The notes beneath the pieces were generated by a model. It saw only the letters and a program-made list of their open reading frames with translations. It searched no databases and was not told the origin of the DNA. DNA of 64,000 bases from Phragmites australis. Lineage: Eukaryota; Streptophyta; Magnoliopsida; Poales; Poaceae. The translations under genes were made by a program, and so were the position numbers. Shown piece after piece: positions 1-64,000 of this stretch; within the stretch, counting starts at the first letter, position 1, and each line of letters opens with the position of its first letter. The DNA is taken from NCBI RefSeq assembly GCF_958298935.1, contig NC_084923.1, forward strand, positions 28,674,501-28,738,500, written 5' to 3'.

Positions 1-78
1 GTCAATTGTGATGGTGGGAATCATAGTTGAGGATGATCAGTCATAGTGGTGGGAACTATGATTGAGGGTTCAACCTTA

Positions 79-290
79 GACCATCTCCAACAGCTACCTC
101 AAATATTCATCCTTAAAATACTATTACAGCATCCCCTATCACTATTACAGCATCCCCTATCCCTAACACTGTAGCAGTATTGTATCACTGGATACAGACT
201 CTGTTGGAGACGAATTTCCAGTACTGCAGTACACCGTAAAGTACTGTAGCACTGGAATCCTCAAATTTGGAGACTCCGTTGGAGATGGCC
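79..290. mobile_element. Tourist-like MITE (PIF/Harbinger type)
   Basis: A 212 bp element flanked by TTA on both sides (76-78 and 291-293). Its ends are inverted repeats of about 26 bp: the right end read in reverse starts GGCCATCTCCAAC, and the left end differs from it at only a few positions. It has no coding capacity. The TTA duplication and the short terminal inverted repeats are the known hallmarks of Tourist MITEs, which depend on PIF/Harbinger transposases encoded elsewhere. A 23 bp direct repeat (around 118-160, containing ACTATTACAGCATCCCCTAT) lies inside it. Confidence 0.85.
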
Positions 291-293
291 TTA

Positions 294-2183
294 GTGGATG
301 GAACTTTGGTTGAGGTGTTGGTTAGTTGGTTTAGTCAAGATGGATCTTAATGTGGTTTGTTATTCACTTAATTATTATTGTTTTTCAAATGTTTTTACTT
401 AAATGCTGATTTATGCAAAAGAGCCATATTAGCCTTATTATTGTCAAAAGCCTTCATATGCATACTATTTCCTTCACAACTTGCTGAGTACGACAAGTGC
501 TCACTCTTACTATCACCAAACACTCAGTTGGAGAAGGTTTCGAGGAGTACACTGAAGGTGGATCGTTCTAAGATGCTTTCTACGTCGATGATGCCTGTGG
601 AAGAGTAATAATAGTTCGTTTAACTCTGCTGCAGTTTATTTGGTTCTTCGACCCTTGAAGGTCACTTTTGTAAGACGGTTAATTCATTTAAGTAAGGATA
701 TTGCAATGATTATCATCAATGAAGTCACTATATGTTGGAATTGTTTCCTGCGCTCAGCACATAAGAGAGATTTGGTTTGTTCCTTGAACCGGTCTCGACA
801 TGTGATGATCTTGAGATAATGGTCATGCTCATCGGGGATGAGTGTGATAAGGAAGGGTTGATGTGATCCCTTCACGTTGATCACCGGTTTAAGGTTACTC
901 ATTAAGTTATAGGTAGGATTTGGGGAATTAGGGTCACATCAGTTGAGTCATTTAAGTCTTTATAATTAGGTGCTTACACATAGAGATGATTAAATTGCGT
1001 TTAAGCAAATGTGTTAGCTTATGACTTAGTTTCCTTGCCATAATCAAATGCATTATCCTTTGACTAGGGAATATATATCCCATATGTGTATGTCTTTCGA
1101 GTAGTTTCATACTCACGGTTTTATTGTTGAGTTTTTGTTGCAGGTGAGGATGAACCGGTGTTTGGCTACTTTTATCTTGCCGATGTCCACTATGGACAAG
1201 AGTAAAGCCAAGCAATGCGAGACTAACCTCAGTGATGCTTAAGGGCAAAAACATCACTGACCTCTTTTGTTATTTGGTTGTACATTTTTCCGTTGCGTAT
1301 AAGATGAACAATGTACTATAGATGAACATGTTTTAATATAGCTTCTAGTCCTAGTTTCGGTCAAGTTTGTAGACAACTTGGCACTGTCCCTTTTACTCTG
1401 ATAATTTATGTTGAACTGTGTTGTAATATAACTTGCACTTGTTGTACATTATTGTGATGAACGTGTTGTAAAGATACATGTGGGATCCTGACAGGCATGT
1501 ACCGAGAATAATGGAATTGCACTTGTTTTAATCAAACGGTTGTGGCAATGGGTAGTTTAGATTTGGGTTAGCACATGGCATGTCGGATATCGAGTGTGTG
1601 CTAGCTCTCATCTTTATAGCCGATCGGCACATTCGATTAAGCCAAATGTGATTTGGACGCCTCTCACAAGTATAGCACCCTATATATGGGGAAGCCAACC
1701 ACCTCCTAACTCTGAACGTGAGAAGGTTAACTTATCCCTTACATATGAATTCTAATCAAATCCGGTACTAGAATGACCAGAAGGACAACACCCTCCTCTA
1801 TCGCCGACATCACCACAATCATCACCGGCAACGAGCACGACTACGCCGACACTCTACGGTTTTCTCCATCGAAGTACAGAACCTGTCATGGCTCTACCTT
1901 GATGATCCATGAAGACACTCAACTAATGGCTTCTTCGAATCAAGGTTAGCTTATGTTGTTTATGTAATTCCATAGCTTAATCATGGTGCTTAGTGACTAG
2001 GTTAAGGATAAATGCCTAATTCACGTGTTTAAGCTAGTCATCTATCACCGCACAACCTTTGAACTTAAAACTCAACTTGTAGGAGGAGAAACAAAAAAAG
2101 CAAATTTTGTTACGGGTGAATAGTTTGGGCGAGTAAAACCAGACTAAATTTTGTTAGGGGGTCAAGCGGGCAAAGTGAATTAT
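294..2183. other. Unresolved non-coding stretch, possible old LTR
   Basis: I see no convincing gene here; the open frames are short and show no motifs. A TATA-like run (CTATATATGG, about 1680) is followed by CA-rich, codon-like sequence and a short TC-rich tract near 1780-1950. This resembles the R/U5 part of a grass LTR, but I could not find a second copy or define the ends. The call of a retrotransposon remnant is only a guess from composition. Confidence 0.25.
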
Positions 2184-2409
2184 TCAAGGTAATAATATAG
2201 ACTTTTTCCTAAACTTAAATATAGCACTAAAGTTAGTAGGGCCAACGCTGTCAAATGGAACCATGATGGATACCCTCCCAGACACCTCCCGCGCACTTTT
2301 AGCTATAGCTTTTTTCTTCGGCGATGGCACTGCAAGCCTGGCCGAATGTGATTGTGAATCATTGATAACTTCTATGTCGGCTAACACACGCTTACAGGTT
2401 AGTACTTCT

Positions 2410-3173
2410 TTAGGCACCAACTTTTCTACGTGCCATCCCGTATGAAGCCGGGACGCAGCCACGGGTCACACAGAACAACTGGAGACCGATGAAGAGTAAG
2501 ATCAAAATCACGGCAACGCACCCGAGGAACTCGTTTGAGCCAAGGACGTGCGCTTTCATGAATTTCCTGATCGTCACCTTCCAACAGCTGTTGTAATGCT
2601 TGTTCGGGTCATCAATCACCTTATCCAACGCTGGCACCCTCGTCAGCCTCACCGATCTTGTCATGTCGTTCCACAGCTGGGCCACTTCTGGGTCGCTCTT
2701 GAGATGGTTCAAAATGATGCTGTACTCCCTCAGTAGCCGCGCATCCTCCTTAGTGTCGATGATCCCGTTCATCAACTCGATGTACCGAGCAAAGATCAGT
2801 GCACCGGAACCTACTGATGCCTCATACGCAACAATGTTTTGCAGCACAATCTCACTGTTGATGTCGATGCTGATCAGCGATAGGTGTGGCGTCCCAGTTG
2901 TTGAGGAGAAATCGATCAAGGAGATGTCACCGACCATTGGACAGAAGTGAAGACTAGCGTAAGCAAGCTTAGAACAAAAGGCACTGCAATCTCTTCAAGC
3001 AAAGGTGACACGTTCTTGTTCTGAACATCTGGTGCACCACTTTGTTCTGATCGAGAATCCATTGGTGGATTTTTAGACTCCATCTTAGAATGAGTCTTCT
3101 GCTTCAGCTTTTGAGGGTATAATAATCCAGAATTAGAAGTTGTAACGAAGAGACCCTTCACACTTATCACCAA
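2410..3173 (-). pseudogene. DUF247 (UPF0481) protein remnant
   Basis: Reading the minus strand, a 175-residue frame (2937 to 2410) resembles the C-terminal third of the plant DUF247 family. It has a conserved core with an N-I-V-A-Y-E motif, then a YIELMNGIIDT-type segment and an LLREYSIILNHLKSD-type segment. It ends with one hydrophobic helix (around CVAVILILLFIGLQLF), like the C-terminal membrane anchor usual in this family. Full members have about 400-550 residues. Upstream, the frame stays open only to a TGA at 2995-2997. The continuation towards the N terminus lies in another frame (to 3173), so a frameshift sits near 2970-2985. The N-terminal half is missing. Function of the family is mostly unknown; some grass members are linked to self-incompatibility. 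This copy looks dead. Confidence 0.65.
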
Positions 3174-3815
3174 GTTTGAAACAGTTAAAACCTTACAAAT
3201 TGCATTGAAGTACTAAGGTCTGTAGAAGTTCTTTGTGTCACAACTAATTCTTAACTTAGACGTCATGATTCCTAGCCCTTAGAGCTGAACACCTAATTAA
3301 TTGCAAAAAAGGTGCACTAACACAATCTAGAAGATGCCATTAAGCTTGAAGATCACTGGGGGCAGAGTAACGATAGGGTTCAGTACTAGCTTGGTGTTGC
3401 GCGTGTGATGACCGTCAATGAAGATGATGAGGTTGATGAAGCGGCAATAGTCTTCGCTCCGTCGTCAGTGCCTCTTTAGATCGGTTAGGGTTTTGGGTGT
3501 CGAGGTGAGGCAAAAGTCATGGGAATGTTGGTCCTGTGAGGTGCTAGCTCCATCTTTTTATGTGGAACTACATAGAACGGGACCGCAACTATAGGTTTGT
3601 TGTGCCTCCATCCATAGCACATGGATGAGGGCCATGCCTCCTTAAGTCTAGGTTTTTCAGCTAGCCAAGATCGCACCAGCATTCTCCTCTTTGATCATAA
3701 GGCTAACATAATAAGCCCACTCTCAACAAAACATCATGCTAAGGTGATGTGTTCAATGGCCAATGAAATGACACTGTAAACCCAAGACCTATAGTGCACT
3801 ATTCTATCTTGATAT
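3174..3815. other. No gene seen
   Basis: Only short, motif-free frames occur on both strands. Nothing supports a promoter or exon that would complete the DUF247 remnant downstream of it. Confidence 0.4.
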
Positions 3816-3820
3816 GTGGA

Positions 3821-4140
3821 GGGATCGGTGACGTCCTAAAAGGGGGGTGAATTAGGATACTTAACTACACAAGATAAATCTATATCAATTTCTATCTAAA
3901 TATGCTATAGGTTTATCTACTGAGTCTACTCTACTAATCAAAAGAGCTCGCAACCTATTGAGGAAGGTAAATTGCAAGAAAGTAATGCAAAAAAGTAAAT
4001 AAGGTAGAGAGTGCAAACTCGGCACAAAGGATTTTTATCTCATGATATCGATGGCAATACCACCCCTAGTCCACGTAGGAGCTCCACAAAGGATATGCTC
4101 CCGGTCGGTACCCGATCATGGCTCTTGAGCCACCAAGTCA
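3821..4140. mobile_element. Retrotransposon untranslated-region fragment
   Basis: The stretch starts with a TGACGTCCTAAAAGGGGGG-like motif and later contains a block around 4060-4140 (AGGAGCTCCACAAAGGATAT, then a CCCGGTCGGTACCCGATCATG-like run). I recognise this wording as common dispersed sequence near LTRs of grass retrotransposons. No coding domain is present and the borders are unclear. Confidence 0.35.
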
Positions 4141-4149
4141 CTTCCAACC

Positions 4150-4857
4150 ACTACCCCCACGCCTGCTGTCAATCCCTACCACTGCCTGGCAGGGAGGCAT
4201 GGGGACATTTAATGCGACGGGTCCCATCGCGCGTCATGCAGCTTGCCTCGGGATAACGTCGCAGGGCTCGAGGCATATCGCCTGCCGCTCTACTGTGTCA
4301 GGCTCGCTCTGGCCAGGCGGGCACGCAGGGTTGCTCGGTGACTGCCCGGTGGGCCCTCCCCGCAGCACCCGCTGAAAAGCGGGATGATAATGACAGGACC
4401 GGATGGGGGCGTGTTTTCAACCTCCCTCCCCCCGTAACATCAAGCTGCAGGCCATGATGGTTGTTTTTCCATTTATGGCGCCTTGGAACTCGCGCTCTCC
4501 TTTCTGAGCACGCTAGGCCACCCCGACGGGGTATAAGAGGGAGCTTGAGGTCGACGGAGGAAAAAAAGGCTCTGGAAGACAGAGGTTCAAGAAGGCCAAC
4601 AGACGAAGAACAAGACACACGAAGCTCTAAGACTTAGATAAAAACCCTTGTAACACAAGAGATCCACAGAGAGGTATTCCCAGAGCATTTATAGCACACA
4701 CACAGGAGTAGGGTATTACACTCTGTTCTGCCTGAACCTATCTAAAATTCCCTCAACATTTATTTCCACTAGCATCCGATCATCCATCCCACCTGCATCC
4801 ATTTACTCTAATTTATTTCACGTACGAGGTAGATTCAGAATCATCCCCCCCCCCCCC
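4150..4857 (+). mobile_element. Probable Gypsy LTR remnant
   Basis: The segment has the layout of a grass Gypsy LTR on the plus strand: a TATA box (GTATAAGAGG at 4531-4540), a transcribed leader, then the motif AGGAGTAGGGTATTACACTC (about 4705) that typically precedes the end of such LTRs. It ends near a run of 13 C (4845-4857). I could not define a target duplication or a partner LTR, so the exact ends are approximate. Confidence 0.45.
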
Positions 4858-5922
4858 GGCGAATCTCAAAGTGGGTCCCTCCGGATCCCTGCTTGTGGAG
4901 TTCATCCTCCGACAGATGAGGTGGTGGGTGATGCGACAGCTGAGGTGGCAGCTGACAGTGTTCGGGGAGAGGCTGAAGCGTTAACCCCTTCATTAAATTG
5001 TACGCATCAGATCGGAGATCTATTGTCTACATCGGCAGATCATCGAACTAATATGCACTTCTAATCTAGGTTGTGAAAGTACGATCAGACGACTGAGATT
5101 ACCTGGCTCCTCTCCTTTCTTTTACCCGGCAAACAGGATGGTGGCGCTCCCGAGCTCACGACAGTGCACGATTAGAGTCTTGCCAAAATCACGCTGCATG
5201 ACTAGTTCTGCTTTGGCGAGCGATGAAACTTGGATACAGAGAGCTAGTGTACTCGCCTGGAGGAAGTGTGGACATCGGTGATGCCTCGGTGAAGCTAGCG
5301 ACAAGCAACAACAATCTCTTCTCTCGGAGCTTCGAAATCCCGGTCTTCTACTGCCGATCTCGACTCGAGGCTTTTGGGGAAAGCTTTGGTATTGCTCAGG
5401 GAGGATCCTTGGCCACATATTTATGACCATTCGAGCTTGACCTTTCCATTTAGATCAGCTTGGTAGGAGATAAGCTTGGCAAAAGAACACGTATTGTTGT
5501 GGAACCTATCTAGTAAGCTTCTAGAGGCTTTTGCGTGCAAATTCATCTGAATTGGCTCGGATTGAGTTCATTATCAATTTAACCGCAACTCCTAACTCAT
5601 GTTCGGCTCAGGATCAATTAGATTCCATCTAGTCTTTGGCTTCTACAGGGTTTGGCAGTCTCATTTCATCAATCTCAGTTCAAAGTTCTTCTTGTATACG
5701 GTAGCATTGGTGTGGAGCTCTGTTACTGGCTTCGTGTCAGACTAGAAATAGAGGGAGGCGACAGGAGGTAGACGACAATGCCCTGGGCTCCAACACCTCG
5801 GGTTGGATTGGACCGGAAGGAGAAATAGAGCGAGGCCGAGAGAGAGAGAGAAGAGAAGGGGGGGAGAGAGAAGTCGGTCGGGCCGGTTTCGCCGAGAAGG
5901 CTGAGAGGGAGAGGATGAAAAG
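4858..5922. other. No gene seen; GA-rich tract near the end
   Basis: No recognisable protein is encoded on either strand. A purine-rich low-complexity tract occupies about 5815-5875 and explains the proline/serine-rich open frames on the minus strand. This is probably decayed retrotransposon sequence, but I could not assign it. Confidence 0.3.
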
Positions 5923-6597
5923 TGTTGGTGATACGCCCTAGAGGCAATCATAGATATTATTTTATCACACCTACGTTTATGAAAATATGTTATTCAGTTC
6001 CTTGAATAATTATTATTTGCATTAATTGGCAAGTATCTGACTTGTTTGTGAAGCTCTTTGTTTTATTGTGATGTTAACAATTTGTATCAACTAAAGAAAT
6101 AGTAGGAATCCCCAAAATGCAACTTGAGATTTTTGTGCATTAGCATCACTCATGTTTTCTTAGGTCTATTCTGGATGTACAATGCAATTTCATCCCTAAT
6201 TTTATATCATTATGTGGGACCATAATGATTCATAGACAAGCACATGCATTGATCTAGCACATGCATTGATTGATGATCATGTTTCATAGATCATAGATAT
6301 ATAGATATATAGATATCAAATCAATAATGTGGACACATGTTAGAGAACATAGTGTTGGATAGACCCACCTTGAGATACTGCTAGGATTATTATATGATGT
6401 GCCATCAGTTATAATCTCAAATGGCGTACTTGCATAATCCTTAGATCTGAGATCATCGTTGATTCCTGGAATGTATCACACTTAAGGGATGTCAAACGCT
6501 ACTCCATGACTAGGTAGTTATAAAGATAACTTCTGGGTTTGCCATGAAACATGTCATGATATGTGAGCGATGAAGATGAAATTTGCACCTCTTATAT
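5923..6597 (+). mobile_element. Truncated Angela/BARE-like Copia LTR (third copy)
   Basis: It starts TGTTGGTGATACGCCCTAG, the classic start of the Angela/BARE LTR family, and stays alignable by eye with the two LTRs of the element at 54753-63211. Shared landmarks include GAGGCAATCATA, GGATAGACCCACCTTGAGAT and GAGATCATCGTTGATTCC-like blocks. Homology stops near 6597, about 40 percent into the LTR, where Gypsy integrase sequence begins on the opposite strand. It is therefore an LTR fragment and not a complete solo LTR. Confidence 0.75.
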
Positions 6598-6599
6598 GT

Positions 6600-7090
6600 T
6601 ACGATTGTGAAGAGCACATGCTCACAACATATCCTCGAGTATCTGATTTACTCTTTCTATATGTCCATTTGTCTGTAGGTGATATGCTAAGCTAAAGTTC
6701 AACTTCGTATAGATAGATTCATGTAGGTTCTGCCAAAAACCTTGAAGTAAATTGGGTACCTCTATCTGACACTATTCTCTTCAGAACTCTATGTAGGCAT
6801 AGAATCCTTGATATGTATAGATGTGTCAACTTAGTGAATGTAGGCATACAATCCATTATAAGTAGTCTTCACCGGAATGAAGTGTGCTACCTTAGTGAGG
6901 TGAGCCATGATAACCCATATGGAATCATAGCCCGATTGGGTATGTGGTAAACCAATTTCTTCCAATTTCCATTCAGGTATCTTCGAAGTCAGAAGCAAAC
7001 TGGTTAGTTTATGATGTTCTACTTTCACACACTGCCATATGTCACACACTACCACATACTTAGCAATTTCTTGTCATACCAGGAGGAACC
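6600..7090 (-). pseudogene. Ty3/Gypsy integrase fragment (chromovirus-like)
   Basis: On the minus strand the order of motifs is that of a Gypsy integrase: a CDIWQCVK-type end of the zinc-binding part, IPEWK, then a QSGYDSIWVI-L-TKVAHFIPVKTTY block (first core strand), then (VSDRGTQFTSRF) carrying the second catalytic Asp, and a NGHIERVNQ-type block with the catalytic Glu. The frame changes and stops between these blocks, and nothing of RT or RNase H is attached. It is an orphan piece jammed between two LTR fragments of other elements. Confidence 0.75.
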
Positions 7091-7185
7091 ATGATGCTTG
7101 TCAGGCCAGGTATTAGGCAGAGATGGTCAAAACGACAGGTGAGCAATTTCTTGCGTGATGAGAACATCACTCATTCGAATACAAA

Positions 7186-7987
7186 CAAGGTGAACTCGTG
7201 CCTCACTATTCATGCTCTTAGTAAAGAATAGGATACTACTAACTTTTGATGTTATTTTATTTCTTAGAAACATGAGAGAAGCACCACAACTTTGTCTGGA
7301 TGTCATCACTCGAGGGCCAAGCCTACTCAGACTTGAAGTTGAGCTCTAGTAGAACCCCAAAACCTACTTGAGTCTCACAACATCACGTTAGTAAAATGGG
7401 CGTACCATTCACATACAAAGTCCAATTGAGGCGATCTTGGAGTTGCTGGAAAGCTTATGATGAGACCTTTTGAATGGATCTAGTTTCACGCTTAGATTCC
7501 GTATAGTTTAATCAGAGTCATTAAAATAAGGTGATGCATCACCGTTGTGGCCTTGTCGAGTCTTGTAAGCGTATCGGGGTTGGAGTCAAGTTTGTGTTTG
7601 CCAATATCTACAGCCGCACAATCCTAGGCCGACCTAATCATGTCCCCCATATATATGTGTAGTAGCTATCATAGTTTAGGCTCGGGTTTTGCTTAGATTA
7701 TTCTATGTTAGGCAGTTTCACTCTTTGTTCGGTTTGTGGAACCCCAACTCGAGGACTTCAATGATGATTAGCAATATTCAAATTGCATCTACCTATTTTT
7801 TCTTGTTTTCTTGATTCTCTTGTAGGAAAAGACTTCTTAGGAAGGTCAACCGTGTCTTGGCACGGTTGATAACCATACAGTAGTGGTGTAGTGGTTGCGA
7901 GGTTTTTTTATCTACCCTGGTCAGAGCCTTTAGATCATCAATATCGAAACTCCACCAACTGACTTATCATATTACCTTTAGAAGATT
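7186..7987 (+). mobile_element. Gypsy LTR family fragment, copy A
   Basis: This is a decayed copy of the same unit seen on the opposite strand at 43436-44290. It begins with remains of the end of an internal coding frame (VNS then a degenerate tail) and runs into LTR sequence: a TATA-like CCATATATATG near 7649, the landmark TTGTTCGGTTTGTGGAACC, the landmark GTAGTGGTGTAGTGGTTGCG, and an end motif TTACCTTTAGAAGATTGGGCA. It faces copy B head to head, giving an inverted repeat. Confidence 0.65.
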
Positions 7988-8002
7988 GGGCATGCTCACG
8001 AA

Positions 8003-8333
8003 AATAATATGATAGGTCGATTGGTGGAGTTTACGTTGATGATCCAAAGGCTCCGACCATAACGAATCGAAAACCCTCGCAACCACTATACCACTACTCT
8101 GTGGTTATCAACTGTGCCAAAACACAGTTGACCTCGCTAAGAAGCCTTTTCCTGCAAATGAATTGAGAACACAAGTAAGAACATGTATATGCAGTCTGAA
8201 TATTGCTCATTACCAATGAAGTACTCAAGTTGGGGTTCCACAAACTGAACAAGCGGCAAAACTGTCTAAAATAGAATAATTTAAGGAAAACCCAAGCCTA
8301 AACTATGATGGGGACGTGAGGAGGTCGACCTAC
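8003..8333 (-). mobile_element. Gypsy LTR family fragment, copy B (inverted to A)
   Basis: Read on the minus strand, this is the last ~330 bp of the same LTR family as copies A and C. It shares GGTTCCACAAACTG, CACAAGTAAGAACA and CGATTGGTGGAG blocks (given here as plus-strand text). It stops at about 8333, just short of the TATA region, where Tat-type Gypsy sequence begins. With copy A it forms an imperfect hairpin with arms of roughly 270-300 bp and a ~30 bp spacer. Confidence 0.65.
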
Positions 8334-8649
8334 TGTCAAGCCCGAAAATACCGCCTCGCAAGCAAGATCCTCTTACACTCTTCCCCTGCCAGCAAAAAGG
8401 GGCTTCGAAGAGAATAACGGCTCTAGAGGCGATAAGGGATGGCTGCGACAGTGTCGAGGCATCCTCAACATCAACCCAGGCCGAGGGCTTCGAACTCACC
8501 CCATCCTAGGCGCCACAGCCGGGGGTACCCTCGAGCCTTCCCAACGTGAGACCACGCCCTGGGGCCGGACACGGATATAGCAATGAAGACTGCCGGACTC
8601 TCACAACCTTCCGAGAGGAATACCTCACGAGGCAGGCTGCTTACACAAT

Positions 8650-9385
8650 GGCTGAGAGGGATGACGGTAAGAGGCCCGAAGATCGAAGACCAACAGCAGC
8701 TCGCTAGGTTGATTACCTAGCCTTGCAAAACCCTTCCCAGCTGGCCCTACCGCCTCCACCTCCACCACCCGTGGATCAGTACATTCCTGAAGGAAGCAGA
8801 GCCAGGCTGGTGGTGCTCTCCATAACTGGGGGAGGAAGCTCCAGCGGCTCCTCTAAACCACAACGGTAAGACTACACACGGGGGGTAAACCACATTGGGA
8901 CAACCAGCATTCATCGCCAGACCCCTGGATGGGCCAACGCCCCCGTAACATTCACTTCCGATGACTAAGGCATCAGAGTGAAGTTTCCCCACTCCGAAGC
9001 CTTGGTCATCTCAGTCAACATTTCTGAAGTTGAGGTCCGGAGGGTACTAGTCGATGGAGGCAATTCGACATACCTCCTCTTTGTACACACCTTCAACCAA
9101 CTCCGTATCCCGCGGAGCAGTTTTTCCCTGGCCCATAGGCCATTGCAAGGATTCAACAGGGCCCCGCTCGATGCCTTAGATCAAATAGAGCTCCCGTTCA
9201 TCTTCAGCGAAGGCCCCACTACGTGGACCGAAGTTATAACCTTCGACGTCGTGGATGTACCTTATGCTAACAACACCATCCTTGGCCGAGGGACTTTAAA
9301 CAAATTCAGAGTTGTTCCCCACCACAACTACCTCTGCCTAAAGGTGCTCGAACCTCAGGGGCTAATCTCCATCAACAGCGACTAG
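8650..9385 (+). pseudogene. Tat-type Gypsy gag C-terminus and aspartic protease
   Basis: The frame runs from a charged/proline-rich gag tail, broken by stops, into an open 135-residue segment (8978-9385) that is the retropepsin. It shows an EALVISVNI opening, a VLVDGGNSTYLL active-site block and a YANNTILGRGTLNKFR block (the conserved ILGR motif). The active site reads D-G-G-N where this lineage normally has D-G-G-S or D-T-G-S. Stops in the gag tail, for example in the RPTAAR-stop-VDYL region, show that this copy cannot make a Gag-Pol product. Confidence 0.75.
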
Positions 9386-9599
9386 GACTTGGCAAGATGC
9401 ATTGAGTACAGGCACCCCGCCTCTCTCAATGGACGCCACATCCATAACGTGGCCCCAGAGAGCTTCAAAGCCCCCCTTCAGCATACCCAAGACACCATGG
9501 ACCTCCAAAGCCACTACCAGAGGGGGAAGTTAAATCCATTCTCGCATGTTTGGACCAACCCGACCGAACCTTCCAAATTGGGGCAGACCTCAGTCTGGA

Positions 9600-11390
9600 G
9601 CAGGAAGCCCAGCTCCTAACCACCCTACGGGACAACCTAGATGTCTTTGAATGGTCCATATAGGACCTCCCTAGGGTCGACCGCTGCATCATTGAGCATG
9701 CCCTCTGAGTTGACCTGAAGGCTAGGCTAGTGTGTCAAGGGCTCTGCAAACCCTCCCCCGAGCGGCCGGAAGCTGCAAAGGATGAGGTCTAGAAGCTGCT
9801 GAAAACCAGCATCATCCGAGAGGTTATACACTCCGAGTGGCTCTCAAACCCCATCCTAGTCAAGAAACATTGGCGCATGTGCATAGATTTCACCTCACTT
9901 AACAAAGCCTACCCCCTAGATCTGTACCCCTTTCCTCGCATCGACCAGTTAGTAGATTCTATTGCCGACTGCGATTTGCTAAGCTTCCTAGATGCATACT
10001 CCAGATACCACTAGGTGTGGATGGCTATGGAGGATTAGAGAAAAACTAGCTTCATCACCCCTTTTGGGGTATACTGCTTGGTTCAGATGCCCTTTTGCCT
10101 CCGAAACGCTGGAGCTATCTTTTACTGCTTAGTACATAAGATTCTGGTGCAGTAATTAGGCCGTAACGTCGAGGCCAACGTCGACGACAATGTCATAAAA
10201 AAGCAAGCTCAAGGCCAACCACGTCGTTGACCTCAAAGAAACATTTGACAGCCTCTGGGTTGTGGGCGTACGGCTCAATCCTGAGAAGTGCGCGTTTGGT
10301 GCCAAGGCTAGCAGACTATTGGGATACCTCGTCTCCCGGAGGAGCATCGAGGCCAACCCTAGCAAGATCCATGCTATCACGGAAATGTCACCCCCACCCG
10401 CCAACACGAAGGAAGTCTAGCACCTGGCCAGGCACCTCGCAACCTTAGCCGTTTTCTTGCCAAATCTGCTGAGCACAACCTTCCATTTGTTAAAATGCTA
10501 AGGGGCACCAAGCCTTTCAGGTGGACCCCAGGGTGCCAAGCCGCCTTCGAGGCCCTCAAAGCTCACCTTTCTGACCTCAAGATGCTCGTGATACCCCTTC
10601 CCGGTGAAGTGCTCCTTTTGTAGTTATCTGCTTCAACCTCCGTCGTCATTGCTGCGCTGATATGGGAGGGGGACAGCGGAGGTTGGTCTATACAGCGAGC
10701 CATATACTACGTATCTAAGAAAACAGCAAGCCATATACTACGTATCAAAGACCCTGGAGGGGGCCAAGACACGCTACACCAAGCTTGGAAAGATGGCATA
10801 TGCCCTCCTAATGGCCCCACGAAAGCTTCGGCACTACTTGCCCATGATATCACTATTCCAACCTCATACCCGCTTGGTGGCATGTTTCGTAATCGAGAGA
10901 CAACCAGATGCATCAGCAAGTGGACTATCGAACTAGCCCCCTTCACTGTAAAATTTGTGGCCCAGACGGCCATCAAGTCACAGATATTGGTCAACTTTAT
11001 CGTCGAATAGACGTCAGCACCCACCGGACCTCCCACACCCCATCCTCAAGATGTGTTGATAGTATACACCGACGGAGCGTATGGCTCCATTGGTACAGGG
11101 GCCGGGGCTGTCCTCGTCTCCCCTATGGGCCAGCAGGCCAAGTTCGCTGCCCAGTTAGAGTTCAAGATAACCAACAACATTGTTGAATACGAAGCCATCC
11201 TCTTGGGTTCTCTGCATGGCTCGTGCCTTGGGAGCCACCAGAATCATCATCAAGACCAACTATCAGGTCGTCGTGGGGCACGTAGACAAGAGCTTCCAGG
11301 CTCGGTATCCAGACCAGGCAAGATACTCGAGGCCATCCGTAAGGTCGAAAGGTTGTTTCGTGGTATAACAGTACAAAGCATACAATAAAC
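9600..11390 (+). pseudogene. Tat-type Gypsy reverse transcriptase and RNase H
   Basis: From about 9630 the plus strand encodes RT blocks in order: a WRMCIDFTSLNKAYP block, FPRIDQLVDS, LLSFLDAYS (first catalytic Asp), ITPFGVYCLVQMPF, and a catalytic strand reading NVDDNVIKK where YVDD is expected, so the Tyr is replaced by Asn. The connection domain follows (FRWTPGCQAAFEALK), and then RNase H with a YTDGAYG block (11057-, catalytic Asp) and an NNIVEYEAI block (catalytic Glu). Several stop codons and frameshifts interrupt it, for example after SRYH, after MED and at 10160-10210. A 30-base direct repeat near 10710-10745 (AGCCATATACTACGTATC twice) is a local duplication. Confidence 0.8.
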
Positions 11391-11397
11391 AAACAAC

Positions 11398-12706
11398 GTG
11401 CAAGCAGCCGACCTGGAAAAAGCCGCTGCTAGGAATGGAGACATGCCACTAGGCGCCTTCTTTGAGGTCCTCCAGTGGCCAGCAGTCGACATCCCGGAAG
11501 AGACAACGGCTGTCGTTCTTCTTATCGAAGCCTCGGAATGCAGGGTCCCCCACCTTTCCTTCTTAAACATAGCAAAGGATCCATACGACTCCATTGCACT
11601 CTGTAGCATGGAATACCACGCTAGGGGCTACATCCTGGTTGATAGCGTCCTTTATAAAGTGGGAGTCTGGGCCCCCCTCCTCCGTTGTGTCACCAATCAA
11701 GAAGGGGCAGACCTCTAAGAAATTCATGACAGACTCAGTGGCAACCACTTAGCACCCTGCGCCCTGGCTTGCAAGGCACTAGGCCAGGGGCTCTACCGGC
11801 CCATGGTTAGTTCGATGCGGAGGAACTCATGCGCACTGACCCCTAGCTCCCCTATAGCCAATCACCCCCGTCTGGCCTCTGGAGCGTTGGGGAGTGGATC
11901 TCATCAGACCATTCCCTCGAGCTAAGGGCAACCTTTGGTATGCAGTAGTGGTATTGAAGTACTTCTCAAAATGTGTCGAGGCTGAGCCCCTCACGATAAT
12001 CACATCGAGGAACGTCCAGAGGTTCTTCTGGAAGAACATAGTCTGCCACTTTGGTGTTCTACAATAAGTCACAATCGACAACGGAACACAATTCGACAGT
12101 GGACCCTTTAGAGAGTTCTATATAAAACTCAGCACCGAGCTGTGCTTCGTCGTCGTCCGTCATCCTCAGTCCAATGTAGCCATCGAGCGCGCCAATGGCA
12201 ACATTCTCGCAGGCTTAAATCGCCATCTCGTAGGCCTGGATTGGCCTATGGGTTGAGGAGCTTCCAAAAGTCTTGTGGTCCCTCTGAACCACGGTCACAC
12301 GACCCATAGGATTCACCCCCTTTTGACTCATATAGGACGACAAAGCCATGACCCTAACTAAGATCAAAGCACGATAACTCCGGGTACAGCTACCATAGAT
12401 TGCCAGAGAAAGAGAGCTCTCTCTTGACCTCTCTGAAGGCACATGGCTCCACCCTGTCAAAAATCTCGACCACTACATCACCAGAACCAAGACCTGATGC
12501 AATCCCAAGGTTATACCACGAAGCTTCGAACTTGGAGACTTGGTTCTACAATCGCCTTGGCTCTTGGAAAACTACACAGCAAATGGAAAGGCCCCTACCT
12601 GGTTCTCAAGTCCAACAGGTCTAGCTTCTACCATCTGGCAGACACAGAAGGGACATCTCTAGAGCATAGTTGGAACGTGAATACCCTCCGCAAGCACTAT
12701 GTATAG
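11398..12706 (+). pseudogene. Tat-type Gypsy integrase and pol C-terminus
   Basis: The core integrase is readable at about 11890-12230. It contains a GVDLIRPFP block with the first Asp, RNVQRFFWKNIVCHFGV, a TIDNGTQFD block with the second Asp, and HPQSNVAIERANG with the Glu, so the D-D-E triad itself survives. A stop falls just before TIDNG and others follow. The last frame (12443-12706) ends with KWKGPYLV, a block that follows the core in Gypsy integrases, then an HSWNVNTLRKHYV ending; no chromodomain is visible, as expected for Tat elements. Stop codon at 12704-12706. Confidence 0.8.
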
Positions 12707-12865
12707 GAGTCCTTCTCACTCCTCACCTTTTTTCGGCAAAACCAGCCACAGGACCATCTAGGGACCACAAGTCCAGAACTCCCTGAGGGGACCCTACCCA
12801 TGTAACAGCCGGTAGAGTTACATTCTCCCTTAAAATACCCTCCAACATCAAGCCGGAGAAGTAGG

Positions 12866-13592
12866 AATCCTCTGGCATCTTTAAGGCATTGCCTACGTGC
12901 TGGAGTGCTATGGACCCACCAGCATCTTGAAGGCCCAGCTAGCCTTCGTGCCAGCATGGACAGGCACCCTTCGGCATCTTTAAGGTATTTCCTACGTGCC
13001 AGAGCTCATTGCACCCTCTGTCATCTTGGAGGAATAGCCTCTGTGACGGCTAGGGCATGTAGCTATGGACCCATCGACATCTTGAAGGCCTAGCTAGCCT
13101 CCGTGCTAGCATAGACAGGCACCCTCCAACATCTTTAAGGTATTGCCTACGTGTCAGAGCACATTTCACCCTCCGTCATCTTGAAGGCATAGCCTCCGTG
13201 ACAGCTAGGGCATGCAACATTGGACTCTCCATCATCTTGAAGGCCTAGCTAGCCTCTGTGATGGCTATGGTATGCACCCTCTAGCATCTTTAAGGCATTG
13301 CCTACGTGCCAAAGCGCTATGGACCCACCGACATCTTGAAGGCCCAGCTAGCCTCCATGCCGACGTGGACAGGCACCCTCCAACATCTTTAAGGCATTGC
13401 CTACGTGCCGGAGCGCATTGGACCCTCCATCATCTTGAAGGCCTATCTAGCCTCCGTGATGGCTGTGTCATGCACCCTCCAGTGTCTTTAAAGTCGTAAC
13501 TTCTACGCTAGTGTAGCATTGGACCCTTCATCATCTTGAAAGCCCAGCTAGCCTCCATGACGGCGGCAACATACACCCTTCAGCATCTTATA
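12866..13592. repeat. ~50 bp minisatellite between pol and antisense ORF
   Basis: About fourteen imperfect units of roughly 47-57 bp alternate between two types. Type 1 carries CATCTTTAAGGCATTGCCTA, and type 2 carries CATCTTGAAGGCC(C/T)AGCTAG. Type-1 starts at about 12876, 12975 and 13130 show a 99 bp dimer and a 155 bp trimer, so units were gained or lost one at a time. The array creates spurious open frames with a repeating HLEGPASL theme. Tandem repeats at this position are a known habit of Tat-lineage elements. This is not a CRISPR array. Confidence 0.8.
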
Positions 13593-14026
13593 GCCAACAA
13601 AGCATTTAGCTCTACTCAAACCCAACGCAACTAAACCTCCCTAAAAATCGCACCCTCCAGTCGCTAAGCACCTGCAGGATGCAAGCGGGCTCGGGATGGG
13701 CGAAATAAATGTAACGTCAGTACGACCAAAAATCAAAAGGCAAGAAGAATAAATCCAACATAAGTACAATTTATAAAAATTCAAGATTTATTCATGTGTG
13801 ACATAAACAAACATTATGCTCGGTTAACTACCGTACATAGAATCTAGGCCTACCAAGCGCGCTAACCCCTGCGCTAGCATGGTGTACTATGGGAGGTGGA
13901 GGGCGCTAGATCGCCACGCCTCACAGAAGCTCCCCAGGATTTGGAGGATCGACTCCTATAGCAGCGTACCATGTGGCAATGCGGGGACACCTAGTGCAAA
14001 GACCTCCTAAAAAAAATAGAGTCCCC

Positions 14027-17000
14027 CTAGACTTGGGAAAATGAAGGTTCTGATGGGAAGGGGTACGCATCAAAGGCCGAAAAATCCAGCTTTTCCTCTA
14101 GTGCCGCCTCGGTCAAAGCCTCTGCTGCATCCACATCCTCTGCCTTGACTTCGGCCATAATGAACTCAAGGATCTCTGACGACACCCTTCCATCAAGACC
14201 CCGGGGAAGAATAAAACGATAAGAGATGGGTAGGCCGGCAGCCTCCCAAGCTATCCACCAGTCATCCTTCTCAATAAAGCATACTTCAGAGGCAGGGGCA
14301 GAGGCGCAAGTGCTGGTGTCCTTCGGCTCTTCCTTGACCAGGATGTCGACAACCACCTCTAGATCCAAGCACCCAAGGGAGTCGCGCGGCATAATGAAGC
14401 GATCCCGCCACCACCTCTTAAAAGGTAGGGTGGCCCCTATTGCTGGGAACGCACTAGACCCCTCTCGGACGCAAGTGTGGCCCAACCTACCCTCGGGCCA
14501 CCACACCTGTATGTGCAAATCCTACTCAAAATTAGCCGCATAGCGCAAACCCCTTAGCAACAAATAGATACAAGCAAGAGGTGGACATTCCCCCAGAAGA
14601 CACACGAAGTTAAAAGTTCAAAAATAGGTGGAGGTGATCAAAATACTAGGACCCTATCCTTTCGCAGGAAGAAGAAGAAGAAAAACAAAAATAAGGAGCC
14701 TACACTGAGCTACACCTCCGAAGGCAGATCCCGGAAGCGTCATCCACGCGTAGCAACTGTTCCCGAGGAGTGACAGCCGGGTCCGAGGGCCATCCAACTA
14801 ACAGTGGCACGTCCGAGAGCTCCAGGCGAGAAGTCTAGCCCTCCACAGGAAAGTCAGGGCAGGGAGCCACTCTGCCGCTCAGCTTCACATGAGCTGCCAT
14901 ATAACGCGGTGTTACGGTCCTCCATGCTTCACCCATACTCCACAGTGGAAGTTATCTAGGGCCGCCTGAGCTTCCACTGGGGCCTATCCTAGCTGGAAAC
15001 CCTCGACCAAGGAGTCCAGCACCGCCTGCTCCAATGCATCAATTGGTGGAGCCCCACACGATGCAGCAAGGCCAGCTGGAGAGCCAAGGCAGTGCGTACA
15101 TTAGACCTCACGTAGGCCTTGGCTGCGTTGGCCATCGCCCTTGCAACCGAACAAATCTAGCAAAAGAGCTGGCGCCTCCAAGACGGAAGGGACGGGCAGG
15201 CCTTCAGCCCCAAGTCCCCTCATGGCACAACAGATAGCATGGGTAGCCTCCAACACAAGCTCGGCTATCCAGCTCTTCCGCAATCCCTCCTTCGCCGCCC
15301 TGGTCTCCCTCAGCTCCCACCGAACTTCGGCCATGGTTGCCTAGAGGGCCTCGGTGTTACCCTCTGCGATCACAAAAGCCGCAGCGGCGGCCTCAAGGGA
15401 TGCCTCCTCTTCTCAAAGAGCTTCGACGACCTCATGCTCCTTAGCCTTCGCACACTCCCGCCGCGCCACCTCTCCCCGCCGAAGGGTCTCTTCACGCTAG
15501 CGAATTATCGCCTCCTTCTATAAATGACCCTTCACAGACTCAACATATTTCTTGGCCTCCTCCAAGGCCTGTTGGAGCCCCGCCACCTCATCTCAGACCT
15601 CATCGTGGGCCGCAGCAAGGGCATGGCGCTGTGTGTGCCCGGTGGACCTCGTCAAAATCCATTGCTGCAGGGCACCGCATAACAAAGATAAGATGAGCCG
15701 CCCAAAAACAGATATAGGGTCTGGGAAGCCCCGGTCGACCTCTCACCTACAGGGCTGCCGCTTCCAGGCATGCCTATAAGTCCTCTAAGAGACCCTGGGC
15801 CACCAACTTCTCTATCCGTCCACTCTTAAGGAGAGATGAAGCTGAGGCAAAGGCCCTCAACACCTCCGGACACAATATGAAGTTGTCTGGAGTAAGGGCC
15901 TCCAGGCCGAGGCCCCCTCAACTGATGTGGAGTCAGCCCCCATAGAGGGTTCACCTCAGCCGAAACCAGCCGTCCAAGCCAAAACGTGAACCGGCTCGGC
16001 CTCACATGGTGGCGGAACCACGCCCTCCAAAGTGGCCATCAGGGGCACCCCAGAGGGATCATCAATTCCTGCTAGGGCTCCAAAGCCTCTAGAACGGGGC
16101 CAAGGGCGAACCTACCTCAGTAGCCCCTAAAACACCCCAAGAGTATAAGTTAGGATCCCGATGCATCGCTATAATGGGATGTAAACCAACAAAGTAATAA
16201 TGTCTCACCTAGGCCCGTAACATCCTCATCCCTTGAGTCGACGAACCCTCAGTCAAGATCGAAGGAGGCCTCACCCCCTCTTTGGCTCTGACTGTGGCCA
16301 AAGAGGTCCAAAAGAGCCATACCCTATCCCCGGTTGCCTCCCCCAGGCAGGGCCTCATCTTCGGCCAGGTCACCTGCGCCTCCATCCTGCCTCTGATGCT
16401 CCGTGTCGTCCAGCGATGCTCTAGACAGCTCAGCCGCCGAACTGGTCTGCAAGCACTCGGAGGCAGGTAGGGGCCGAGCCCAAAGCGGGTTCACAATGGA
16501 CCCAGAGTACACATTCGGCTCCTCTTCCCCACCTTGTTCGAAGACACAATTCCAGTCTGCCCGAAGGAATCAGACACGCAGCATAATAAACTCCTCCATG
16601 AGATCACGCATGTTCATCCGTCAGGCCACCCATCGGAGAAGCATCAACCACGCAGCAAGCTGGGCGTCCAAGATGTCGGTCACCCGGGTTGGAACATACT
16701 CGATGTCACAGTTTGTAGAATGAAAGGGGGATCCAAAGCCGACATCATGGTAAAACCATCGCTCTGACCACCCGGTGTACCACCAACTATTGATGGCTTT
16801 CGCCAAAAATAGGTCTTCATACTCCGGACATACCTGGAAGTTGATGATGCCAAAGCTGAGGGCCTTCATCAGCCCATCATCCATCCCCAGCTTCGGTTGG
16901 CAGCTTGCATAGTGGATGGGGGTAAATAGGTCAGCCCTTCCTTCGCACCCCTCTGCTCACATGGCCCACTCGAAGATGGCCATGCGAGTGATGGCGTTGG

Positions 17001-17261
17001 CACGACAGGAAAGCCAAAGCTTGCATCGAGGAAGGCCTTGAACACCACAGTCTTGTGACCCTGGGGGTCCGGAATCTCATCTCCCCCCGGAGCCCGGACG
17101 ACGAATCGGGAGGGGATCTTCCCCTCCTCGACCATCCAGTCAAGTGCGATGTCATCGATGACAGAATCCCCCAGCACGCTGGTCTGCTGGGGGTACTTCT
17201 TGCTGGCACGGTGGAGCTCCATGCTCGATGGCAGCCCAAGCAATGGCAGAGCAATCGGCAC
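14027..17261 (-). pseudogene. Antisense ORF (aORF) of Tat-type Gypsy element
   Basis: Opposite to pol, the minus strand holds a long decayed reading frame. The N-terminal part (17261-16869) has a VVFKAFLDASFGFP-type block. This is followed (16884-16621) by FGIINFQVCPEYE and ERWFYHDV blocks, the pattern of the plant 'putative gypsy type transposon' family (Pfam PF04195, Transposase_28) found in Grande and related elements. The middle (15600-15100) is Ala/Glu/Arg-rich and probably coiled coil (MAEVRWELRETRAAKEGLRK). The C-terminal piece is a 163-residue open frame (14518-14027) with acidic patches. Frameshifts and stops separate the pieces. The molecular role of aORF proteins is unknown. Confidence 0.65.
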
Positions 17262-17303
17262 CGCCTGAGTCCCAGCCAGCCCGTGCGCGTCGTCATCTCC
17301 GCC

Positions 17304-20088
17304 TGTGGGGAACCATCCAAAAATATTTCAATTAGTCATTAAGTCGATCATTTCCTTAATCACGACTTTTATGACTCATCGGAATACCACCCGATAGTCC
17401 TGGTACGTGTTTTGTACCCAAGATCGGAACACATGTCTTTCTAACATTTAACATCACAACACAACTTAATAAAGAGGGAATAATTAACATTATATTACAA
17501 GTTCTTAAGTATTTACAAAGTTATTACAATTTACAACAAAAGAGAACTAGGAGCAGATAAAAACTGACTCCACTCATAACCAACAAAAGAAACTACACAG
17601 CGGAATACTAAAAACTATACAAAAAAGAAAGATGAAACCATATGCCCTTGGACTCCATCACAAAAGCACAACCTCCGAGTAGCTGCCTACTGATGCCCAC
17701 CTCCACCCTCGGTGGGTATGAAGTAGCTAAAGACCAACTCCTCCTCGCTGGTAGCACCTAAAATGGCAGCATGAGTATGAAGGTACTCGCAAGACTTAAT
17801 CCATAATGGGCACTTATAAATAGCCTGACTCCAAGGATTATGCATTTGGATGTTAGCAAGGTAGTGGTCACATGGTTAAGTAAATTTCATATGCGAAAGC
17901 AAATTTGACATACACATATGTGAGCATCTATACTTGATCAAAGCACACCTCAAACCATCAACCATATCAATCCACACCTGTAACTCTATGACTGTTGTAA
18001 ATGGACAAAAGCATGCTAATAAACGAGAGCGCGGCATTTCAAAATATTTTTACACCCTGCAGGAGGTACAACTTTAGCCACAAGACTTAAGGACCATACA
18101 GCTTGCAGGACCACACAGGTCCATATAAGGGGGTACTCATATCAACCTTTCCCAATAAGCCCCAACCATTTGAATCGTGCATCGCTCGGTGCAGAGTCCA
18201 CTTTGGTTAACTCCCAAAGCAACCACAAGTGTCTCTATAAGCCCGCCCACCCACACCATCGATGTTCAAGCCCAAATGATCACGGCTATAGAGGTATTCG
18301 ACTTGTCTTACCATTAGATCAACATGTGGTAAATACAGTAAGTACTAGAACTAACTGCAACAACAATCGGTGCTTAAGCGACGCAAGTGGTCTATGGTGT
18401 TAGGGTTCCTCTCCCAAACTACCCAAGGGAACTCCACATCAGGGTAGGAGAAGCACCCTAACACCGTCCACATCATGTCGCATCCTCACCACTCATCCAA
18501 CCAACACCATCAACCCATCATGGTAATTATTGTGCAAGTAATTAAAGCCTATGCTCGTAAATGGTGAAACATTTTAAGTTAGACAATATACATATGACGC
18601 ATATGATCCAAATAAATGGGAGAAATATAATTAGATGCTTGCCTTGCTACTCAAGTGACACCTAATGCTACCCATGCAACACTCGCAGAATTCAGGGAGG
18701 TTGGTGTTGCCTTCAACTACGATCGGGTCACACACCAGTTCCTCATTCACTAAACAAGAATGCGTGCAATGATGAGCATGAATGAAGTGCAACAAAGTAT
18801 GCTACAATATGCATAACAACATGCTAAAAATGTAAGACATGCAAAGAATTAACAAATTTTGCGATCTAACAACGTTAGAAAAGTACAGGAGGCTGGAGAC
18901 TCCAGGCAATTCTCAGGACTCTCCTAGTTGCGGAGTCTCCGAATAATTATCCGGACTCTCTGAACTACAGAGTCTCCAGATAATTCACCAGACTCTCTAC
19001 GGTTCTGCAGATAACGTGTTGTTCTGAGTCTTCAAACTTTTCTCTAGACTCCCCGGATTTCTGCGAAGAACGTGTTCGTGCCATTTCGTCGATCGATGCG
19101 ACTTACATGTTGAATTCCAGACCCTACATAGACATGCATATACAATATACAAAAGGTTCTAGACTAAAATTGCACCCTAAACCCTAACGATTTTCAAGTA
19201 CAAAACAAGGGGGTTTTCCCTGAGAATTCCATACTGTCCGGGCTTTTATCTGGAGTATCCGAATTTCTACAGAGAGCAACTCAAAGGGGGAAAACTTGAC
19301 CAATTTGATTTGTGAGCCTCTCCAAACCAAAGGGAAATATGTATGAGATAGTTTATAGAGTTTAGAACTCACTCACCAATCTAGCAACTCAATTTCTAAC
19401 TCAAATCTCACCAAAATCCATCTAATTCACTCCAAAGCTCAAGAACACGCCAACTTTACAACCTTAGCTCCAAATTCAGGATTCATCCAACAAAAACGTG
19501 CAACTATACCATGAGAGCCTAGAGGCTCACCCAAGATGTTTTCCTAAGCTTGGGGACCATTGGGGAAAGGTGGAAAAGCTTAAAAAGAGTAAGAACGCCG
19601 ATGCTCCTTGTGCTTCACCAAGAAAACCAAAACGAGTCAAGAACGGCTCAAATCCTTTGGAAAAACAAAATTGAATTCGATGGATGAGAAGCTTGTGAGC
19701 TAGGGAACGCATGAGTACCACATGCATACCTCGATTCCTTCTCTTGAGGTTGGATTTTGGGGGAGGAGAGAGTGCTTGAGAGAGGAAGAGGGGAGCTGCT
19801 GCTTGCCCTGGCCAGATGGAGAGGGAGGAACACGGGTGAGGGTGGGGAGAGAGAGAGGGAGTGGGCTGCTGCCCAAGTGGAGAGAGGGAGAGAGTGGTTG
19901 GCACACTCCAGTGGGGCCCATGTGCTAGAGGAAGAGGTCCATTTTAACTACAAATTCTATTATTTTCTATTCCGATTTTTTTCTCTCATCCATTTGACTC
20001 AAAACGAGGTGTTCCAGTGTTCAAAAATGAAATTACACAAAATTAATCATAATGCTTAATTACATGATTACGGATTTGGGACGTGACA
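17304..20088 (-). mobile_element. Gypsy solo LTR, minus strand
   Basis: On the minus strand it starts TGTCACGTCCCAAATCC (20088 downward) and ends with CA at 17304. The flanks are CCGCC (17299-17303) and CAGCC (20089-20093), four of five bases matching, as expected for an aged 5 bp target duplication. At 2785 bp it is long for an LTR but has no gag or pol motif. The sequence at the two flanks belongs to the same host Tat element. GA-rich open frames near 19700-19930 are low-complexity sequence, not genes. Confidence 0.65.
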
Positions 20089-20636
20089 CAGCCCAGCGAC
20101 GACATGACGGCCCTGCCTCGAGCACTCGAACTGGCCATGGGAGCCCCAAGGTGTGGCAAGGAACTTTGGATAGCGGGAGAGGCTGTAAGGCACTACGATG
20201 GAATAGGTGTGCGGAAGCAAAGGTAGACGAAGAAGGGAAGGAGATGTTTAGCAAAATCGCCGCTCTACCGAGACCCTCTCCTTATAAAGATAAGAGGGGG
20301 TGTTTACTCCTAGGAAAACCCGTGCATGCCCTGTCCTTTCACCCCCAAGGCCGCAGTCATGGTGAGTAGAAACGCTCCCTATGACCCTCCTATGACAAGG
20401 CACCACGTGTCCCCTCAGCACCTGACAAGGTGCCACCACCCACTAACCGCAGGCCGCATTTAATACCCCTTTATAGGTGTCTTGACAATCAAATTCCAAA
20501 CCAGATTGAGCGAGACCCTCTAGACGATTGGTGGGAAGACAAAAGGGCCGCAAGCAATCGACTGTGAAGCCAAGGACCCAACTCCCGAAAAATAGCGGGG
20601 TCGGTCACTATGCTAACCATCCTCACAAGGGGCTAC
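20089..20636 (+). other. 3' internal end and polypurine tract of the Tat-type element
   Basis: This is the remaining internal sequence between the antisense ORF and the LTR. It ends in AAGGGGCTAC (20627-20636), which matches the GGGGGCTAC-like tract that primes plus-strand DNA synthesis just before the LTR in grass Tat elements. The remaining open frames are weak. Confidence 0.55.
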
Positions 20637-21193
20637 TATTGGGGATCATCATTTAGGACCCTCGCCGCTCTTGGCCCCAGCGGACCACGCTTGAGGACAA
20701 AATGGGTCCCTGGAGGCTGTGTGGATCACCAGGCTCCGAGAACCTCTGGAGCCCTCGCCTTCTGGAGCTCCAGCCTCCGAAGCCCTTGCCTTCTGGAGTT
20801 TGGATAGGCTATCTGAAGTCCCGAGAGAGAGTCATCTAACCTAGGAGAAAGATCAACCAAAGGGGGCCCACCAACCGTCCTCCACCTGCAAAAAATGACC
20901 TACATTAGGCAACGTAAGTGGAGGCCATCCTGACATCCCTAACACAACTAGAGGCTATCCTAACATCTTGAAAGTGCGGCACCGAAATAGGCGACCAACT
21001 GAGCGCCACGTCCCTAGGGTCACTTACACTATTGTATTGTCATGGTAGATAATATCTTCAGGTTAGGGGTAAAATGCATTCTAGCTAAACCCATGCCGAG
21101 TGATTTGACCGATTCTAGGTCCCTGCTGGATAGGGATGGTTCATATCGCTATTCTGTAAGGGTATATTTGTATATTTACACTCTGGATGGTAC

Positions 21194-21201
21194 TATAAAT
21201 A
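21194..21201 (+). promoter_or_regulatory. TATA box of the Tat-type LTR
   Basis: TATAAATA in the U3 end of the LTR. The nested Gypsy element starts ten bases downstream (21211), so this promoter now reads into the 3' end of an antisense-oriented element. Confidence 0.6.
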
Positions 21202-21210
21202 CAGACCCAT

Positions 21211-22147
21211 TGTCGGACCCCTCCTTCGGGTCACCTCGTGTAGCTCATACAAGTCATTGGATCAGTAGCTGGTACGCACGAATTCCAACAGAAGTAGACA
21301 TCAAAGACATACCATTCAAGTACGATAATAGGGTACAACACAGAGTTCATTACAATAATGGCTTGTAGGCATAATTAACAAACCCTCACAGCACAACGAA
21401 AATGATGCAAAAGCGACCTATGCCCTACAGGCAACTTGAGTGCAGACGAAACCAGCTTGTCTATTCTTCATCCTCTCTTTCAACGAAGTCGGCCTCTGGA
21501 TTATCTGGGACCACAATTAGCAAGTGCGAGTACATAAGGTACTCAGCAAGTCCTACCTCAATGGGAGGATTTTAGATGCATAAGGGTAGATCAAGGATAA
21601 GGCTGTAGAGTCTTTTAGGTTTTGCAGAAAACTAGTTATTTGATGCAAGGTTCATTTTGCAAAGATTACCTTAAAAAGCATTTCCAAAGGGAACACGTAA
21701 GTTGAGCTTATGGGGGTTGACAGCCCTAGGGGAGATACTTTCATCCCGCCAGTTCCCACAAGTCTTTTGCCAGCGAACACACAGTCCAAGATGCTTAGGC
21801 CACAAAGCCAAAACCCTACTTTTCGAAAACACGGGCACACTGCCCACTCACACACCAAGGAGGTACTCATGCAGAAAAAGCTAATCATTGTGACCAAACC
21901 ATAGCATGTCCTTGACCGAGGACACGACTATCCGGATAAGTTTAACACTCTGCAAAGGTTGTACACTTTACCCACAAGATATGCACATGCTCCCACCTTA
22001 GCAAATGGTGGAGCTGTCATAACGAGACGCAACAATCTCACAACGTAGTCACAATATCCACCTATGGGGCACTAAGATACCAGGGGACTTAGAAAATCCA
22101 CAGGAAAGACCACTTAACAATCCCAAGGTTTTGACATAGCCTTAACA
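21211..22147 (-). mobile_element. Truncated 3' LTR of nested Gypsy element
   Basis: Nearly identical to 25034-25979, with only scattered substitutions and small indels (for example CACACACCAAGG versus CACACCAAGG near 21850/25675). Similarity stops at TTAACAATA: here RT sequence follows, while in the 5' LTR the LTR continues for another 1.86 kb. The terminal TG (21211-21212, CA on the element's strand) is intact. Confidence 0.85.
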
Positions 22148-22151
22148 ATAT

Positions 22152-22760
22152 TTGTCTAGTTTAGAAATATTTGGCTCCTTGCAGTTGATTGAAAAGGTCA
22201 TCGATCCTGGGCAGTGGGTATTTATTCTTTATTGTTACTTCATTTAGGGCTCGGTAGTCTACACACATCCTAAGACCGCCATCTTTCTTCTTTACAAACA
22301 AGACATGCGATCCCCATGGAGATGAGCTAGGTCTGAAATATCATTTCTCTTGTAACTCTCCTAGATGCTTCTTTAACTCTACTAGTTCATTTGCTACCAT
22401 ACAGCAGGGTCTCTTGGCAATTGAGGATGTTCTAGGGATAAGATCTATGATGAATTCTATTTCTCGATCAGGTGGCATTCTAGGTAGTTCCTCTGGGAAC
22501 ACATCGGGGTATTCCTTTACTATGGGCACTTTGTCCAGAGTTGTGGCTTCCAAGTTGCACAACATGGGCTTGGGTTTTGGTCCCTTAGGCTGGCATTCCA
22601 CTTTAATGCCATGGCTGTTAACTAGGGTGATCTTTCGGGTGCTGCAAGCTATGTTGTCTTGGCATTTGGCTAACTAATCCATCCCAAGGATAATACCTAT
22701 TTCATCATATTGGAGAACTACTAAGTTCGCTAGGAACTTTACCCCACTTATTATAATTTT
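22152..22760 (-). pseudogene. Chromovirus-like protease end and RT start
   Basis: On the minus strand the frame shows the end of the protease (a GIILGMD-type block, then a stop), then the linker and RT N-terminus in a clear 86-residue frame (22601-22341): YPDVFPEELP, MPPDREIEFIIDLIP, AKRPCCMVANELVELKKHL. After a stop the frame continues with a [19 protein letters not shown] block (first RT motifs) and [17 protein letters not shown], and is then cut off by the deletion at about 22150, before the YVDD motif. No functional polymerase can be made. Confidence 0.8.
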
Positions 22761-22784
22761 AACCAAGGGACATCCTAATGGGCC

Positions 22785-23165
22785 ATTGTTCGCAGCTCTG
22801 AGCACCCTCTTCCCGGTACTTAGCTTTCCTTGTCGTCGAGGGACTTGAGTGCTCGGGGGCTACTATTTGCAGCCACAAGCACTCTCTTCCCTGTACTTGG
22901 TCTTCTCGGGTCATCGGGGAACTCGGGTACTCGGGGACCACTGTTCATGGCTCCGAGCACCCTCTCCCAGGACTTGGTCTTTTCACGTCGTCGGGGGACT
23001 TGAGTGCTCGAGGGCCACTGTTTGCAGCCCCGAGCACTCTCTCCCTGGCACTTGGCCTTCTCGGGTCATCGGGGAACTCGGGTACTCAGGGACCATTGTT
23101 CGTGGCCCCAAGCACCCTCTCCCGGGACTTAGTCTTCTCGCACCTCGGGGAGATAGCCCCCGCGG
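22785..23165. repeat. ~78 bp tandem repeat inside the nested Gypsy element
   Basis: About four and a half units of roughly 78 bp, each with an (A/C)GAGCACCCTCT-like start and a CTCGGG(G/A)ACCA-like end. Odd and even units differ consistently: odd units carry GTCGTCG...GACTTGAGTGCTCG, and even units carry GGTCATCGGGGAACTCGGG. The real period is therefore a ~156 bp dimer. The array is GC-rich compared with the surrounding pol sequence and splits the gag/protease region from the RT region. Confidence 0.75.
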
Positions 23166-23763
23166 GAGGGCGCCATGTGGCAACCTGCTAGTCTGGCCTC
23201 GGGACTCGGGGACCCCTGTTTCCTGTGTCACTGACAACCTCGGTTTTGGTTTCCACCTTTGGTTCGCGACCTTCCTCTAGATTGTCGTCCTACTTAAGCC
23301 TCACTGGCGGCCTCATAGTCTGCTTGAGCTTGACGCCCTCAGCGTGGTTGGATCCTGATTGGCCTCCTAGGCGGCATCTGCTTTAAGGGTAGGAGAAAGG
23401 GTAAGACTCTAGAGGGGATAACTGAACATTAGGTTACTTGGGTTCTTCTAAAAGCACTTAGGTTGATTATAGCACTTAGCATCAACACGAACAACAATTA
23501 CATAACATTACATCACACAAGATTCAATACATACACGAGCATTGGAGCTAAGGGCTCCAAGCAGCACAGAACTGCTACAGACACGGATTACGCTACTACG
23601 ACATGATACAGAAGGTTACAACACTAGGCACACTATGGGAACAAATAACACACGGTCGACTAGCGATGCACTAGTCTTGACAGTGCTCCTGAGTTACGCC
23701 ATTACTGCTGATGGTGGAGAGACTATCTTCAGGGGAGAGAGTGCTCGGGGCGGCGCTCCTGAG

Positions 23764-24841
23764 TTACGCCGTTATTGCACTCCACTCTGCGGCGAGGTCG
23801 ATGTCGTCATGGCTAGCTAGTTCCAGGTCATGCATCTGATCAAAAATCCTAGCCATATTCTCCTCAGGACCATCCAAGTCAATAATGTTTTCTCCAACAG
23901 ACTCCCGATTGCCTTTCGAATCATCGTCGTACACAAACTCGTGCTCGACCGGGTCTTCTTCTTCTTCAGAGCTATCTTCATACGTCTGGTCTTCCTGCTC
24001 TGCTCCGGAAGCTGGTGGTGGCACTACGACCGGTGCTGGTACAACTCTTTCAGATGCAATTGTGCTGGCTACTCTTGGGGGGAGGAGGGGAAATCCTGGT
24101 AACTCCAGACGTCAGATGCTGTCAATGGGAGGTAGGTGGAAGGTGCTCTTCCTTGCAGTGAGCTTACGGTGGGGTCCTCCTTGAGTCCTATGGCAAGTCA
24201 AATAGGCTTTGTTAAGCTCCTTGACATAGTACTCCGAGGTCTCCATCAGTGCTTGGTGGTGTCTTCAGCACGCTTCTCTGCAGTTGCGGCCTTCTCTCGG
24301 ACCTGTTGCAGCTGCCTCCGCAGAGCTCTTTCTTGGTCTCCGAATGTTCGGCCCTCTGTACACATGCTCTCCACTCGAAGTGATGACTCTCATATAGCTA
24401 GTCCAGGGTAAGGAGGTACTTCACTGTCGAAACCAGGGTAGAGTCGTCCTCCCTTTGACCTAGACCTTCCAACCTCCTCATTCTATTACGCCACACTGGG
24501 TAAGAGCGGTCACTAACTGGAAAGAACTTCACCGGGGTACATCCGGTATCCTTCTCATACCTTTAACAGAAGTAGAGCAAGGCTTTGCGGGCTGCAGCTT
24601 GATAGGTGTCGCTATACTCAGCTCTGTAGGCGACAATACTCCATAGCTGCCAGTCGGTGTACTTAGGCGTCTCAAACACTAGGACGTGGACTTCACATTT
24701 GTTGGTGCCATGCTCTTGATACTCTCGTCCATGGTACTCTGAACGTTGAGTATACCCAAACCTCATCAGTGTCTCCCAAAGGATGAGGGGGGAGCCTTGC
24801 ATGTCCAAGCAGTAGGTGGTGGTCCATCCGTCTCCTTCCAT
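23764..24841 (-). pseudogene. Gypsy gag-like upstream ORF
   Basis: Two open pieces on the minus strand, 24841-24563 and 24024-23764, joined by broken frame, lie just downstream of the primer-binding site where gag belongs. The first has MEGDGWTTTYCLDM and a YTDWQLWSIVAYRAEYSDTYQAAARKALL block. The second is very acidic (EDSSEEEEDPVEHEFVYDDD). Between them the sequence is rich in Glu, Arg and Ala and may be coiled coil. I recognise this as the kind of first ORF seen in some grass Gypsy elements, but I see no zinc knuckle and cannot give a function with confidence. Confidence 0.5.
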
Positions 24842-25018
24842 CTGCTAAAGTTTTTGAAAAACAAAAATGAGTCGGGATAGAGTAAAAACTCTTTATTATA
24901 ATGGGGCATCAAGGTAGATAGGCAATAGGGATGAGAAAATTTTGCCAAAATAGTTTGTTATAAAATTATCACTCCTTCACTCGGCCAATCCTAAGGTTTC
25001 GCCCTACAGTCAAGCATG

Positions 25019-25030
25019 GCTCTGATACCA
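25019..25030 (-). other. Primer-binding site (initiator Met tRNA)
   Basis: GCTCTGATACCA on the plus strand reads TGGTATCAGAGC on the element's strand, complementary to the 3' end of the initiator methionine tRNA. It lies three bases from the LTR end and fixes the orientation of the nested element as minus. Confidence 0.9.
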
Positions 25031-26949
25031 CTCTATCGGACCCCTCCTTCGGGTCACCTCATGTAGCTCATACCAGTCCTTGGATCAATAGCTGGTACGC
25101 ACGAATTCTAACAGAAATAGACATCACAAACATACAACGATTAAGTACGATAATAGGGTACAACACAGAGTTCATTACAATAATGGCCCGTAGGCATAAT
25201 TAACAAACCCTCACAGCACAATGAAAATGACACAAAAGCGACACATGCCCTACAGGCAGCTTGAGTGCAGACGAAACCAGCTTATCTATTCTTCATCATC
25301 CCTTTCAACGAAGTCGGCCTCTGGATCATCTGGGACCACAATTAGCAAGTGGGAGTACATAAGGTACTCAGCAAGTCCTACCTCAAGGGGGGATTTTAGA
25401 TGCATAAGGGTAGATCAAGGATAAGGCTGTAGAGTCTTTTAGGTTTTGCGGAAAGCTAGTTCTTTGATGCAAGGTTCATTTTGCAAACATTACCTTAAAA
25501 AGCATTTCCAAAGGGAACACGTAAGTTGAGCTTATGGGGGTTGACGGCCCTAGGGGAGATACTTCCATCCTGTCAGTTCCCCGAAGTCTTTTGCCGGCGG
25601 ACACACAGTCCAGGATGCTTAGGGCACAAAGCCAAAACCCTTCTTTTCGAAAACACAGGAACACTGCCCATTCACACCAAGGAGGTACTCACGCAGAAAA
25701 AGCTAATCATTGTGACCAAACTATAGCATATCCTTGACCGAGGACATGGCTATCTGGATAGGTTTAATACTATACAGAGGTTGTACACTTTACCCACAAG
25801 ATATGCACAGGCTCCCACCTTAGCAAATGGTGGAGCTGTCATAACAAGACGCAACAATCTCACAACGTAGTCACAATATCCACCCATGGGGCACTAAGAT
25901 ACCAGGGGCCTTAGAAAATCCATGGGAAAGACCACTTAACAATCCCAAGGTTTTGACATAGCCTTAACAATATCACCAACCGAGCCTTGGGCTACGTACC
26001 ACCCAAATCTTCTCCTGGTCCATATTGCCACTACCGGCCTCTGAGTAGGTACCGAACTAAGTCGGAGGGGTTAGGTCAAGTCCTGCCCATTCAGGCCTTG
26101 TGATTGTACAAGTAGATACTATGTAAGATGTCACAGTAAACCGAGCCAAGAGTCTCTCAGCAAGAACACCACAAAGGCGAACCTTGCCTCAAGGTAGTTC
26201 CCACCTTTGTGGGGTACCTTACTCACCCTCGTCAATACTACTTTAGAGTTTTCCCCAAGAACACTAGTTTTACAAGCACACGCACATGCACACGCATGAA
26301 GAACACATCACTTCACATTTTTGAAAAGGCATGATTAACATATGTAAAGAATCTAGTTCTTTCTTTTGAGTAAAGCAATCCTAAGCATGACAGTAAACAA
26401 GCATTCATCCAAATAATCATTATAGTTGATGTTGGGAACCTTCTAGGGCTTTCAATGGAATAAAGGTAACAATAACAAGGCATGTCATAAACAAGCTAGG
26501 TTATAACTATTCTAGCATCTCTTTAAAATCACAACTATTAATTTATTCATGCATAATCCTATTGTTTGAAATAACGACTCTACAGGTTGTATTTGAAAAC
26601 ATAGGATCAATATGATCAACAGTTGTAGGATTTGCCTTCATTGAAGTCCTCGTCCGCTCCTTCTTCAAACTCCGGATCCTCGGGGTCTTCCTCGAATGCT
26701 CCTTCCTCTAATAATCAAAACAACGATAAAGGCGCACACAATCAATTAAACGATTAAAATAATAACTAAACAATTTACAAAAATTATGAAATTGATATGA
26801 TTGGGTAGATCTCGAATTTAGATGAATATCAGTGGAAGAATCATTGAAAATGGAGTTAGGACGGAGGAGAAACGGGCTTCAGAAGTTTTGCCGCGAGAGA
26901 AATTCAGAAAAAGAAAAAGGAGGAATATTCCCATAATATTCTGTTGAGT

Positions 26950-27112
26950 TTGCTCGGGGCTGGGCTCGGTTTACGGCTCTCGGCTCAGCTCAGGCTCAGT
27001 GGCTCGGCTCAGTTTTACGGCTCAGGCTCAGTGGCTCAGCTCAGACTCAACGGGGCGGCTCGGCTCAGGTTCAGCGGCTCGGCTCGGTTTATGCAGCTCG
27101 GTTCGGTTTGAT
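26950..27112. repeat. GGCTCAG/GGCTCGG low-order repeat
   Basis: An irregular array built from GGCTC(A/G)G and related heptamer to dodecamer units, with embedded GTTTACGGCTC and CAGTGGCTC variants. It lies inside the 5' LTR of the nested Gypsy element. Confidence 0.7.
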
Positions 27113-27615
27113 TGGAGCCCACTTTTCAGCCGCAGGGAGAGAGAGGGATAAAAGAGAGAGAAGAAAGATTAAAGGGAGAGGGGAGGCAGCCGACCGGCGG
27201 TGGAGAGAGCAAGAGGGGTGAGAGAGGGGGGTGACAGGCGACGGCGGCGCGCCAACGGAGGCCGGCGACGCCCCTCGCCAGCCGGGGACCGGAACGGCGG
27301 CCGGATATATCCGGCGAGAGGCGGGGCTCTTCGGCCGGGGTGAAAGAGCGGCGACTAGCAATGGGAAGTGGCGACCAACGACGAGAAGCGGCGGCCGGCG
27401 ACAGCGGGGGACCCAGGTACGTCCACACGGGAGGGGAAGGAGAGAGGGAAGAAGGCCAGGGGAGGCTCACCGGCGGCGGTGGTGCTCGGAGGGAGGCGGC
27501 AGAGGTGCTCGGAGGGGAGAGGGATGGAGGTGCTTGGAGAGGAGAAGATGGGGAAAACTTGTGCACTGTTCACCTTAAATAGGGTTGACGACAGGCGAGC
27601 GCGTGCAGCGAGGCG

Positions 27616-27722
27616 GCGCGGGGCACGAGGCTGCGGTGCGAAGCACGAGGGCTGCTGGCGCGGGGCACGAGGCTGCGGCGCGGAGCACAAGGGTTGTTGG
27701 CGCGGGGTGCGAGGACTGCCAG
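27616..27722. repeat. 42 bp tandem repeat in LTR
   Basis: Two full units and one partial unit starting at 27616, 27658 and 27700, each beginning GCGCGGGG(C/T)(A/G)CGAGG. It is CpG-rich and lies near the start of the nested element's 5' LTR. Confidence 0.75.
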
Positions 27723-28002
27723 TGCGGAGACGCGATGGCAGGCGTGGCGCTGGCAGGCAGCGGAGTCACGGGGAGGGGAAGAGAGAGAAGGAAGAGGGAG
27801 GTGAAGGAGAGAAGGGGGAAAGAAAATCGGGGATCTGACACCCATGGCTATCAGACCAAGGGACCAATCTTTTTTAACCATCATATATCTGGTATTCCTC
27901 CCACTCCATTTTTTTCCAAGTTTGAGGACACTAGTGTTAAAGCCCCAAACCTATTATTAAGTTGGTTGTTTAGTAAGCATCTGCTGTTAGGTCCGAGGAC
28001 AG

Positions 28003-28062
28003 TGGCGCCCACCGTTGAAAAAAGGCGAGCACTGGCGCTCACTGTTGAAAAAAGGCAAGCAC
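28003..28062 (+). repeat. Duplicated primer-binding-site-like sequence (30 bp x 2)
   Basis: TGGCGCCCACCGTTG (28003) and TGGCGCTCACTGTTG (28033) begin two tandem 30 bp units that differ at three positions. The TGGCGCCCACCGT wording is that of primer-binding sites of grass Tat/Athila Gypsy elements, and the first unit starts two bases after the LTR end at 28001. Confidence 0.6.
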
Positions 28063-28498
28063 TAGCCTTTCTTTATTTGACCTACTTAAGACCAATCCGT
28101 TTCAGTCCCTGACTTCTAACAGATCGAGAAGCTCCATTTTTTTACATGTTACAAAGAACAAGCTATTGATCTGCCAGATAACATGAAGGGCATTCACAAA
28201 TAAAAAAATCCAACGTGTTATGTCTTATGTGCAGAACTAATTAGGCCGAAGGATCAGTAGAACATCACCATCAAATCTGCTTTTCCTTCGGCTCATATTT
28301 CCCATTTGGGGTATTTCCTTAAAAGTTTGCCTTTTGGGATGCTGAAATCGGGTTTGGCCTTTGGATGGCCCAGTAAACTGCTTCGGACACGCAGAAGAAT
28401 TACATGCCATTGCATTGAGAATGGCTTGCATTATCATGAAGTTAGGTGATAGGTCGGCAAGTTCAAATGGATGCCTTCAGTTGGTCAAATGATTCTGT
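28063..28498. other. No gene seen
   Basis: Short open frames without motifs occur on both strands. This is the junction between retrotransposon sequence and the receptor kinase pseudogene; I cannot find the missing lectin exons of that gene here. Confidence 0.4.
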
Positions 28499-28510
28499 GA
28501 ATTTTGCAGC

Positions 28511-30470
<1,960 letters not shown>

Positions 30471-30558
30471 ATATAAACATTGTAACTTTAAAGACATTGG
30501 GATTCAGTTGATTCATCAATTAATTGAGTTTGTTATTTCTTGTTTCCTGTCGTACAGT

Positions 30559-30917
30559 TTAGGCCCTCTTTGGAACTTAGAAATTAAAAAACATAAGAAT
30601 AGGATATGAATGCAAGTACAAAATAGAGGATCAGAATACATAGGATTTCTGTAAGGATAGGTGTTTAGATGGGTGTAGGAAAAACACATGAATTTTAGAG
30701 GAATTTTATAAGCAAACACATTTTACCTTCTTAATCAACCTAGCAATCCCATCATAACAGCCTCTGCTCTGCTCCAGACACTTATAGACATGGTCGTAGA
30801 ACATTTCCAATGAGATCTGAGTGGATTCTTTTTTTCCTGTGCTTTTCCTGTGGAATCAATGGGAAAGGAAATTTTTTCCTTCAGTTTTCATGTGAGCTAT
30901 TCCTGTGAACCAAAGGC
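30559..30917. mobile_element. Possible MITE
   Basis: The left end GGCCCTCTTTGGAAC and the right end (reverse) GCAGCCTTTGGTTCAC give a short imperfect inverted repeat typical of grass hAT or PIF-derived MITEs. The interior has several AATTTTAGAGG/TAGGATTTC-like blocks. No clean target duplication was found, so the borders and class are tentative. Confidence 0.35.
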
Positions 30918-32490
30918 TGCTACAGTGACCAAATCCATAGGAATTTGTATACTATGTCATTAGGAATAGACCAGCAGAAACTCAGGAACTCAGGCATTTC
31001 GTTGCTGGTTTGGAACATGAGCACTGAAAAAGCTGATCAATGGCTCATGAAGATTGGTCTCTTCCGTTCAATTATCCTCTATCTATATTCTTTACGGGAT
31101 CCAATGAGCACTTTAGAGCTGAAGTGCTGTTGGTCCAGTCAAATCACCAGATTCAGATTACTTTTTGTGACACCTGATGGAGTACAAGGAGGGCATGTTG
31201 ATCCCCTTATTGACAGTCTTACAGGGGCTAAGACTTACTTTCGGAGACTCGACATACTGGCATTTTATTTAGACCAAAGGTTAAAAATTTGTGTTGGAAT
31301 AAATAATATACATACCCATTTCACACATTGAGAAGTAAAAAACCATGGCACCAAACCGACCATTCAAAAATCTCCCACTATTAGCAGCTAAACCAGCATA
31401 ACATGTAAGCTGTAGTTTTGGCCCCTTTGAATTTCAGCTCATACCTACCAAACCAAAAATCTAATTTCATGAGACTCGGGAGAAGTTTAAAAAGGCGCAA
31501 ACAACAATTCAAAACACAAACAAAATGGACACCCTTTGAGATGTCAAACAGATCAGCAATCAAGACTTTGCACCTCTTTTCGGGAAAGAAAAAGAGAATA
31601 TGCACCTCTGAATCAACTGCTACCTGAACCAAAACAATGCCTGTCAAATTTGATGTTCCTACTTCCTAGACCCAATCTTTACACCAGCCATGCATATGTA
31701 AGAGCAAAAAGTCAAGAGCGCACTAACCATGTGTCGAGTTGAACAACCACCAAATTGAGCGCTTGGCAAAGATCAGGCATGACCCCTCAATTTGGAATAG
31801 CTCCTTTAGTTCTTTACTTCTTCTATTATCCTATCTCTTATTGGTCGTGTGCTTCTTTTGCGGCTATTTCCTCTCATTCACAGCAGCAGCTGCTAAAGCA
31901 AAGGGGCCAAGAGGCTAGAACTTTTTGATTCATCCCCTGTCTTGGAGGAGGCATCATAAACATTGGTCGAGATCTAAATTGACGATTCATAAGTACTCAT
32001 CTCGGGCTCTCTTCTAACTACGTGGAGGGATCTAACTCGACAGATTATTATTCCGCAAAACATTAGCTTTCAAGAAGTTCCAAAGCCAATATTTTGCATG
32101 ATCAAATTATTTTTACTGTTGAATGTGTAAGGATAGGGGGGGGGGGGGCTTTGAGATTCCTGCGTTCAAAATAGACCCTTAGACTAGCTAGGGGCTTCGA
32201 TCAGAATGTGCAACTTGAGTACTTGGCGTAAGCAAATGAACAGAACTGGAAACCATGCGTCCCTTGGAATTGGCAATATCGAAGCTGACGTAGAATTTTA
32301 TCGTGTAAGCATTGCTTGGCTATATCAAGCCCCACTCCATCAAACTTAATGAACCAATAAAGAACACACAAAGACAAATTTCATGTATTTACTTGTGAAT
32401 CGCAAGGCATAGTTCAAAATTTGTTCATGTATTCGGTTTACAACAGACCTATACTTACTGCTGCTGGAAACATGGATTGCCGAGAAAGAC
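30918..32490. other. No gene seen; 13-base G run
   Basis: Only scattered small open frames without recognisable domains. A homopolymer of 13 G lies at 32136-32148. The last ~100 bases hold the probable 3' untranslated region of the minus-strand gene at 32501. Confidence 0.4.
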
Positions 32491-32500
32491 AATTACAGGC

Positions 32501-33148
32501 TTACTGCTGCTCTTCCTCCACCATGTTGATCTCCGCGTGCGCCACCGCCACGCTACCGCACCCTGCGACGTTCACCACGCGGCACCGCTCCCCAGTCACG
32601 GCGCCGCAGCGGCTGACGTCGACGGCCCTGCACATCTCGACCTCGACGGTGCCGCACCAGTCGACGCGCGCGTCCTTGCACCGCTCCAGGCGCACCCCGC
32701 CGAAGCTCTCCACGTCGGCGCGCCTGCACCGCGCGGCCCGAACCCCGCCGCCTCCCCTGAGTCGCGCCTCTCTGCACCGCTCAAGGGTGACCTTACCAGC
32801 GTGCTCCACTTCCGCGGCGCGGCACCGAGAGACGGACACCTCCCGCGCCCCGTCCACCCGCGCCGTGCCGCACCGGTCGAAGGACACGGAGTCGATGCCT
32901 TCGGCGGCTGCGTCGGCGCAGAGCGTGAACCGCACGGCGCCACCGCCGCCGCCGCGGATGAGGACGCTCCGGAGGTTGTCAGCGGAGAGGTTGCCGGGGC
33001 TGGTGACGGTAACCGAGCCGCCGATGCTGCCGTGGAGCGTCCCCTCGTGGATGGACGCCTCGACGCCGTCGATGACGACGAGGAACAGGTGGTGGGCGGC
33101 GACGGCAGAGGTGGACTCGCCGGGGGCCTTGGCGTGGACGAGCGCCAT
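32501..33148 (-). CDS. 16-residue-repeat solenoid protein, unknown function
   Basis: An intact, intronless, GC-rich frame of 215 residues starting at a good ATG context (ACCGATGGCG, 33148) and ending TAA at 32501. Residues 72-215 are nine consecutive units of exactly 16 residues with the consensus VxLxRCxxAxVxxxGx: V at 1, R-C at 5-6, A at 9, V at 11, G at about 14. Units start at residues 72, 88, 104, 120, 136, 152, 168, 184 and 200, and the protein ends precisely at a unit boundary. The N-terminal 71 residues contain looser valine-rich units. There is no signal peptide or membrane helix. Alternating hydrophobic positions with a Cys ladder suggest a two-strand-per-turn beta-solenoid, perhaps akin to TBCC/CAP C-terminal folds; that is inference. 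I do not recognise a named family. No stops or frameshifts are seen, unlike everything around it. Confidence 0.75.
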   Translation of the reverse strand: MALVHAKAPGESTSAVAAHHLFLVVIDGVEASIHEGTLHGSIGGSVTVTSPGNLSADNLRSVLIRGGGGGAVRFTLCADAAAEGIDSVSFDRCGTARVDGAREVSVSRCRAAEVEHAGKVTLERCREARLRGGGGVRAARCRRADVESFGGVRLERCKDARVDWCGTVEVEMCRAVDVSRCGAVTGERCRVVNVAGCGSVAVAHAEINMVEEEQQ

Positions 33149-33264
33149 CGGTTTGCTGGCCGGTGAGCTGGCGAGCGATCTATTTTGGTGGTTTGGGTAG
33201 GTAAGCTGTCGACTCGAGGAGAAGTGTGAGCTTTCAGGGGTGGATAGATGCGGCTTTGAGGTCG

Positions 33265-33273
33265 AAATAAATG
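33265..33273 (-). promoter_or_regulatory. Candidate TATA-like element of the solenoid gene
   Basis: The minus strand reads CATTTATTT here, about 120 bp upstream of the ATG. It is only a weak match to a plant TATA box, but it is the best one in the interval and would leave an untranslated leader of about 85-90 bases. Confidence 0.3.
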
Positions 33274-34280
33274 GGTCAGCTTGTGCAGTTGGTCATGCGG
33301 TTGCTGCGCTTATTGCTGTACGGATTGCAAGCGTGGCTAGGATCCATTTGGACTTTTGGAATCAGAAATTTGCCAAGAAACACCATGCTATATGCAGTGA
33401 AAGAAAATGTAGGATTTAAATGCCGTGTTCTCAGGAGTGATAAGGAAAACCTTTTAAAAAACTACTTGGATGTCAATGTCTCGTAGGAGAAACGTAGAAA
33501 CTGGGTACTACTCCAAATCCCGAGTTTTCATTTTCTTTTCTTTGGTTGATTTCTAAGTTGCAAATCATTTTTCAATAGAGTGCATTAACCACCCGATTCA
33601 ATAGGGTAGTAGACACTCTCGTGCATTGTGAGATTGTTCGTGAGCCGTGAGCTTCTGGATCGAGCCACCACTGCTACCAATCATGTCTCCATCTCGTCAC
33701 AAATTGGGGACCTGAGCAAGACAATACAAAGTTCATATTGTCCCTCAAAGTGGCGTGTTCACTGATTGATTACCCGCTACATCATTCATTCGGGCTATTG
33801 GTGGAAGCTTAAGTGGTGGGCCTAGATTTTAAAAATGGGTGGCTAAAAAATTATTCGATAACAATAGCAAGATACAAAATACAAATTTTTCATAACAATG
33901 ACAACATCTCAACAAATATAAAAAACTACAACCAAAAATTGAAATTACAATACAACTTTACAGTTTTTCACCTTTTAGAATCAATAGTCTTTCTCTTGAT
34001 TTTTGAGTTTTTTACAATTTGCATAGCATTCATTTTCCAAATTAAAACAAGCATTCAAGATATTAACCAATGAACAATCACAATGTTGTGTCAAGAAACC
34101 GATGGTCGCTGTGGTCGCGCTGCCCCGTCTCGTTCCCGCAATCATGCCCTATCACGATCACGTCGTTACCCTCCGCCCCGCTATTGAGCATCGTCTCCAC
34201 TCCACTGAGCGTCGTAACTTGTATGTGCCCTCTGCCCTGCTAAGTTTGGATGTTGGGCCACCGGTAGCTAGTTGCATAGG
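33274..34280. other. No gene seen; AT-rich
   Basis: No coding motif on either strand. The region from 33810 to 34080 is strongly AT-rich and may be a decayed transposon tail. The open frames here are low-complexity. Confidence 0.35.
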
Positions 34281-34282
34281 CG

Positions 34283-34540
34283 TCGGGTTAGGCCACTGGG
34301 AGCTTTGCACATTTGGCGTTGTGCTGACCAGTCTCTAAATTTCAGAAAATGTATTGATTAGGATTGTGTAGTTGAAGTCTTGACTCTTGCATTTACACAC
34401 ACCAAGTCATCGGGGTTAGGTCACTGGGAGCTTTGCACATTCGGCGTTGGGCTGACCAACCTATAAATTTTAGAAAATGTATTGACTAGAATTGTGTAGT
34501 TAAAGTTGTGACTCTTGCATTTACACACACCAATTGTGAT
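34283..34540. repeat. 128 bp tandem duplication
   Basis: Two units begin with GGGTTAGG(C/T)CACTGGGAGC (34285 and 34413) and both end in TTTACACACACCAA. They differ by scattered substitutions, so the duplication is not recent. Confidence 0.85.
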
Positions 34541-35019
34541 CAACCTCATGTACTATTACAGAGTGGCTCTCAAGAGACAGAGTGCTTATGGAGTGAAGTT
34601 TTATCAAGTGCCAACTCAACAGTTGAAAAATTTAGCATGCCAATCCAATCCGTTCTAGTTAACATTTTACAAAAATATTTGGGTGTACATTTGTACACCC
34701 ATGCCCCACGCAGGCCAACCCCTGGTAACCTTGCTTTGTCAACGAGAGTGAATGATGACAACTAATGTATTGCCACATCATAAGGGTGATATCTATCTAT
34801 TTTTTAAATAAAAGAAGATGATCATTACACCACGGTGGTTAGAAAAAAGAAAAATATTCTAAACAAGCAAATCATCCAGCCCTTAATCCCGTCCTCACGT
34901 AATCTTGTAAAGACAAACAGTCGTTAATCCCCTCCTAGCGTATACACCCCTAACATAACCCTTGTTGTGATTAACAAACTGCAACCATCAAATCCTAGAC
35001 ACCTACCGGGAAAGCCACA

Positions 35020-36065
35020 TCAGGTTCAAAAATTCGTCGAAAACTGGTCAATTCGGTCTGCACCGAGTTCTAAATTCAATTGGTTTTCGAATTTGAATCA
35101 AAAAATTTAAAAACTAAGAAAATCAAAAAAAAAAATACTAGAGACAATTCTAAGACCTTATGTGAAATTTTTGTTTAGAAATAATATCCTTTGCATCATA
35201 TTTCATGGATAAGAAGTTTGGAAAAAAGAAAAAATATGCTTTAAAAAGCGTGCAACTCTTTTAGTAGGGTTCACGTTAAGGAAAATATTAACAGACAAAC
35301 ACATATTTTTTTATACGATTTACCTTAAAATGATCTATAAAATTAGTTTCACTTTATTTAGAGTTTATTAATTTCTTCATGATTTTTACAAAGTTCACAA
35401 GCATAAAGTGAACATGTTAAGACATAACAATGTAATTAATATTTTCATGTCTATCATTATTTTTCCTATAAAAACATAGTATAAGTAAACTAATAAAAGT
35501 GGTTTCACTAATTTTAGAGGTGTGATAGGTTAGTTATGAATTAATGTATTTACCACATATTTACACAATCCTACATGCTACAATAACTATTTCATGAGTT
35601 CATGTATTTTTAAAAGACATAGGATCATGTAAGAAGGCTAACAAAATTAGTTTCATGATTTTTGGATTAGCAAAGAATTAACTATGCATTTAACTAGGTT
35701 TAGCAAATACATTTTTTCACAGAAAATATTTAACTTTTTATGATTAGAAATACTTTTATCATATAGATCATGATACAAGAAACCAATAAAATTTATTTCA
35801 CTTGATTTGAAGCCACGATGAATTAGTTATCGATTTTACAAGGTTAAGCTATTTTTATGATTTTTTTAACTTTCCTGAAATTCAATAAAATCAAACTGTT
35901 TTCGATGAAATCAAGCAGTTTTCAAAGAAAATCGAGTGTTTTACGACCACAAACAAAATGTGAAAAATACGGTTGAATACCGACGAAATCGAATGATTAA
36001 TCGGTAAAATTGTCCGATTACTAAATGCCTAATTCGTCAACCGAATTTTCTGAATATCACGAATA
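35020..36065 (-). repeat. AT-rich ~1 kb dispersed repeat, copy 1
   Basis: Non-coding, about 75 percent AT. Read in reverse it follows copies 2 and 3 almost along its whole length: CACTTGATTTGAAG, GCATTTAACT, ATCATGTAAGA, GTGTGATAGGT, AAGTTCACAAGCATAAAGTG and TTTAGAGTTTATTAATTTC are shared landmarks (plus-strand text). The outer end has a CGAAAACTGGTCAATTCGG-like motif, and the inner end has TCGA/CGGT-rich wording. No terminal inverted repeat or target duplication could be defined. Confidence 0.75.
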
Positions 36066-36344
36066 TCAGGAATTCAGTGAGCTTCGCATTTCAATGTTTA
36101 AATGAATTTTTAACCTTGAGCCACACCCTTGCCCTTGTGAACGCGCCCTCGTGTCCCCAGCGGTTCTCCTCACGATGAACATGACTCCGTTGTCGTAGCC
36201 TTCGAGGTGAGGAAGGTAGGGTTTACGTTACCGACTGGAGCTCGATATGAGCTCCGGCGGTAAAAAAAAAAAAGCGCGATTACTGTGGTAATTGTTTGAA
36301 TTTTTAAAAAAATTTAATAAAATTTATTTGAATAAATTTGAAAT

Positions 36345-37375
36345 TTAAGGGAAAAATCGTAATTTTAACTCATCGGTAACTGGTCGAATTGGACTGATTA
36401 TCGAGCGATTTTCTCGATTTATCGAGCGGTTTTCTTGAATTTTCTGTATTGTTGGTAACCGTTCGGTTTTGTTGGTAACCACCCGGTTTGCTCGATTTAT
36501 GGAGCGGTTTTCTCGATTTTCAGTGAAATTCAACGAAAAAACTAAAAATTATCTCAATCTTATAAAATCAATAACTAATTCATCTGTGCTTCAAATCAAG
36601 TGAAACAAATTTTGTTGTTTTTCTTGTAACTTGATCCACATGATAAAAGTATTTATACTTATAAAAAAGTTCAAAATTTTCTGTGAGAAAATGTATTTGT
36701 TAAACTAAGTTAAATGCATAGTTTGCTCTTTGCTAATCAAAAATCATGAAACTAATTTTATTAGTCTTATTATATGATCCTATATCTTTTAAAAATAATG
36801 AACTAATGAATTAGTGATTGTAACATTCAAGATTGTGTAAATGTATTGTAACTAGATTAATTCATAATTGACTTATCACACCTCAAAAATTAGTGAAACC
36901 ACTTTTATTAGTTTATCTATACTATGATTTACATAGGAAAAATAATAGTAGATATGAAAAAATTAATTACAATGCTGTTTCTTAACATATTCACTATATG
37001 CTTGTGAACTTTGTAAAAATTATAGAGAAATTAATAAAACTCTAAATAAAGTGAAATCAATTTTATAGACCCTCTTAAGATATGTTCTAAAAAAATATGT
37101 GTTTGTATGTTAAACTTTTTCTTAACATGAGTTAATAACTGAGCCGCAAGCTTTAACTTTTTTTTTTTTAACTTCCTCTCTGTAGAATATGATGCAAACG
37201 ATATTATTTTAGAAAATATTTTTCACAGAAAGTCTTATAATTGTGTCTAGTTTTTTTAGAATTTGTTTTTGAATTTTTTGAATTCAAATTCGGTTACCAT
37301 TCGATTTTTGAAACCGAACCGGACCGAGATAACCGGTTATCGCGATTTTTACTCAGTTACCGTCGAATTTTCAAA
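36345..37375 (+). repeat. AT-rich ~1 kb dispersed repeat, copy 2
   Basis: In inverted orientation to copy 1 and in the same orientation as copy 3. The left 190 bp contain degenerate subrepeats built on TCGATTTATCGAGCGG and GGTAACC(G/A)..CGGTTT. The body then matches copies 1 and 3, and the right end reads GAAACCGAACCGGACCGAGA followed by GGTTA/CGGTTAT palindromic wording. No open frame of note. Confidence 0.75.
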
Positions 37376-37679
37376 CCCTAGAGGGAGGCGCATAACATGG
37401 TCGCGAGACACAGGATCCTAGCAGATCTGGACGTCAGCGGTTCAGATTCCACTGGATCCGGCCTGCTCGTCATGGCAGCTTGAGAGGGAAGCAATGGATG
37501 ATGACGCGGCCGCACTGCTGCTGTAGGAAGCTCCTCACCGGCCTCTATCTGGTTTTACTTACCTTTTTAAACAGTAATTGCTCCCAGCAGTAATTAAAAA
37601 ATATGCGGTATCGTGATAAACATTCGAAATTCGACTGAAATTCGCACAAAATTCATTTGCTAAAATTTAAAATTTGAAT

Positions 37680-38700
37680 AAAAAATGCCAGATTCTCCGT
37701 TTGGTAACCAGTCGAATCGGGTTGGTTACCGAGCGATTTTCTCGATTTATCGAGCAGCTTTCTCAAATTTTCCGTCGGTAACCGCTCGGTTTTCTTATTT
37801 ATCGAACGGTTTTCTCGATTTCAGTGAAATTCAACAAAAAAACTCAAAAATTGGCTCAATCTTGTAAAATCAATAATTAATTTATCTGAGCTTCAAATCA
37901 AGTGAAACAATTTTTGTTGGTTTTCTTGTAACATGATCTACATGATAAAAGTATTTATACTCATAAAAAAGTTAAAAATATTTTGTGAGAAATGAATTTG
38001 TTAAACTAAGTTAAATGCATAGTTTACTCTTTGCTAATCCAAAAATTATGAAACTAATTTTGTTAGTAGTCTTACATGATCCTATGTCTTTTAAAAATAC
38101 AAGAACTCATGAATTAGTTATTGTAACATGCATGATTGTGTAAATGTATTGCGACTAGATTAATTTATAATTGACCTATCACACCTCCAAAATTAGTGAA
38201 ATCACTTCTATTAGTTTATTTATACTATGCTTTATGTAGAAAAAATAATGGTAGACCTGAAAAAGTTAATTACAGTGTTGTTTCTTAACATATTCACTTT
38301 ATGCTTGTGAACTTTGTAAAAATCATGGAGAAATTAATAAAAAAAACTCTAAATGAAGTGAAATAAATTTAAAGATTCTTTTAAGATAAGTCCTACACAA
38401 GAAAAATATGTGTTTGCATGTTAACTTTTTCATTAACATGAGTTAATAACTGAGACGTATGCTTCAACTTTTTTCATTTTTTTAAACTTCCTCCCTATAG
38501 AATATGAAGCAAACGATATTATGTTTGAATTTTTTTAGAAGGTTTTAGAATTGTCTCTAGTTTTTTATGATTTTTTTATTGTTTTTGAATTTTTTTCAAA
38601 TTTTTTGAATTCAAATTCGGTTACCATTCGGTTCCTGAAACCGGACCATAGTGATAACTCGGTAATCGTGAATTTTAACCGGTTACCGTCAATAAATTGA
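37680..38700 (+). repeat. AT-rich ~1 kb dispersed repeat, copy 3
   Basis: Direct copy of copy 2, with the same left TCGATTTATCGAGC subrepeats and the same order of internal landmarks, ending GAAACCGGACCATAGTG and CCGGTTACCGTC. Between copies 2 and 3 lie about 180 bp of GC-rich, unrelated sequence (37381-37560), so they are separate insertions or a spaced duplication, not a simple tandem. Confidence 0.75.
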
Positions 38701-39544
38701 ACCCTTATAGTCTAAAATACATATCAGCCTGGATGCAGTTAAACTCTCGAAACAATGACCATCACTAAAGGTTAAAATATTCACTTATGTCATATAAAAA
38801 TTATAGTAATAAATTTATCATAAAAATATAATTTTATTATTTCTCATAAATACTTAGAAAATATAATGGCGTCAAAGGCGTGCATTACAGGCTGTATCGA
38901 TTATTCTAGATTGCAAGGAAGACGCACACTTACTATATGCTCAAATTTGCATGTGGGTACCCTCCCTAACATATATCTAGGTGTGATTAGTTATCTGTAT
39001 AGGATCTTATCCGTATGGATTGTGTATGCAAGCTGAGTGGAATCATATTTGTTAAAGAGAAGAGTATTTAGTTGGTTGTATCTATCTGAACAGGCTGAGC
39101 TGAATTTCTATTTGGTTGACTGAGTCTGATGTAGTATGAGTAGATGCATCAGTTAATTGTAATTGGTTGCTCATATGTCTACATTACCTTTTCAATGGTG
39201 AAATGATTCTACTACTACAGTGTTCTACATCAATCAATCACTGTGACTGTTTTAACAGTACCGATACACTGTGCGCTCATTTTGACACTGTAGCATTTGC
39301 ACTGTTGCAGACATTCTAGAGCATTGGATTTTGATAGTGCAACAGTGGAGTGGTCTTACTACGGAGGACTATTCATCATCTACCGTTACCACTGCAGATG
39401 ATCTCAATCCATCCCACAACACTGGGGAAATCAAATGTCATTCTCGACTTGGCATTGAATGCCTCTCTTACGGAGTTCGTTTTTATTACTAAGCCACAGG
39501 GCGTTTCCATTCAAGGTTTGTAGCGTGGTGCTATATACCCCGCT
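38701..39544. other. No gene seen
   Basis: No coding motif. Repetitive TGGTTG/TTGACTGAG wording near 39000-39180 and ACTGTAGCA-like wording near 39210-39350 suggest MITE-type sequence, but I could not pair any terminal inverted repeats. Confidence 0.3.
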
Positions 39545-39649
39545 TGTGTCAACTAGGATCGTGGCAAAAATCCAAAAATAGATAACATACTAGACCGTAT
39601 TTATAAAAATAGATAACACAATGTTGTACTTACAAATATAGCAAGGGTA

Positions 39650-39865
39650 TTTGGTATGTGGTGTGCCAAATCAAGTTTTTGGCGGACGATGTGCCGAAAA
39701 CATACATGACAAATAGTATTCGGCACATGGTGTGCTGAATACGTGGAACCTCAAGCATATTCGGCACACCATGAGCCTAATATGCCTAGATGCTCTGTAT
39801 TCGGCACATGGTGTGGTAAATACGGGAAATAGTGCCATATTCAGCACACCATATGCTGAAATCGA
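39650..39865. repeat. TTCGGCACA inverted/direct motif cluster (MULE subterminal)
   Basis: At least five copies of a palindrome-like ATTCGGCACA(C/T)..TGTGC(C/T)GAAT motif in about 215 bp, in both orientations. Such clusters occur in the subterminal regions of some grass MULEs and may be transposase-binding sites; that role is inferred. Confidence 0.6.
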
Positions 39866-40009
39866 TGTGCTCCCCATCTCATGATCTAATTGCATTGCAT
39901 TTTGATCGTGCCTTTGCCCAAAGTTGATGTCAGAGGAGAAAAAGATCGCAAGAGATTGCTTAAGCCACAAACAATACGATCATATGCATAGTGCATAGCT
40001 GTTGAATAC

Positions 40010-43000
40010 CTAGATCATCTCATGATGGTGGTGGAAAGTGGCGAAACAAATTAGCGAAAGAATGCGAGTTGTTCCAATCAATACTATCAGGGTAAGATGG
40101 TTGTTGTCTTTGAGGTGGTTATGGAAAGTTATAAGGATGGGTACAACCAAATCAATCATCATCTTCAAGGTCATCAATGTCCTCCGGAGATGGAGGCCTT
40201 GGAGGGAGGGGTCGTTGTGGTATGAAATCATCGTCGTCGTCATCATCTTGAGCTATCACGGTAGGAGCACGTCATATTTCCTTGTTGGTTGTATGCCATC
40301 TCAATGTGGTGCGTGAACGTCCTCTTGCAGTGTTCCTTGAACCTTCTCCTGTATTATTGCTGGAACATCGAGGTATTGGTGGCATGAATCATCACCCTCA
40401 TCGTCTTTGTCATTTTTTGGTTGAATAGTAGAGAGCGCCCCTGTACCCCTTAGGTTTGCTGATCTTCGTCATCTTCTATGTGAACCAGGCATCACACCCC
40501 TGTTGAATAGCATATACATCACCAAGAAGTTTGGGATGTCTTTGTTGATCAATTTTGTGTCTTTCGAGAATGCCAAATGCAAAAGAGGAGCATTTGAATA
40601 AATGGAAAAAAGGTAGTATGGTGATTAAATAGAAAATGATGAACCTGAATGTCGGATGCATACTGGTCAGGAAACATCACTATTATTTTTTGCCTCCTAG
40701 AGAAACCTAGCACAGAAGGATGGTCGGCTAGTTCGCGCACCCTGAGATACCTTTCATGCCACTTGTGCAAGAGGGCCCTAGGTCATCGGTGGTTACATGG
40801 TTGAGCGGAGCCGTTAATGCAGAACAGAAGGGTCTTACATACAATTTGAACATGGCTTGGGTTAGGTTGTTCTCCTTGAATGGATCATCCTTCCCTTCAT
40901 GCAGAACATGCAAGGAGACATTAAGTGCTATATCAATCGTTGTAGGTGTCTATGGAAAGCCTATACTAGAAGGTCCTATCATAGATTTATTGATCCTTGA
41001 CTACAACATTCTAACTCTGCACCAAAGCACAAATCCCTAATTATTTAAGAAATATCAAACAAGTATTAAATATCATAATTAATATGTACTATGCTTAATA
41101 AATAACTAATAAATAAAGTTATGTGCCATAATTATTTGATAAATATTAAATAAATTAAAAGTAACTACATTAACAATACAGTGAATAAGACATAATAGAG
41201 ATACCTACGATAATAAAATGAATAATACATATGTCATGAACAAGTACAAGTGCATTGGACAACTACACTGGGTACTCAACGACGACGTTGCCACACGCAA
41301 TCCGCAGGAGTGTAGGCGTCTGGCGGGTGTGTGGCCCTCATCCCAGCGGCTTGTGTTAGCCCTTGCCACGTATGCCCTAGCTCATCATCATCATCGTCCT
41401 GCCCTGTGGGACCGACATCTAATGTGTATCTAGACCTGCTAACTCGGTCTTGCATGTACCATGATGAAGGATTTTCATGCGGAAGTGTGGACACCTATAG
41501 TATATGCTCTGATGGAGTTCGGTGTGCCGAAGGCTCACCCTGTTGGTACCACTGTGAACCCTAGGTGCATCAGGATATTGGGGGTACTATCCGCTAAGGA
41601 GCTCGGTGAAGCTAGCTGCCTGCATTGCAACAACTCAGTCAAAATCATACATGCTGCTCCAGTCAGACGTCTGCTACATACGGTCAATGACGTCCTTGCG
41701 ATGAGTCGATGCTGCCGGTGGAGGTGTCATCATAATCTGAGGAGGATGTGTCCACTGCGGGGGCTGTGAACTCAGTGTACACTGCTTGGGCTTAAGAGCC
41801 TACATGCACTACTCAACCTCAGCATGGGAACATGACACATGATGCTCCGTAGCCGAAGGTGCGTCTCATGACAGTGCTCGAATGGGTTCCTCATTAGCAT
41901 TGGACGAGCGCCTCTTGTGGGAGGCATGTGATGAGTTCATGGATGGTAGGTCATTCCCCCTCCAACATGGGGCACAACCACCTAGACCATGTATAGTGGA
42001 TAACAAGTGGGACCCTCTCGTCCTCATGTAGTCCCAGAAAGGGTTTTGATCCCTCCGCTTGATGACCCGCTTGCTTCCCCACAAGCTTGATCCGCCTGTG
42101 TATGCATCTCGTACGCATCTCTAGTTTGTATAAGATGAGGTCCATGTCAGTAATACGAAGGTTTAACCAATAAAAATCATTAGAAATATCACATCACTTA
42201 CCACAACATGAAGAAGGTAGGCACGATCCTCAGGGAAGTGTTTGTGGGCCTGCTCTACAACTCCACTGAGTATGGTGGCACACATGAGCGAACGATACCA
42301 CGAAAGGTACTCTTAGTACGTGGTGTTGTTGTCCAGTACAAACGGTGACATCCATCATGGCTGACTCCATCCACCTCTGTATGTGCTCGGTATCCACGGA
42401 TGCTCAGTCCTGCATGCCTTTACTCCCATGTGCACTCTTCTTGTACATGACATAATACTTATAACTTCTTAACATGGATCACATAAGGTACTAATGCGCC
42501 CTCCAGCATCTCGTGGGGGAGGTAATGGCACCACCTGTCGGTACACGAACTGCTTCCGTACATGCTCAGGAGAATATACTTCTACATTATTTATGTACAA
42601 CAAGAAGCATCTGATCATCCACAAGTTTGAGTCACACGAAGAAGAGGATGCGATGAGCCAGTCGCAATTTTGGCCACTCGTGCCATACGCCATGGATCCT
42701 ACTCCACGAGATCGGTGCTGAGGACATCTAGATCACTGATCACCCGAGAGTAGTTACCATGGTCTTGCTGCTGACTCCATCTCAGCCTGGCATGAATCCA
42801 CCGATACTCCATCGTAGGTATCATGTCTTATGCAACTCGATCGGAGATGAGGACTAGATAGTAGCTCTTGCTCAACCAAGGTCGACAAACCAAGAGGTAC
42901 TCTCAGCTCCATAGCTATAAGAGGTACAGTCATCTGTAACAGATCCCTTCTTTTTTGACTGCTGGGTTGCATCACACAATCCTCTATAGGTTGTAGTCAG

Positions 43001-44620
43001 CGTTGTAGATCCCTAATTGTAAGATGTTGGCTCATAAGGATGTGACATGAGTTGACCCGCTAACCATACAATATGGAGAATGACATAATCATCAGTCGTG
43101 TTGCAGAATATGATACGTCATAGTAAGATGTACATGTACACCTCATAGTGCTGCATAATTGTAGCCTCGTCCGAATCCAGTGTGCATGGAACAAACTATG
43201 GCAGCCCATGAATCCAGGACATGGAGAGGCCAACATCCTTCATGTCATATTGCACACCAAACCTACAAGATGCAGAGGGTCAATGAAGCTTGAATAGCAC
43301 TAGAACATTTGAAGTGCATTACATACTAAATAATTACCTACACTCAACGTAACCCTTCCACTACTTCTTTTCTGGTTGCAAAACTACTAGTGGGGCACCC
43401 TGATCGGTAGCCTAGTCAGCATGGTAATGCGCATTTGTCCGATCTTCCGAAAGGTAATATGATAAGTCGATTGGTGGAGCTTCGACATTGATGATCAAAA
43501 GGCTCCAAGCAGAACAGATCGAGAACCCTCGCAACCACTACACCACTACTCCGTGGTTATCAACCATGCCAAGACATGGTTGACCTCGCCAGGAAGGCTA
43601 TTCATGCAAGCAAACCGAGAACACAAGTAAGAACAAGTAGATACAATCTGAATATTGCTAATTACCAATGAAGTGCTCGAGTTGGGGTTCCACAAACCGA
43701 ACAAGTGATAAAACTGTATAAAATAGAATAATCTAAACAAAACCCAACCTAAACTACGACGGTTACTGTGTTATATAGGGGGGACGTGGGGAGGTCGGCC
43801 TATGGTTGTGCCGCCATAGAAAGAGGCGTGCACAACCTAGACTCAGACTCCGACACGATTACAAAACCCATCAGGGTCCAAAACAGTGATGCATTATCTT
43901 ATTTCTTTGACTCTGACTAAAATATAAGGAATATTTGGTCAAGCTCATATCCATTAGAAAGGGCTCATCGTAAGCTTTCCAAAATGTCCAAGATTTCCTA
44001 AAATGGACTTCGTATGAGAGAGTTATACCTGTTTTACTGACGTGTTATCCTCAGACTCGACCACAACCACGACTAGAGCTCAGCCTCAAATCCGAGTAGA
44101 CTTGGCCTTCAAGGGGTGACATATGGGTAAGGTTGTGGTGCTTCTCCCACGTTGCTAAGCAATAAAATATCACAAGAATTTAGTAGGAACCTATCCAAGG
44201 AAGCATGAACAGCGAGAAACGAGTTCACCTGGTGGTCTAATTGTTGTGCACGTGTTCTTGTAATAGGACCTTGTATGATTTGAGGATTATTGGCGGTTTT
44301 GATCATATCCGAAGGAGCTATGAGCTCATCAGCATGACCACATCCCTCAATGTTTTGGCCATCTCACCAAAAGAAAAGTGGAACGTGTGCGTCTCAGGAT
44401 GTCATTGGTCGACAAGACTTGTGAACAGTGCTGCTTCAATCGATGGGATAGGTGTCCTACCACCGCCTGCCATGAGAGCTCCGGCCATCATGAGAGCGAA
44501 AGGTAGTAGTCCTGGCTATGCGAATGGCTTGTGTAATCGAGGGTCTAAGTCATTAATCATGTGGACACTCCGGACACGTAACGTAAGAAACTGCAAAGGT
44601 ATCCAATACATATACTGAGT
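40010..44620 (-). pseudogene. Plant mobile domain (PMD) protein, MULE-carried, disrupted
   Basis: Minus-strand pieces follow the PMD (Pfam PF10536, aminotransferase-like) order. Near 44520-44310: MMAGALMAGG..PIPSIEAALFTSLVDQ, then ETHTFHFSFGEMAKTLRDVVML (the family's THTFHLP..GEMT.TL.DV signature). After an inserted LTR fragment comes the middle part (43300-42975) with a SHPYEPTSYNWGS-like block. At 42700-42490 lies CFLLYINNVEVYSPEHVRKQF-RQVVPLPP, the family's late VE.YSPHRVRRQFG block. A Pro/Asp-rich tail follows near 40250-40020. Stops and frameshifts are frequent. PMD proteins (MAIN/MAIL relatives) act in heterochromatin silencing in Arabidopsis; transposon-borne copies are common but their role in transposition is unknown. 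Confidence 0.65.
43436..44290 (-). mobile_element. Gypsy 3' end plus LTR, copy C, inserted in PMD gene
   Basis: On the minus strand it starts with the tail of a Gypsy ORF (GPITRTRAQQLDHQVNSF, a wording typical of the C-terminal end of grass Gypsy polyproteins; stop at 44109-44111). It then runs into LTR sequence with a TATA box (plus-strand TTATATAG at 43771-43778) and ends GGAAGATCGGACA with CA at 43437-43436. It is the best preserved of three copies in the window (A 7186-7987, B 8003-8333). It splits the PMD coding region just after the VVMLM segment. Confidence 0.65.
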
Positions 44621-44879
44621 ACGTAACAAATTATTATGACTACTAAAAAGCACATATAATCATGGTATCTGCTGCCCTGTGAAAGTCATCTTTCCCCTAT
44701 AGTTCTTGTTGTACCACTACTGAAGAAGCTCGAGAAGATCACCATGAGCCATGACAATGATTTCAAGCTTCATGGTTCAATAAAAAAATATCGTCTGTGA
44801 TGGCAGTACCATACGATATATTACAAAATTGTAGTACAACTAATAGGTGAATAACAATTTAGAATACAAAATATGTCTA

Positions 44880-46859
44880 CGAATAACTTCATATAATTTA
44901 CTACCAGATCAGGCATGTCCTTCTATAATGGCCAGGTTGTTTGCAAATTTTTACTTGCGTAGACTGTCAATAGTATCTACTGCATCCATGTCACCTTGCA
45001 GTCTCATGGCTCTAGGCCTTCCAGGTTTCGTGCATCGTGCTCGGGGATAAGGTATCCATTTAGGCTCCTCGATCGCTTTGTAGCTGCTTCCAATGTCGAA
45101 GGAATGCATCTTTGAAAGCTATGTGCTCCTCAATGCATCAATAGTGAAGTACGGTGATACGTATTCTGATCTGTCATTGTTGCTCATGTCCGTGCAAGTG
45201 GCGAAGATATGGGAGCACGAGATATGGTGTAGTTTTGGCTTATTGCATGTGCACTTCACATCGTGAGGCCTAAGTTGATATTGCTGCATGGTGTCCCCAA
45301 CGTTATACCTTGAAGCATACCTGCAATGGCACATGACCTCGAATTCATTGTTGGCCAGGTCGGAGATCCTATTCCGATGAAAGTATGCCTTGTTTCTCCT
45401 TCTAGATATGATTTCCTTCACTTTAGGTGCGAGCCGTGTGCTGCACTCCATAGTAGCATTACCATGGTCTCAAAAATAGTCAGCTATTCTATAGAATGCG
45501 AGATCAATGATGGCACACAACAAGAGGTTATGTACAACCTTTAGGATATTGTTGAACACCTCTGCTATGTTCGTTGTCATGATGGTGTATCTAACATAGG
45601 ATACAATAATTTTAGAAGAGCTATTTGCATAATAAAGGATAAAATACGATCATTAAAATGCTATGTGCTAACCTAGCACTGTCAGTGTCATGGATTAGGG
45701 CCAAACGCTCCCCCGACTTCCCCGCTATCCACTGGCTAAACGTAGCACTTGAACGGCTAGGGATAGTTTGGACCCCACCATTGCGTCCGCAGATGGTTCT
45801 CTTGTGCTTGCTGCTTTGCCATCATCTTATGAGTGGTCTCATTTAACTCTCTCTATATCTCGTTGAACTTCGTATGTTTGTTCTGAAGATATATCCCTTT
45901 GAATCTCTTTTTAAGAGACTTGTTGCGGTACTTTGTGTACATGTTCGCGCCCAAGTATCGTATGCACCACCTTTTCTCCACATCAGGCTATGCAATGGAG
46001 TAGTTTGTGCTATCATGTAGCACGTCCAACGCATGCAGAAGACCCTTGTTGCGGTTTGAGATGACGTAGAAGACCCTTATTGCCCACAACACGTGTCCTC
46101 GCTAAGGTGAGGAACAACATCCAGCTATTATTGTTCTCACTCTCAACCATTGAAAATGTGAGAGGAATGATCTTATTATTTTCATCCACCGCCATCACTG
46201 TCATATGGGTACCATGGTATTTGTTGCTAAAAAATGTGGCATCCATGCATACAACCAGGCTGCAATGTTTGAAAGCTTTGATACATTGTGCAAAGGACCA
46301 GAATAACCTAATGAGGTATTAGTCAGTGGTGTTGTATGACCCATCCTCTAGCTTGATTGGCTCATCCGCCATGACCCACTGAGTCCCTAAATTTGTCATG
46401 GAAATCTTCTATAGTTGCCTCGGAGCATAATTGTAAGACTCTTCGAAGCTTCCAAATAGCAACTCTAACACCTTTTGCTTCGCTCACCATGTGGTGTGGT
46501 AATTGATCAGCATACCCATCTTAGCCTGCACCTCCTGCAAAATCAATTTTGTTGACAAATATATGTCCGTGCCAACAAGGGTGATAAGGAATTGGGCTAT
46601 GAACCTCGCATCAACGACGTGGCTCACAATTCTAATAGCCTCTTCACTGCATGTATTTTGGCTTATGTGCTTGTACGAAGTAAGGAAAATTTGGGTGCTT
46701 GATACACTTGACCTTATACTCCGTAGGGTTAGACCGAGTGCACTTTTGGTCCCTTCATGTGATTACAACATAGTTCCTAATAAAGTGGATGACCTCCTCC
46801 TTGTTATGAAACTGTTATCCAACCTGGATGTCACTATTTTGATATCCTCAATTAGATAA
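44880..46859 (-). pseudogene. mudrA-type transposase (MULE, FAR1-related), pseudogene
   Basis: The minus strand carries, in order, an N-terminal region, the MULE transposase domain (46246-46013: VCMDATFFSNKYHGTHMTVM, AVDENNKIIPLTFSMVESEN), a helical insertion region (WCIRYLGANMYTKYRNKSLKKRF, about 45980-45900) and, at 45451-45119, a SWIM zinc finger (VKCTCNKPKLHHISCSHI, C-x-C then C-x-H). The first catalytic Asp (M-D-A-T) is kept. The second, expected in an ISDR-like motif, reads ISNR, so Asp is replaced by Asn. Stops (for example within IKLEDGSYNTTDY-stop) and a frameshift near 46090 confirm it is dead. It is truncated at its N terminus by the Sirevirus LTR. Confidence 0.75.
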
Positions 46860-47454
46860 GGTGTTATACTCAACGATGGCACAATTCAAGCATCTAGGAC
46901 CCTAATTTATGTTTTGGTAATTAATGACAATATGTCTTTTATGAACTAACATGTTTGAATGAGTTATGAAAAGGTTAGTGACAAAGATGTTTCAGAGCTA
47001 GAAGATGCATGACTGGAAAACATGAAAATGGCTAGCTCAAGTCAAAGGTATAATTGTAGAGAATTTTATTTTGCTAGTAAAAGGAGATTAGAGAAGAGAA
47101 ATTGACCAGATTGATAGGATAAGTGTCGTACTATAAAGAGGGGTTGATGTGCGTTTATTTGATATATCTATATGCCACAATTGCTCAAACTTGTATTACA
47201 TATAGAGTGAAAAATTTAGTTTGAGAGAAACCAAGAAAAGACAGTACTGTTCGAGTGCGGCGGTCAGACCGCCGGCATGACCGGTTTGACCATCAAACGA
47301 ATAGAGTGGTTTGGACCCCCTAGTCTAGCTGGCTGTCTAACCATCAGCATGACCGATCTAATCGCTGTATAAACTTAGTTGATGCTTAGTATATCTTAGT
47401 CCCGATTTGATCGAGGAGTATGCCAGTCTAACTGTCAAATGAACAGAGGGATTT

Positions 47455-49851
47455 TGTAACGCCCTAAATTTTTGGAAAAGTTGGAAGTTGTCATTTCCAG
47501 TTTCTGGTGTTGAATCGCTCTCGCTAGAAAAGAAAAGAGAAGGAATTGAAGCAAAATAGCAGCAGTAAATTTCTTTTAAAAAGAAGAAAAAAGTTAATGT
47601 GGGAGTGGGCTGAGCCAACCTGGGCTTAGGCCGGTTAACCCAGCCCCTCCCCAAAGGCCCATGCACCCCTTTCCCCTTCTTTCTTCCCCCCTCCACCTAG
47701 CCAAACCCTAGCCAATCCTATTCTATCTTGCTGCTGCAGCCCTTCTCCTTCCCTGGTGTGGCAGCGTCCTCTTGCTGCTGCAGCCCCTTCTCCTTCCCTG
47801 GTGTGCGCAGTGCCCCCTTGCTGTTGCAGCCCCTCTCCTTCCCTGGTGTGGCGGTGCCCCCTTTCCTGTTTGAGCCCCTCTCCAATCCATGGTAGGCGCT
47901 GCTCTCCTCTAGTTTCCCCAAGGCTGAGCTTCTCCTCCCTATTTATGGTGGTGGCACCATGTTTTTGGTGCAGCTTGGTGATGGCAAGGGCAGGCTTCAT
48001 GGCAGGGAGAGGCACGCAGGGAAGGGGAACGAATTCGTGATTCTCATGTAGGTATTGGCCCAATCTTGGCTGCTGTTTTCTTTGGGGGTTTAAAAGGTCA
48101 TTTTTAATCCTGAGGTTAGGGCTCAATCTCCCTGGAAGTCTGTTGTTAATGGTTCAGGTTAGCTACATAAATTTTTCTGGGTGCGCAGTGTGGACGAAAT
48201 CATTGTTTTGGGGTCTTAGATGATTTTTCCTGCAGAAGTGATCAACTAGAAGTTGTAGCTAACTGTGAAATCTAGCTGCTGTGTGAATTTGAGATGTTTT
48301 TGCCACACGGTTTAGGAGATTTTGCTATCTGAAGTTGCCTGTCTGTCATGTTGTCGTCAGAAAGTTCAGAACAGTTCCGAGCTTGTTTATGCCATGCTAA
48401 TGACGTTTATGTAGATCCAAATTATATAAAAGTTTAAGCTTGTGTTATGATCTACTTGTCAACAAAATTTTAGATTTTTTTTCGTTGAGTATTTCTGGAG
48501 ATAAACAGTTTTTAGTGGCTGCTGTTTGAAATTGACGGCAGGTTTCTAGAGCTGTTTTGATATGTCATTTAGGAAACCTTAGAGGCGTGGGAAAATTATG
48601 TCATCACAACGAAAGTTGTAGCCCTTGTTCTGTAGTTTCCTAAAGTGTATTTATTTGTTGTCATATTTGTGGTAGAAAAATATATAAGAAAAAGAGAAGT
48701 ACTGCTGCTCCTGTCAATCTAATGCGTGTGTGCTTTTTTTTGGGTCGGTATTGCTTGATTGAGGGTTTCGGGCGTAGAATCGCTTTGTCTTATGTGTTTG
48801 CATGTTATGAGGAGTGTTTGTACTGAGTTATGGTTGTGTTTAGGTGGTGGTGCTTCATGTCATACTTGAAGTTCGTCGTTATCGTCGGTTGAAGGCAAGT
48901 AAACGTAGCTATGGTGTTGCTACTGTTTTGACTTGCTATCTTCATCACTTACACCTATATTTCAGAACCATAACAAATTTTACTATGATCTGAATTCTAT
49001 TCTATTCTTTACCTTTAAGCATGGTTAATCATTGCCTTATGTCTATCTTTATGTTGCTACAATTCTTGTTGAACTATGTTGTTCTTCGACTTGAGAATGA
49101 AGTTGAGGTATTATTGGTAGTACACCTTGGTACAATTGCAGCATATTGCTGTCATGTGCACTTGTATTTGCATATGCATTGGAAGTTATGTCGTAAATAT
49201 CATGACGGTACCGGTACGCATCGTACGTTGCCCGAGAAGAGGTGCGATGTAAAAGAAGACATATCATTGCATTTATATGCATTCATGGAAGTTAATAACA
49301 TTTATATATTATTGTGGATATGAAGTTATACTTATGGTTGTGACTTTTATTTGAGGTTATTCTTTAATATTGTTAATTCTATACTAACATGCCTTATATC
49401 TTGAGAAGTCCTATGTTAAATCGATGCTTAATCAACTTGTGATTTAAATAGCTTATCAAACAAGTTTGCTTGCTGAGATTTTCAATCTCACCCTTGCATT
49501 ACTCTTTCTAGGTACTCGATGCATGTCATGAGGGGATGGGGATGTAGCAGCATGTTTTGCACTTCATGTCTACACTTTTTATCTTGTGCTGTAATAATAA
49601 ACAAAGTCTAGTCCTTTGGGTCGTTCGTTGGAAGTTTAAAGAGTAGTAGTGATGTTAAACCTAATATTTTGCTCTTGGTTCATGTCAGGATGTTTTTATC
49701 TGCTAATGTGATATTCTGCATACCTTGTTTATCTATATTATTGCTTCTGCGATGCTTAAATTTATAGAGAAGATGATGTTGTTTTTTTTATAACAAGCTG
49801 TAGGTTGCGTAGTTTAGTGGCATCCCAGATTTTGTAGTCTAGAGCGTTACA
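47455..49851. mobile_element. 2.4 kb TGTAACGC-ended insertion, probable Gypsy solo LTR
   Basis: The ends TGTAACGC (47455) and GCGTTACA (49851) are perfect 8 bp inverted repeats. The flanks GATTT and TGTTT share only three of five bases, so the target duplication, if any, has decayed. The interior has no transposase, gag or pol. TG...CA ends and a TGTAACGCCC start are common in grass Gypsy LTRs, so a solo LTR is most likely. An 8 bp inverted end is longer than most LTRs need, so a DNA transposon is not excluded. Sirevirus LTR wording resumes directly after it. Confidence 0.6.
47731..47893. repeat. 45 bp tandem repeat
   Basis: About three and a half units built on CTGCTGCAGCCCCTTCTCC and CCTTCCCTGGTGTG; the latter recurs at 47751, 47796 and 47841. 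The period is a multiple of three, so the minus strand shows a repeating 15-residue frame (PGKE(R/K)G motif). I regard this as a by-product, not as a gene. Confidence 0.85.
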
Positions 49852-50117
49852 TGTTTGGACCCTCTGGTTTGGCTGGTGGTCTGACCACAGGGCCAGTGGT
49901 CAGACCTGGGAACAGAGAGTTTTGGCACTCTGTTCATTGCTTGCGGTCTGATCGTGAGGGGTCACGGTCTGACCGTCAGACGTGTGTTAGTTTTATCATC
50001 ACACCTTTGATAGCCATTGTAATTGCAACAATCCAACCACTGATTGAGCTGCGGTTTGACCGCCTAGTGCGCAGAGGTGTCAAATCAACAACAACGGTCA
50101 CATTCTTGAGTGTGGGC

Positions 50118-50125
50118 TATAAATA
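50118..50125 (+). promoter_or_regulatory. TATA box of the Sirevirus LTR
   Basis: TATAAATA within GGCTATAAATAAGAGC, about 740 bases before the LTR end and well placed for transcription start of the element. Confidence 0.65.
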
Positions 50126-50861
50126 AGAGCTTGGGTAGTTCAAGGAACCTCTCTAGCATTTCATTACAACCCTTTTGAGTTGCCTTCATCCCTTCCCTCT
50201 CTTGGCTTAGTGATGTATTTTGAGAGTGTGAGAGTATCTAGTGCATAACTTTGAAGAGTTTGAGCATTGAGGTACTAGTGATCCTTCAAGCAAGAGTCAT
50301 CGACTTGTTACTCTTGGAGGTTGCTGCATCTTAGACGGATTAGAGGTTGTTGCATTATTGAGCCCTTCAAAGAAGATTGTGAAGGAGCCACGGTGGTGAT
50401 TGTGAGAGGCTTTGAGCACATCTTGCCGGAGAGGCAAAGTGCTACTCTAGTCGAATTGAGGTATTGTGTAGTTTTTATTCTATTTCGGCTTAAGATCAAG
50501 TTGCTTGGTGTGAGCCCTTTCTCTTGTGAGAATTGAACACTTGATAGAGAAGCGGTTAGAAGTTTGAACTCACCTCAATGTGGATTAGGGGTGATCGGCA
50601 AATCATCCATAACATGGGAAAAATTTCTTGTGTCATCCTTGAGTAATTTACTTTTAGCAAATTTACTTTATGCAATTTATCTTTCTAGAATATAAATTAT
50701 TACACGTCACCCTAGGATTGCAAACCTTTACATAGCCTTTTAGTTATTTTCATATTACTCTAGTGATCTTTACTTTGTTTCGCAAGTTTTCTTGATCGCT
50801 TAGTATTTAGCTTAAAAACTGCCTATTCATCCCCTCTAGTCGTTATCCTAGATCCTACAAG

Positions 50862-50873
50862 TGGTATAAGAAC
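50862..50873 (+). other. Sirevirus primer-binding site (decayed)
   Basis: TGGTATAAGAAC, two mismatches from TGGTATCAGAGC, the complement of the initiator Met tRNA 3' end used by Copia elements. It is two bases from the LTR end. Confidence 0.75.
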
Positions 50874-50919
50874 TTAGGACTCTTTTTTATCGTGGATTTA
50901 ACCATCCCGGAGTAGGACT

Positions 50920-52813
50920 ATGGCTAATGACGCTCATGTCAATGTGGGGAAGCCTCCTTTCTTTGAGGGGTCAAACTACGTCTATTGGAAGTCTAGAATG
51001 ATCGTTTATCTTAAGGCTATGGCTGGTAAGTTATGGGATATAGTGGATAAGGATTATGCAATTATTGATCCCACTAATCTTACCGATGTAGATAGTGATA
51101 ATACTCTTGCAAATGCTCAAACTATGAATGTTTTTTTATGGTGATTTAGATCTTAATGAGTTTAATCGCATTTGCAAAACTTGAGACTGCTGTTGAAATT
51201 TGGGAAATGCTCAAAGAGATCCATAAGGGCACAACCATGGTTAAGGATGCAAAACTTTTTGTTTATAAAGGGCAACTTGAGAAATTTACTATGTTATAAA
51301 ACAAAAGAATTGAAGAAATGTTCAATCATTTGAACAACATAATAAATGAGCTCAAGGGGCTTGGCATAGATGTTTTCGATGTTGATTTTTCTCATAAATT
51401 ACTTAGAGCTTTGCCTAACAAATATGACACGATTGTGACTTTGCTTATGAGGTCAAATTTGAAGGATGCAACCACAATGCAAATCTTGAGTGAAATTCTC
51501 ACTCATGACATTCGAAGAAGTCACAAGAAGATCTTCATGATGATGCTACTGATGCTAAGAAAAAGAATGTTGCATTTAAGGCTCAATTATCAAGAGACAA
51601 AGATGATCATGAAGAGAGTGATGATAAAGATGAAGAAGATGAGAAAATTGCTCTCTTTGTGAGAAAATTCAAGAAATTCATGAAGAAGAAGAGATATCAA
51701 GGTGGATATAACAAGAGGGGTTAGTTAATCTTCCAAAGGGAATCCCTTCGAAGAAACAAGATGTTTTGAATGTGGTGAAAAGGGACACATTGCCACGAAT
51801 TGCAAGAACAAAGAAGAAAAATATTCCAAGAAGAAGAGGGAGAGTGATGGCAAGAAGGTATTCAAGAAATAATACAGGAAGAAGAAAGATGGTCAAGCAT
51901 GTTATGTTGAGTGGGATTCGGATGCAAGCTCAAGTTCCGACTCCGATGATGAGAAGCCATCTCAAAAGGGTCTTGCCGGTGTAGCCATCAAGGAAGCACC
52001 TTCACTCTTCTCCACACCTCATTGTCTTATGGCAAAGGGTGACTCTAAGGTATTAAATGATGAAGATGAATATTCATATGATGATTTAGTTGAGCAAATA
52101 AATGGTTTTGATGACTTCATGAGCAAAGAAAGAGCAAAGTTTAAGGAATTGAAAAAAATATACACTTCTCTTCAAGATTCCTATGAGGAGCTAAAGACAG
52201 CTCATGAGGGTCTAAAAGAAACTCATGAGATGCATAAGAAAGCTCGTGACTCTCTTATTGCTCATGAGACGAACAAAACAAAAGTAGATATGAGCATATC
52301 TTGCAATGTTCTTTATGATGCAATTACTTTACATCATATGAGTTCATCTACCTTGTATGATAATTTTCTTACTTTACCTAAAGTTATATATTGCTATGAT
52401 ATCTTGATTATTAATGAAAATATCATGTTAAAAGAAAAGGTTGAAAAACTAACCAATGATTTTGCAAGATGTTATATTGGAGAATCCAAAATTAGATAAG
52501 TTTTGGATATTCAAAGGCTCTCCATTAAGAAGGAAGGCCTTGGGTATATTCCCAAGAAGGGCAAGAAAGCATTCATTCATCATAAAACTATTTTTGTGAA
52601 AGGTAGCGGTTATTGCATGAAGTGCAAGAAAACCGGACATGTTGAGAATGATTGCAAGAATGTCAAAGATAATTCATACGCATCTCTTAATTCGTGCTAT
52701 GTTGTTAAGAGATGCTTTAATGGTAATGTTAAAGCTAGATTTGTTGGCACTCTTATAACTGGTGCTAAAAAGAATACCATTTGGATGCCTAAAACCTTGG
52801 TGACTAACATCTA
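50920..52813 (+). pseudogene. Sirevirus gag, frameshifted
   Basis: The start at 50920 reads MANDAHVNVGKPPFFEG-YVYWKSRM, the standard Copia gag opening. After a frameshift near 51140 the core continues (EIWEMLKEIHKGTTMVKDAK; LLRALPNKYDTIVTLL, 51318-51480). A stop replaces a codon near 51297. A first zinc knuckle (CFECGEKGHIATNC, about 51757-51798) is intact in another frame. A 156-residue open piece (52029-52499) is heptad-like and probably coiled coil (ELKKIYTSLQDSYEELK). A second knuckle is at about 52612-52655 (CMKCKKTGHVENDC). Two knuckles plus coiled coil are Sirevirus features; the coiled coil is known to contact host proteins in SIRE1. Confidence 0.75.
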
Positions 52814-52879
52814 AGGACTCAAACAAGTTTGGGTACCTAAAGGAGCTTAACTTTGTTTTGTAGGTAAACTACAAGTTCC

Positions 52880-54752
52880 ATGGGAGACATTAGGTGCTAG
52901 ATAATGGATGCACTCAACACATGATCGAAAATCAAAGGATGTTCACTTCTTTGAGCAATGATGGATCGGAGTATGACAAAATCATGTTTGGAGATAATAG
53001 CAAAGGAAAGGTAAAGAGATTAGGTAAAATTACTACCTCAAATGATTTTTCTATCTCCAATGTTTTACTAGTTGAATCTCTAAATTTCAATTTGTTATCC
53101 GTTGCTCAACTATGTGATCTTGATCTTTCATGCACTTTTTCTCCAAATGATGTAATAATATCTAGCATGAAAGATAACAATGTAATTTTCAAAGGCTTTA
53201 GACATGATAATCTTTATCTAGTCGATTTCTCTTCTAATGATGCGAACCTAAGCACATGCTTGTTTACAAAGTCATCAAAAGGTTGGCTTTGGTATAGAAG
53301 GCTTGGTCATGTTAGTATAAATCAACTAAATCGTTTGTTAAAGCATGATCTAGTTGTAGGGTTGAAGGATGTAAAATTTGAGAAGAACAAGTTATGTAGT
53401 GCTTGTCAAGCCAAAAAGCAAGTGTGGAATTCACATCCATACAAAAGCTCCATATCAATTTCAAGACCTTTGAAATTATTACACATGGATTTATTTAGTC
53501 CTACTACATATGTTAGTATTGGAGGTAATAACTATTGTCTTGTCATTGTTGACGATTTTTCTAGATTTACTTGGGTGTTCTTTTTACATGATAAGACTAT
53601 TATATTTAACACCTTCAAAAGCTTTGCAAAAAGGGCTGAAAATGACTTTGAGTTCAAGGTCAAGAAAGTGAGAAGTGATAATGGCTCCGAATTTAAGAAC
53701 ACTAAGGTTGAGGATTTTTGTGAAGAAAAGGGTATCAAGAATGAATTCTTTGCCAAATATACTCTAAAGAAAAATAGAGTAGTTGAAAGGAAGAATCGGA
53801 CTTTAATGATATGGCAAGATCAATGATTTCAGAATGTAATGTTTCGGATAATTTTTAGGCCGAAGCTATCAATACCGGTTGCCATTCATCAAATAAATTA
53901 TATTGTCACGATTATTGAAAAAAACTCCATATGAACTTCTTATTGGAAGAAAACCAAACATCTCATATTTTCGGGTATTCGGATGCAAATGCTATATTCT
54001 AAAGAAAGGTACTTGTTTATCAAAATTCCAAAGAAAATATGATGAAGGTTTTTTATTTGGTTATTCTTCTAATAGTAAAGCTTATCGTGTCTACAACCAA
54101 AATTCTGGTTTGGTTGAAGAGACACGTGATGTTGAATTTGATGAAACTAATGGCTCTCAAGAAAATCAAGAAAATTTGGATGATGTAGGTAATAAATGTT
54201 TGAGAAGTGCTATCAAGAATATGTCAATAGATGACATCAAGCCAAAAGAGAAAGATAAACAAGAGGATGATCCATCTACCTCAATTAAGGCTATTCCAAC
54301 TTCTTCCACTACAAATGATCAAGTTCAAGCTCATAATGTGGAAGACATGGATAATCAATTACAAGAAGCTACCACTTCAGTAACTCCATCACAAGTGCCG
54401 GTAGTTCATTCAAAAATTCACCATACCATTGCCAAGGATCATCCCATTGATCAAATTGTTGGTGACCTTAGTAAGGGTATTCAAACTCGTTCTCGTATTG
54501 CTTCATTTTGTGAACACTATTCTTTTGTATCTTCTATTGAGCCTAACCATATAAAAGAAACTCTAAATGATCCAGATTGGGTGAATGCAATGCATGAAGA
54601 GTTAAACAACTTCACCTGCAATGATATATGTGAACTGGTAGAAAGACCAAGATATCATATTGTGATTGGCACAAAATGGGTTTTTTTCATAATAAGCAAG
54701 ATGAAGATAGAATTATTGTGAGAAACAAAGTAAGATTGGTTGCACAAGGATA
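52880..54752 (+). pseudogene. Sirevirus pol: protease, integrase and start of RT
   Basis: An open 310-residue piece (52894-53826) carries the protease site as D-N-G-C where D-S-G-C is usual, then the integrase zinc-binding part (RRLGH...CSACQAKK) and the catalytic core (HMDLF with the first Asp, VDDFSRFTWVF, RSDNGSEFKN with the second Asp, VVERKNRTL with the Glu). A frameshift near 53805 and a stop in DNF-stop-AEA follow. The frame resumes at 53903-54721 (LLKKTPYELLIGRKPN, FRVFGCKCY) and enters RT (DPDWVNAMHEEL, IGTKWVF). An extra T in a T-run near 54685 shifts the frame just before the Angela insertion. Confidence 0.8.
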
Positions 54753-56280
54753 TGGAGGTCATATGTCCCAGAGGCAATCATAATGATGATTATATCACAT
54801 GTCTATGTTAATGTACTTTTGAATAATATGTTATTCCAAGAATGACTACCTTTTACATTGATTGGCAAGTATGTGACTTGTTTATGAAACTCTTTGTTTA
54901 TAGTATGATGTTATTCTTAGTCGATCTCTAGTTGCATATCATTGTGATGATATATAAGACCAACACATGTATTGATTGATGATAATGTTTCATGGATCAT
55001 AGGTATAGAAATACCAAGTCAATAATGTGGATATTTATATTAGAGAACATGATGATGGATAGACCCACCTTGAGATACTGCTGGGATTGTTCTCTATGAT
55101 ATGCCATCATTTGTTTTTCTCAAATGATGTACTTGCAGGATCCTTAGACCTGAGATCGTCATTGATTTCTAGAATGTGTAGTGGCATACTTTGGTGGGTT
55201 GCCAAACGCTATTCCATAATTGGGTTGTCATAAAGGTTTTTTGGGGATTGTCACAAAATATGTCATGGGATTTGAGCGATCAAGATGGAATTTGCCTCTC
55301 CTTGATAACGAGAGAGATATCTCTGGACCCCTCGAGGTAGTTGGATCGAGAAAGTGTATGACCATGCCTATATGATTAAAGAGTTATTCATGATGAATCC
55401 ACTACTTGATCAAGGGAATGGTCGAGCTATCATAAGGGTGGCACATATCTCACCTTGAGCTTGACTGGTATCGTGAGGCGAAGGGATCGATGCATGTGTA
55501 TATCAAGGTTCAGTCGATATGATCTTTCGTGTGTACTCGGGAGTCAACATGTCCTGCTAGGGATCGCTATTGATTTCGGTTTGGAGAGGGTTTCCAACTC
55601 ATAGCCATATTTGTATATGAACCTAATGGGTCACACACTTAATAGGTTGGAAACAAAACATGCGAATTGATTCATATATGGGTTTTGATTGGATTGTGAT
55701 CATGAGAAATTAGAGTCCTAAAGGGCTTCCAATGTGGGAGTTCATTGGCGAGCTCTGTATAAGGAGAGGCATGGATAGGGCATGCCAAGGTTGAGCCACT
55801 CCGAAACCCTAGCCGCAGCCTTCTACACAATCTCCCAAAACCCTAGCTGCGCGTGCGGTGCTAGCACAACGACGCTCGGCGTTTCTGCCCAGTACATGTG
55901 GATACCACAGAGGTGCTGCTGCTATTACGGTCCTGATCTTCTCGGCGAGTTGATCACGACATGTTCGGGACTGGTCGCCAACCGTGATGAACTGGTCGAC
56001 GTACCTACTCGTCTGATCGCGGAGCACAACGCGACCACTCGGATCTGGTGGGATAGGATGTCACGACCACTCAAAACTGGTATAGGACACAACATACCGG
56101 ATCGAGAAGCTAGTCAAAGAGTTTGATGCGCACGACGTTGCCTCAGTCTACTCCAACTCTTCTTCTGCTACACTGCGCATTGAGTGGTAATGATCTATGA
56201 TCTCCTACTAGCATGGTTTCCTATGTGAATGCGGTAGAAAATTTTTGTTTTAGGCTGCATAGCCTGCCCGTTACCCAACA
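54753..56280 (+). mobile_element. Angela-type 5' LTR
   Basis: 1528 bp, TG...CA. It contains a TATA box (TATAAG at 55758-55763, in GCTCTGTATAAGGAGAG) and the typical block ACCGTGATGAACTGG/CACGACGTTGCC near the end. It is followed one base later by the primer-binding site. Confidence 0.9.
55758..55763 (+). promoter_or_regulatory. TATA box of Angela-type 5' LTR
   Basis: TATAAG followed by GAGAGGCATGG. The 3' LTR has the better version TATATAAGG at 62632-62640 in the same context. Confidence 0.65.
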
Positions 56281-56281
56281 G

Positions 56282-56294
56282 TGGTATCAGAGCC
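56282..56294 (+). other. Angela-type primer-binding site
   Basis: TGGTATCAGAGCC, a perfect complement of the initiator Met tRNA 3' end. It begins two bases after the last LTR base and fixes the plus-strand orientation. Confidence 0.95.
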
Positions 56295-57717
56295 ATATTA
56301 CGTAGTTTTTGATCTGGATCGGTCATGTGATATGTGGTAGTAATATATTATATCTGTTATTTTAGTGATCGGTTCATGTGATGGATCGGTTGCTGCCCGG
56401 TTTGGTGTAATTGGGATCGGATGAGGTGCGAGTCGATGGAACCATATGACCAAAAAATTCGCTCGATCTCCCACCTGGCCGCGCGTGCGACTTGCCCCTA
56501 CTGGCTAGAATCACCATCGGGGCTGACAGCGCGCACCGCTTAGTGGTGGGGAGAACAGTAGATCAAGGTTGTACGTGTTGTCGTCATTTCCTAAATCCTC
56601 ACACGATGATCAATATGATTGCTTGAATGAAAATTGAGGCATTGTAAATGACTCGAAATCGGCTTGATATGATCAATCCGATGAGATTTTCATAGCGATT
56701 TCATAGATATGATCTATAAATTTCTGAGAGGTTTTCTGGGCGTGGCCCTGAAACCCGCGGGGGCAGCTTCCACCTCGACCCCCACCCGCTAACCGGCTAG
56801 AGGGACTGCCGTGCTATCCGAGCCTAGGGCTTTTAGGGATAACATGTTTTCATCATCCTGTTAGAATACGATTCTGCGGTTAACTTGTTTTTTTTTGCAG
56901 GGAATGAAGTGAATAGTATGGCCTTTATGAGTATATGTTGCATGCGTGTAATTTTTATGGCCTGCGTGTCATGGTTAAATGCAGCCAAAGGCTGTCATGT
57001 TATTATATAACAACCTACGTGTTGACTTGTGATGCTTCTATTTCTCATGTAATTTGTCTAGTGCTATTAGGTGTAATAGACTAATACATGATCATGGAGA
57101 TTTGAAGCGTGATGACCTGGAGGACAGGAGAACCATAGCGATGGAGATCATAATGTGAAGGGGCCATACTATGTCACAGTGAATATGATTATCTGTGATG
57201 TTTATCTATGTTCCTGCCATGTTATTTTATTCATAGTTTCCATGAGATGGATATGTTACATGATAGAGTAGCTTTCCTTAGAAAAAATTAAGAATAATTG
57301 ATGCCCTTCCAATAGCTGCACCTACTTAGGTTTTATCATTGTTTGGTAGGTCTACCAAAGCATGGTGCCATCTTTTATCTTAACCAGTTAGGGTGGATGT
57401 TGGACATACACAAGCATAGTGCTGGTTTAATTAAGAAAGCTACCAAAACGGTTTTGGGCTTTAGGGCATAGTGTTGGGTGCCAGGCCATTTGATGCCACC
57501 CAAAAAACAAGAGTCACATAGGGATGTGATTAACAAGGTTTCTAACTGATGCCAAAGCTCACTAGAACCTAGTTGAATATGGATTTTGTTCCACTATATG
57601 TCGTTAGAGGAAAACAGTTTCAAAATATATAATGGTAGTATCTTTTGTTAAATTTTTTAATGAAAGGTTTACATAAACATAGTGCTAAATTTTGCATATT
57701 TATTTCTGTTGTAGATC

Positions 57718-58682
57718 ATGACACCTACTGTTAACACCAATTCCAGTTTTAATTTGTGTTCGTTTCTTGAAAAAGAAAAGCTATCTGGAAAAATTTTTAT
57801 TGATTGATATAGAAATCTGAGAATTGTTCTCAAACAAGAGAAAAAGGATTATGTTCTAGAGGTTCCCTATCTTGATGAAGCAGCTAATAATGCATCTGCC
57901 GCTGATCGGAGGGCTTACAAGAAGCATACCAACGATTCACTCGATGTTAGCTGTGTCATGCTTGCCACTATGTCCTTTGAGCTTCAGAAGCAATATGAGA
58001 ACGCGGATGCTCAGGATATGATTGTGGGACTCCGAGGCATATTTGAGAACCAAGCTAGGGCTGAGAGGTTCAACACCTCCAACTCCTTGTTTGCGTGCAG
58101 GTTAACAGAAGGCAGTCTAGTTAGTCCTCATGTGATCAAGATGATTGTTTACATTGAGAGCCTGAAAAAACTTGTTTTTTCCCTTAGTGCTGAGTTGGCT
58201 ACGATGTGATTCTCCAATCGTTCCTTGTGAGCGTCTAGCCATTCATTTTGAATTTTTATATGAATAGCATGGAGAAGAGCATGGCCGAATTGCATGGGAT
58301 GCTTAAGACTGCTGAGAAAAGCATTAAGAAAATCTCTAGTCATGTGATGATGGTTCAGAAGGATAGCAAGAAGAGAAAGTGCAAGACCAAAGCTAAAGCG
58401 TTAAATGTGATCTTGAGCTCAAAGCCTAAACACGTTGGAAAGTCCAATTCTAGCCCTGCTGCTTAATTCTAGCCCTGCTGCTTCTAATGCTTGCCACCAC
58501 TGCCATAAGCCTGGCCATTGGCGGAGGAACCGCAAGCTATACTTGGAAGAACTCAAGAAAAAGAAGGGAAGTAAGACTTCCACTTCAGGTATGAATACTA
58601 TTGAAATTTATCTTTCTACTCGTCCTAATGATTCATGGGTATTTGATACCAGATCAATGATTCGTACTTGCAAATTGTTGTA
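57718..58682 (+). pseudogene. Angela-type gag, stops and frameshift
   Basis: It starts at ATG 57718. The order of blocks is that of BARE/Angela gag: a YRNLRIVLKQEKKDYVLE block, ADRRAYKKH.NDSLDVSC, GLRGIFENQARAERFNTS, MEKSMAELHGMLKTAE. An in-frame TGA at 57805-57807 stands where the family has Trp (D-W-Y-R-N). A single-base loss near 58203 shifts the frame after LAT. The zinc knuckle reads CHHCHKPGHWRRN followed by Arg: the last of the four metal ligands (Cys) is replaced by Arg, so it could not bind zinc normally. Confidence 0.85.
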
Positions 58683-59945
58683 GGGACTGAAAAGGACTAG
58701 GAAGTATGCGAGAGGCGAGATGGATGCTCATGTCGGCAATGGTGGAAAAGTTGTTGCATTGGCAGTCCGTCTTTATTCCTTATCGCTACCCTCAGGATTA
58801 GTTTTGGAATTAAATAACTATTATTACATTCCTGCCTTGGGCAAAAACATTATCTCTTCTTCATGTTTGGAAGAAGATGGATATGATGTCATAATCAAGA
58901 AGAAGTGTTGTTTGATTTATTTGAATGGTATGCTCTATGACAATTGTCCATTGGCGAATGGATTATATATTCTAGATCTTGAGGATGTCCCTATCTATAA
59001 CATTAATACAAAGAAGCCTCGGCTTAATGCTTTGAACCCACTTTTATTTGGTATTGTCCCTTAGGTCATATAAATGAGAAACGCATGCAGAGGCTCCATA
59101 AAGACGGTCTACTTGATTCATTTGATTTTGAATCATTTGATACATGTAAATTTTGTTTACTTGGCAAGACAACTAAGGCGCCTTTCACCTATCAAGGAGA
59201 GAGGTCAAGTGAGTTGTTAGCCCTTGTACATACTGATGTATGTGGACCAATGAGCTCTATTGCTAGAGGTGGTTTTCAGTACTTCATTACTTTTACCTAT
59301 GCCTTTAGTGAATATGGTTACATCTACCTAATGAGGCACAAGTTTGAGTCCTTTGAAAAGTTCAAGGAGTTTCAAAATGAAGCACAAAATCAAGATAATT
59401 AAATTTCTGTGATCTGATTGTTGAGGTGAATATTTGAGCCCAGAGTTTGGTGATCATCTAAGTAATGTGGAATTGTTCCACAGTTGACTCCATCGGGGAC
59501 GCCTCAATGGAATGGAGTGTCCGAATGGAGGAACCAGACTTTGTTGGATATGGTCTGGTCCATGATGAGCCAATCAGATCTTCCATTATCCTTCTGGGGA
59601 TACGCTCTAAAAACTGTTGCATCCACTTTAAATAGGGTTCCATCTAAACCTGTAGAGAAGACACCATATGAGATATGGATCGGGAAGCATCGCGGGTTGT
59701 CTTTCCTTAAGATCTGGGGTTGTGAGACCCATGTAAAACCTTTGACATCAGATAAGCTCACTCCCAAATCAGATAAATGCATCTTTGTGGGGTATCATGG
59801 GGAAACCAAAGGATATTACTTTTATAACCGAGAAGAGGACAAAGTGTTTGTCGCCTGGAACGGTGCTTTTCTGGAGAAAGAGTTTCTCTTAAGGAACATC
59901 AATGGGAGCATGATGCAACTCAAAGAGATTCGGGAACCATCATAA
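58600..59945 (+). pseudogene. Angela-type protease and integrase, broken
   Basis: The protease active site reads SWVFDTRS: D-T-G has become D-T-R, which would abolish activity. A stop falls a few codons later (58681-58683). The 114-residue piece 58720-59064 is the rest of the protease and the spacer. The integrase has a CKFCLLGKTTKAPF zinc part, a first-Asp block HTDVCGPMS, then stops and frameshifts where the second-Asp block should be (59400-59470). The C-terminal core is readable (TPSGTPQWNGVSE, LLDMVWSMMSQSDLPLSFWG; open piece 59484-59945) and ends with KPLTSDKLTPKSDKCIFVGY. Confidence 0.85.
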
Positions 59946-59976
59946 ATAAAGTGTTTCAGCTCCTATTGAACCACAA

Positions 59977-61622
59977 TTGGATGTTGTAGAACATGTTGTG
60001 GAGACACCAGCCCTACGACGGTCGGAAAGGATCAGTCACACACCTGAGAGGTTTATATTCCTAACCACAGAGCAGTGCAATATATTATTGTTGGACAATG
60101 ATGAACCTAAGACCTACTCAGAAACGGTGGTGAGACCAGACTCTGAGAGACGGCTTGAAGCCATGAGATCCGAGATATAATCCATGCACGATAATCAAGT
60201 TTGGAACTTGGTTGATCAACCTGATGGTGTCAAAGCAGTTGAGTGAAAATGGATTTTTAAGAAAAAGATAGACGTTGATGGAAATGTTCACATCTATAAG
60301 GCACAATTGGTGGCAAAAGGTTTCAGGTAGATTCAAGATGTTGATTATGATGAAACATTTTCGTCTGTCGCAATGCTAAAGTCTATCCAGATCATCCTAG
60401 CAATTACCGTATATTATGACTATGAGGTATGGTCGATAGATGTCAAAATGGCTTCCCTTAATGGAAACCTAAGTGAGGATGTGTATATGACACAGCCTGA
60501 AGGTTTTGTCGATCCAAAAAATGCTAGGAAGATATGCAAGTTGCAAAAGTCCATCTATGGGCTGAAGCAAGCTTCTCGGAGTTGGAATCTTCGATTTGAT
60601 GAGGTGGTCAATGGGTTTGGTTTTATGAAGAGCCTTTGTGTTTACAAAATGGCTAGTGGGAGCGCACTTGTGTTTCTGGTCCTGTATGTAGATGATATAT
60701 TATTGATCGGGAATGATATTAAGATGCTTGATGCTGTCAAATCTTCGTTGCAAAAAAGTTTTTCAATGAAAGATCTAGTAGAGGCAGCATACATATTGGG
60801 CATAAAGTCTATAGAGATAGGTCGAGAAGGCTGATTGGATTAAGCCAGAGTACATACATCGAAAAGGTATTGAAAAGGTTCAATATGCAGGATTCCAAAA
60901 GGGTTTCTTGCTGATGTCACATGGCATCACTCTTAGCAACCTTCGGTGTCCTTCGACCACTGATGAGCTTGAGAAAATGAGTGTGATCCCGTATGCTTCT
61001 GCTATTGGATCCATCATGTATGCCATGTTTTGTATACGCCTAGATGTATCCTATGCTCTAAGTGTTACGAGTACATACCAATCAAACATGGGTGAAGCTC
61101 ACCAGGTGAAGCTCACTTGTTGTAAATGGTTACTCTGATGCTAGCTTCCAAACCGACAAGGATGATTCGAGATTGCAATCTGGTTTTGTGTTTTGCCTCA
61201 ATGGAGGAGCAGTGAGTTGGAAGAGTTCCAAGCAAGAAATGGTGGACAATTCCACGACAGAAGCCAAGTATATCGCAGCTTCTGAAGTTGCAAAGGAGGC
61301 TATTTGGTTCATAATGTTTGTTTCTGAGTTAGGTGTGGTGCCTAGTACTACTAGTCCAGTGGATCTCTATTGTGATAATAGTGGATCCATTGCGCAAGCC
61401 AAAGAACCTAAGCCGCATCAGAAGTCCACACACATACTACGGCGCTATCACCTTATTTGAGAGATTTTAGATTGAGGTGACGTGAAGATATGCAAGGTGC
61501 ACATGGATTTGAATATTTCTGAACCGTTGACAAAGCCACTCCTGCGGCCAAAGCATGAGGCGCACATGAGAGCTATGGGTATTAGATACTTACATGATTT
61601 GACTCTAGTACAAATGGAAGAT
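59977..61622 (+). pseudogene. Angela-type reverse transcriptase and RNase H, broken
   Basis: RT blocks in order: RRSERISHTPERF spacer, QVWNLVDQP, a KWIFKKKID block after a stop at 60244, LVAKGF, then an open 153-residue piece (60373-60834) with VWSIDVKMASLNGNLSEDVYM, SIYGLKQASRSWN and the catalytic FLVLYVDDILLIGND. YVDD is intact. A frameshift follows at about 60830. Near 61080-61110 about thirty codons between the RT thumb (GEAH) and RNase H are deleted, at a GGTGAAGCTCAC direct repeat. RNase H is readable to TEAKYIAASEVAKEAIW and YCDNSGSIAQAK. The frame ends at a TGA just before the 3' LTR. AAATGGAAGAT (61611-61622) serves as the polypurine tract. Confidence 0.85.
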
Positions 61623-63211
61623 TGAAGATGATATGCCCAAGAGGCAATCATAAAGATGATTATATCATATGTCTATGTTAATGTACTTTTGAATAATATG
61701 TTATTCCAAAAATGACTACCTTTTACATTGGCAAGTATGTGATTGGTTCACATGTATTGATTGATGATCATGTTTCATGGATCATAGGTATAGAGATGCC
61801 AAATCAATAATGTGGACATTTATATTAGGTTCACATGTATTGATTGATGATCACGTTTCATGGATCATAGGTATAGAGATACCAAATCAATAATGTGGAT
61901 ATTTATGTTAGAGAACATGATGTTGGATAGACCTACCTTGAGATACTGATGGGATTGTTATTTATGATGTGCCATCAGTTCTTATCTCAAATGATGTACC
62001 TGCATGACCCTTAGACCTGAGATCATCATTGATTCCCAGAATGTGTAATAGCATACTTTGAGGTAGCCAAAAACTATTTCGTAATTGGGTAGTCATAAAG
62101 TTAGTTATTGGGCTTTTCATGAAATATGTCGTGGGGTGTGAGCAATCAAGATGGAATTTTCCCCTCCTTGATAATGCGAGAGATATCTCTAGACCCCTCG
62201 AGGTAGTTGGATCGAGAAAGTGCATGGCCATGCCAATATGATTATAGAGTTAGTTATGATGAATCCAGTACTTGATCGAGTGAATGGTCGAGCTATCACA
62301 AGGGTGGCACGTATCTCGCCTTGAGCTTGACTGATATTGTGAGGCGAAGGGATCAGTGCATGTGTATATCAAGGTTCAGCTGATATGATCTTTTATGTAT
62401 ACTCGGGAGTCAATATGTCCTGCTAGGGATCACTATTGATTTCGGTTTGGAAAGGGTTTCTGAGTCGTAGCCATTTGTACATGAACCTAATGGGTCACAC
62501 ACTTAATGGGTTGGAACAAAACATGCGAATTGGATTCGTATATGGGTTTTGATTGGATTGTGATCCATAAGAAGTTAAGAGTCCTAAAGGGCTTCGAACA
62601 TGGGAGCCCATTGGCGAGCTCTATATAAGGAGAGGCATGGTAGGGTGTGCTAAGGTTAAGCCACTCCGAAACCCTAGCCACATCCTTCTACATGATCTCC
62701 CAAAAATCTAGCTGTGTGTGCTGTGCTAGCACATCGGAGCTCGGCGTTTCTGCCCAGTACGTGTTGATACCTTAGAGGCGCTGCTACTATGACATGTTCG
62801 GGACTGGTCGCCGGCCGTGATAAATTGGTCCATGTACCTTCTCATCTGATCGCAGAGCACTATGCGACCACGCAGATCTGGTCAGACAATACAACATGAC
62901 CACTCAACACTGGTCGAGAATGCAATAGACCTGATCGGGAGCTGGTCAAGGAACTGGTTAAGGAGCATGACCACTTGCTTGGAGTTGGTCAGGGAGCATG
63001 ACCACCTACGCAGGGCTGGTCACGAATCTAATCAAGAAGCTGCTCGAGGAGTTTGACGCGCACGACGTTGGATCGGTCTACTCCAACTCTTCTTCCGCCG
63101 CACCATGCTTCGAGCGGTAACGATCTATGATCTCCTATTAGCATAGTTTCCTGGGTGAATGAGATAGAAAATGTTTGTTTTAGGCTAGCGTAGCCTTCCC
63201 GTTACCCAACA
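61623..63211 (+). mobile_element. Angela-type 3' LTR
   Basis: 1589 bp, starting TGAAGATGATATGCCC and ending GTTACCCAACA. Compared with the 5' LTR it lacks about 95 bp near 61735 and has an 83 bp tandem duplication (61745-61910), plus scattered substitutions; near 62860-63040 the wording GGTCGAGAATG/GGTCAGGGAGC is expanded. The many differences mean the insertion is not recent. Confidence 0.9.
61745..61910. repeat. 83 bp tandem duplication in the 3' LTR
   Basis: Two units starting GGTTCACATGTATTGATTGA at 61745 and 61828, each ending around TATTAG/TTAGAG. The 5' LTR has only one unit. Confidence 0.9.
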
Positions 63212-63216
63212 GGATA

Positions 63217-64000
63217 CACTCGAGTCGAAGGTTTGGATTTCGGTGAAAGTTTTGCTCCTGTGGCTTGACTTGAGGCTATTAGAATCTTACTTGCTTTTGC
63301 TTCGTTTGATAATATCAAGTTATATCAAATGGATGTGAAAAGTAACTTTTTGAATGGTAAAATTTGCGAACTTGTCTTTGTTGAATAATCTCCTAGTTTT
63401 GAAGATCCAAAAGGCCTAATCGTGTGTATAAACTCTCTAAAGCTCTCTATGGCCTTAAACAAGCTCCACGTGCGTGGTATGGAAGACTTAAAGATTTTTT
63501 TGTTTCAAAGGGGTCTAAATTGGAAAAGTTGATACTACTTTATTTACTAAATCTATTGCAAATAATTTCTTTGTATGTCAAATTTATGCCGATGATATCA
63601 TTTTTGGATCTACTAAAAAAGATTTTTGTGAGGAATTTGGAGAAATGATGTCGAAGGAATTCAAAATGTCGATGAGTGGAGAATTGTGTTTCTTTCTCGG
63701 AGTTCAAATCAAGCAACTCAAAGATGGGATTTTTATTAGTCAATCAAAATATTTGAAGTATTTATTGAAAAAGTTTGGCATGGAAGATGCAAAGCGTATC
63801 AAGATTCCCATGGTAACAAATGGTCATCTTGACCTTGATGAGGGAAGTAAACTAGTAGATTTAAAGTTTTATAGATCAATGATAGGTAGTTTACTTTATC
63901 TTATCGCATTTAGGCCCGATATCATGTTTAATGTGTGCATGTGTGCAAGGTTTAAAGCATCGCCTAAATAATGTCATTTGATGGCTGTTAAGCACATTTT
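63217..64000 (+). pseudogene. Sirevirus RT, continuation after nested element
   Basis: Directly after GGATA the RT frame of the outer Copia element resumes with a VEGLDFGESFAPVA block, then a stop (TGA, where the family has an Arg codon), then LYQMDVKSNFLNG (catalytic Asp region). A piece at 63424-63648 shows [19 protein letters not shown], and after a frameshift the catalytic strand [12 protein letters not shown] appears at about 63573-63610 (Y-A-D-D in place of the more usual Y-V-D-D). The last open piece (63645-63971) has LCFFLGVQIKQLKDGIFISQSKYLK and continues to the window edge. Confidence 0.8.

What the first reader, a model, noticed from the sequence alone, without database searches (positions are those of the whole stretch)
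32501..33148. Intact gene encoding nine exact 16-residue repeats with a cysteine ladder
In the translated frame, residues 72-215 divide without gaps into nine 16-residue units (VxLxRCxxAxVxxxGx), and the stop codon falls exactly at the end of unit nine. Cys sits at position 6 of seven of the first eight units in an RC-like context, and V recurs at positions 1 and 11. The perfect period, absence of indels, and alternation of small hydrophobic and polar residues argue for a beta-solenoid with two strands per turn and a stacked Cys column. I do not recognise the family; similarity to TBCC/CAP-type solenoids is only a structural analogy. It is the sole undamaged coding frame in 64 kb of dead transposons, which suggests selection.
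Basis: partly seen in the sequence, partly recalled or inferred. Interest (0 to 1): 0.85.

Follow-up and report, generated by a model that had tools for sequence, protein, structure and literature searches.

The report
Grass solenoid gene with stacked cysteines
This looks like a real, conserved but uncharacterised plant gene, so far seen only in grasses, whose protein is predicted to coil like a spring with a cysteine at the same corner of every regular turn; what it does is not yet known.

Summary
The gene lies on the MINUS strand (32501-33148, 215 aa, one ORF). Residues 72-215 fall into nine 16-residue frames. Cys is at position 6 in 8 of the first 8 units (reader: 7); the other three Cys are all at position 14. 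The stop at unit nine is a coincidence: predicted strands end at residue 209 and several relatives have longer tails. Homologues (26 database clusters; the 13 with a displayed organism are all grasses) form two sister clades, A and B. Both occur in this genome, about 37 kb apart, and in Oryza and Eleusine, so the duplication is old. The one testable pair shows purifying selection (GY94 omega 0.08, saturated). AlphaFold2 gives a confident two-strand-per-turn beta-solenoid for both clades (pLDDT 89 and 84). The Cys6 column has no exception in the 13 aligned rows. No Pfam cut-off was reached, and no close PDB match was found by sequence or Foldseek. Most likely it is a non-enzymatic binding scaffold, probably intracellular, braced by buried Cys columns and binding a partner along an Arg-rich edge or at the W-C-G turn. 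Function is inference. A new variant of a known fold class.

The parts
32501..33148 (-). Single-ORF gene, A-clade member of the family; 215 aa plus stop
   Evidence: homologues; purifying selection
33098..33148 (-). Residues 1-17, predicted disordered N-terminus
   Evidence: pLDDT < 50
32939..33085 (-). Residues 22-70, first, less regular strands (N-terminal cap); contains the mostly conserved FxVVxDGxE stretch
   Evidence: strands 22-26, 29-33, 37-39, 45-50, 53-57, 61-65; conservation
32552..32935 (-). Residues 72-199, units 1-8 of 16 residues; Cys column at position 6 (77, 93, 109, 125, 141, 157, 173, 189) and a second at position 14 (165, 181, 197)
   Evidence: strands
32651..32662 (-). Residues 163-166 D-W-C-G; W164, C165, G166 invariant and D163 nearly so in both clades: candidate binding site
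   Evidence: 16 rows; 13 rows; the binding role is inference
32504..32551 (-).
   Evidence: strands 199-203 and 206-209 then low pLDDT; longer tails in relatives
33265..33271 (-). TTTATTT, possible weak TATA-like element about 117 bases before the ATG (the B paralogue has TTTATAA roughly 105 bases before its ATG)
   Evidence: read from sequence; unproven

Best explanation
A genuine single-ORF protein-coding gene of a two-clade family that is grass-restricted as far as seen. Shown by computation: it is under purifying selection and is confidently predicted to be a parallel beta-solenoid of about ten coils, from residue 72 on with 16 residues and two short strands per coil. Inferred from the pattern: Val/Ala at positions 1, 3, 9 and 11 and Cys (or Ala, Gly, Val, Phe) at positions 6 and 14 fill the interior, so Cys forms one unbroken eight-rung column at the first turn and a partial one at the opposite turn, bracing the coils. 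Column 10 reads R / E-D / R / D / R / D up units 2-7, which may be an inter-rung salt-bridge ladder. Handedness is probably right-handed. Inferred function: no enzyme-type loops and no enzyme profile, so a non-enzymatic binding scaffold, probably intracellular. The partner (an anionic ligand or a protein) would bind along the edge where Arg at positions 5 and 7 flanks the Cys column, and/or at the D-W-C-G turn.
For: ORF and period. Homologues with near full-length matches. Clades A and B each 100/100, both holding this genome, Oryza and Eleusine. GY94 omega 0.077, 2 x delta lnL 64.9 against omega 1 over 207 codons; repeat part alone 62.8. AF2 pLDDT 89.4 / pTM 0.82 (A, 13 rows) and 83.7 / 0.76 (B, 8 rows). 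Cys6 in every A4 row with letters: 12 of 12 in units 1 and 3, 13 of 13 in the other six units; the own-genome B paralogue, not in A4, has 8 of 8. R5 in 87% and R7 in 55% of cells. W164, C165, G166 invariant. Many of the beta-helix rows that superpose best (rmsd about 3 A) are right-handed (handedness recalled).
Against: No experiment, transcript or interaction was seen; the scaffold role is elimination plus surface conservation. No coordinates, so inward Cys, salt bridges and handedness are not measured; DSSP runs some neighbouring strands together (a run of residues 89-144 in the B model), so turns are not all resolved. Omega rests on one paralogue pair with saturated divergence (NG86 ratio 0.60). 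One antisense frame shows omega 0.19, 2 x delta lnL 49.6. Location is uncertain: the window's residues 15-26 average 2.21 on the Kyte-Doolittle scale and P0004's 26-37 2.02, as hydrophobic as a signal sequence might be, though in the model they are largely the first strand and most relatives score 0.8-1.5; because of this I lowered confidence from 0.60 to 0.57. Several A-clade entries elsewhere go out of frame (P0005-P0008). B rows are basic (8 of 8, pI 8.2-9.3), the four A rows with a full N-terminus 5.6-6.8, so a common polyanion ligand is not assured. P0009's part aligned to units 1-3 is probably not homologous, so its letters there carry no weight.
Confidence: 0.57

Rival explanations
1. 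Thiol-active solenoid: the Cys columns are functional, binding soft metal ions or switching by disulfides between neighbouring rungs, so the protein is a metal or redox buffer or sensor.
For: The Cys6 column has no exception in the aligned rows, and Cys14 at units 6-8 is in 13 of 13. Other residues (A, G, V, I, F) stand at other position-14 rungs but never at position 6, which is stricter than plain packing seems to need.
Against: Position 6 may be a tight corner that only Cys fits. A five-Cys ladder in a fucoidan lyase is described by its authors as structural (PMC9410043, passages). I saw no CxxC-type metal motif in the alignments, by eye only.
Confidence: 0.2
2. Ice-binding or ice-recrystallisation-inhibiting protein, like bacterial ice-nucleation proteins or grass antifreeze proteins.
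Against: One TxT in the protein, at residue 47 outside the repeats; no SLT, YGS or NxVxG (the last motif recalled). Positions 2, 4, 8, 12 and 16 are variable and often charged, not a flat Thr face. Many polysaccharide enzymes tie with 3p4g.
Confidence: 0.04
3. Polysaccharide-active right-handed beta-helix protein (pectate lyase, polygalacturonase or epimerase type).
Against: PDB Foldseek E no better than 0.058, TM at most 0.36 in the 50 rows shown of 185. Coils of 16 residues without long loops. No beta-helix or enzyme Pfam model listed for the window protein at E up to 10.
Confidence: 0.05
4. CAP-C / TBCC-type cytoskeletal solenoid (actin or tubulin factor).
Confidence: 0.06
5. Spurious or dead ORF, or the real gene is on the other strand.
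For: An antisense frame is open in both paralogues, with omega 0.19 and 2 x delta lnL 49.6.
Against: That antisense ORF holds 0 ATG in 230 codons here and 1 in 233 (codon index 223) in the paralogue. The sense frame has lower omega, database homologues and confident folds.
Confidence: 0.03

Closest known systems
Right-handed parallel beta-helix proteins (e.g. AlgE4 2pyg, polygalacturonases, antifreeze protein 3p4g)
   Different: 16-residue two-strand coils without long loops; 4-14% identity in the 50 rows shown; PDB Foldseek E at best 0.058; Cys columns instead of Asn ladders or aliphatic stacks
Bacterial and fungal ice-nucleation proteins (16-residue beta-solenoid)
   Same: 16 residues per coil (PMC12978214 passages)
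   Different: No TxT/SLT/YGS columns; 8 regular coils instead of tens; Cys in every regular coil, whereas the fungal ones have it near the ends of the solenoid
Cysteine ladder of fucoidan lyase FdlA
   Same: Cys stacked on successive coils inside a beta-helix (PMC9410043 passages)
   Different: Five Cys, called unusual there, in an enzyme; here eight unbroken plus a second column, conserved across a family of small proteins
InlJ 'novel cysteine ladder' (leucine-rich repeat protein)
   Same: Cys stacked through successive repeats (title seen only in a reference list)
   Different: Leucine-rich-repeat protein by its title, not a two-strand beta-solenoid
CAP C-terminal and TBCC beta-helix domains
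   Same: Short-coil beta-helix with Cys near turns (recalled)
   Different: No profile match listed; weak structural match

Membership tests
This grass family (A/B clades) | Full-length sequence homology | tested here: met
   79% identity over 100% of the query to Setaria viridis P0002; clade A support 100/100
This grass family (A/B clades) | Cys at position 6 in all eight units | tested here: met
   8 of 8 in the window; no exception in A4 rows with letters; frame-broken rows were left out of A4
Parallel beta-solenoid / beta-helix fold class | Stacked coils of short parallel strands | tested here: met
   AF2 pLDDT 89.4, 18 strand elements, 16-residue spacing from residue 71; B clade likewise. 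A prediction, not a solved structure
Pfam Beta_helix and pectate-lyase-like enzyme models | Profile match | tested here: not met
   None listed at E up to 10 for the window protein nor among the families at E up to 1 for the 13 members
Pfam Fibrinogen_BP (PF08017) | Score above the gathering cut-off | tested here: not met
   E 0.00051, 18.9 bits against a cut-off of 50; 7 of 13 members hit it, best E 0.00038; read as a repeat-composition effect
TBCC / CAP_C | Profile match | tested here: not met
   No such family listed at E up to 10
TBCC / CAP_C | Structural match | tested here: inconclusive
Ice-nucleation / ice-binding solenoids | TxT-type outward columns | tested here: not met
   One TxT, at residue 47, outside the repeats
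Ice-nucleation / ice-binding solenoids | Ice-binding activity | not testable with these tools
   Needs protein

The most novel reading that the evidence does not exclude
A grass-specific 'thiol stack': a solenoid with two parallel columns of cysteines (8 on one edge, 3-5 on the other, about 4.8 A per coil by analogy with known beta-solenoids), flanked by arginines. The columns would act together as a soft-metal binding or redox-switchable rod, with neighbouring rungs able to lock by disulfides. I met no described counterpart in the searches.
Probability: 0.12. Interest if true: 0.75.

Novelty: new variant of a known kind. Interest (0 to 1): 0.5.

Why it matters
A conserved gene family of the cereals whose displayed database names are only 'hypothetical', 'uncharacterized', 'unnamed' or 'Right handed beta helix domain-containing'. 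It offers a compact natural beta-solenoid with an unusually strict Cys column. Its function can be tested directly in rice or Brachypodium, and its coil could serve as a template for repeat-protein design. If the thiols are active, it would be a new way to hold metals or sense redox state.

Tried and rejected

Ice binding, beta-helix enzyme, CAP/TBCC and antisense-gene readings were weighed and ranked low, as given under rivals. A bacterial promoter and terminator scan says nothing for a plant gene.

Literature, all as listings unless said: six locus names, 0 papers; solenoid / grass / orphan-gene terms, 20 of 130 listed; Cys-ladder terms, 15 of 84 and 10 of 393; beta-helix terms, 4 of 4 and 10 of 29,196, none of the ten with the beta-helix phrase. 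No paper on this family was recognised in what was listed. The library is open-licence PMC only. PMC12978214, PMC9410043 and PMC3196904 were seen as passages; InlJ as a reference-list title.

Rows dropped: alignment A4 used 12 of the 22 database proteins then known. P0005-P0008, P0010 and P0019-P0023 were left out as frame-broken, rearranged or fragmentary (judged by eye); P0024-P0027 were found later and not aligned. In the out-of-frame parts the Cys pattern is absent.

Full report
Observation. The gene is on the minus strand, 32501-33148, one ORF from ATG to stop, 215 aa. Residues 72-215 form nine 16-residue frames without gaps. Within residues 71-208, 47 of 122 residue pairs 16 apart are identical; 0 of 2000 shuffles reach that. 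The stop at the end of 'unit nine' is a coincidence: predicted strands end at residue 209, and Setaria P0002 and others carry longer tails.

Family. Three protein searches gave 26 different database entries, each standing for a cluster at 90% identity. The 13 whose displayed name includes an organism are all grasses (family membership from my own knowledge): Setaria, Oryza (two), Eleusine (two), Triticum, Festuca, Zea, Brachypodium, Leersia, Hordeum, Alopecurus, Miscanthus. The other 13 show no organism. The last two searches scored only the roughly 8000 candidates sharing most words, so relatives outside grasses are not excluded. A tree of 17 rows splits into clade A (8 rows with the window, 100/100) and clade B (9 rows, 100/100); within the clades most forks are open. 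Both clades hold this genome, Oryza and Eleusine. In Eleusine the two genes have consecutive locus tags (ga10249 in B, ga10250 in A), and here B lies about 37 kb from A on the same contig and strand. A tandem duplication before the rice and Eleusine lineages split is the simplest reading. The Pooideae rows in the tree (Triticum, Festuca, Brachypodium) are all B, and the Hordeum and Alopecurus rows look B-like; whether A was lost there was not tested. The DNA search found only these two copies in this genome, a lower bound; the protein search of the genome did not complete.

Selection and strand. Over 207 aligned codons of the two paralogues, GY94 with F3x4 gives omega 0.077, 2 x delta lnL 64.9 against omega 1; the repeat region alone gives 62.8. 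Divergence is saturated, so the value is rough; NG86 gives dN 0.365 and dS 0.606. The other two sense frames and two of the three antisense frames give omega above 1 (stop codons removed where present). One antisense frame is open in both genes with omega 0.19 (2 x delta lnL 49.6). I discount this because that ORF has no ATG in the window (0 of 230 codons) and one, near its end, in the paralogue (1 of 233), and because the sense frame has the stronger signal.

Anatomy of the coil. Across the 13 A4 rows (units 1-8): V1 69%, R5 87%, C6 100%, R7 55%, A9 77%, V11 63%, C14 52%, G15 78%. Positions 2, 4, 8 and 16 are the least conserved. Column 10 reads R, E/D, R, D, R, D in units 2-7, with three departures (N, C, H in single rows); given three R and three acids the strict order alone would arise one time in ten (my arithmetic), so the salt-bridge ladder is a suggestion. 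W164, C165 and G166 are invariant and W breaks the repeat logic: a likely functional site. P0009's part aligned to units 1-3 is probably not homologous and should be given no weight there.

Function. No long loops, no enzyme profile. Location is less sure: the N-terminal stretch 15-26 is quite hydrophobic in the window (2.21) and in P0004 (2.02 at 26-37), but less so in most relatives, and it overlaps the first predicted strand. I commit to a binding scaffold, probably intracellular, with structural Cys columns. The strongest rival is a thiol-active role. Ice binding lacks the Thr columns; a CAP/TBCC role lacks profile support.

Novelty. Cys ladders are known but described as unusual (five Cys in FdlA, PMC9410043 passages), and 16-residue solenoids are known from ice-nucleation proteins (PMC12978214 passages). 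The combination, eight unbroken rungs conserved across a grass family, was not met in the listings.

Noticed in passing
window 2410-2937 (-): 175-aa ORF matching the C-terminal part of DUF247 (E 7.2e-32, profile 257-400 of 401): a gene fragment, or part of a damaged or split gene; so the region is not only transposons.
   Followed up: partly
window 52894-54721 and 59484-60834 (+): Fragments of copia-type retrotransposon pol genes (gag_pre-integrs, rve, SH3_retrovirus, RVT_2; 'copia' is my reading), spread over separate ORFs.
   Followed up: partly
window 28504-28893 (+): 129-aa ORF that to my eye looks like the juxtamembrane part and start of a receptor-like kinase (contains NKIGQGGFGLVY); no Pfam hit at 0.001.
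   Followed up: no
P0017 (Zea mays) against P0012 and P0014: The maize B protein lacks about one whole coil (16-17 residues) around unit 3: natural loss of one repeat or a gene-model gap.
   Followed up: no
P0006 (rice OsJ_11436), P0007 (Eleusine ga10250), P0005, P0008: Several clade A entries depart from the family part-way: wrong gene models, sequence errors or decay of A in some grasses.
   Followed up: no
clade B C-termini (most of P0011-P0018, L002): Disordered tail with a shared end, roughly AEPVxAxPxEIxSK, not seen in the clade A rows: a possible short binding motif.
   Followed up: no
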